Positions 1 to 39,003 of a DNA stretch of 39,003 nt are shown one piece after another. The notes under the pieces are model-generated. The model searched no databases. It was not told the DNA's origin and saw nothing but the letters and a program-made list of their open reading frames with translations. The first letter of the stretch is position 1; every line of letters starts with the position of its first letter. Source of the stretch: Steroidobacteraceae bacterium (GTDB lineage: Bacteria; Chloroflexota; Limnocylindria; QHBO01); contig JAICUY010000009.1 in NCBI GenBank assembly GCA_025935615.1, forward strand, positions 1-39,003, in the 5' to 3' direction. A program made the position numbers and the translations under genes.

Positions 1-1124
1 TCGTGAGCCCGTATGGCTACCCGCATCCTGGCGGCGTGAACGAGCACGTCCGCTTCAGCTACGAGGCCATGAGCCGGCTGGGTCACGACGTCCGGATCAT
101 CACCAGCAAATACGGCAAGGAGCGCGAGAACGAGGGGGACATCATCCGGCTCGGCACCGGGTGGGCCTTCCCGGCCAACGGCAGCGTCGGGCGTGTCACG
201 CTCGGCTGGCGCTTCAAGCAGCAGGCGCGCGAGGTGCTCGACGCGCATCGGTTCGACATCCTGCACTTCCACGAGCCCTTCGTGCCGTTCCTGTCACCGA
301 CCGTCCTCGAGGCGTCGCGGACGGTCAATATCGGGACGTTCCATGCGTTCGGCGGCTTCAGCCCGTCGTACTGGATCGGCAGCCGGTTCGCGGGCGATCT
401 CGCTTCCCGGCTCCATGGCCGGATCGCGGTCAGCAGCGCCGCGCGGCACTTCATCGGCCGCTACTTCCCCGGCGAATACCGCATCATCCCCAATGGCGTC
501 GACCTGGACCGATTCGCCTCGGCGGAGCCGTATGAGGAGCTCCGTGACGGCACACTGAACATCCTCTTCGTCGGCCGCTTCGAGGAACGCAAGGGGCTCA
601 TCCACCTGCTCAAGGCCTACCACCGGTTGCGCAAGCGCCACGTCGATGCACGGCTGCTCGTGGTCGGCGCCGGCCCCAAGCGACGGGAGTACCGTCGCTA
701 CGTCGCCCTGCGCGGCATCCGCGACGTGGAGTTCCTGGGCCGCGTCAGCGACGACGACAAGGCGCGCTACTTCGCCTCGGCCGACATCTTCTGCGCCCCG
801 GCCACCGGGCAGGAGTCCTTCGGCATCGTCCTGCTCGAGGCCATGGCCGCCGGCGTTCCGATCGTGGCGTCCGACATCCACGGCTACAAGCAGGTCGTCC
901 AGCGCGGCGTGCAGGGCGTGCTCGTCGAGCCGCGCAACCCACGCGCGCTGGCGGCCGCCCTGTACACGCTTGCGACCGACGCCGACCTCCGTCATCGCAT
1001 GGGCGATGCCGGGCGCGAGCGGGCACCGGAGTACTCGTGGGATCGGGTGACGGAACGGGTGATCGAGTTCTATCGAGAGGTTCGCGCCCGAGCGCTGGCC
1101 GCGGGAGACGTGGCCGCACACTGA
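1..1124 (+). CDS. GT4-family glycosyltransferase (5' end cut by window)
   Basis: GT-B fold, retaining GT4-family glycosyltransferase of the PimA/phosphatidyl-mannosyltransferase-like type, expected to transfer a sugar from a nucleotide donor to a lipid or glycan acceptor on the cytoplasmic membrane face. The visible protein opens with SPYGYPHPGGVNEHV, the acceptor-side glycine loop that normally follows a short first beta strand (MRIALV-like), so only about five or six residues and the true start lie left of the window; the GTG at 3 is probably the internal valine of that strand. The C-terminal donor half shows NPNGVDLDRF-like text (IIPNGVDLDRF), the LFVGRFEERKG strand and the EX7E element in GQESFGIVLLEAMAAG. 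The stop is TGA at 1122-1124. Sugar and acceptor cannot be read from the sequence. The family call is firm. Confidence 0.9.
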   Translation, partial: VSPYGYPHPGGVNEHVRFSYEAMSRLGHDVRIITSKYGKERENEGDIIRLGTGWAFPANGSVGRVTLGWRFKQQAREVLDAHRFDILHFHEPFVPFLSPTVLEASRTVNIGTFHAFGGFSPSYWIGSRFAGDLASRLHGRIAVSSAARHFIGRYFPGEYRIIPNGVDLDRFASAEPYEELRDGTLNILFVGRFEERKGLIHLLKAYHRLRKRHVDARLLVVGAGPKRREYRRYVALRGIRDVEFLGRVSDDDKARYFASADIFCAPATGQESFGIVLLEAMAAGVPIVASDIHGYKQVVQRGVQGVLVEPRNPRALAAALYTLATDADLRHRMGDAGRERAPEYSWDRVTERVIEFYREVRARALAAGDVAAH

Positions 1125-1130
1125 ACTCCC

Positions 1131-1302
1131 AGTAAGCGGCTGGTAAGCAGGCCTGAGTAGGCTGCGCCCCATGCACAGCCGGCGCCGGTCTGACGACGAC
1201 CGTTCGAGCCCAATGGCCGGGCTCACCTGCATGCCGCCGGTGTCGGCATGCTTACCTGGTAAGCGAGCGCCGTATCGGCTGGTAAGCGGTCGTGCATAGC
1301 AT
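1131..1302. promoter_or_regulatory. GGTAAGC heptamer cluster with two palindromes
   Basis: The 229-bp gap between the glycosyltransferase and the C39-like gene carries GGTAAGC at 1142-1148, 1258-1264 and 1281-1287, its reverse complement GCTTACC at 1250-1256, and a near copy AGTAAGC at 1131-1137. The copies at 1250-1264 form a perfect palindrome, GCTTACC-T-GGTAAGC. Directly to its left, GCATGCCG (1229-1236) and CGGCATGC (1244-1251) form an 8-bp inverted repeat around 7 nt. CGGCTGGTAAGC is repeated exactly at 1137-1148 and 1276-1287. A weak -10-like TAGCAT lies at 1297-1302, just after the last heptamer. The arrangement suggests an operator for the following two genes; the regulator is unknown. 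Confidence 0.5.
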
Positions 1303-1353
1303 CGGTGGTGCGCCACAGTCGTGGCGCAGGCAAGCCCTAGGGGAGGAACCACC

Positions 1354-2268
1354 ATGCTTCACCATCGACTGCTACCGGTCGCGCTGGCCGTGCTGACCGC
1401 ATTGGCCGTGGCGGCGCCCGGGGCCGCCGCCGAACCAAGCGTCAAGTCCACTGGCGGGCCGCCCGACGACGAACCCTGGATTCCACCGACTGCCCAGCAG
1501 CAGCAGAGCCTCGACATTCGGCTGGCCGAGGTCGCCGACCTGCGCGCCATGCAGAAGGCGCTGCGCAGCTCCACTTCGCTGAGAAGCTTCTGCGAAACGT
1601 CGGAAACGGCCGGCGGTCTCGAGACCACAACGGACGATGACTGCGCCCCGGTCAGCTTCAACCTGCTCACCTACGCCCGCCGGCAATACACCGATTACTA
1701 CTGCGGCCCGGCGACGGCACAGGTAATCATCAATTTCAGCCGCGGCATCTTCGAAAGCAAGTTGAGCGGCCAGGATCCCGACACGAATTACCGCAAGCAG
1801 ACGACCATCGCCCGGCACCTGATCTGGTGGAACCCCGCCGCTCAGCGGTGGGAGAACACCGACACCATCGGCCAGACCAATGCGTACATGCTGACCGCCG
1901 GACTCAACGAGTTCGCCAGGCTGCCAAATGACTTTGAATACGCCGTGGTTCCGACCGGGACCGGCTCGGAATGGCATGCCAAGGTCATCACCGACGTGCA
2001 GCACTACCGCATGCCGTTCGGCGCAGGGGTCAAGATGACACACGATTCCCAGCGGCTGAGCAGTTGGAGCCCGATCCCGGAAGGGGTCGAGGTTCATCAC
2101 TGGATCACCATTCGCGGCTACACGGGCTACTGGGACGGCACCAGCGACCCGAGAGTCTGGTTCAACGACTCATCCGACCGGCAGGGTGGTGGCACGGGGA
2201 CGTTTTCGGATCCCAGCCTGAAGGTGTGGAACCTCAACCATTGGCACACGAACCGTGTCGTGTGGTGA
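1354..2268 (+). CDS. Secreted C39-like papain-fold cysteine peptidase
   Basis: 304-residue exported protein. The ATG at 1354 is preceded by a strong ribosome site (GGGGAGG, 1340-1346) and yields a classic signal peptide (basic n-region, Leu/Ala core, cleavage near APGAAA, residue 26). The body shows a peptidase C39-like triad pattern: Cys117 in YYCGPATAQ, His248/His249 in EVHHWITIRGY and Asn271/Asp272 in VWFNDSSD. There is no ABC or membrane module, so it is not a bacteriocin-exporter C39 domain but a stand-alone secreted enzyme (C39_2-like). The substrate is unknown. The next gene, a propeller lipoprotein, starts 3 bp after the stop, so the two are very likely co-transcribed and may work together at the cell surface. 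The fold call is good; activity is inferred. Confidence 0.75.
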   Translation: MLHHRLLPVALAVLTALAVAAPGAAAEPSVKSTGGPPDDEPWIPPTAQQQQSLDIRLAEVADLRAMQKALRSSTSLRSFCETSETAGGLETTTDDDCAPVSFNLLTYARRQYTDYYCGPATAQVIINFSRGIFESKLSGQDPDTNYRKQTTIARHLIWWNPAAQRWENTDTIGQTNAYMLTAGLNEFARLPNDFEYAVVPTGTGSEWHAKVITDVQHYRMPFGAGVKMTHDSQRLSSWSPIPEGVEVHHWITIRGYTGYWDGTSDPRVWFNDSSDRQGGGTGTFSDPSLKVWNLNHWHTNRVVW

Positions 2269-2271
2269 CGG

Positions 2272-3477
2272 ATGAGACATCCACTCAGCCGCGGCGCCGC
2301 GTGCGCCGCGGCCCTCGCGCTTCTCGCTGGGTGCGCCAGCGACGGATCCTCAGCGCCGTCGGCGAGCTACCCGTCTGCCGTGGCAACTTCGTCAGGCGTC
2401 ACCGGCCCGACCTCCGCGACGACGCGCACCCCGGCCCCCCGCCCGCCGAGTGCCGTGACCGTCGAGCGGGCGCCGGTTCCCGGCCCCATCGGGTCGGTTG
2501 TGACGGATGGCACGTATATCGGCTGGTCGGGTGGCGACCCCGAAGGGATCCGAGATCCGGACTTCTACCGATGGAGAATCGGATCGGACGACATCGAAAC
2601 CATGTACCGAAACCCGCAACGCAACCGCGGCATCAGCCTGCCCGCGATGGATGGAGACCGCGTCGCCTTCTCAGAAAGCGGTGCTGAAGACGAATACGTC
2701 ATATCGTGGAATCTCGTCTACATCTCGCGGCCGCTTGCCAAGCCCGTGATCCTCGAGCATGCGAGACGACCGATGCAATCCCCCGGCCTCGTGCCACAGC
2801 CGGCAATCAGCGGCCATCGCCTGGTCTACGCGCTGCAGAAGATCCACGGACGGCGCGCCACGAGCTCGTTGGTGCAAATCGACCTGCAAACCATGCAGCG
2901 CACAGTGCTCGCCAAGAGCAACTTCGACAAGGTCGAGTACTGGTATCCGTCGCTCGACGGCGATCGGCTGGTGTACGGCACCGTCGAATACGCCAATGAC
3001 AAGCTGAACGGTGAACGCCACGTCTACCTCCTCGACCTCGCGACGCGCGGCGCGAAGCCGCGACGACTGGACACCGACGGCGAGGCGTCCCAGCCCTCGA
3101 TCTACGACGATACGGTCGTCTGGAAGAGCGCGCCGCGCTCGTTCAACGCCAACAACTGGGGCCAAGTCATTCGCTACACGATCTCGACTGGCGAGACCGA
3201 GCGGCTCGACTATCTCCGCGAGCGGACCGGTTACTTCCTGGTGTTTCCGCGCGTCGGGCCGCGGTTCGTCGCCGCCGAGCCATCCGACTGGACGAAGCTC
3301 GCGGTCTGGGACCTCGAGACCAACGCCGAGATCACGGTCGAGGAGTTGTCACCGACGGGTGACGCCGGCTTCCTGCGACCCAGCCTCGGAGGCCAGGTAT
3401 TCGTGTGGGTTGCGGCAACCGACTTCACCGGATCTCAAAGCCAGATCCACTTCGTTCGGTTGCCGCCTCCTTCATGA
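2272..3477 (+). CDS. TolB/WD40-like beta-propeller lipoprotein
   Basis: 401-residue predicted lipoprotein. The N-terminus has a basic start, a hydrophobic Ala/Leu stretch and a lipobox LAGC with Cys21 as the acylation site, followed by a Ser/Pro/Thr-rich linker to about residue 65. The remainder contains repeated blade-like segments of the form DG.R.VY....... and .D..T...... (for example SLDGDRLVYG, YDDTVVWKS and AISGHRLVYA), typical of TolB-type propellers. It is likely anchored on the outer face of the membrane. It starts 3 bp after the C39-like gene. Its TGA (3475-3477) overlaps the stop of the convergent acetyltransferase gene inside the palindrome TCATGA. No catalytic function is evident; a binding or scaffold role is inferred. 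Confidence 0.7.
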   Translation: MRHPLSRGAACAAALALLAGCASDGSSAPSASYPSAVATSSGVTGPTSATTRTPAPRPPSAVTVERAPVPGPIGSVVTDGTYIGWSGGDPEGIRDPDFYRWRIGSDDIETMYRNPQRNRGISLPAMDGDRVAFSESGAEDEYVISWNLVYISRPLAKPVILEHARRPMQSPGLVPQPAISGHRLVYALQKIHGRRATSSLVQIDLQTMQRTVLAKSNFDKVEYWYPSLDGDRLVYGTVEYANDKLNGERHVYLLDLATRGAKPRRLDTDGEASQPSIYDDTVVWKSAPRSFNANNWGQVIRYTISTGETERLDYLRERTGYFLVFPRVGPRFVAAEPSDWTKLAVWDLETNAEITVEELSPTGDAGFLRPSLGGQVFVWVAATDFTGSQSQIHFVRLPPPS

Positions 3478-4506
3478 GCCCAGCGGCTTGCGGAACGCGA
3501 GCGAGCGGGTGTGGACCTGGAATCCCGCCCGCTCGTACAGGCCGAGCGCCCCGGTCGGGTTCTCGCTATCGACCCCGAGCATCGCCTCGGTCATCCCGGC
3601 ATCCCGCAGGCGCAGCAGCGAGCGCGCGACGAGTGCCGCCCCGAGGCCGCGCCGGCGCCACGCGCGACGGGTGAAGACGCTGTCCAGCCAGCCACGCTTC
3701 CGGTTGAAGGCCGCGTTGTCCTCGGCGTAGATGCCGTTCTCGACACCACCCGCGATCTCGTCCCCATCCCAGGCGATGACGAACAGCCACGGGTCGAAGT
3801 TCGGATCCTTGATCCACTCCTGGTAGGCGGCCTCGTCGGCCGCGAACCCGCCCCAGTGATCCTGGAAGGCCTCGACGTCGGCAGCGAACAGCTGGCGCAG
3901 CTCGCCATCATTCCGGCCGACCGGCCGGATCTCCAGCCCCTCGGGAAGCGCTGGGACCTGGATGTTCTCGAGGTCGGGCCGCAGCATCTCGAAGAACCAG
4001 CGCACCGGCTGGTAGCCATGCTTCTCGAGCAGCTCCGCCTTGCGGGTCCGCTGCTCGGGGCACCAGGTGCCGACGCCAAGCGGACGGTCGGTCGGGTGGC
4101 TGGCTGCGTGCTCCGCGGCATGCCGCTCGCCCCACGCCAGCAGCTGCGTGCCGATTCCCCGCCGTTCCCAGTCCGGATGGACGTAACCACGCACGCGGTA
4201 TTCGCGCAGGCCGTCGGTGGTGTCGACCCAATCTGTCCACAGGTAGCCGACCAGCTCGTCATGGACCTGGGCCAGGACGACGTCGCGCGTTGGGTCGAAA
4301 TGTTCGCCGGCGGCTGATAACCAGTTGACGAGCTCGGCCTCCGAGACGTGCTCGTCGATCCCGTCGCGCCGGTTGCAGGCATTGGCGACGGCCGCCATGC
4401 GGCCCGCCAGGGTCGCCCAGTCCCCGTCGGGACCGGTCAGCCGAAAGCCGGGGATCGCCTCCTGCGGAGGCCGCCGCCCGGCCGCGGCGAGGGTTGCATC
4501 GATCAT
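3472..4506 (-). CDS. Tandem GNAT-domain acetyltransferase
   Basis: Predicted cytosolic acetyl-CoA-dependent N-acetyltransferase of 344 residues with two GNAT domains, the architecture also seen in mycothiol synthase MshD-like proteins. The first domain (about 20-170) has the acetyl-CoA loop ERRGIGTQLL at about 114-123; the second (about 180-340) has RRRGLGAALV followed by the C-terminal NPTGALGLYERAGF strand. I chose the ATG at 4506 because AAAGG lies about 9 nt upstream. An alternative ATG at 4593 overlaps the permease stop as ATGA and would add 29 Pro/Gly-rich residues encoded across a GC-rich hairpin. It is the last gene of the minus-strand ABC-exporter cluster, so a drug or metabolite acetylation role is possible but unproven. 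Confidence 0.8.
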   Translation of the reverse strand: MIDATLAAAGRRPPQEAIPGFRLTGPDGDWATLAGRMAAVANACNRRDGIDEHVSEAELVNWLSAAGEHFDPTRDVVLAQVHDELVGYLWTDWVDTTDGLREYRVRGYVHPDWERRGIGTQLLAWGERHAAEHAASHPTDRPLGVGTWCPEQRTRKAELLEKHGYQPVRWFFEMLRPDLENIQVPALPEGLEIRPVGRNDGELRQLFAADVEAFQDHWGGFAADEAAYQEWIKDPNFDPWLFVIAWDGDEIAGGVENGIYAEDNAAFNRKRGWLDSVFTRRAWRRRGLGAALVARSLLRLRDAGMTEAMLGVDSENPTGALGLYERAGFQVHTRSLAFRKPLGS

Positions 4507-4551
4507 GGGAGAAACCTTTCGTTGAGAACCATTGGTGAGATCCGTGTGATC

Positions 4552-4575
4552 GCGCCCGGGAGCCACCCCGGGCGC
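4552..4575 (-). terminator. GC-rich hairpin between permease and acetyltransferase
   Basis: GCGCCCGGG (4552-4560) and CCCGGGCGC (4567-4575) form a perfect 9-bp stem with a 6-nt loop. No T-tract follows on the minus strand, so this is an RNA hairpin that could attenuate transcription or stabilise the upstream message rather than a textbook intrinsic terminator. If the acetyltransferase really starts at 4593, the hairpin lies inside its coding sequence. Confidence 0.4.
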
Positions 4576-4589
4576 ATCCGTCTCGTGCG

Positions 4590-5390
4590 TCATCCGACGC
4601 GCTTCAGCTTTCCGGTGCGCTTCGCGTAGCGCTCGGCGACCGAGAACAGCCACAAGCCGAGCGGGATGAAGACCACGCCCATCACCAGCAGCGGCCACAC
4701 GTCGCCGAGCAGCGACCCGACCCCGGCACCCTCGATCAGCCCCTGGCGCACGCCGTCAAGGACGTAGGTCGCCGGCGAGAACTTCGAGATGACCTGCATC
4801 CAGCCGGGCAGCACGTCGATGCTGTAGTAGACGCCGCTGACCAGCAGCAGCACCGATTGCAGCACGAACGTCATCTGCGCGCCACGCTCGACGTACATCA
4901 GCGGCAGGATGGCGGTCATGATCCCGATCCCGATGAAGCTCAGCGAGCCGAGGATCATGAACACCGTCGCCGTCGCGAAGTTCGCGTGCGACAGGTCCAG
5001 CTCGAAGAACAGCGCCAGCACCGCCAGCACCACCACGGTGTGGACGAAGCCGTACGCCAGCGCGTACAGGGTGGAACCGATCATCTGGGTGTAGCGGCGC
5101 ACGGGAGCCATGAAGGTGTACTCCAAGGTCCCCTCCCAGCGCTCCCACTGGACCGTCTCGGCAATGAAGCTGAAGACGACAGACAGGTAGTTCCAGAAGA
5201 CGGCACCGATCACCAGGGTCATCAGCAGCCGGTCGTCCGCCTGGTCTCGGCCGATGAGCGACACGGCGAGCGCGCCGGCCACGGCGTAGACCAGGAAGGC
5301 GACCTCCCAGCCCCAGTAACGCTTGGTGAGGTAGAAGTTCCGCTCGACGAAGGCGTAGCTCGCCTTCAGCTCGCGGACCATCGTTGTCAT
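4590..5390 (-). CDS. ABC-2 type exporter permease
   Basis: 266-residue membrane protein of the ABC-2 permease family (COG0842 type), which pairs with a cytosolic ATPase to export drugs, lipids or polysaccharides. About six hydrophobic segments are visible: near residues 28-46, 56-76, 105-128, 138-160, 170-192 and 230-250. The family element LVSGVYYSIDVLPGWMQVISKFSPATY, cited here only by its start LVSGVYYS and end SPATY (about 183-209), is the conserved stretch before the last membrane helix. The N-terminus (RNFYLTKRYWGWEV) is the usual amphipathic lead-in. It lies downstream of the ATPase gene in the same direction, separated by a small ORF. The substrate is unknown. Confidence 0.85.
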   Translation of the reverse strand: MTTMVRELKASYAFVERNFYLTKRYWGWEVAFLVYAVAGALAVSLIGRDQADDRLLMTLVIGAVFWNYLSVVFSFIAETVQWERWEGTLEYTFMAPVRRYTQMIGSTLYALAYGFVHTVVVLAVLALFFELDLSHANFATATVFMILGSLSFIGIGIMTAILPLMYVERGAQMTFVLQSVLLLVSGVYYSIDVLPGWMQVISKFSPATYVLDGVRQGLIEGAGVGSLLGDVWPLLVMGVVFIPLGLWLFSVAERYAKRTGKLKRVG

Positions 5391-5438
5391 CGTCGTAAGA
5401 CTCCTGTCAGTGTCGGAAGGCGCCGGCCCGATCCCCGC

Positions 5439-5636
5439 TTACAGGGACCGAGCCGGCCTCAGAGACGGGTCTGCTGCCAGACGCGCGCCGATGCGCACCA
5501 TCTGACGCCCGACCCAGCGTCGCACGGGGCGACGCGGGACCGATGCGCGAGCTGGATACAGCTCGCGGCGCATGCGCGCCACGCGCTTGTCGTTCTCGCG
5601 AACCAGGTCCTGCGGGCTCGGCAGGATCATCAACAC
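5439..5636 (-). CDS. Small basic protein between ABC ATPase and permease
   Basis: 65-residue ORF with start GTG at 5636, supported by an excellent ribosome site: AAGGAGG about 8 nt upstream (5645-5651). An in-frame ATG at 5657 would place that Shine-Dalgarno inside the coding sequence, so the internal GTG is preferred. The protein starts hydrophobic (LMILPSPQDLV), then is strongly basic and arginine-rich (RVARMRRELY, RRPVRRWVGRQMVRIGARL), with no transmembrane helix. It starts 35 bp after the ATPase stop and ends 48 bp before the permease start, so it sits inside the exporter operon. I do not recognise a family; an accessory or membrane-surface role in the exporter is possible. Confidence 0.55.
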   Translation of the reverse strand: MLMILPSPQDLVRENDKRVARMRRELYPARASVPRRPVRRWVGRQMVRIGARLAADPSLRPARSL

Positions 5637-5671
5637 GGTTCTCACCTCCTTTCTCATGTGCTTCGTTTCGC

Positions 5672-6559
5672 TTAGTCGTCGTTGTCGTCGTCGTCGTCAC
5701 CGATGTCGTCGTCGAGCGACTTGCCGGTGAAGGTCATGAACACACTCTCCAGGGTCGGCGGCAGTCCGTACTGCTCGGCGACCAGCGCCTTCAGCCCGGC
5801 CGGCGTGTCCTCGGCGACCACCCGTCCCTCGTTGATGACGGCGATTCGGTCGCAGAGCCGGTCCGCCTCGTCGAGGTCGTGCGTGGTGAGCACGATCGTT
5901 GAGTCGTGCGTGTCCCGCATCTCCTCGATGAAGGCCTGCACGTCGAGCTTCGAGCGCGGGTCGAGGCCGGTGGTCGGCTCGTCGAGGAGCAGCAGCGTCG
6001 GGCTCGTCAGCAGCGCTCGCGCAATGGCGACCTTCTGCTGCATCCCCCGGCTCATCTGCTCCAGCGGCCGATTCAAACGCTTCTCCCCGATGCCCAGCCG
6101 CGCCAGGATCCGGATCACGTCGCGCTTGGCCTGCTTGGCGTCGAGGCCGTACAGCCGCGCCGCGTAGGTCAAATTCTCGTGCGGGCTGAGCTTCTTGAAG
6201 AAGGCGGCGTCGACGCTGACCCGGTTGATCAGGCGCTTTACCGCCATCTCGTCCCGCTCGATGTCGTTGCCGAACACTTCGACCCGACCGGCATCCAGGG
6301 TGAGCAGCGTGCTCACCAGGCGGATGAGGGTCGACTTGCCGCTGCCGTTGGCCCCCAGCACGCCGTAGATCTCGCCGCGCCGGATGCGGAGCGACACGTC
6401 ATCGACGGCGATCACCGGCTTGCGCTTGCGTCCCACCACGAACCGCTTGGTGACGTGGTCGACCAGCAGCGCCGGAACAGCGTCGTGCCCGACCTCCGGG
6501 CGCGCGGCCATGGGCTGCACGACCGTATCGGTCTTTGGTTGTTCGAGTACGCCGGTCAT
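5672..6559 (-). CDS. ABC transporter ATP-binding protein (ABC-2 exporter)
   Basis: 295-residue ATPase that powers the downstream ABC-2 permease. Walker A is GANGSGKST (69-77), the signature is the variant SRGMQQ (170-175, in place of the canonical LSGGQ), Walker B is LLLLDEP with Asp193/Glu194, the D-loop is TTGLDP and the H-loop His is 227. The first 30 residues are an extra, probably disordered, extension. The C-terminus ends in a striking acidic run (DDDIGDDDDDNDD), encoded by GTC/GTCGTC-type repeats on the plus strand. The short C-terminal region after residue 235 is typical of DrrA/NodI-type exporters. The gene is preceded by a long structured leader with two intrinsic terminators. Confidence 0.9.
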   Translation of the reverse strand: MTGVLEQPKTDTVVQPMAARPEVGHDAVPALLVDHVTKRFVVGRKRKPVIAVDDVSLRIRRGEIYGVLGANGSGKSTLIRLVSTLLTLDAGRVEVFGNDIERDEMAVKRLINRVSVDAAFFKKLSPHENLTYAARLYGLDAKQAKRDVIRILARLGIGEKRLNRPLEQMSRGMQQKVAIARALLTSPTLLLLDEPTTGLDPRSKLDVQAFIEEMRDTHDSTIVLTTHDLDEADRLCDRIAVINEGRVVAEDTPAGLKALVAEQYGLPPTLESVFMTFTGKSLDDDIGDDDDDNDD

Positions 6560-6596
6560 GTGATGAACCTCGTCGATGTGCGGTGAGAAACGAAAA

Positions 6597-6629
6597 CGAG
6601 CCGCTGGACCCTGGCTGGTCCGCGGCTCG
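6597..6629 (-). terminator. Leader-proximal intrinsic terminator 2 of ABC operon
   Basis: On the minus strand CGAGCCGC-GGACC and GGTCC-A-GCGGCTCG form a 13-bp stem with one bulged A and a six-base loop (6611-6616), followed by TTTTCGTTTCTC (to about 6585). It lies about 40 nt upstream of the ATPase start codon, inside the transcript, so it would act as an attenuator rather than an end-of-gene terminator. Confidence 0.75.
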
Positions 6630-6652
6630 TTGCTGCTGATGGCAACAAAAAA

Positions 6653-6676
6653 CCGTGGACCCGATCCGGCCCACGG
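6653..6676 (-). terminator. Leader intrinsic terminator 1 of ABC operon
   Basis: CCGTGG (5' arm, minus) and CCACGG pair, with two further G-C pairs beyond a mismatch, and are followed directly by six T residues (6647-6652). It is the upstream one of two terminators in the leader. Its arms resemble those of the downstream hairpin (ACGAGCCGTGGGCC against ACGAGCCGCGGACC, and GGGTCCACGG against GGGTCCAGCGG), so alternative cross-pairing is possible. Confidence 0.75.
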
Positions 6677-6713
6677 CTCGTGGCGTCTGCTTGGCGGCTC
6701 TGCCGCCTGGGCA

Positions 6714-6803
6714 TCAGCTCGAAGTGGGCACAGATCTCCCGTTCACAGCGCCACTGAGAGGCGCCGTTCGATAGCGCGGGAACGCGCAGATGCGGGAGCT
6801 CAT
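6714..6803 (-). other. Possible 29-codon upstream ORF in ABC-operon leader
   Basis: An ATG at 6803 opens a 29-codon frame (MSSRICAFPRYR...) ending at TGA 6714-6716, between the predicted promoter and terminator 1. The ribosome site is poor: GAGG lies about 16 nt upstream. If translated, it could couple ribosome movement to the two terminators downstream. Evidence is limited to position and frame. Confidence 0.25.
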
Positions 6804-6883
6804 GGCCGTTTCGTTCGTTCCTCGTTGGATGATTGGATCGCCGAGCGACGAGTTGCGTCAGGACGCAAACCGGCCGCCGCGGG

Positions 6884-6913
6884 AGTCTACGTCCACCGCT
6901 GCGAACCTGTCAA
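6884..6913 (-). promoter_or_regulatory. Promoter of the ABC-exporter leader transcript
   Basis: Minus strand: TTGACA (6908-6913), 18-bp spacer, TAGACT (6884-6889). The expected start is near 6877, giving a leader of about 318 nt before the ATPase ATG at 6559. The match and spacing agree with the rpmH and ssrA promoters in this window. Confidence 0.7.
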
Positions 6914-7039
6914 GAAAGCTACCTGAAACGCGACAAATGGCCCTTGCGTGCCGCGTGGGCCGCCCTGCGATGATGGTCGTGGCGCGTCTCGGAACGGCAC
7001 CCGCACCTCCGCCACGCACCGTACCATTCGGAAATCATC

Positions 7040-8017
7040 ATGCGACTCAACCGCGGCCTCCTGTTCTGGGGCCTCGCGTTCATCACGGCGGGAGCCGTTG
7101 CGCTCGCGGTCCAGCAACGGGTCATCTCGCGCGAAGCCGTCGTCGAAATCTGGCGCTTCTGGCCGGTGATCCTGATTGCGATCGGCATCAGCATCATCGC
7201 CGCGCGGACGCCGCTGGCTCCGCTGGGAGCGATCATCGGCGCCCTCCTGCTTGGCGCGTTCGTTGGTGGACTGATCGCGGCCGGGCCGGCGCTGGTTGCC
7301 TCATGCGGCGGCGCTCCGTCTGCCGGCGGCCCGGTCACCTCGCCGGCGATCACGCGCGACGGCTCTTTCGGCAGCGGCGCCAAGGTCGAGATTAACGCCA
7401 ACTGCGTCGCGCTGACCCTTTCGGCGCAGGACGGTAACGGCTGGCAGTTCGCGGCTGCGGATGACGACGTCACTGTCGAGGCCGATGCGGCTCGCCTCGC
7501 CATCAGCACTCCCGAGACGAGCTTCTTCGGGGCCGATACGGACAATCGCCGCTGGGACGTCACGTTGCCGACCCAGCCGGCGCTCGACGTGTCGATCGAC
7601 GCCAACGCGGCACGCGGGCGGTTGAACCTCGGCGACACCCACCTCACCAGCCTGGAGCTGAACGCCAACGCCGGTGACGTCCTGCTCGACCTGGGTGGCG
7701 CCGCGGTGGACGGGTTGAACCTCGAGGTCAATGCCGGCAAGGCATCGGTCGTGCTCGACGATACGACGTCGGTGACCGGATCGATGAGTGCCAACGCCGG
7801 ATCGCTGGAGGTCTGCGCGCCCGCATCGGTCGGACTGCAGATCCACCTCCAGGACAACGTGGCCTTCGGCGACAATCTCGACCAGAGCGGGCTCCGCTCG
7901 ATCGACGCGTCGACGTGGCGATCGGCGAGCTACGACACCGCGCAGAGCCGCGCGACCCTCACCGTCGAGGGCAACGCCGGCAGCTTCACCCTGAATTTGG
8001 ATGGAGGATGCCAATGA
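7040..8017 (+). CDS. LiaF-like membrane protein with toast-rack repeat domain
   Basis: 325-residue protein. An N-terminal block of about three hydrophobic segments (residues 5-24, 40-57 and 62-84; FWPVILIAIGISII is the LiaI/LiaF-like element) is followed by a predicted extracytoplasmic beta-rich domain. That domain has a repeating NANAGDV, VNAGKASV, ANAGSLEV and GNAGSFTL pattern, the stacked short strands of DUF4097/LiaF-type 'toast-rack' folds. The last codons overlap the next gene (PspC) as ATGA at 8014-8017, so the two are translationally coupled. LiaF- and PspC-type proteins act in cell-envelope stress sensing; that role is inferred here. No two-component system is adjacent. The ATG at 7040 has only a weak ribosome site. 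Confidence 0.75.
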   Translation: MRLNRGLLFWGLAFITAGAVALAVQQRVISREAVVEIWRFWPVILIAIGISIIAARTPLAPLGAIIGALLLGAFVGGLIAAGPALVASCGGAPSAGGPVTSPAITRDGSFGSGAKVEINANCVALTLSAQDGNGWQFAAADDDVTVEADAARLAISTPETSFFGADTDNRRWDVTLPTQPALDVSIDANAARGRLNLGDTHLTSLELNANAGDVLLDLGGAAVDGLNLEVNAGKASVVLDDTTSVTGSMSANAGSLEVCAPASVGLQIHLQDNVAFGDNLDQSGLRSIDASTWRSASYDTAQSRATLTVEGNAGSFTLNLDGGCQ

Positions 8018-8460
8018 CCGGGCGTCTGTATCGGTCCAGGACCGATCGCGTCATCGCCGGGGTCGCCGGCGGCGTCGCCGACTATCTGAACCTCGACCCG
8101 TCGCTGGTGCGCATCGTGTGGGCCGTGCTGGCGTTCGTGACCGGCGGGCTGTTCTTCCTGATCTACATCGTGATGTGGATCGTGGTGCCCGAGGCGCCGT
8201 CCGGGATGCGCACGTTCGACGACGTCCCGCCGTCTGACGCCCCGGTGGGCGACGAAGTGGATGTCACGCCGAGTCGGGCACGGGGCGACTGGGACGCCGG
8301 CAATACGCGGCTGGTGGTCGGCCTGGTCCTCATAGGGCTGGGCGCGTACTTCCTGCTGCGCAACTACCTGCCCGACATCGCGTGGGGCCGGTTCTGGCCG
8401 GTGCTGCTGGTGCTGGCCGGCGTCGCGCTGCTGATTGCCTCGATGCGCCGGTCACGGTAG
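8014..8460 (+). CDS. PspC-domain membrane protein
   Basis: 148-residue protein starting at ATG 8014, with GGAGG at 8003-8007 and a 4-bp overlap with the upstream LiaF-like gene. Residues 1-60 form a PspC domain: RSRTDRVIAGVAGGVADYLN followed by PSLVRIVWAVLAF and the membrane segment GLFFLIYIVMWIVVP. After an acidic/proline linker (about 65-95) a LiaI-like pair of membrane segments follows (LVVGLVLIGLGAYFLL, WPVLLVLAGVALLIAS). PspC-type proteins sense envelope stress; here the partner is the preceding LiaF-like protein. The gene stands at the end of a two-gene plus-strand unit. Confidence 0.85.
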   Translation: MTGRLYRSRTDRVIAGVAGGVADYLNLDPSLVRIVWAVLAFVTGGLFFLIYIVMWIVVPEAPSGMRTFDDVPPSDAPVGDEVDVTPSRARGDWDAGNTRLVVGLVLIGLGAYFLLRNYLPDIAWGRFWPVLLVLAGVALLIASMRRSR

Positions 8461-8832
8461 AGGCCGCTCTCGCGCGCTCGCCGACAAATTCCGCTCACGC
8501 AGGAGTTAGGCAGGATCGGGCGGCGATCGGCGCGTCGCAGTCGCTCGGCCCGCGCTCGGCCCACCCTCTAAAGGGACGCGAGGCCGCCCCATACGTCGAC
8601 GCGGGGCTGCCTGACTCCTCTGCGGCCGGAATCTGTCAAGAACGGGGGCGGAGCGCACCGCTACGGCACGTGGCCATACCCGAGGGTGCAAATGGCGCCA
8701 ATGTGCACGCCAATGGCGTAGAGGATGCCGTGAACGCGACCTGCCGAGCTCGGCTGAGCGCGGATGGGGTCGGCGGGCGGTGCTGGACGGATTTAGCGTT
8801 CACAGAGACGACAAATGCACCTTCGGACGTGG
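8461..8832. other. Gene-free convergent spacer
   Basis: Between the convergent pspC-like gene and the large glycosyltransferase gene. Short open frames here have poor codon texture and no ribosome sites. I see no tRNA, no T-tract terminator and no repeat other than a CCAATGGCG/CAAATGGCG-type near-duplication around 8690-8722. The inverted repeat at 8833-8875 follows directly. Confidence 0.5.
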
Positions 8833-8875
8833 CCGACGGTGCTAGGGCTCCCCACGAGGTCATTAGCACCGTCGG
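8833..8875 (-). terminator. 12-bp inverted repeat after the large GT gene
   Basis: CCGACGGTGCTA (8833-8844) and TAGCACCGTCGG (8864-8875) pair perfectly around a 19-nt loop, beginning 7 bp beyond the minus-strand gene's stop. There is no T-tract. It is probably a 3'-end or transcript-stabilising hairpin; it could also be a protein-binding palindrome. Confidence 0.4.
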
Positions 8876-8881
8876 GCGCCG

Positions 8882-11800
8882 CTACTCGCCAGCCGTGACC
8901 TCCTGCTGGTCGCGTCGCGAGGCGATCGTGCGCACCACGCGTGGCGTCAACCACGTCCTGCCCCACAGCGCCCACAGCACTGCGGCAGCGGTGAGCAGCA
9001 CGGAGAACGCGGCCTGCAGCCGGCCGACCGAGAACAGCTCGCGGTGGCCCTGAGGCGGTGCCGGGAACTGGAAAGCGTAGTTCCAGGGCGCCAGCGCACG
9101 CATGGCGTTGATGTACCAGTCGGGCATCACCAGCGCCGAGCTCATGGGGAAGACGATCACGCCCACGATCACCACCCCGATCAGGAAGGCAACGCCGACC
9201 GACCGCCATTCCCAGCTCGACAGCAAGTCCTCGACGGCATACGCCACGGCCACCATCGCGAACAGCACGGCGGTGAGGTAGTGATAGTGGAACGTTGCTC
9301 GCTCGATCCGGATCCAGGGCAGGTACTGGAAGGCGAAGGCGGTAATGATCAGCACCAGTCCCAGCGATCGGCGCCGCCACGCCTGGATCGAGCAGTACAC
9401 CAGCGCCGGGATCCCCGCCCAGAACAGCAGCGGGTTGCCGCCGTTGTAGATCGCGGCGCCGACGCGGTCGTTCCAGGCCCCCGGGTTGCCGTAGAACCAG
9501 ACCGGCTTGAGGTCGAGCGGCCAGCTCCACCACGGCGAGGCGCTGGGGTGCCCCGACTGCAGGCCGAAGTGGTAGCCGAACATCTGCGCCTGCAGCTCGT
9601 CGAGCGACCAGCCGTAGCCGGGGCCTGCGCCACCTTTCAGCGCAATCGTGTGGCCGAGCTCGAGATACGGGACGTAGGCGACGAGGTAGATCACCAGCGG
9701 CACGATCACCAGGCAGGCGCCGACCCACGGCCAACCGAAGCCGGCCATCGCCGACGGTCGCATCCAGCCGCGGTCGCTGTTCGAGTCGCGCAGAGACGCA
9801 AGCGCGCGCCAGAGCAACAGCACCGCAGCCACGCCGACCATCAGCCAGCCTGGCCACCCGGCCTGCGCTCCGCGCGCCAGGTAGCCGAACACCGCCTCGA
9901 CCGCGCTGGTCGGATCCCGCCCGTTGACCTGCCCGAAGCCGATCGCCAGCGCCAGACCGATGCCTCCGGCCACCAGCCCGCTGGTCGGCAGCGCCGCCCA
10001 ATCCTCGCCGCGTATCCGAATCGGTCGCAGCCAGCTGAAGAGGAGCGCCAGGCCGAGGACCAGCAGCAGCATCACCAAGAACGGCCATGGTGCACCGATG
10101 CCGGCGATGCCCACCAGGAAGGCCGCCGCAGCCACCAGCAGCAGCCGCCCCAGTGCGGATCGGGCCAGGACCAGCACCAGCAGCCCGGCGAGCGCATAGA
10201 AGCCGACCCACTTGGTGGCCGCCGCCAGACCGATGAGGACGCCGGTCAGCGGCAGGACCCACCACGCGCTGCGTTTCCATCGGCCTGACCAGACCTGCCA
10301 GAAGAGGAGGTAGGCGGCGACGATGAAGACCGCCACGTAGATGTCGTTCATCGCGATGCGGCTCATCACGTAGCTCATCCCGTCGATGGCCACGAAGGCC
10401 GCGGCCAGCACGGCGATGCGTCGACGGCGGAACATCGTGGCGGCCAGCAGGTAGATGAGGCCGACCAGGATCGCGCCGAAGACGATGCCCGCGATGCGCC
10501 AGGCGAACGCATTGCTGCCGGCGTCGATCGTGACCAGCTGCGGTGAGCTGCCGGCGGTCGCGACCAGCAGGTTGGCGTTGTCGTCACCCTCGGCCGTCCT
10601 GGCGTCGTCTGCCACCACCGCTGCCGCCTCACCGGGGAGCGGCGTGGTGTCCCAGGCCACGAAGCCGCTGCGCTCATCGCCCAGCGGGCTGACCGTCCAG
10701 ACCACCGGGTGACCGGCCTCCGACCCGGCGACGTAGACGATGTCCGCCGAGTCCTGCCACGAGATGGCGGTCGCCTCGCCGGGGAGCGGCACCGTCACGA
10801 TCTCGGACGGCGTCTCGTTGAAGACGGTGATGCCGCCGGCAACCGGCCCGTGCTCGTCGTTGGCCGGCAACGCGCCGACCGGCACCCAGACGCTCAGATC
10901 GTCGCCATCGCCATGGACGAGGAGCGGGCCAGCCGGCGTGGAGGGCAAGTCGATCGATCGCTTCTCGGCGAGGTCGGCTGCGGTGAGGACCACCAGCCGG
11001 CTGCGCGCCGAGTCGATCGCCACCACTTGTGCCGGCTTCGTGTCGTCGCCGCTCGAGCCGGGCAGGTAGCCGACGTCGCTGGCCGCCAGGCGGCTGTGCG
11101 CGATCTCCTCCCCCGTCTCGCGGTCGAGCTCGGCGATACCCCCCTCACCGATGACCAGCAGCGCGTCGTCGGCACTGGGCACGGGCTGGGTGATGTCGTC
11201 CCGCCACGGCACCACGATCCGCGAGACCGAGCCGAGGCCGGTCTCCAGCGGCGGGATGGCGGGGGGCGGCGCTCGCTCGCCGAGATGCGTCATGAACGCG
11301 TCGGTGGCGTACGCCTTGACCTGCCCATCGGCGCTCGATCCGACCAGCAGCCGCTGGCCGAACGGGTCGTAGGCCAGCGACGCGACCGGCGCCCCGGCCG
11401 ACCACGACGACACCACGTCGCCCGACAGCGCGTCGCGCGCCGTGATGGTGTCGCCTGATCCGGTGAAAATGACCGAGCGCGGATGCCCGGCATCGGCGTA
11501 GCGCGGGATGACCGCCATGGCGGAAGCCGGGGCGTCGAGCGGAACGCTGCCCTCGACCTTGTTGGGATCGGCCACCACGATTCCCGCCGCGATGAGGTAC
11601 TTGGCCAGCATGGGGTGCGTCCACTCATAGGTGTCGCGCCTCCAGCCGTGCTCCCAGTCGGCCAGCCACTCGGTCGCCGAGCGGGCGTGGTAGACCTCGT
11701 CGAAGTGCATGGCGCGCGGGATGTCGAGCCGCCACAGGCGGAAGACGAACGCGAACAGGACGAAGCCGATGAGCAGCGCCAGGTCGAGGCGATCGAGCCG

Positions 11801-13423
11801 GCGCATCGGTTCGCCGAAGTGCGGATCGGACCGATCCGGGCGCAGCCAGCCGAATCGCTCGCGCCAGGACAGCGGTGGATCCCACGCGGGCGTCGCCGGG
11901 GCCGTCTCAACGGGACCGGCCTCCGCGGCAGTTGCCACCCGGTCGCCGCGCAGCCCGACCTGCAGCGAGCGCCAAGCGATCCAGCACAGGGCGGCCACGA
12001 TCATGGCGCCCAGTGCGTAGATGCCCCCGTCGGTGAGGAGCGTCGAGGCCAGGAACGGATCGCGCTGCATGGGCAGTCCGTTCAGCCCGGGATTGAGGAT
12101 GCGCGGGCCGGCGTACGACCAGTCGAGCGTGTAGGTCCAGTACACGTTGGCGAAGAACGACAGTGAGAGCACCCCGTACAGCAGCATCCAGCGCCAGTTG
12201 CGCAGGATGAGCGGCACCGCCAGCGGCACGGCCAGGGCCAGCGCGGGAAACAGGTAACGCTCGTGGACCCGCGTCGGCAGAGCGAAGAAGCCGACCGCCA
12301 GCAGCAGTGTGGCGAGCAGCACCCCGCGCGCGTCATCGCGCCGCCACACCTGCCACAGTGCAAGGACGGCGACGGTGGCGAACAGCAACAGACCGATCAG
12401 CTGCCAGGTCACGGGAGCGCCACCCAGCAGGAAAGCGACGCCGCCCTGGCAGCCGCTGTCCCCGGCAGCCGGCGCGTCGCAGCCCCACAGGTTCGTGTCC
12501 CCCAGTCCGCTCCACGGGTTGCGCCACAGGTTGAACGCGTTGATCGACAGGCCGTGATAGGTGTTGGCCGCGTCCAGGAACTTGCCGATGAGGCTGTGGA
12601 CGCGGTCGTTCGGCGCCCAGACCGACAGGTTGAAGGGCGCGATCAGGACCACCAGTGAGCCCACCCCCGCCGCCAGGGAGGTGAGGACGCGCACCGCGTC
12701 CGGCCGACCGTCGAGCGCCGGGTCCGAGGAGCGCCCGAACAGGTGGCGCCGGATGCCCACGATCGCCACGATCGGGATCAGGAAGCCGTACTGGAACTTG
12801 ATCAGCAGCGCAACGATGGCGCCAACGGCGGCTGCCTCCGTCCAGCCGCGCAGCAGCAGGTAGACGGTCGCCAGCAGGGCGAGCGCGCCGACCGAGTCGA
12901 CCTGGCCCCACACTGCCGAGTTGAAGATGGGACCCGGGTTAAACAGGTACAGCGCGGCCGCGGCCAGGCCGAGCGTGTCGCCGCTGAACCCGAAGCGGCC
13001 GTGCATGAAGCGGCGCGTGAGGGCGAAGAGGAGTGCCGCCACCCCCGCATCGGCCAGGACGCCGGGAATCTTGACCAGGCCGGGGGTGACGTCCATGCCG
13101 GCGAACCCGGAAAGCAGCTCACCCAGCTTCCCGACCGCCCACAGCACGTAGAGGTAGCCCGGGGGATAATCGCTGAAATAGTCGGGTGCGTAGAATGCGC
13201 CCGGTCCGCCGCTTGCGAGCCGATGCGCCCAGGCGGAGAAGTCGCCGATATCGATCCGAAAGCCGCTCTGCGGCATGACCACCCCGGCGATGAACGCCCG
13301 CAGGAGCAGACCGAGAGCGATGAGGATGACGAGCAGCGAGACGGCGCGCCGCGTCACCGGGGCCGGCGCCCCCGTCACGGGCGCCGTGGGGTATCGAGCG
13401 CCAAGGTGGCGGTGAGTATACAT
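8882..13423 (-). CDS. Double GT-C glycosyltransferase with inserted beta-propeller
   Basis: 1513-residue multi-membrane-spanning protein. Residues 1-500 form a first GT-C module: the first helix is near 27-45, then the acidic loop RIDIGDFSAWAHRLASGG expected at a GT-C active site, then about ten hydrophobic segments. After a charged linker (about 505-550) a second module begins that resembles protein O-mannosyltransferase (PMT/GT39): RLWRLDIPRAMHFDE, with Asp/Glu near residue 573, and THPMLAKYLIAAG. The membrane domain is interrupted at about 617-970 by a propeller-like region (TARDALSGDVVSSW, LVGSSADGQVKAYA), then resumes with many helices to the end. Likely a polyprenyl-phosphate-sugar-dependent glycosyltransferase acting outside the membrane. 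The start ATG has a weak ribosome site and lies head-to-head with the plus-strand DUF2723 gene. Confidence 0.75.
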   Translation of the reverse strand: MYTHRHLGARYPTAPVTGAPAPVTRRAVSLLVILIALGLLLRAFIAGVVMPQSGFRIDIGDFSAWAHRLASGGPGAFYAPDYFSDYPPGYLYVLWAVGKLGELLSGFAGMDVTPGLVKIPGVLADAGVAALLFALTRRFMHGRFGFSGDTLGLAAAALYLFNPGPIFNSAVWGQVDSVGALALLATVYLLLRGWTEAAAVGAIVALLIKFQYGFLIPIVAIVGIRRHLFGRSSDPALDGRPDAVRVLTSLAAGVGSLVVLIAPFNLSVWAPNDRVHSLIGKFLDAANTYHGLSINAFNLWRNPWSGLGDTNLWGCDAPAAGDSGCQGGVAFLLGGAPVTWQLIGLLLFATVAVLALWQVWRRDDARGVLLATLLLAVGFFALPTRVHERYLFPALALAVPLAVPLILRNWRWMLLYGVLSLSFFANVYWTYTLDWSYAGPRILNPGLNGLPMQRDPFLASTLLTDGGIYALGAMIVAALCWIAWRSLQVGLRGDRVATAAEAGPVETAPATPAWDPPLSWRERFGWLRPDRSDPHFGEPMRRLDRLDLALLIGFVLFAFVFRLWRLDIPRAMHFDEVYHARSATEWLADWEHGWRRDTYEWTHPMLAKYLIAAGIVVADPNKVEGSVPLDAPASAMAVIPRYADAGHPRSVIFTGSGDTITARDALSGDVVSSWSAGAPVASLAYDPFGQRLLVGSSADGQVKAYATDAFMTHLGERAPPPAIPPLETGLGSVSRIVVPWRDDITQPVPSADDALLVIGEGGIAELDRETGEEIAHSRLAASDVGYLPGSSGDDTKPAQVVAIDSARSRLVVLTAADLAEKRSIDLPSTPAGPLLVHGDGDDLSVWVPVGALPANDEHGPVAGGITVFNETPSEIVTVPLPGEATAISWQDSADIVYVAGSEAGHPVVWTVSPLGDERSGFVAWDTTPLPGEAAAVVADDARTAEGDDNANLLVATAGSSPQLVTIDAGSNAFAWRIAGIVFGAILVGLIYLLAATMFRRRRIAVLAAAFVAIDGMSYVMSRIAMNDIYVAVFIVAAYLLFWQVWSGRWKRSAWWVLPLTGVLIGLAAATKWVGFYALAGLLVLVLARSALGRLLLVAAAAFLVGIAGIGAPWPFLVMLLLVLGLALLFSWLRPIRIRGEDWAALPTSGLVAGGIGLALAIGFGQVNGRDPTSAVEAVFGYLARGAQAGWPGWLMVGVAAVLLLWRALASLRDSNSDRGWMRPSAMAGFGWPWVGACLVIVPLVIYLVAYVPYLELGHTIALKGGAGPGYGWSLDELQAQMFGYHFGLQSGHPSASPWWSWPLDLKPVWFYGNPGAWNDRVGAAIYNGGNPLLFWAGIPALVYCSIQAWRRRSLGLVLIITAFAFQYLPWIRIERATFHYHYLTAVLFAMVAVAYAVEDLLSSWEWRSVGVAFLIGVVIVGVIVFPMSSALVMPDWYINAMRALAPWNYAFQFPAPPQGHRELFSVGRLQAAFSVLLTAAAVLWALWGRTWLTPRVVRTIASRRDQQEVTAGE

Positions 13424-15067
13424 CGGGCCTCAGACGGCGCCGTCGCCGGTACCGGTCCCCGCGCGCGCCAGCTGCGCCTGCCGCGCTGGCGCATCGGTCA
13501 GTCCGTCATTCCGTATGCATCCGCCGAGGTTGCCTGGACCGCCGCGGTGGTGGCGCTGTTCGCGTTCGGGATCTACCTGCGCACGCTGATGCCCTCGATC
13601 GGCTTCTGGGACACCGCCGAGGCGCAGACCGTGCCGCACACCCTGTCGATCTTCCACCCGACCGGCTTCCCGACGTACGCCATGCTCGGCTGGCTGTGGA
13701 GCCAGCTGCCGATCGGCGAAGTGGCCTACCGCATGAACCTGCTCTCGGCCGTGTGCCTGTCGCTCGCCGCCGGGCTGGTGGTGCTGATCGCCGCGCAGCT
13801 CATGGCCGAGCGACATCGGTTGCTCGTCGCCGTCTCGGCGGGGATCGCCGGCCTGGCCTTCGCCTTTGCCGACGAGGCGTGGCAGAACGCGGTGCGTGCC
13901 GATGTCCATGCGCTGCACATCTTCTTCGCGGCGCTGATCATCTGGCTGCTGCTGGCCTGGGGAAGCGCCGAGCGCAGCGGAGCGCATCGGCCCGGGAAAT
14001 GGCTGCTGATCGCGGCCCTCGTGTTCGGGATCAGCATGGGCAACCATCCACTCACCGGGCTGCTGGCGGTTGGCATCGCGCCGTGGCTGTTCATGGTCGA
14101 TCCGGGCATCTGGCGACGCTGGCGCCTCATCGCCGGCTGTGCCGGGCTGCTCGTGGTCGGCCTGCTCACCTACCTCTACATCCCGATTCGGGCGCTCACG
14201 CCGCCCGAGCCGCCGCTCTTCTACGCCCGACCGACGACGCTCGACCGGATCAAGTACCTGATCTTCGCCGAGCAGTTCCACGGCCTGTTCGACAACTTCC
14301 AGACGCCCCTCGATTTCTTCGGCTTCAAGTGGCAGAAGGCCGAGGACGTGCTGGGCCGCCAGTTCATCGGTCCCGGCTGGCTGGTGGTCGCCATGGGTGC
14401 CGCCACGCTCGCCGTACGCCGCTTCGGCGCGTTCGTCTTCCTGGGCCTGATCGTGGTCGCCAACGTCTTCTACTCGATGAACTTCCAGGACGGCGACATC
14501 GACCGCTACTACCTGACGACCGTGCTCGTCGCCGCCGCCCTGCTGGGCGTGGCCGTCGCCTTCCTGGGCGCGACCTGTGCGCGAGCCGTAGCCGAGGCGA
14601 GCCGGCGGGCGACCGACATCGCGGGTCGCCGCCGCATGGCGACCGTGGCGGGCGCGCTGGTGCTGGCGCTGGCCGCCATCTTTCCGACCGCCTCACTGGT
14701 GACCGGCTACGAGCGCAACGACAAGAGCCAGGACCGCGACGCCGACCGCTGGGTCCAGAGCGTCTACGAGGCGTTGCCGCAGGACGCGGTGATCATCAGC
14801 TGGTGGAGCTACAGCACCCCGCTCTGGTACCACCGGTGGGTCGACGGCGACCGTCCGGACGTCAAGATCATCGACGAGCGCAACATCCTCGACGACGGGT
14901 ACGGGACGATCGATGCCGCCATCGCCGCCTTCATCGGCCGGCGGCCGGTCTACGTGGTGCCCACCGCCTGGGAGGTTGACCGCCTGCGCCTCGACTATGA
15001 CACGGAGGACGTCGATACCTTGCCCGGCTACACTGCGCTCCTCCACATCCAGGAGCCTCCTTCGTGA
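13412..15067 (+). CDS. DUF2723-family membrane protein (GT-C-like)
   Basis: About 551 residues, beginning at GTG 13412 with AAGG about 6 nt upstream. The start is uncertain because it overlaps the divergent gene's first 12 bp, and the long upstream open frame is antisense to that gene. The family's N-terminal signature is clear: LRTLMPSIGFWDTAEAQTVPHTLSIFHPTGFP, cited by its landmarks GFWDTAEAQ (about 62-70) and HPTGFPTY (about 79-86), followed by about ten membrane helices and a soluble C-terminal part (DAVIISWWSYSTPLWY, YDTEDVDTLPGY). DUF2723 proteins have a GT-C-like layout and are assigned to membrane glycosylation. The stop overlaps the next gene's GTG as GTGA, indicating an operon with the GT2 enzyme that could supply its lipid-linked sugar. 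Confidence 0.8.
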   Translation: MSIHRASDGAVAGTGPRARQLRLPRWRIGQSVIPYASAEVAWTAAVVALFAFGIYLRTLMPSIGFWDTAEAQTVPHTLSIFHPTGFPTYAMLGWLWSQLPIGEVAYRMNLLSAVCLSLAAGLVVLIAAQLMAERHRLLVAVSAGIAGLAFAFADEAWQNAVRADVHALHIFFAALIIWLLLAWGSAERSGAHRPGKWLLIAALVFGISMGNHPLTGLLAVGIAPWLFMVDPGIWRRWRLIAGCAGLLVVGLLTYLYIPIRALTPPEPPLFYARPTTLDRIKYLIFAEQFHGLFDNFQTPLDFFGFKWQKAEDVLGRQFIGPGWLVVAMGAATLAVRRFGAFVFLGLIVVANVFYSMNFQDGDIDRYYLTTVLVAAALLGVAVAFLGATCARAVAEASRRATDIAGRRRMATVAGALVLALAAIFPTASLVTGYERNDKSQDRDADRWVQSVYEALPQDAVIISWWSYSTPLWYHRWVDGDRPDVKIIDERNILDDGYGTIDAAIAAFIGRRPVYVVPTAWEVDRLRLDYDTEDVDTLPGYTALLHIQEPPS

Positions 15068-15825
15068 CCGATGCAGCGGCGACCCCTCGTCCGCGGCTGA
15101 CCTTCTTCTTTCCTGCCTTCAACGAGGAGGAGAACGTCGAGACCACGGTGCATCGTGCGCTGGACGAGATCGGGCCGGTGGTCGACTCGATCGAGGTGCT
15201 GATCGTCGACGACGGCTCGACCGACCGCACCCCCGAGCTGGCCGATGCGCTGGTGGCGGCCGATCCACGCGTCCGCGTCGTGCATCAGCCGAACCGCGGT
15301 TACGGCGGCGCCCTGCAGGCCGGATTCGCCCACGCCCGCGGCGAGCTGATCGGCTTCTCGGACGGCGACCTGCAGTTCGACCTGCGCGAGATGGGACGCC
15401 TGCTCGAGCGCCTGGCCGACGGTTCGCGGCCGGTGGATGCGGTGATCGGCTACCGGTTGCGCCGTCGCGATCCGATTCACCGCATCGTGATCGCCAAGAC
15501 GTACAACGCCATCGTGTCGGCGCTCTTCGGCCTCCGCGTCCGCGACATCGACTGTGCCATGAAGCTCTTCCGGCGCGAGGTCTTCGACGGCCTGCGCCTC
15601 GATTCGGAGGGCCCGTTCCTGTCGGCCGAGCTGCTCATCAAGCTCCGGGCGCGGGGCGTACGGATGGCGCAGGTCGGCGTGACCCACTACCCGCGCGCGG
15701 CGGGCACGAATACCGGTGCCAGCTTCGTGAAGATCCTGCGTACGTTCCGCGACATCGGGAAGCTACGCCTGGCGCTGTGGCTCAACCGTGACGGTGTGCT
15801 CGGGGAGCGGCCGGCCACCGCCTGA
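15064..15825 (+). CDS. DPM1-like GT2 polyprenyl-phosphate glycosyltransferase
   Basis: 253-residue inverting GT-A enzyme of family GT2, related to dolichyl/polyprenyl-phosphate mannose or glucose synthases. Landmarks: FFFPAFNEEENVETTV at the N-terminus, IVDDGSTDRT (nucleotide-binding Asp pair), QPNRGYGGALQAGFAHARGE, the metal-binding SDGDLQFD (DxD equivalent, about 99-106), and RDIDCAMKLFRRE, where the DxxCAMKLF element matches the acceptor region of this subfamily. There is no C-terminal membrane helix. It overlaps the DUF2723 gene by 4 bp. Together they suggest synthesis of a lipid-phosphate sugar in the cytosol and its use by GT-C enzymes outside. The exact sugar is not readable. Confidence 0.85.
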   Translation: MTDAAATPRPRLTFFFPAFNEEENVETTVHRALDEIGPVVDSIEVLIVDDGSTDRTPELADALVAADPRVRVVHQPNRGYGGALQAGFAHARGELIGFSDGDLQFDLREMGRLLERLADGSRPVDAVIGYRLRRRDPIHRIVIAKTYNAIVSALFGLRVRDIDCAMKLFRREVFDGLRLDSEGPFLSAELLIKLRARGVRMAQVGVTHYPRAAGTNTGASFVKILRTFRDIGKLRLALWLNRDGVLGERPATA

Positions 15826-16163
15826 GACCGTGACGTCGTGAGCGCGACGTCGCGAGCGACTCCGCGAGCGACCCCGCGAGCGCGACGTCACAGGACGGCT
15901 CTAACAGCGAAGCAGGGCGACCGCCTGGGGCTGTGACGTCGCCAGCGCCACACGACGGCTCTAACAGCGAAGCAGGCGGGCGCGGCCAGCGGTCAGGGGT
16001 GGCGGTAGCCACGGAGTGGCTCCAACAGCGAAACAGGCGTCGCTGGCCAGGCACACGTCCGCCGTCACCGGTCACGTGGGCGGATGCTATTCGTTGTTAG
16101 AGCCACAGCGTGGCTCCCCAGGTCGACGTGGAGCGAGAAGCGACGGCAGCGACCGCTGCGCGC
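15826..16163. repeat. Intergenic repeat and palindrome cluster
   Basis: A 338-bp gene-free stretch. GACGGCTCTAACAGCGAAGC plus AGG occurs exactly at 15894-15916 and 15954-15976; a diverged copy (GTGGCTCCAACAGCGAAAC plus AGG) occupies about 16015-16037, a 60-bp step each time. An inverted, shorter copy (CGTTGTTAGAGCCAC) lies at 16092-16106. Copies 3 and 4 sit on hairpins, AGCCAC-GGA-GTGGCT (16007-16021) and GAGCCAC-AGC-GTGGCTC (16100-16116). To the left GTGACGTCG (15830-15838) and CGACGTCAC (15883-15891) form a long-range palindrome around GCGAGCGAC repeats. This looks like a REP-type or regulatory repeat family rather than coding DNA. Confidence 0.65.
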
Positions 16164-16715
16164 CTAGCCCTCCTCCTCGGTGGGTGGGCCCTTCTCGCCG
16201 CCGCCCAGGTCGACGTCGAGCGAGTTGACGAACTCGCGGAAGACGGCCAGCTTTTCGTCGCCCTCCTCGCCGCCCTCGTCCCGATCCGGCTCGACGCCGG
16301 CCTCGTCCATCACCCGCTCGTCCACGTAGATCGTCGATCCGGTGCGCACCGCCAGCGCGATCGCGTCCGAGGTGCGCGAGTCGATCTCGCTCTCGCCGCC
16401 GTCCGACATCTCGAGGTACAGCCGGGCGTGGAAGGTGCCATCGGTCACATGCGTGACCACGGCGCGGCTCAGGCGCGAGCCGAGGGCCTCGAGGATGTTG
16501 ACCAGCAGATCGTGGGTCAGCGGGCGCTCGGCGGACAGGCCCTGCAGCTTCATGGCGATGGCATTGGCCTCCGCCGGACCGATCCAGATGGGGAGGTATC
16601 GGTCCTTTTCCGTCTCCTTGAGGATGACGACGTGCTGGCTCGACAGCATGTGGACCCGCACGCTTTCCACCACGACCTCGATCAGCCGCACCCGCCCGAA
16701 AGGCTGCTCGCCCAT
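16164..16715 (-). CDS. Bifunctional nuclease (BFN/DUF151) family protein
   Basis: 183 residues. Residues about 10-140 form a BFN/DUF151 domain: VESVRVHMLSSQHVVILKE, RYLPIWIGPAEANAIAMKLQG (about 40-59), RPLTHDLLVNILEALG, and the SRTSDAIALAVRTGSTIYV element (about 113-131). The C-terminal 40 residues are acidic and Gly/Glu-rich. Relatives include the plant nuclease BBD1/BFN proteins and the thermophile protein TM0160; the bacterial cellular role is not settled. The gene starts 29 bp after the stop of the PP2C-like gene and is the last gene of the dnaA-led minus-strand run. Start ATG 16715. Confidence 0.85.
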   Translation of the reverse strand: MGEQPFGRVRLIEVVVESVRVHMLSSQHVVILKETEKDRYLPIWIGPAEANAIAMKLQGLSAERPLTHDLLVNILEALGSRLSRAVVTHVTDGTFHARLYLEMSDGGESEIDSRTSDAIALAVRTGSTIYVDERVMDEAGVEPDRDEGGEEGDEKLAVFREFVNSLDVDLGGGEKGPPTEEEG

Positions 16716-16744
16716 GAGCCGATTCTAGACCGCCGGCTCGGAGC

Positions 16745-18967
16745 CTATTCGAGGACGACGCGGACGACCCGATCGGGCGTGACCAGGAAGGCGGCCGGTG
16801 GACCGTCGGCGGCCGATGTCACCTCCAGGCCGATGACGTCGTCGAGCAGATGCTCGTCGGCGCCGTGACGCGGCGCCATCCACTGCCGCACGAAGGCGCC
16901 GTCGGCATAGCCGAAGGCGATGATGCGAGCGTTGGCCGCGTCGTACACGTACAGGTAGTCGACGTCGCCAACCGTCGCGGAGTCGAGCAGCCGATAGTCG
17001 AGCGTGGGCCGCACCTCGCCATCGGGTGGCGGGTCGAGCGAGTAGTCCTCTTGAGCCAGCGGCGAGCCGAAGTTGACCCGCGTCACGGTGTCCTGCTGGA
17101 GGAGCCACAGGTTGACGTCGACGCGCAGGTCGCGCGCCTTCGCGGCCGGGAGGTCCGGTTTGTCCGACAGGAACGGCTGCGGCGAGCTGGGAAAGGTGAC
17201 CGGCAGCGTGCTCTGGGGCGACCATTTGAGGACCTGGCCGCTCTTGGCGTCGACCGCGTACAGGTTGAAGATCTCGAGCGGCGGCCGATGCTGGAGCGCG
17301 GCCAGCAGATGACTGTCCGAGTCGAGCCGGTCGATGCCGCGCAGCGACATGCGATGCGGCTGCTGCTCGCGGAGATCCATCCGCCACGCATGGCGCTGCC
17401 GGTCGATGACGACCACGTCGGTCGCCGCCGTCGCGATCAGCCACGGATCGCCGACCGTGTCGCCGCCGATCGCCTGGCCGGCTCGCATGACGACCTTGGT
17501 GCGGCCCTTGGCCGGATCGACCCGGATGATGCGGCCGCGGCTCGACTCGGCGATCCACAGCGACCCGTCGCTGGCGGCGACCATCCGGAACGGCTTGACG
17601 CCGGCAACGGCGGAGGCGAGGTCGGCGACGGTCGTCGCGTCGGAAAGACGTGCCACGCGATACAGCGCATCCAGGCCGCGATCGACCCGCGCCCGCAGCG
17701 GCTCGAGCTCGGCCGCCGCCACGCCCGCTCCCTCGGCGAGCCGCAGCGCCGCGAACGCATCGTTGAGCAGATCCTTGGCCTGTCCCGGCGAGCGGTCGAC
17801 GAGATCCTCGCCGCCGACACGATGGTCGACGGTGGCGATAATCTCCTGCGCTGAGGCGATCGCGTCGCGCGCCACCGCGGCGCGCGGGATGGCTTCGGTC
17901 GGTCGCGGATTGGGAAGCGACGCGACGCTGGCGCCGGCGGCCAGCAGGCCGGCGACCGCCACCATGCCCACCATGCCCAGCCGCCGGCGCCGTCCCGCCT
18001 CGCGGATCGAGGTACGCGCCACCGCGCTCGGGTACTTCGGCCGGCGCCGCGGGACGAAAGCCAGGATCCAGGCCATCAGATGGAGGAGGAATCGGGCGAG
18101 CAGCGACTGCATGGCGTCCAGCGCATCGGCGCAGCGGTGCAGGAAGCGACCGAGCGCATCGGCCAGGGGAACCGGGCTCTGGTCCGGCAGTCCGGCCAGC
18201 GGCTCCGCGGGCCGCACCGGCTCGAGGTGGTGGGTGCTGGTGGTCGGTTCCAGCTCGAGCACTTCGATCGCCAACACGCCGTCCGAGCCGCGTCCACCGC
18301 GGATGCCGAACAGCTGTTGGAGGTGCTCCACCGCGGCCGCGGGCCGCAGGGTGGCGAGCGCCTGCTTGAGCTCGTCGACCCCGACAACCTGGGCCAGGTT
18401 GCGGCTGACGAGCGCGACCCGGTCGCCCGCCGCCAGCTCGCCCTGCCAGGTGTAGGGCTCGATCTCGAGTGCCTCGCCGAGGGTCGCCGCCACCCGGCGC
18501 TGCCGGACGCGCGGGTCCTCCTCTGCCACCGCCGGCGGCGGCGGCAGCTCGTACATGCGCCCCTCGCGCACGATGACCGCGGCCGCCGGGCCGAGCTTGG
18601 CAACCGAGAGTTCCTGCCCGTGGATGGCGACTGCGATGACGCTCACCGCCGAGCGCCTGGGAATGCCCAGCCGGCCCCGCGCGTGGTAGAGGCGACGGTT
18701 GGCGGTGGCCAGCGCCTTGGCGAGCACCACGATCACGCCGGCAGACAGGTCGTAGTAGTAGTCGTGCTCCAGCGCCTCCAGCGCCTCGCGGGTGGCTCGC
18801 TGGAGCGCTGCGCCACCGCCGGTGAGCTGGGCCAGCAGGAAGAGGCTGCCCTTGGTCCGTGCCTCGGCGCCGACGGTCGGCTCACGGAACCGAACGACGT
18901 CGCGGGCGTCGGCGGCGCGCTCCTCGGGGACGAGCATGCCGATCCGGGTTGCGAGACGCTTGCTCAT
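16745..18967 (-). CDS. PP2C-like (degenerate) membrane protein with C-terminal propeller
   Basis: 740 residues from ATG 18967 (open frame extends upstream, but that part overlaps dciA). Residues about 20-245 have the overall pattern of a PPM/PP2C phosphatase: SAGVIVVLAKALATANRRLY, SAVSVIAVAIHGQELSVAKLGPAAAVIVREG, and LAAGDRVALVSRNLAQVVG. The metal-binding DGMGG and GDSR motifs are absent, replaced by LTGGGA and KLGPA, so it may be a pseudophosphatase. One membrane helix at about 334-352 (VGMVAVAGLLAAGASVA) is preceded by an Arg-rich stretch. Then come an Ala/Leu helical segment and a six- or seven-blade propeller-like region (about 455-740; GSLWIAESSRGRIIRVD, VDYLYVYDAANARIIAFGY). It sits between dciA and the BFN gene. 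Function unknown. Confidence 0.65.
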   Translation of the reverse strand: MSKRLATRIGMLVPEERAADARDVVRFREPTVGAEARTKGSLFLLAQLTGGGAALQRATREALEALEHDYYYDLSAGVIVVLAKALATANRRLYHARGRLGIPRRSAVSVIAVAIHGQELSVAKLGPAAAVIVREGRMYELPPPPAVAEEDPRVRQRRVAATLGEALEIEPYTWQGELAAGDRVALVSRNLAQVVGVDELKQALATLRPAAAVEHLQQLFGIRGGRGSDGVLAIEVLELEPTTSTHHLEPVRPAEPLAGLPDQSPVPLADALGRFLHRCADALDAMQSLLARFLLHLMAWILAFVPRRRPKYPSAVARTSIREAGRRRRLGMVGMVAVAGLLAAGASVASLPNPRPTEAIPRAAVARDAIASAQEIIATVDHRVGGEDLVDRSPGQAKDLLNDAFAALRLAEGAGVAAAELEPLRARVDRGLDALYRVARLSDATTVADLASAVAGVKPFRMVAASDGSLWIAESSRGRIIRVDPAKGRTKVVMRAGQAIGGDTVGDPWLIATAATDVVVIDRQRHAWRMDLREQQPHRMSLRGIDRLDSDSHLLAALQHRPPLEIFNLYAVDAKSGQVLKWSPQSTLPVTFPSSPQPFLSDKPDLPAAKARDLRVDVNLWLLQQDTVTRVNFGSPLAQEDYSLDPPPDGEVRPTLDYRLLDSATVGDVDYLYVYDAANARIIAFGYADGAFVRQWMAPRHGADEHLLDDVIGLEVTSAADGPPAAFLVTPDRVVRVVLE

Positions 18968-19013
18968 CGTATGAAGCTCGGTCCTGGCGGCTGGCAGCGG
19001 GTCTCGCGGCCGA

Positions 19014-19361
19014 TTATAGGTCCGACCTCCCGCGCCCACGACCAACCGATACGGCCAGTCGCCGCAACACGATGGTCGCCCCCGGGCGGCCCCGCATTCG
19101 CTCGTTGACGCCCCATACCAGGGCGTCAGCGCGCAGTCCGATCTCCTGCGCCAGGATCGGCTCCGAGGCCTCGATGCGTGCCATGCCGTTCGTCTCGGAG
19201 ACGACCCGGCTGGAGAGCGTTTCGCGTTCGAGGCCGGCCGATTCGACCGTCTCTTGCCAGGCGATGCGCAGCTGGGCGAGTGCCAGCTGCTCGGCCGCAT
19301 CGGGCCCCAGTTGGTCGACCAGGGAGCGACCAATCGCGCCCGCGCGCTCCTCCCGGTTCAC
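19014..19361 (-). CDS. dciA: DciA-like (DUF721) replicative helicase loader
   Basis: 115 residues with the DUF721 pattern: an N-terminal helix (AGAIGRSLVDQLG), then LAQLRIAWQETVESAGLE and the KH-like core ARIEASEPILAQEIGLRADALVWGVNERM. DciA is the ancestral loader of the DnaB helicase in most bacteria lacking phage-derived DnaC/DnaI, and it commonly follows recF, as here (start 11 bp after the recF stop). Start GTG 19361 with GAGG about 8 nt upstream. The C-terminus is short and basic (VGRGRGRSDL). Family assignment rests on pattern and position; there is no catalytic motif to check. Confidence 0.75.
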   Translation of the reverse strand: MNREERAGAIGRSLVDQLGPDAAEQLALAQLRIAWQETVESAGLERETLSSRVVSETNGMARIEASEPILAQEIGLRADALVWGVNERMRGRPGATIVLRRLAVSVGRGRGRSDL

Positions 19362-19371
19362 CAGGCAATCC

Positions 19372-20538
19372 TCAGGCGACGCGCGGCGTGAGGCTCAGGC
19401 GCCCGTCGCCGACCTGCCAGATCGGGACACCGCGTCGTCGCGCCGCCGGGATGACGCCGATGTCCGCTGTGGTGACCAGCACCTGGCCGCGCTCGAGGAG
19501 CAGTTCCAGCGCCCGCTGCGACCGTTCCGGGTCGAGCTCGCTGAACACGTCATCCAGCAGGACGATCGGCCGCGGCGCGTCGCCCTCGGCCAGCAGCTCG
19601 GTCTCGGCCAGCTTGAGCGCCAGGATGATGGTGCGTTGCTGACCGCGGCTGGCGTGCTCGGCAACGTCGCGACCGCCGAGCTCGACGCGAAGGTCATCGC
19701 GCTGCGGACCGGCGAGCGAGACGCCGTTCCAGAGCTCCTTCTGCCGGATGGCGGCCAGTCGTGCGCGAAAAGGCCCGACCAGCTCGTCGTCGCTCGGGAT
19801 GCCACCGCGCTCCGCCCAGGCATCTTTCAGCGAGTCGACGTAGTGCAGCCGAACCGAGTCGCCACTCTCCTCGGGTGGCGCCACCACGCCATGCAGTGGG
19901 CCGAGACGATCCTGAAGCTCGGCCACCAGCGCCAGCCGCGCGGCCAGCACCCGCGATCCGAGCTGCACCAGCTGCTCATCCCAGAAGCCGAGGCCCTCGG
20001 TGGTCGCCTCTTCGCGCCGGATGGCGCGCAGCAGGGCGTTGCGCTGGGCGAGGACCCGCGCCAGCTCGACCAGGTCGCGCGCCAGGCGGCGGTCGCGCTG
20101 AGCCAGGATTCCATCCAGGAAGTGACGTCGCTCGGATGGCGAGCCGACCAGCAGCAGCATCTCCTCGGGCCGGAACAGGACCGCGCGCGCCGTCTCGGAC
20201 AGCGTCGAGAACCGCCGCGCCACGCCGTTGACCGTGACCCGCTTCCGCAGTCCCGGTGGTGGCTCGACCCCGGGCAGCAGCAGGTCGACGCGCGCCGGCG
20301 CAACGTCCTCCGCGGCAAGATCGAGGCGCACGCGTGCCCATGCGGCGCCGTGCTGCACCAGCTCGTGGTCGGCGCCGGCGCGGTGCGACCGTCCCGTGAT
20401 GGCGACGAAGATCGCCTCGAGCAGGTTGGTCTTGCCGGCACCGTTGGGCCCGGCCACGATGGTCAGCCCCGGCTCGAGCAGGAGCTCGGCCGACGGGTAG
20501 CTGCGAAACGATTCGAGGACCAGGCGGGTCAGGCGCAC
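19372..20538 (-). CDS. recF: DNA replication and repair protein RecF
   Basis: 388-residue SMC-like ABC ATPase that loads RecA at single-strand gaps with RecO and RecR. Walker A is GPNGAGKT (30-37) after the family start LVLESFRSY; RFSTLSETARAVLFRPEEMLLLVGSPSERRHFLD, cited by its landmarks LFRPEEM and SPSERRHFLD, marks the lid region; the ABC signature is ASRGQQRT and Walker B is PIVLLDDVFSELD. Length is normal for the family (about 360-390). The start is GTG 20538; the ribosome site is weak. It lies 63 bp downstream of dnaN and is followed after 10 bp by dciA, the usual origin-proximal order. Confidence 0.95.
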   Translation of the reverse strand: MRLTRLVLESFRSYPSAELLLEPGLTIVAGPNGAGKTNLLEAIFVAITGRSHRAGADHELVQHGAAWARVRLDLAAEDVAPARVDLLLPGVEPPPGLRKRVTVNGVARRFSTLSETARAVLFRPEEMLLLVGSPSERRHFLDGILAQRDRRLARDLVELARVLAQRNALLRAIRREEATTEGLGFWDEQLVQLGSRVLAARLALVAELQDRLGPLHGVVAPPEESGDSVRLHYVDSLKDAWAERGGIPSDDELVGPFRARLAAIRQKELWNGVSLAGPQRDDLRVELGGRDVAEHASRGQQRTIILALKLAETELLAEGDAPRPIVLLDDVFSELDPERSQRALELLLERGQVLVTTADIGVIPAARRRGVPIWQVGDGRLSLTPRVA

Positions 20539-20601
20539 GAGCGAGCCACCGGCCGGCTCAGCCAGGACACGACGCGGACACCGGAGCTGTCGATGAATCG
20601 G

Positions 20602-21732
20602 TCACGAGGCGGTGCGGACCGGCATGATGACGTGCACGTAGTCCTCGCGGCCCACGCCGCGCACCACGCCCGGCGCCAGTGGTCCGGAGAGCTCCAGCGC
20701 GGCCTGCTCGGTGCCCAGGTTGGCCAGCACGTCGAGCAGGTAGCGGGCGTTGAAGGCGATGGTCGTCGGCGATCCCTCGACCGCGGCCTCCAGCGCGTCC
20801 GCGTTGTCGCCGACGTCCGCGGCATGCGCGGTGATCGAGACGCCCTCACCGTCCGAAGTCTCCCCGCCGAATTCGATCTTCACGATGTTGGCACTGTCCC
20901 GGGCGAAGATCTGCGCCCGCCGCGCGCCCGACAGGAAGGCCTCGCGGTCGAGCACGGCACGTGACGCGTGCGACTGCGGGATGACCGGCTCGTAGTTCGG
21001 GAACTGGCCCTCGATCAGGCGGCTCACCAGGTCGATCCCCTCGACGTGGAACAGCACCTGGCTCTTGTTGGGCGTGACGGTGATCTCGATGGGCGCCTCG
21101 GCGTCGGGCAGGATGCGCATCAGCTCGGCATACGAGCGGGCGGGCACCACGATGCTCATCTCCGGCGAAACCGGCCGCTCGAGCTTCAGGGTGCGCACCG
21201 CGATCCTGTAGTTGTCGGCCGCGGCCAGGGTCATGGTGTCGCCGGTCAGCTTGGTCAGCACGCCGGTCAGGATCGGGCGGCTCTCATCGCTGGCCGCCGC
21301 GAAGACGACCTGCTGCAGCGCGTCGCGCAGGGCCCGGGCGTCGACCGAGGTGGCCGGCGTCTCACCGATGGCGGCCACCACCGGGAACTCGTCGGCATCG
21401 ATGCCCTTGATCGACGACCGGCTCCCGCCGCACGACACCTTCAGGGTGCGGTCCTTGGCCGACAGCTGCAGGTCGATGCGTTGGTTCGGCAGCGACGCCA
21501 CCAGGTCGGTCAGCAGGCGGGCCGGAACGGTGATCTCGCCCTGCACCTCGACCTTGCCCGGGACCCAGCAGTTGATCCCGATCTCTAGGTTGGTGGCGGT
21601 GAGCTTGAGTCCCGACTCCTCGGTCTTGAGCAGCACGTTGGCGAGCACCGGCAGGGTGGCCCGGCTGCTCACGGCCCGGCTGACCACTCCGAGCCCGCGC
21701 GCCAGGTTCTCCTGCATGACCGATACGTTCAT
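20602..21732 (-). CDS. dnaN: DNA polymerase III sliding clamp (beta subunit)
   Basis: 376-residue beta clamp, the dimeric ring that tethers the replicative polymerase to DNA. Visible landmarks are RATLPVLANVLLKTEESGLKLTATNLEIGI, cited by TLPVLANVLL and TATNLEIGI in domain I; FAAASDESRPILTGV at the start of domain II; the PNYEPVIPQ loop; and the C-terminal DYVHVIMPVRT, the conserved hydrophobic clamp end (MPMRL-type). Length matches the family. Start ATG 21732 has GAGG 6 nt upstream; an in-frame TTG at 21738 is less likely. It is separated from dnaA by 300 bp that contain DnaA-box-like sequences. Confidence 0.95.
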   Translation of the reverse strand: MNVSVMQENLARGLGVVSRAVSSRATLPVLANVLLKTEESGLKLTATNLEIGINCWVPGKVEVQGEITVPARLLTDLVASLPNQRIDLQLSAKDRTLKVSCGGSRSSIKGIDADEFPVVAAIGETPATSVDARALRDALQQVVFAAASDESRPILTGVLTKLTGDTMTLAAADNYRIAVRTLKLERPVSPEMSIVVPARSYAELMRILPDAEAPIEITVTPNKSQVLFHVEGIDLVSRLIEGQFPNYEPVIPQSHASRAVLDREAFLSGARRAQIFARDSANIVKIEFGGETSDGEGVSITAHAADVGDNADALEAAVEGSPTTIAFNARYLLDVLANLGTEQAALELSGPLAPGVVRGVGREDYVHVIMPVRTAS

Positions 21733-22032
21733 CGCCAACCTCGTCCTACCGAATACAGATGAGAGAAGAATACCTGTCCGTCGCCGTCTCTAGTGGGGCT
21801 GTGGACGGTGTGGACGGCCCCGTCGATTCGTGCTCAGTTCGTGCTCGCCGTCGCCTGTCGAAAACCCGCCTGGGCTCGGTGCACGAGCGCCCCCACCGAT
21901 GGCGACCGACGGTTCACGAAGCGGCCCTGGCTGTTGATGGACCGATCCCCGCCGTCGCATCGGTCCGGTTGGTTCTCCACAACGGCGACGCGAAATCCAC
22001 CAATGACGGCACGTTATCCACGGCCAGGCGAG
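21733..22032. other. oriC: Probable oriC (dnaN-dnaA intergenic)
   Basis: 300-bp spacer between dnaN and dnaA with several DnaA-box-like nonamers (consensus TTATCCACA): TTCTCCACA at 21973-21981 (8/9), AAATCCACC at 21993-22001 (6/9) and TTATCCACG at 22014-22022 (8/9), phased 20-21 bp apart. Two adjacent reverse-strand copies TGTGGACGG lie at 21800-21808 and 21809-21817 (6/9). A locally A-rich stretch next to dnaN (about 21752-21775) could serve as the unwinding element. The gene order supports an origin here. A replication-start assay or GC-skew plot has not been seen. Confidence 0.65.
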
Positions 22033-23373
22033 TCACTCGGAGTAGATCATCTCCCGCACCGCGCTGATCTCACGACGCATCTCGTCGTTGTCGTTCATCT
22101 CGCGCGCGATCTTGTCGCAGGCGTGCAGCACCGTCGAATGGTCGCGTCCGCCCAGCTCGGCACCGATGCGCAGCAGACTGATGTCGGTCTCCTCGCGGAT
22201 CAGGAACATGGCGATCTGGCGCGGCACCACGATCGCCCGATCGCGCTTCGACGAGCGCAGCTGATCGAGGTTGACCCCGTAGTAGTCGGCCACGGCCCGC
22301 ACGATGCGCTGCGGGGTGATCGACCGCTTCTTGGGGTTGTACATCACGTTGCTCAGCACCGCCGAGGCCAGCTCGTTGTTGATGGGCATGCCGGACATCG
22401 ACGCGTAGGCGATGACCCGGTTGAGCGCGCCCTCCAGCTCGCGGACGTTGCTGACCACCTTGCGGGCGATGAAATCGATCACCTCGGATGGGATCAGGTT
22501 GAGCTGCTCATCGGCCTTGCTGCGCAGGATGGCGATGCGGGTCTCGAGGTCCGGCGGGGTCAGGTCGGCGATCAGGCCCCACTCGAAGCGGCTGCGCAGC
22601 CGCTCTTCGAGGGTGGTGATGGCCTTCGGCGGCCGGTCCGACGACAGCACGATCTGCTTGCCGGCCTCGTGGATGGTGTTGAACGTATGGAAGAACTCTT
22701 CCTGCGTCCGCTCGCGCTCGGCGATGAACTGGATGTCGTCGATCAGCAGCAGGTCGATGCGCCGGTATCGGTTCCGGAAGTCCTCCATCTTCTGCTCGCG
22801 GATGGAGTTGATGAAGTCGTTGGTGAACTTCTCGCTGGTGGCGTACAGGATCCGCTTGCGTGGGAACTTGGCGGCAACCGCGTTGCCGATGGCGTGCATC
22901 AGGTGCGTCTTGCCGAGCCCCACTCCGCCGTACAGGAACAGCGGGTTGTAGGCATGTCCCGGCCGCTCGGCGACGCTCAGTGCGGCGGCATGCGCCAGGC
23001 GATTGGCCGACCCCACGATGAAGTTGCTGAAGGTGTAGCGGTTGTTGAGGTTGACGGTGTTTCCGCCGGCCGATACGGGCGGCAGCGGAAGGGTCTCCTC
23101 GTCGGCCTGAGTCGGCACCGGACCGGGTGCATCGGCCACCACGAACTCGACCTGGACGGAGCCGCCGACCACGCGGGCCAGCGTCTGGCTGATCAGGGTC
23201 CGGTAGCGGTTGTCGAGCCAGTCACGCGCAAACCCGTTGGGAGCCGAGATGCGAAACCGGTTCTCGTCGACCTCGACGAGCGACGTGTCCTTCAGCCAGG
23301 TCTCGAAGTTGGCCGGCGAGAGGCTGACCTGCAGCTCGCCGAGGACGGCACGCCATACCTGTTTCGCATCCAT
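22033..23373 (-). CDS. dnaA: Chromosomal replication initiator DnaA
   Basis: 446-residue AAA+ initiator that binds DnaA boxes and opens oriC. Domain I covers about 1-80, a short Pro-rich domain II about 82-105, and domain III about 108-330 with Walker A GGVGLGKT (149-156), Walker B LLLIDDIQF and the sensor segment FNTIHEAGKQIVLSSDRPP (landmark SSDRPP). Domain IV carries the DnaA signature GGRDHSTVLHACDKI near the C-terminus, which contacts the box. Start ATG 23373 is preferred; an adjacent TTG at 23376 is in frame. A promoter-like pair lies about 110-140 bp upstream, overlapping the divergent rpmH promoter region. Confidence 0.97.
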   Translation of the reverse strand: MDAKQVWRAVLGELQVSLSPANFETWLKDTSLVEVDENRFRISAPNGFARDWLDNRYRTLISQTLARVVGGSVQVEFVVADAPGPVPTQADEETLPLPPVSAGGNTVNLNNRYTFSNFIVGSANRLAHAAALSVAERPGHAYNPLFLYGGVGLGKTHLMHAIGNAVAAKFPRKRILYATSEKFTNDFINSIREQKMEDFRNRYRRIDLLLIDDIQFIAERERTQEEFFHTFNTIHEAGKQIVLSSDRPPKAITTLEERLRSRFEWGLIADLTPPDLETRIAILRSKADEQLNLIPSEVIDFIARKVVSNVRELEGALNRVIAYASMSGMPINNELASAVLSNVMYNPKKRSITPQRIVRAVADYYGVNLDQLRSSKRDRAIVVPRQIAMFLIREETDISLLRIGAELGGRDHSTVLHACDKIAREMNDNDEMRREISAVREMIYSE

Positions 23374-23485
23374 CAACAGCCGTCTCCCAATCGTCGATCA
23401 GGTAGCGCCGGGGGTGGTCCATCGTACTGGTCCTGGCCGCTCGGAGCCCGGCGATTTCGGGGGACCCGGCCGCGGAGGTCGGGCC

Positions 23486-23515
23486 ACTATAGCAGCGGCC
23501 TTCGCGGCGCCGCAA
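23486..23515 (-). promoter_or_regulatory. dnaA promoter
   Basis: Minus strand: TTGCGG (23510-23515), 18-bp spacer, TATAGT (23486-23491). Its -35 lies 5 bp from the -35 of the divergent rpmH promoter, so the two are back to back. The implied 5' leader of dnaA is about 105 nt. Confidence 0.55.
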
Positions 23516-23520
23516 CGCGT

Positions 23521-23550
23521 TTGACACCCCGCGTCGTGCGTCGCTAGAAT
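23521..23550 (+). promoter_or_regulatory. rpmH operon promoter
   Basis: TTGACA at 23521-23526, 18-bp spacer, TAGAAT at 23545-23550: the best sigma-70-type match in the window. The implied leader is about 115 nt and contains a 7-bp hairpin, GGCTGGC (23593-23599) with GCCAGCC (23606-23612). Confidence 0.8.
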
Positions 23551-23671
23551 CGCCGCCTAGGAGCGAGACGGGCCACCGTTTGCGGCGCATCAGGCTGGCT
23601 TCACGGCCAGCCGTTCGTGTGTTCAGGACCGTTTCTCGCCGCACCACCAAGAGGACGCAAGGCAGCCAGCC

Positions 23672-23806
23672 ATGAAGAGGACCTACCAGCCCAAGAAGCG
23701 CGCCCGCAAGCGGGAGCATGGCTTCCTGGGACGCATGGCCACCAAGGCCGGACGCCGCGTGCTTGCCCGTCGACGGGCGAAGGGACGCTCGAAGCTGACG
23801 GTCTGA
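23672..23806 (+). CDS. rpmH: Ribosomal protein bL34
   Basis: 44-residue, highly basic large-subunit protein. It begins [20 protein letters not shown] and continues with the family elements [19 protein letters not shown]; the C-terminus is SKLTV. Length and sequence match bL34 throughout. ATG 23672 has AAGG about 10 nt upstream. It is the first gene of the plus-strand rpmH-rnpA-yidD-yidC-jag unit and diverges from dnaA, the canonical arrangement next to oriC. Confidence 0.97.
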
Positions 23807-23816
23807 CGCTCACACC

Positions 23817-24152
23817 GTGAGCGCGCTCCCCATGCTGCGGCACCGCGCCGATTTCGACGCCGTCAGCCGCCGGGGATCGACGCGTTCAGGCCGCCTGCTG
23901 GTCCTGCGAACGCTACGGACCGAGGGGCCGGTGACGCGGATCGGCATTTCGACGCCTCGCCGGTTGGGGGGAGCGGTCGAACGCAATCGGGTGCGGCGAA
24001 GGATTCGCGAGCTGATGCGCGAACGGTACGCTGAGATGGCAAGCGGCTTTGACCTGCTGGTGATCGCCAGGCCCGGTTCGACCAGCGCGGCGTTTGCGGA
24101 GCTGCGAACGGAGATGGCCTCGCTCCTCGAGCGATCGGGAATCACGTCATGA
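23817..24152 (+). CDS. rnpA: Ribonuclease P protein component
   Basis: 111-residue basic protein cofactor of RNase P, which trims the 5' leaders of tRNA and tmRNA precursors. The RNR motif is clear in [15 protein letters not shown] (about 55-69), preceded by [14 protein letters not shown], and the N-terminal substrate-cleft strand ([15 protein letters not shown]) is normal. Start GTG 23817, 10 bp after rpmH; an internal ATG at 23832 is possible since the ribosome site is weak. Its stop overlaps the yidD start as ATGA, so the genes are coupled. Confidence 0.93.
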
Positions 24153-24361
24153 GGAAGATCGGGCTGGGACTGATCATCGCGTACCAGAAGCTGACCTTCT
24201 GGATGCCGCCCACCTGCCGTTACACGCCGAGCTGCTCGCGCTACACGTACGAGGCGATCGAGCGCTACGGGCTGCTGCGCGGTTCGTGGATGGGGATGCG
24301 CCGCATCGCTCGCTGCAATCCGCTGCATCCGGGCGGTCACGACCCGGTCCCCACCCGCTAG
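24149..24361 (+). CDS. yidD: Membrane protein insertion efficiency factor YidD
   Basis: 70-residue protein that aids YidC/Sec-dependent membrane insertion at the inner membrane. The family core is complete: [25 protein letters not shown], cited by its landmarks CRYTPSCS (Cys23 and Cys29) and YEAIERYG, then [17 protein letters not shown] with the third Cys. It overlaps rnpA by 4 bp and is followed by yidC after 10 bp. Confidence 0.95.
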
Positions 24362-24371
24362 AGCGCAGTCC

Positions 24372-25532
24372 GTGCCGACCATCTTCGCCGCCGGGTTCCT
24401 GGGGATCGAGCATTTCACGCCGCCCTGGGACGTCTTCTTCCTTCCCCTCTTCAACCTCCTGATCTGGCTGTACCAGGTCCTGTTCAGCGACTTCGCCCTC
24501 GCGATCATCATCTTCACCGTCCTGATCCGGACCGTGCTCGCGCCGCTCTTCATCCGGCAGATCCGCTCGCAGAAGGAGATGCAGCGGATGCAGCCGCTCA
24601 TCCGCGAGGTGCAGCGCAAGCACAAGGGCAACCGCCAGAAGGTCAGCGAGGAGACCATGGCGCTGTACCGCGAGCACGGGGTCAACCCGGCCGCCGGCTG
24701 CCTGCCGGTGGTCATCCAGCTGCCGATCCTGTTCGCGCTGTACCAGGCGCTGATCCGCGCCTCGAACGTCGTGACGTTGACGAGTCAGCAGGTCGCGGAT
24801 CCGGCGTTCGCCTCGCTCAAGGCGGCGTTGCCGGGGATCAGCCAGATTCCGGGCCAGGCGACCCAGTTCACGGCGCCGATCACCGGCGCCTGCAACCTGT
24901 CGCAGTTCGACAGCGGCGCCTACACCCATTTCCTCCCGCTCAACTGCCAGCTGATCAACGGCATCGATCTGCAGCAGCCGATCAACACGGTGGTGAGCTG
25001 GCTCTTCAACCCGTTCACCGGGCAGCATCTCGACCTGGCTCGGGTCGACCATGTGTTCGGGTTCGCCCTCGGCGGCCAGGGCGGGTTCGCGCTTTCACTG
25101 TTGGCGGTGCTCGCCGCGCTGCTGCAGTTCGTCCAGGTCAAGATGACGACCCCGCCGCGCAACCCCGACGATCCGACGTCGGGCGCGACGAGCACGATGA
25201 CCTACCTCTTCCCGCTGATGACCATCTTCTGGGGTGGCATCTTCCCGAGCGGCCTGATCCTGTACTGGATCGTGTACACGGCCTACCTGGTCGTGCAGCA
25301 GTTCCTGATCATGGGCTGGGGCAACCTCTTCCCGATCTTCGGCTGGCGACCGTCATTCGCGCCGGAGACCGGGCTTGTCAGCGCGCCACCACGCGGTTCG
25401 ATGGCGGCTGACACGAAGGAGCGCACGTCGACCGGCCCACCACCCACCACGCGCCCCGTTACCGCGCCCGCCGGCAGCAGCCGTCCGGCGAAGCAGCGCT
25501 CGGGGCAGAAACGACGAGGACGCAAGCGATGA
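24372..25532 (+). CDS. yidC: Membrane protein insertase YidC/Oxa1
   Basis: 386-residue insertase that places membrane proteins either with SecYEG or alone. It lacks the large N-terminal periplasmic domain of proteobacterial YidC and begins directly with the first core helix (LFNLLIWLYQVLF). Conserved features: the basic cytoplasmic hairpin (IRSQKEMQRMQPLIREVQRKHKGN, landmark QRMQPLI), NPAAGCLPVVIQLPILFALYQAL with the hydrophilic-groove helix, and the C-terminal membrane pair near FPLMTIFWGGIFPSGLILYW. A long extracytoplasmic loop (about 130-230) is predicted. The tail is Pro/Arg/Lys-rich (KQRSGQKRRGRKR), likely binding ribosomes. Start GTG 24372; it overlaps jag by 4 bp. Confidence 0.93.
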   Translation: MPTIFAAGFLGIEHFTPPWDVFFLPLFNLLIWLYQVLFSDFALAIIIFTVLIRTVLAPLFIRQIRSQKEMQRMQPLIREVQRKHKGNRQKVSEETMALYREHGVNPAAGCLPVVIQLPILFALYQALIRASNVVTLTSQQVADPAFASLKAALPGISQIPGQATQFTAPITGACNLSQFDSGAYTHFLPLNCQLINGIDLQQPINTVVSWLFNPFTGQHLDLARVDHVFGFALGGQGGFALSLLAVLAALLQFVQVKMTTPPRNPDDPTSGATSTMTYLFPLMTIFWGGIFPSGLILYWIVYTAYLVVQQFLIMGWGNLFPIFGWRPSFAPETGLVSAPPRGSMAADTKERTSTGPPPTTRPVTAPAGSSRPAKQRSGQKRRGRKR

Positions 25533-26509
25533 CATTTCGCGAATTCACCGGCAAGAACGTCGAGGAGGCCATCCGCGGCGCCATGAAGGAGTACGGCGCC
25601 GACCTGTCGGAGCTCGACATCGAGATCCTGTCCCAGGGCAGCCGGGGCATCCTGGGCGTCGGCGGCGAGGAGGCCCGCATCCTGGCGGCGCCCCGCTCGG
25701 CGGTGGCACAGGCTCCCAGCGTGCGCGCATCCGGGACCGATGCAGAGGCGCCAACCAGCTCCGCCGCTGAACCGGCTGGCGCCGAGGCGGCCGAAATGAC
25801 CGAGCCTCCCGAGACGGTCGAGGAACCGCGTCGCACGCGCGGTGGCCGCGGTCGCGGCCGCAATAGCCGCGAGCGCTCTGAGCGGCCGTCCCGATCCTCG
25901 CGCGAGGAGCGAACTCCGCGTCCGCCACGTGAGTCCCGCGAGTCGCGCGAACCGCGCGAGCAGCGAGAACCACGCGAACCGCGCGAGCAGCGAGAACCGG
26001 CCCCCTTCATTCCGGCCAAGCCGATGGAGGAGCTCACCGATGAGCAGCGCCACGTCCTGCAGGAGGCCAAGTCGGTCCTGGAGGAGGTGCTGCGCCTGAT
26101 GGACGTCGATGCCGCCGTCGAGGTCGCGCTTGGCGCCGAAACGGCCAAGCTCAACGTCAAGGGCAGCGAGCTCGGCGTGCTCATCGGCCGGCGCGGGGAG
26201 AAGCTGGCCAGCCTGCAGCACATCGTCAACCTGATCGTGGCCAAGCGCGAGGGGCAATGGACCCGCGTCGCGGTGGACGTCGAGAACTACCGCGGCAGGC
26301 GCGAGGATCAGCTGCGCGAGGTCGCGGATCGCGCCGCCAAGCGCGTCATCCAGACCGGCAAGATCATCCAGCTCGAGGCGATGCCGGCCGTCGAGCGGCG
26401 TGTCGTGCACGTCATGCTGGCCGAGAACCCGAAGATCCGGACCCAGAGCGTGGGGGTCGAGCCGAACCGCCGGATCGTGATCCTGCCCGCATCGAAGATC
26501 GAGGCATAG
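25529..26509 (+). CDS. jag: Jag/KhpB RNA-binding protein
   Basis: 326-residue RNA-binding protein (SpoIIIJ-associated, KhpB). The N-terminal Jag domain spans about 1-55 (FTGKNVEEAIRGAMKEYGAD, GSRGILGVGGEEARI). The middle (about 95-160) is a low-complexity Arg/Glu/Pro region with a duplicated EPREQREPREPREQREP-type repeat, visible also as a direct DNA repeat near 25948-25999. The KH domain follows (SELGVLIGRRGEKLASLQHIVNL, landmark GVLIGRRGEKL), then an R3H domain (VENYRGRREDQLREVADRAA, ERRVVHVMLAE). The linker is longer than in the Gram-positive model proteins. It is coupled to yidC (ATGA, 25529-25532). Confidence 0.92.
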   Translation: MTFREFTGKNVEEAIRGAMKEYGADLSELDIEILSQGSRGILGVGGEEARILAAPRSAVAQAPSVRASGTDAEAPTSSAAEPAGAEAAEMTEPPETVEEPRRTRGGRGRGRNSRERSERPSRSSREERTPRPPRESRESREPREQREPREPREQREPAPFIPAKPMEELTDEQRHVLQEAKSVLEEVLRLMDVDAAVEVALGAETAKLNVKGSELGVLIGRRGEKLASLQHIVNLIVAKREGQWTRVAVDVENYRGRREDQLREVADRAAKRVIQTGKIIQLEAMPAVERRVVHVMLAENPKIRTQSVGVEPNRRIVILPASKIEA

Positions 26510-26526
26510 CGCCGGAGATCGGCGCG

Positions 26527-26958
26527 GTGGCCGACGCATCGGTCTTCGCGATCGGACGGCTGGCTGCCGGCGGTGCCTGGGTGGGACTCGCGCGCGTCGC
26601 TGAGGCGTATCGGCTCATCTTCGGCACCGACGGCTCGGCAGAGATCAGCGCGCCTGCCAGTCGTGCCGAGCTGCTCGCCGTGGCGATCGGCTATTTCGAG
26701 GAATCGGTCGACGATGCGCCACCCGATCTCGAGGCGACGCATCACGACATCGCCGAGCTCCTGCGCTGGCTGCATGAGAGCGCGGAGCCGGCCGATGGAG
26801 GCTTGCTGCTGGACGTGGTCGAGGGGATCGACGACGGTGTCGCCGGCGACGTGATGGTGCAGCGCCTGTCGCGGGCCTACGACGCCTGCCGGGATGCCAA
26901 CGAGCAGGTCGCTCCCCTCGACCTGCTCGCCGAACGCTATCGGGCGCTCAGTGCCTGA
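26527..26958 (+). CDS. Unrecognised small protein after jag
   Basis: 143-residue ORF starting at GTG 26527, 17 bp after jag, with GGAG about 9 nt upstream. The composition is protein-like and acidic, with alternating helices (AEAYRLIFGTDGS, AELLAVAIGYFEESVDDAP, IAELLRWLHES, LLLDVVEGIDDGV, MVQRLSRAYDACRDAN); no membrane segment or recognised motif. A competing antisense frame in this interval has poor ribosome context. The position at the end of the rpmH-jag unit is where mnmE or rsmG occurs in other genomes, but this protein resembles neither. Function unknown. Confidence 0.6.
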   Translation: MADASVFAIGRLAAGGAWVGLARVAEAYRLIFGTDGSAEISAPASRAELLAVAIGYFEESVDDAPPDLEATHHDIAELLRWLHESAEPADGGLLLDVVEGIDDGVAGDVMVQRLSRAYDACRDANEQVAPLDLLAERYRALSA

Positions 26959-26973
26959 GCGCGGCGGGGTGAG

Positions 26974-27477
26974 CTAGAGGCGCGAATCCTCATCGCGCGG
27001 CGCCTCGGCCGGAGGCTCCATTGGGGTCGGCGTAGCCGCAGGCGGCGGCGCGGCAGGCGGCGGCGCTGATGTCGTCCCGGCGGAGGCGTTGCCAACCTGG
27101 AACTTGCCACCCTCAGACTGGAACTCCTGCCAGCCGGCCCAGCCCATCAGGAAGCCGCCGATCACGCTCAGCACCAGGCCGATGAGATACCCGGCGAGGA
27201 ATCCCGCGTACACGGCGAACGCGCCGAATACCGTCAGCAACGCGAGGAGACCAAGGAGTGCGCCGAGGGCTGCGATCCCGCCCACGATCAGCATGAGTGT
27301 GCCCTTGCTTCCCGGCAGCGTGGTCTGCGGCGACCACTGGGGAAGGAAGACGAGGACGATCATGGCCACGCCGAGGATCAGAATCAGCCACTGTCCACCG
27401 ATCAGGCCGCCGATGATGCCCGCGATCGCACCGTAGGTCGCGAGTTTCTCGTTCCCGTCGAGTTTGGAGAAGTCCAT
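26974..27477 (-). CDS. Small multi-pass membrane protein with Pro/Ala-rich tail
   Basis: 167 residues. Four hydrophobic segments are visible (about 15-31, 32-46, 62-82 and 83-115, the last long enough for a helical hairpin rich in Gly/Leu: VGGIAALGALLGLLALL, GFLAGYLIGLVLSVIGGFL). The N-terminus MDFSKLDGNEKLATYGA is amphipathic; the last 35 residues are Pro/Ala/Thr-rich (APPPAAPPPAATPTP). GGAGG lies about 11 nt before the ATG at 27477. No known family is evident. It lies downstream of ssrA in the same direction but is separated by a likely terminator, so it is probably transcribed alone. Confidence 0.75.
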   Translation of the reverse strand: MDFSKLDGNEKLATYGAIAGIIGGLIGGQWLILILGVAMIVLVFLPQWSPQTTLPGSKGTLMLIVGGIAALGALLGLLALLTVFGAFAVYAGFLAGYLIGLVLSVIGGFLMGWAGWQEFQSEGGKFQVGNASAGTTSAPPPAAPPPAATPTPMEPPAEAPRDEDSRL

Positions 27478-27546
27478 GAGTCGAGGCGCCTCCGTATGAG
27501 TGCAGCGGGTAGCGATCCCGCGGCGCGCACGTTAGCACAGCATCGG

Positions 27547-27572
27547 CGCCCTTCATAGGGCTGTGAAGGGCG
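27547..27572. terminator. Second hairpin downstream of ssrA
   Basis: CGCCCTTCA (27547-27555) and TGAAGGGCG (27564-27572) form a perfect 9-bp stem with an 8-nt loop, immediately beyond the ssrA terminator. There is no T-tract on either strand; it may back up termination or insulate the next gene. Confidence 0.45.
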
Positions 27573-27580
27573 AAGAAGAA

Positions 27581-27604
27581 GCGGCCCGGCTGCACCAGGG
27601 CCGC
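27581..27604 (-). terminator. ssrA intrinsic terminator
   Basis: GCGGCCC (27598-27604 read on minus) pairs with GGGCCGC (27581-27587) around a 10-nt loop and is followed on the minus strand by TTCTTCTTCG. It begins 12 nt past the encoded CCA of tmRNA. Confidence 0.65.
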
Positions 27605-27616
27605 AGAGATGAATGC

Positions 27617-27981
27617 TGGTGGAGATGGGGGAGAATCGAACTCCCCGTCCAGAACCGAGTCGCCGGGAACTTCCTACAAGCATTTCCGGCCTACTTGCGC
27701 TTCGCGATGCGGGCCCCCGACCGGCGGGGTGCTCCGCGCGCTATCCGGTGCACCTTTCGGCTCTTTGACGTCGCTCACCGGAGTCGGCGACGCCGCACCT
27801 TCCCTGATGACGTCTCGACAGCCCGGGAAGGGAAGGCCATCTCGACGCTCGTCGCTATTTAGGCGGCGAGGGCGTAACTGTTGTTGCCAGTTACTGGCGT
27901 TGCTCGCTTTTTTACGAGGCCTACGAGCATCCTCGGCTTGCGATCCCCGGTCCCTGAGCCCTGTCGAAACCTGACATCCCC
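27617..27981 (-). ncRNA. ssrA: tmRNA (transfer-messenger RNA)
   Basis: 365-nt one-piece tmRNA that rescues stalled ribosomes with SmpB. The 5' end GGGGATGTCAGG at 27981 pairs with the 3' acceptor strand ATCTCC, followed by discriminator A and an encoded CCA (ending 27617); the T-arm GGGAG-TTCGATT-CTCCC is intact. The tag frame is codons 27888-27859: GGC AAC AAC AGT TAC GCC CTC GCC GCC TAA, giving the degradation tag GNNSYALAA after the alanine charged on tmRNA. The tag ends in the ALAA that proteases recognise. smpB lies upstream in the same direction, separated by a 62-bp tandem array. Pseudoknot boundaries were not modelled. Confidence 0.95.
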
Positions 27982-27996
27982 ACGAACCGAGCCCCG

Positions 27997-28025
27997 ATTC
28001 TAGCACGCCGCCGCAAGATTGTGAA
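27997..28025 (-). promoter_or_regulatory. ssrA promoter
   Basis: Minus strand: TTCACA (28020-28025), 17-bp spacer, TAGAAT (27997-28002). The transcript would start about 8 nt before the mature 5' end at 27981, consistent with RNase P trimming of a short leader. Confidence 0.7.
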
Positions 28026-28045
28026 CGCATGTTCTGTTCGGAGGG

Positions 28046-28479
28046 CAGTCGGTTGCGTATCGACTGCCGTCACCGTCGGTATCACGCCCCGGTTGCCCAG
28101 AGGCGCTGATTCGGACCGATACGGGCTGCGCTCACCGTCGCTGTCACGCCTCGGTTGCCGAGACGCGCGGATCCGGACCGATACGGGCTGCCGTCGCCGT
28201 CGCAATCCCCGCCTCGGGGTCTGATGCTCGCGAATTCGGACCGTATCGGCTGCCCTTGCAGTCGCTCTCACACCCCGGGGCCTCAGAGGCGCTGATTCGG
28301 GCCGATACCGGCTGTGCTCACAGTCGCTAACACGCCGCGAGGCCCTAGTGGCGCTGATTCGGGCCGATACGGGCTGCCGTCACCGTCGGTATCACGCCTC
28401 GGTTGCCGAGACGCGCGGATCCGGACCGATACCCGCTGTGCTCGCACTCCGTACCCGGCCGGATGCACGGCCGACAACC
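28046..28479. repeat. 62-bp-periodic degenerate tandem array (seven units)
   Basis: Units begin at 28046, 28108, 28170, 28232, 28294, 28356 and 28418, all exactly 62 bp apart. The best-conserved part is the first 21 bp, GATTCGG(A/G)CCGATACGGGCTG; the rest (GCTCACCGTCGCTNTCACGCC...GGTTGCC...) is related in every unit. Units 28108 and 28356 are the closest pair; the first unit (28046) and the end of the last are the most diverged. 62 is not a multiple of three, so it cannot be one coding frame. Each unit has dyad elements (GATAC...GTATC in several, CCGATACGG). The array fills the smpB-ssrA spacer and ends 23 bp from the smpB stop. Confidence 0.85.
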
Positions 28480-28502
28480 GTTCGCCGGGGGCCGCCTCCC
28501 GT

Positions 28503-28961
28503 CTAGAGCTTGATGCGCGCCTTCGTCTGCCGCTCCAGCTCGCGCCGCATGTCGCGCTCCGCGATGGTGCGTCGCTTGTCGTGCGTCTTCTTGCCGCGCG
28601 CCAGTCCCAGCTCCAACTTCGCACGGCCGTCGCGCAGATAGAGGCGCAGCGGCACCAGGGTCTGGCCCTTGGCCTGCGTCCGGCCCACCAGCTCGGCGAT
28701 CTGGTCCCGATGCAGCAGCAGCTTGCGGGTCCGCGTCGGCTCGTGGTTGTTCCGATTCCCCTGCTCGTACGGCGCGATATGGGCCCCGATCAGCCACGCC
28801 TCGCCGCGCTCGATGCGCGCGTAGGCCTCGGCCAGGTTGACGCGCCCGGCACGGATCGACTTGATCTCGGTCCCGGTCAGCACGAGTCCCGCCTCGAGGG
28901 TCTGCTCGATGGCGTAGTCGTGGCGCGCGCGGCGGTTGACGGCGACGGTGTGCTCAGGCAT
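28503..28961 (-). CDS. smpB: SsrA-binding protein SmpB
   Basis: 152-residue tmRNA partner that delivers ssrA to stalled ribosomes. The conserved start [28 protein letters not shown] is cited by its landmarks ARHDYAIE and [39 protein letters not shown] (landmark [10 protein letters not shown]) and the [10 protein letters not shown] strand follow; and the basic tail [21 protein letters not shown] includes the DKR region that enters the mRNA channel. Length is normal. ATG 28961. It is preceded by a short, heavily structured leader and followed by the 62-bp array and ssrA. Confidence 0.96.
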
Positions 28962-29008
28962 CGGTGTGCATCGGTCAGGACAAAGCGAAGCAGGAAGCGG
29001 ACATGGAA

Positions 29009-29058
29009 AGAGCCGGCCGTATCAGCCGGCTCTCACCTTCGCTACCACGCGAGAGGTG
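29009..29058 (-). terminator. Two abutting hairpins in the smpB leader
   Basis: Read on the minus strand, CACCTCTCGC and GCGAAGGTG (29034-29058) form a 9-bp stem with one bulged C. It is followed without gap by AGAGCCGGC and GCCGGCTCT (29009-29033), a perfect 9-bp stem with a 7-nt loop and then TTTCC. The second hairpin is a weak intrinsic-terminator candidate lying about 48 nt before the smpB ATG. Confidence 0.6.
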
Positions 29059-29059
29059 T

Positions 29060-29101
29060 CTAATTCAGCCCCTCGGTGGTGGCGTGACAGGAACTACTCA
29101 C
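29060..29101 (-). CDS. Thirteen-codon leader ORF upstream of smpB
   Basis: GTG 29101 opens a 13-residue frame, (M)SSSCHATTEGLN, ending at TAG 29060-29062. It has one of the strongest ribosome sites in the window, AAAGGAGG at 29111-29118, 9 nt upstream. GGTGGTG (29106-29112) overlaps the end of that site and can pair with CACCACC (29075-29081) inside the ORF, placing the start codon in the loop. Two hairpins follow directly. This is the layout of a regulatory leader peptide. Translation is not proven; conservation would decide. Confidence 0.5.
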   Translation of the reverse strand: MSSSCHATTEGLN

Positions 29102-29128
29102 TGCACACCACCTCCTTTCGTTGGCGAG

Positions 29129-29158
29129 ATCCTAGCACGCGCTTCGACGATCGCACAA
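29129..29158 (-). promoter_or_regulatory. smpB leader promoter
   Basis: Minus strand: TTGTGC (29153-29158, weak -35), 18-bp spacer, TAGGAT (29129-29134). The expected start near 29122 would place the leader ORF's ribosome site almost at the transcript's 5' end. It lies between the ctpA-like gene's stop and smpB. Confidence 0.45.
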
Positions 29159-29193
29159 TGCCCGGCGCTCGGCCACCAATACCGGCCGCACGC

Positions 29194-30621
29194 TCAGGCG
29201 GTCGCGGTCGCCAGCCACGAGTTGTCATAGCTCGTCGCACCCGAGGCGCCGGCGGATGGCGCGGCGGACGAGGCAGCCGATGGCTGGGCTGATGCGCCGG
29301 GGCCCTCGCCGACCGCACGGCGCGAGAGGTACTGCTCGGCGCGCTCGAGCACGAGATCCTGCTCGGGCGGCGTCCCCTTCGGCACGTCCACCACGATGTC
29401 CGGCTGGACACCATCGGGATGGACGCTATGGTGGTCGGGGGTGAACCAGCGCGAGATGGTGATCCGGACCCCGCCATCGTTCTCGAGCGGCGCCCAGACC
29501 TGGACGGTGTTCTTGCCGAACGTGTGCTGGCCCATGATCGTCGCCCGGCCCAGCTCCTTGAGCGCGGCGCTCACGATTTCCGAGGCCGATGCGCTGCCAT
29601 TGTTCACCAGCACCACGAGCGGGATGGACCTGCCGGTCGCCACGCCGTAGCCGGGCAGCGCCTCCCAGGTGGTGTCGTCGTCGCCCGACGATTCCTGCGT
29701 GAAGACGACGCCCGAGTCGACGAACTCGCTGGCGATCTTGCGAGCCGCCTCGATGTAGCCGCCCGGGTTGCCGCGCAGGTCGAAGATGATCTTGCGGGCA
29801 CCATCGTCGATCAGCGACTTGAGCTCCTGGTGGAACTGGTCCGGGCTCGACTCGCTGAAGCCATGCAGCGCGATATAGCCGACACCGTCGTGAAGCATCC
29901 GCGAGTCGACCTCGCGCAGCGTGATCTCGGCGCGGGTGATGGTGACGTCGAACGTCTCACTGTCGCGCTTGATCGAGAGCTTGACGTCGGTGCCGGCCTT
30001 GCCGCGCACCTTGGCGATCTCATCGGCCATGGTCGAGCCCGTCACGGATGTGCCGTCGACCGCCGTCACGATGTCGCCGGCCTGGATCCCGGCCTTCTCG
30101 GCTGGCGAGCCCTTGATGGGAGTGACGACCACCAGGACGCAGCTGTCCGAGAGCTCGGTGCACGCCTCGAGGTTGGCGGGGTCGTCGAGGTTCTTGAGGG
30201 CCATTTCGGCACCAATGCCCTCGAACTTTCCCGACAGGTCGCCCAGCGCCTGGTTGTACTGCTGCGGCGGCATGTACCCGCTGAAGGGGTCCTGTACGCC
30301 GTACTGGAACATGCCCTGGATGGCACCCTCGGCCAGCTTCGTGTCGTCGAGCTGGTCGACATACTCCTTCTTCAGCTTGTCGTATGCCTCGCAGAACGCC
30401 TGGAACGCCGTGGTCGGGGCGGCACAGCTGCCGCCACCCGCTCCGGCGGCGAGGTAGCCGCCGGCGAACAGCAGCGCGCCGACCACGGCGGCCAGCGCCA
30501 GCGACACGACCCAGGCCGCGCTGGAACCGACCGGATGGCGAGCCGGGGCAGGATCGGGAGGCGGTGGAGCGCCCGGAGCAGGCGGCGGCGCCGGCGAGGA
30601 GGATGGAAGGCGTTCAGTCAT
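29194..30621 (-). CDS. CtpA-family S41 carboxy-terminal processing protease
   Basis: 475-residue membrane-anchored serine protease. An N-terminal Pro-rich cytosolic segment (1-32) precedes one membrane helix (about 35-58). The PDZ domain (about 133-225) contains the substrate-binding GKFEGIGAEM and SPAEKAGIQAGDIVTAVDG, cited by AEKAGIQAGD. The catalytic S41 domain has the DLRGNPGG loop (281-288), Ser345 in NNGSASASE and Lys370 in FGKN, the Ser/Lys dyad with the usual 25-residue spacing. The C-terminal 45 residues are Ala/Ser/Gly-rich and probably disordered. It lies 83 bp downstream of ftsX, a common association in which CtpA proteases trim envelope proteins. Confidence 0.93.
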   Translation of the reverse strand: MTERLPSSSPAPPPAPGAPPPPDPAPARHPVGSSAAWVVSLALAAVVGALLFAGGYLAAGAGGGSCAAPTTAFQAFCEAYDKLKKEYVDQLDDTKLAEGAIQGMFQYGVQDPFSGYMPPQQYNQALGDLSGKFEGIGAEMALKNLDDPANLEACTELSDSCVLVVVTPIKGSPAEKAGIQAGDIVTAVDGTSVTGSTMADEIAKVRGKAGTDVKLSIKRDSETFDVTITRAEITLREVDSRMLHDGVGYIALHGFSESSPDQFHQELKSLIDDGARKIIFDLRGNPGGYIEAARKIASEFVDSGVVFTQESSGDDDTTWEALPGYGVATGRSIPLVVLVNNGSASASEIVSAALKELGRATIMGQHTFGKNTVQVWAPLENDGGVRITISRWFTPDHHSVHPDGVQPDIVVDVPKGTPPEQDLVLERAEQYLSRRAVGEGPGASAQPSAASSAAPSAGASGATSYDNSWLATATA

Positions 30622-30704
30622 CGAAGGGTCGGGCGAGTGTACACCGCCTACTGTCCGTTGCCGGTTACGGCGCCATTACGTTTCGCTTACCGCGGCCGAC
30701 TCGC

Positions 30705-31598
30705 TCAGGCAGCCGACGAGAGGTAGCTGCGCACGCTGATCCAGCTGCCGAGCGCGCCCACGCCCAGCCCCACCGCGAAGAGCAGCGCCGAGAGGGTGGC
30801 CAGGAACTGGGAGCCGACCGCGAAGGGCAGCTTGAAGACGTTGAACATGATCGGCTGAATCGGATCCCAGACGATCGCGACCAGCACCAGCGCCACGATC
30901 GCCCCGATCAGGCCGCACATCACGCCTTCCAGGATGAAGGGCCAGCGGATGAATGAGTCGCTGGCGCCCACCAGGCGCATGATCTCGATCTCGTTGGCGC
31001 GCGAGTAGACCGCGATGCGGATGGTGTTGACGATCATGAACAGCACCGTCAGTCCCACCAGGCCGATGGCCACCAGGCCAGCGGTTCGGATCACGTTGAT
31101 GATTCCGAGCAGCTTGTCGATCTGCTCCTGCTGCGTCGTGATCTTCGTGATCTGCGAACGCTCCCCGAGGGCATCGCCGACCGATGAGGCGAAGGACGGA
31201 TTGGCGAGCTCGATCTCCAGCGTCGCCTGCAGCTGGATGTTGGCCCCGCCGGTCTCGAGCGTCTTGCCCTGACTGGCGAACGACTCCTGCAGCCGGCGGA
31301 ATGCCTCCTCCGGCGAGACATACGTCACCTTGGTGACCCCGGGCAGCTCCTGGATGCCGGCCACCAATGCATCGCGCGACGTGATGGGCAGGTTGTCGAC
31401 CAGCTCGGCGGTGACACCGACCTTGCTCTCGATGAACTGGATGCCCGAGTTGAGACCGGTCAGCACGATGAACAGCCCGGACAGCAGAACCAGCATCAGC
31501 ACCACGGTCGCGGTGGCGGCCAGGCTCATCATCGCGTTGCGCCAGAAGCCCTGCCAGGCACGCACCACGCTGAAGCCGATGAAGCGGACGAAGGGCAC
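30705..31598 (-). CDS. ftsX: Cell division ABC permease FtsX
   Basis: 297-residue four-helix membrane protein that, with FtsE, controls peptidoglycan hydrolases at the division site. The first helix follows RNAMMSLAATATVVLMLVLL (about 22-41). A large extracytoplasmic domain (about 55-165: VTAELVDNLPITSRDALVA, TKVTYVSPEEAFRRL) precedes the signature GLTVLFMIVNTIRIAVYSRANEIEIMRLVGAS, cited by ANEIEIMRLVGAS, and three C-terminal helices. Start GTG 31598 lies 2 bp after the ftsE stop; longer upstream frames overlap ftsE and are rejected. The ribosome site is weak, so translation is probably coupled to ftsE. Confidence 0.93.
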   Translation of the reverse strand: MPFVRFIGFSVVRAWQGFWRNAMMSLAATATVVLMLVLLSGLFIVLTGLNSGIQFIESKVGVTAELVDNLPITSRDALVAGIQELPGVTKVTYVSPEEAFRRLQESFASQGKTLETGGANIQLQATLEIELANPSFASSVGDALGERSQITKITTQQEQIDKLLGIINVIRTAGLVAIGLVGLTVLFMIVNTIRIAVYSRANEIEIMRLVGASDSFIRWPFILEGVMCGLIGAIVALVLVAIVWDPIQPIMFNVFKLPFAVGSQFLATLSALLFAVGLGVGALGSWISVRSYLSSAA

Positions 31599-31600
31599 GG

Positions 31601-32338
<738 letters not shown>

Positions 32339-32390
32339 ATCGGATCGGGCGCCATGCTAGCACCCGCTCGGCCGATCCTCAGGACCGCGC

Positions 32391-33513
32391 TCAGCCGGCG
32401 GCCCCGCTGGTCTCCCCGATGCGCGACCTCAGGTACGCGTCGATGAACGCGTCAAGGTCGCCGTCGAGCACGCCGGTCGGATTGCTCGTCTCGAAATTGG
32501 TACGCAGGTCCTTGACCATGGTGTACGGCTGCAGCACGTACGATCGGATCTGGTTGCCCCAGCCGGCCTCGACGTGCTCGCCGCGCAGGCGGGCCATCTC
32601 GGCCTCGTGTTCTTCCATCTTGCGTTCGACCAGCTTGGCTCGCAGCACCGCCATGGCTCGCTCGCGGTTCTGGGCCTGGCTGCGCTCGTTCTGGCAGGTG
32701 ACGACGATGCCGGTGGGCAGGTGTGTGAGCCGCACGGCCGAATCGGTCTTGTTGACGTGCTGGCCGCCGGCGCCGCTGGCGCGGTAGGTGTCGACCCGCA
32801 GGTCCTTCTCGTCGATCTCGACCTCCACGTCCTCGGTCACCTCAGGCATGACCTCGACCAGCGCGAAGCTCGTGTGGCGCCGCTTCTGTGAGTCGAACGG
32901 GCTGATCCGCACCAGCCGGTGGACGCCACGTTCGGACTTCAGCTGGCCGTACGCCCAGCGACCGTCGATGCCCACCGTCACGCTCTTGAGCCCGGCCTCC
33001 TCGCCCTCGGTCTGCTCCAGGATCTCGGTCTTGAACCGATGCTGCTCTGCCCAGCGCAGGTACATGCGCAGCAGCATCTCGGCCCAGTCCTGGCTCTCGG
33101 TGCCTCCCGCTCCGGCATGGACCGATACGATCGCCGGCCGGTCGTCGTATGGCTCCGACAGGAGGAGCCGCGACTCCATGCGGGTCCAGTCGCTCTGCAG
33201 CGAGGCGAGATCGCGCTCCAGGTCCGGGAGCAGCGATTCGGCGCCGTCGCCGTCCGCCTCGGCCAGCTCGGCGATCTCAACAAGGCCCCGCGCGCGAGCC
33301 TCGAGACCGCGCCAGGCGCCGATCTCCTCGCGCAGCTCATCGGCGCGTCGCAGGATCCTTTGAGCCTGTGTGGGGTCGTTCCACAGTCCCGCATCGGACG
33401 ACTGCTCGGTCAGGCCGGCGAGCTCGTTCTCCTTGGCAGCCAGGTCAAAGGCGCACCGCCGTGTCGGCCACGAGGTCGGCCAGGCGGCGCGCCTCGTCCT
33501 TAATTGCGTCCAA
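32391..33513 (-). CDS. prfB: Peptide chain release factor 2, +1 programmed frameshift
   Basis: RF2 recognises UGA/UAA stops and releases the peptide. The gene is split between two frames: a 22-codon first part from TTG 33513, (M)DAIKDEARRLADLVADTAVRL, ends at an in-frame TGA (33445-33447); reading continues one base later from GAC 33446, giving about 373 residues. The shift site CTT-TGA-C (33450-33444) is the canonical one, with the SD-like GGCGGTG three bases upstream. The main frame contains the SPF anticodon motif (RISPFDSQ) and GGQ (ASGAGGQHVNKTDS). An in-frame TGA just upstream leaves TTG as the best start; GGTGG lies about 9 nt before it. Its start overlaps the cysteine-rich gene by 14 bp. 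Confidence 0.94.
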
Positions 33514-33799
33514 CGACGTTCACCACCGTGAGCTCCATGTCCAGGCGCAGGTTCTTGGAGCGCACCTTGGCCGGGTTGACGCACGGGCAGTACGACTGGC
33601 GCGGACAGGAGCCGCAATTGCCGTCGCAGTCGAGCGTCACCGCGTAGCTGCAGCGCATGCAGTCACGCTCGCACTGGATGAGGTCTTCGTAGGGAAGGTC
33701 CGGGTCCCGGAACCGGGTCACCGGAGAGAGGGTGGGAGGAGGAGCTGAGGAGATCTCGATGGGGGCGGAAGCTCGATCGGGTGCCGTCAGCTGCTTCAC
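33500..33799 (-). CDS. Cysteine-rich small protein upstream of prfB
   Basis: About 99 residues from GTG 33799 (GGAG 6 nt upstream); a GTG at 33811 would add four. The first 40 residues are Ser/Pro/Ala-rich. The core has nine cysteines: LIQCERDCMRCSY, DCDGNCGSCPRQSYCPC, that is C-x3-C-x2-C-x8-C-x3-C-x2-C-x5-C-x-C plus spacing, a plausible zinc- or iron-sulphur-binding knuckle. The C-terminus VRSKNLRLDMELTVVNVVGR is beta-like. The stop lies 14 bp inside prfB, so translation is probably coupled. I do not recognise a family. Its coding texture and promoter support a real gene, and a role linked to release-factor expression or redox state is speculative. Confidence 0.6.
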   Translation of the reverse strand: MKQLTAPDRASAPIEISSAPPPTLSPVTRFRDPDLPYEDLIQCERDCMRCSYAVTLDCDGNCGSCPRQSYCPCVNPAKVRSKNLRLDMELTVVNVVGRN

Positions 33800-33864
33800 A
33801 TAGCTCTCCACTGCGAGACATGGAGCAACGAACTCACCGTGTTCCGCCCTCCTGCTCGGACCTC

Positions 33865-33893
33865 ATCCTACCCGCTCGAAAGCGCCGCGCCAA
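33865..33893 (-). promoter_or_regulatory. Promoter of the Cys-rich/prfB unit
   Basis: Minus strand: TTGGCG (33888-33893), 17-bp spacer, TAGGAT (33865-33870), giving a start near 33858 and a leader of about 60 nt. It lies in the 100-bp gap after secA. Confidence 0.5.
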
Positions 33894-33902
33894 GAGGGTT
33901 GT

Positions 33903-36788
<2,886 letters not shown>

Positions 36789-36843
36789 CGGGGCGAAGAG
36801 TATAGACCGATGCGGTTCAGGCTCCCCGTGCGGGTCTTGGCGC

Positions 36844-38148
36844 TCAACCGCCGACCGGCTGGTCGCCCACGGTGTCGGGGAGGTAGGGCGGGACGGCTCC
36901 CGCGTCGAGCGCGCCGATGCGGACGGTACGCACCGGCGAAGCGACGAGGATGATCGCGCCGGCCAGCGCCCCGAGCGGCCCGAGGATGGCCGCCGCCCGC
37001 AGCCCGACCGCCTCGGCCAGCAGGCCGGCGGCGATGGTCCCCGCCAGTTGCGCCGAGACCGATGCCACCCGGAAGGTGGAGCTGGCACGCCCCAGCAGCC
37101 GGTTGTCGATCGTCGCCTGGCGCACCGACTGCTCGGTCACGTCGTAAGCGGTCACTCCCCCGTCACCGATCACCTGCTGGCCCACCAGGAAGGCTGCGGC
37201 CAGCAGCGGCGCGCCGGCCGGCGCCAGCGGGATGAGGGCGTTGCCGGCCGCGGCTGCCAGCATGGCGCAGATGGCGGTGGGCCCGATCCCGAAGCGCCGG
37301 ATCGAGGGACCCACGACCAGCGCCCCGAGCAGCGATCCGGCACCGCCCGCGCCGGTGACCACGCCGATCGCGGCCGGCCCCAGACCCAGCTCCTCGAACG
37401 CGTAGATGAGGTAGACGGCGCCGAACACGCCCCACATCACCGCCTGGCTCATCTGCGTCAGCAGCAGGGCGCGCAGCACCGGGTCGTTGCTCACGATGGC
37501 CGCTCCCTCGCGGATCTCGGTCAGCATCGGTTGACGGTCGCCGACGGGGACGCGACGCTCGGCATGGCGGATGCCGCCCAGCAGCACGGCCGAGACGATG
37601 AAGCTGGCAGCGTCGATGGCGATCGCGATCGGCGCGGTCAAGAGCTGGATCAGGAAGCCGCTGATGCCGAAGGCCGTCACCTCGGCCGTCGAGGCACTCG
37701 CGGTCAGCGCCGAGTTGGCCTCGACCAGCTCCCCCGGCGCGACGATCGACGGCAGGTAGGCCGTGTCGGCCGCATCGAAGAAGGCGGTCAGCATGGCGGT
37801 CAGCGCCGAGACGGCGAACACCTGCCAGAGCGTCAGCATGTCCGCGATAAAGGCCGCCGGGATACTCAGGAGCAGCAGCGCACGGGCGACATCGGTCCAG
37901 ATCAGGACCGGCCGCCGACGCAGGCGGTCCACCCAGGCGCCGGCCACCAGACCGACGCTCAGCGCCGCGATCAGGTCAAGCGAGCGGAGGACGGCGACCT
38001 CGATCGGGCCGGCGTTGAGCAGCAGGATGGCGACGAACGGCAGCGCCAGCCGGGTGATGAACGAGCCGAAGATCGAGATCGAGGCGGCAACCCAGACTCG
38101 CACGAACGCAGCGTTGCGCCAGAGCGGCGAGCTGAACGGACGTTGCAC
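36844..38148 (-). CDS. Major facilitator superfamily exporter
   Basis: 434-residue, 12-helix transporter of the EntS/MFS_3-like efflux type. It opens [34 protein letters not shown] (landmarks [11 protein letters not shown] and SFITRLALP), with [25 protein letters not shown] between helices 2 and 3 carrying the MFS motif A ([10 protein letters not shown]), and the long central loop [16 protein letters not shown]. Start GTG 38148 is preferred for its family fit; the upstream frame to 38226 is Arg-rich and doubtful. There is no ribosome site. Substrate unknown. It lies between prs and secA in the same direction, with 55 bp to secA. Confidence 0.85.
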
Positions 38149-38204
38149 GGGCGGGAGTGTACGGTCCCTCGTCGGGCGTCCACTGGCCGCTGCGCGCCGG
38201 ACGC

Positions 38205-38330
38205 CGCATGCGCCTGCTGCATGCACCTCGGCGCGAGGCCCGGTTCATGCTCGGACGCATGCCCCCCGCGTCATGCGATCCCGCACGAACGCGGCTTCAC
38301 GCGGGTCAGCATGCGCCCGACGCATCCCGC
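38205..38330. other. CATGC-rich spacer between prs and MFS
   Basis: The roughly 200-bp gap holds six CATGC occurrences within about 115 bp (several as GCATGC), with CGCGTCATGCG/CGCATGC-like partial dyads. There is no clear promoter or terminator. Confidence 0.35.
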
Positions 38331-38351
38331 CCGCCCGCTGCGAGCGGTGCG

Positions 38352-39003
38352 TCAGCGCTCGACGGGAATGGGCGCCGGAGCGTCCGCCGGGTCGGAGTCC
38401 GCCGCGTGCTCGTCCCAGAAGGTCATGTTCTCGATCAGCGCCGCGTCCGAGGTGAAGAGGGCACCGACGCTCTCACCGCGGTGAATGCGCTTGATCGCCT
38501 CCCCGAACAGGGGAGCCACGCTCAGCACGGTGATCCGGTCACGATTCGCTTCTGCGGGGAGCGGGATCGTATCGGTCACGATCACCTCGCGCAGTGCGGA
38601 CGCCTCGATGCGCTCCATGGCCGGCGTCGAGAAGACGCCGTGCGTGGCGCAGGCATAGATCTCGTGCACGCCGTCGCGCTCGAGGGCGTCGACCGTTTCG
38701 ATCAGCGTGCCCGCGGTGTTGATCTCGTCGTCGACGATGATGGCCCGCCGCCCGCGCACGTCGCCGATGACGTTCATCAGCTCGGCGCGATCGAGATTGC
38801 CGATGCGCCGCTTCTCGACGATCGCCAGCGGCGCGTTGAGCAGCTCGGCGAAGGCACGGGCCCGCTTGGCGAACCCCAGGTCGGTGACCACCACCAGGTC
38901 GTCGAGGTGCTTGGCCTTGATGGCCTCGGCCAGGATGTTGACAGCGGTCAGCTCGTCGACCGGGCTCGAGAAGAAGCCCTGGATCTGGCCCTGGTGCAGG
39001 TCA
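38352..39003 (-). CDS. prs: Ribose-phosphate diphosphokinase (N-terminus beyond window)
   Basis: C-terminal 216 residues of PRPP synthetase, which makes PRPP from ribose-5-phosphate and ATP for nucleotide, His and Trp synthesis. The visible part starts with DLHQGQIQGFFSSPVDELTA, the family's DLH(A/S)xQIQGFF signature; the catalytic flexible-loop region VEKRRIG and the PRPP-binding loop AIIVDDEINTAGTLIETV, cited by VDDEINTAGT, follow. VVTDLGFAKRARAFAELL replaces the more common VSPDVGGVxRAR form, a variant expected in a subset of bacteria. The tail ADSDPADAPAPIPVER is an acidic/Pro-rich extension. The stop TGA is at 38352-38354 and the gene continues past 39003. Confidence 0.9.
   Translation of the reverse strand, partial: DLHQGQIQGFFSSPVDELTAVNILAEAIKAKHLDDLVVVTDLGFAKRARAFAELLNAPLAIVEKRRIGNLDRAELMNVIGDVRGRRAIIVDDEINTAGTLIETVDALERDGVHEIYACATHGVFSTPAMERIEASALREVIVTDTIPLPAEANRDRITVLSVAPLFGEAIKRIHRGESVGALFTSDAALIENMTFWDEHAADSDPADAPAPIPVER

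Follow-up and report, generated by a model that had tools for sequence, protein, structure and literature searches.

A candidate ribosome-mediated transcription attenuator preceding an ABC-2 exporter operon and antibiotic-resistance-type genes in Chloroflexota

The window is the whole 39,003-nt stretch of DNA that was analysed, and all features of the regulatory leader described here lie on its minus strand (Table 1). The target gene encodes a DrrA-like ABC-2 exporter ATPase, and shares an operon with an ABC-2 permease. Between these two genes is a 72-aa ORF (5439–5657, minus strand) with no Pfam or NCBIfam match, and ORFs resembling it occupy the same place in many relatives (about 40–68% identity over longer matches). 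The permease is followed by a GNAT gene (3472–4698, minus strand) with two acetyltransferase stretches and a below-cut-off match to mycothiol synthase MshD; a gene of this kind also follows the permease in many relatives. Upstream of the exporter, at 7040–8460 on the plus strand, is a divergent pair of LiaF-like and PspC-domain genes of the envelope stress type, which also adjoins the exporter in several close relatives. Elsewhere in the window, a 1513-aa ORF (8882–13423, minus strand) has a C-terminal part corresponding to a protein O-mannosyltransferase (PMT) and about 960 N-terminal residues without a Pfam match, and a tmRNA gene (Rfam RF00023) is located at 27617–27981 (minus strand). PADLOC matches of the exporter ATPase were discarded as generic ATPase hits.

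The strong promoter, 318-nt leader and two hairpins reported in an earlier note on this DNA were all located in the window. No other promoter-like site occurs within 4 kb, where 0.4 would be expected against the 1 seen. Of 88 relatives, 84 keep the promoter, compared with 0 of 430 shuffles; since it lies upstream of both hairpins, a transcription start downstream of both, which the note had considered, is not supported. The predicted start at ~6877 is separated by 318 nt from the ATPase start at 6559, and folding of this leader beats 100 of 100 shuffles (z = −6.4).

Table 1. Coordinates of the exporter operon and of observed and predicted leader elements in the window
Feature	Position	Strand	Basis or remark
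Promoter, TTGACA (6913–6908), 18 nt, TAGACT (6889–6884)	6884–6913	−	kept in 84/88 relatives
Leader, 318 nt	6560–6877	−	transcription start ~6877 inferred from −10 box
Upstream ORF (uORF), 29 codons, MSSRICAFPRYRTAPLSGAVNGRSVPTSS-stop, conserved C-terminal motif GR[STGF][VA]P	6714–6803	−	frame conservation
Structured region in uORF, P1 CUCCCG (6798–6793)/CGGGAG (6741–6736) around hairpins P2 and P3	6736–6798	−	
Antiterminator 5′ strand GAUCUG-U(bulge)-GCCCAC, within uORF end	6724–6736	−	
P4 hairpin GGCGGC-AGA-GCCGCC, within antiterminator loop	6693–6707	−	
Antiterminator 3′ strand GUGGGC-CGGAUC (T1 5′ arm and loop)	6663–6674	−	
Intrinsic terminator T1, CCGUGGGCC-loop-GGUCCACGG-UUUUUU	6647–6676	−	covariation
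Candidate relay helix, T1 3′ arm (6661–6653)/T2 5′ arm (6625–6617), 8/9 pairs	6617–6661	−	
Hairpin/terminator T2, U-tract weak and interrupted	6593–6629	−	
ABC-2 exporter ATPase (DrrA-like), target gene	5672–6559	−	orthologue downstream in 87/92 loci
ABC-2 permease, same operon as ATPase	4590–5390	−	gene order kept in relatives

The uORF begins with an ATG at 6803, and its peptide ends in NGRSVPTSS directly before the stop. Its frame, with start, Shine-Dalgarno (SD) sequence and nearby stop, was found in 81 of 88 relatives, versus 4 and 1 for the other two frames, and the stop is exactly three codons past the proline in 77 of 90 relatives' uORFs. G-R-x-x-P is present in 78 of 89 uORFs, with the Arg codon being AGA, AGG or CGA, while the N-terminal half is variable, with no one amino acid dominant. 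The GAGG Shine-Dalgarno sequence of the window uORF is 16 nt from the ATG, a far spacing that counts against the translation-dependent mechanism proposed below. R-x-R was enriched in uORFs over shuffles (21 versus 9.6, non-redundant set); because the sequences share ancestry, this enrichment is weak support, and a reading of the uORF as carrying the +X+ motif of macrolide arrest was not retained. Within the structured region, the two halves of P3 covary (0/2000 permutations) and P1 is marginal (96/2000), a value past which a role of P1 as an anti-antiterminator found no support.

The end of the uORF can pair with the T1 5′ arm and loop to form a bulged antiterminator, and since this arm and loop are shared, antiterminator and T1 are mutually exclusive. 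The T1 hairpin (6676–6653) is followed by six T (6652–6647), and few parts of the leader are as well conserved as T1 and its U-run, so that the absence of terminator conservation, raised earlier as a possible refutation, was not seen. For the antiterminator, native partners gave −23.6 kcal/mol versus −20.0 kcal/mol for species-swapped partners (0/2000 permutations), and native pairing likewise beat swapped pairing for P4 (3/2000 permutations). In the class alignment, which was not fitted to the antiterminator helix, the antiterminator covariation score was above 500 of 500 shuffles and every slid control, and the T1 score was likewise above all shuffles and slid controls. The T1 5′ arm and loop covary both with the uORF end and with the T1 3′ arm: in leaders L161–L166, GAUCUG is replaced by GACCG or AGGUG and the T1 loop is altered to match, and in L145 the bulge and one T1 base are both missing.

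Equilibrium folding was applied to truncated RNAs from 57 non-redundant species, with ribosome position modelled by masking. While the T1 3′ arm is still absent, the antiterminator was predicted in all 57, and masking of the uORF strand gave a predicted T1 in all 57. In the window simulation, a ribosome sitting on the uORF stop abolished the antiterminator. For a transcript ending in the T1 U-tract, equilibrium folding usually favours T1, and the ON state would therefore depend on kinetics. The promoter, uORF conservation, antiterminator and T1 covariation, and order of formation are all computed results. Covarying arms and a conserved upstream domain, which the note would have taken to support a new regulatory RNA, were both found, and the leader is a conserved cis-regulatory RNA with no Rfam counterpart at gathering score.

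The earlier description of two full terminators holds for T1 but, in relatives, not for T2. The T2 hairpin (6629–6597) is followed by TTTTCGTTT, and just 7 of 86 relatives have 5 or more T among the 8 nt that follow the downstream stem, with the tail of the T2 equivalent being 45% T, versus 14% in the leader. The proposed pairing of the T1 3′ arm with the T2 5′ arm was confirmed at 8 of 9 positions and covaries (native −15.9 versus swapped −14.3 kcal/mol, 0/2000), which could be partly indirect, via each arm's own hairpin partner; pairing of the T1 5′ arm with the T2 3′ arm showed no covariation (1189/2000). Mutually exclusive structures, as claimed in the note, are present in this cross-pairing, but the main antiterminator is instead the uORF end with the T1 5′ arm and loop. 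Since the T2–T1 pairing covaries despite the weak T2 in relatives, T2 may be a relay element. The relay helix could form only once RNA polymerase is past T1, so it would serve T2 or the relay and cannot block T1 termination.

In a DNA search of 41 genomes, about 20 relatives had the leader at 71–84% identity, always before the same ATPase. A covariance model (R1) extended this to 96 of the 177 class genomes; these 96 belong almost entirely to two families, and the weakest two (L171 and L172) are doubtful. The orthologous ATPase is 21–222 nt downstream in 87 of 92 loci, and contig ends account for two of the five exceptions; the permease is next in relatives, and the small ORF and GNAT gene are often present. 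Second matches within class genomes (L215–L217) were judged chance matches, and L218 is the same leader at a contig end. A scan of ~85,000 species genomes covered other phyla by one exact pattern. Nearly every match that the model confirmed at 35 bits or more carried a Chloroflexi/Chloroflexota title, one of them reading 'Candidatus Limnocylindrales', so the class is probably Limnocylindria. Pattern matches in Falsiroseomonas, Clostridia and Pseudomonadota had either no model score or one of at most about 19 bits, and were assigned to chance.

Beyond the class, where target gene identities were checked by profile search, weak R1 matches in families f18 and f42 preceded the same ABC-2 exporter. 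Others preceded a type-I ABC exporter, whose leader peptide has GRTVP, and an ABC-F gene, whose peptide has GRAVP; a pattern search yielded a further ABC-F gene with a GRTVP peptide. One ABC-F protein with the module was then used as query, and its 30 best loci in the phylum were surveyed by eye. In about two dozen of the 30, 20 of them written out, a short uORF has the ending R-x(1-2)-[VAM]-P or a near variant (PCRTVP, HRITVP and DRIAAP, for instance). In the same loci the antiterminator is bulged (type ACUG-U-GCCC/GGGC-CAGU) and is accompanied by a terminator-like hairpin, in most cases GUGGGCC; in a few of them the U-run is poor or the start codon is not clear. In a phylum-wide alignment of 18 sequences, both partners had changed in 7 of the 11 antiterminator pairs, 0 of 500 shuffles reached any of five measures, slid controls were far lower, and T1 likewise covaried; this test was not blind, because the 18 sequences were picked partly for resembling the module.

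With a second model (R2), the targets grew to include the same ABC-2 exporter in family f41 and, in f21, another type-I exporter; a SpoU-family rRNA methylase in f18 was matched with a borderline E-value (9e-4). At L282 (G191:C60:52656-52757), a terminator-like hairpin with GUGGGACAGUC precedes a SpoU-family rRNA methylase, a matching GAUCUGUGCCCAC strand lies upstream of the hairpin, and no clear uORF frame is seen; the module perhaps also precedes an rRNA methylase gene. L177, L183, L184, L281 and L285 were rejected as chance matches, and L283 (before serS) and L284 (before a RIO-kinase-like ORF), with borderline E-values and no clear motif, were set aside. L283 (G182:C5:83124-83227) is a seryl-tRNA synthetase leader with a weak R2 score (E = 0.0027), and may be another kind of leader RNA whose terminator is similar.

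With a conserved uORF between promoter and gene, T1 between uORF and gene, and an antiterminator that uses uORF sequence, the leader is probably (roughly 0.8) a ribosome-mediated transcription attenuator of the bmrBCD/vmlR type for the exporter operon. In the proposed mechanism, RNA polymerase starting from the promoter at 6913 would make the uORF, whose last codons are one antiterminator strand. A ribosome reaching the uORF stop would cover this strand, allowing T1 to fold and transcription to end, while a ribosome arrested in the early part of the uORF, as with a drug in the peptidyl-transferase centre, would leave the strand free to pair with the T1 5′ arm and loop before the 3′ arm exists, preventing T1 and permitting transcription of the exporter operon. 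T2 may in turn be disarmed, its 5′ arm being captured by the released T1 3′ arm. We infer that ribosome position is the switch, with early stalling as the ON state and T2 as a possible relay. For the no-translation state, RNAs truncated ahead of the T1 3′ arm are predicted to fold into the antiterminator; since abolished uORF translation lowers expression of vmlR and bmrB (PMC9226507, PMC4191407), equating the untranslated state with ON may be wrong for the exporter leader.

An improbable alternative is an amino-acid attenuator, in which the ribosome would wait at rare or starved AGA-TCT codons and thereby report on the charging of Arg or Ser tRNA. The two codons are the rarest here (0.80 for AGA and 0.47 for TCT per 1000 codons in downstream ATPase genes), yet are common at the AGA-TCT site of the uORFs, and BmrB too has rare codons that alter read-through (PMC4191407). 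However, a ribosome stalled on AGA-TCT would sit over the antiterminator strand and so promote termination, reversing the trp-type logic, and the codons change along with their antiterminator partner, the ABC-F versions having CGT/CGC-ACT. In addition, amino-acid runs of the trp/his attenuator type are absent from the uORF peptides, with their variable N-terminus, and the targets are exporters and ABC-F genes, not biosynthetic ones.

Slightly less probable again is a ligand riboswitch, in which the P1–P3 domain would bind the exported compound and switch T1, the uORF being incidental. A structured upstream domain does exist, but frame, SD and stop are conserved whereas the loops and helices of the domain vary freely, its topology is not constant between families, and ABC-F leaders have the uORF end and antiterminator in common, not the domain. 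Rfam searches at gathering and relaxed thresholds gave nothing beyond chance matches in the leader, a mir-3524 match being both hairpins read as one; the lack of any gathering-score match agrees with the note, which had recognised no riboswitch or T-box consensus.

It is very unlikely that the uORF chiefly controls ATPase translation, by re-initiation or SD unmasking, instead of transcription: vmlR has both layers (PMC9226507) and a long T2 region separates T1 from the ATPase start, but T1 and its U-run rank among the best-conserved parts, and the ATPase start is 35 nt past T2 in the window, outside any conserved hairpin. Least probable of all is a plain double terminator guarding against upstream read-through with no switch, which would suit the strong T1 but not the conserved promoter upstream of T1 with a short uORF alone between, nor the covariation of the T1 5′ arm and loop with two partners.

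For the ribosome-mediated attenuator, ribosome-targeting antibiotics are the most likely signal, because of the analogy to bmrBCD and vmlR and because the targets are exporters and ABC-F genes; recurrence of the design before antibiotic-resistance-type genes across the phylum also suggests sensing of ribosome-blocking drugs. The exported compound or translation stress, offered earlier as the signal, came near this explanation, with the uORF and the main antiterminator overlooked. In bmrBCD and vmlR, which are proven ribosome-mediated attenuators with drug induction, the antiterminator forms when the ribosome on the uORF is slowed or stalled by drugs that target it (PMC4191407, PMC9226507), and ABC-F genes are often under such attenuation (PMC12421871).

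More tentatively, and with odds that we place against it, R-x-[VA]-P might be a nascent-chain stall motif that parks the ribosome on the antiterminator until polymerase passes the terminator; an ancient module would then hold resistance genes off phylum-wide, to be released when any drug stops the ribosome earlier, and the exporter version would add a second hairpin, giving a domino of three alternating helices. The SecM and Apd arrest peptides have Arg then Pro near the stall site (RAGP, RAPP), resembling GRSVP, but the uORF peptide is too short for a secretion sensor, and a stalling role of GRSVP is putative. The leader permits a direct test of whether R-x-[VA]-P is kept as a ribosome-stalling peptide or only as an antiterminator RNA strand. 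The switch would mark candidate resistance genes and yields a searchable signature, and the Chloroflexota module appears old enough to span several classes, re-used for exporters, ABC-F genes and perhaps an rRNA methylase.

Among known systems, the ermK leader shows antibiotic-responsive transcription attenuation with tandem terminators, but precedes a Firmicute rRNA methylase gene, and its peptide and RNA are unrelated to the Chloroflexota leader. The bmrBCD leader of Bacillus subtilis, induced by ribosome-targeting drugs such as lincomycin, resembles the exporter leader in combining a leader peptide with a terminator and antiterminator, an ABC exporter target and rare uORF codons (PMC4191407). 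However, the bmrB terminator is inside the leader gene, its peptide and RNA are unrelated to those described here (PMC4191407), BmrCD belongs to another ABC exporter class than the ABC-2 type, and the Chloroflexota leader has two hairpins and forms a phylum-wide family. The vmlR leader of B. subtilis shares a uORF, an antiterminator nesting a hairpin and an intrinsic terminator, and has an ABC-F target, as do most relatives found, but its uORF has three codons (MIN) with stalling at the start (PMC9226507), whereas the Chloroflexota uORF is longer and its R-x-[VA]-P end carries the antiterminator strand. In Streptomyces coelicolor, the ABC-F genes of TiaA and Are5sc follow leaders with a uORF and terminator/antiterminator, as here, but the leader peptides (MLV, MVGDDDISG) have no R-x-V-P motif and the RNA differs (PMC12421871). 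A family with this peptide motif, bulged antiterminator, ABC-2 use and Chloroflexota spread was not found in Rfam or the open-access literature searched; the mechanism class is known, and, judged from sequence, the Chloroflexota leader family appears to be what is new. Antibiotic-sensing attenuators are documented in Firmicutes and Actinobacteria, to which the Chloroflexota family would add another phylum.
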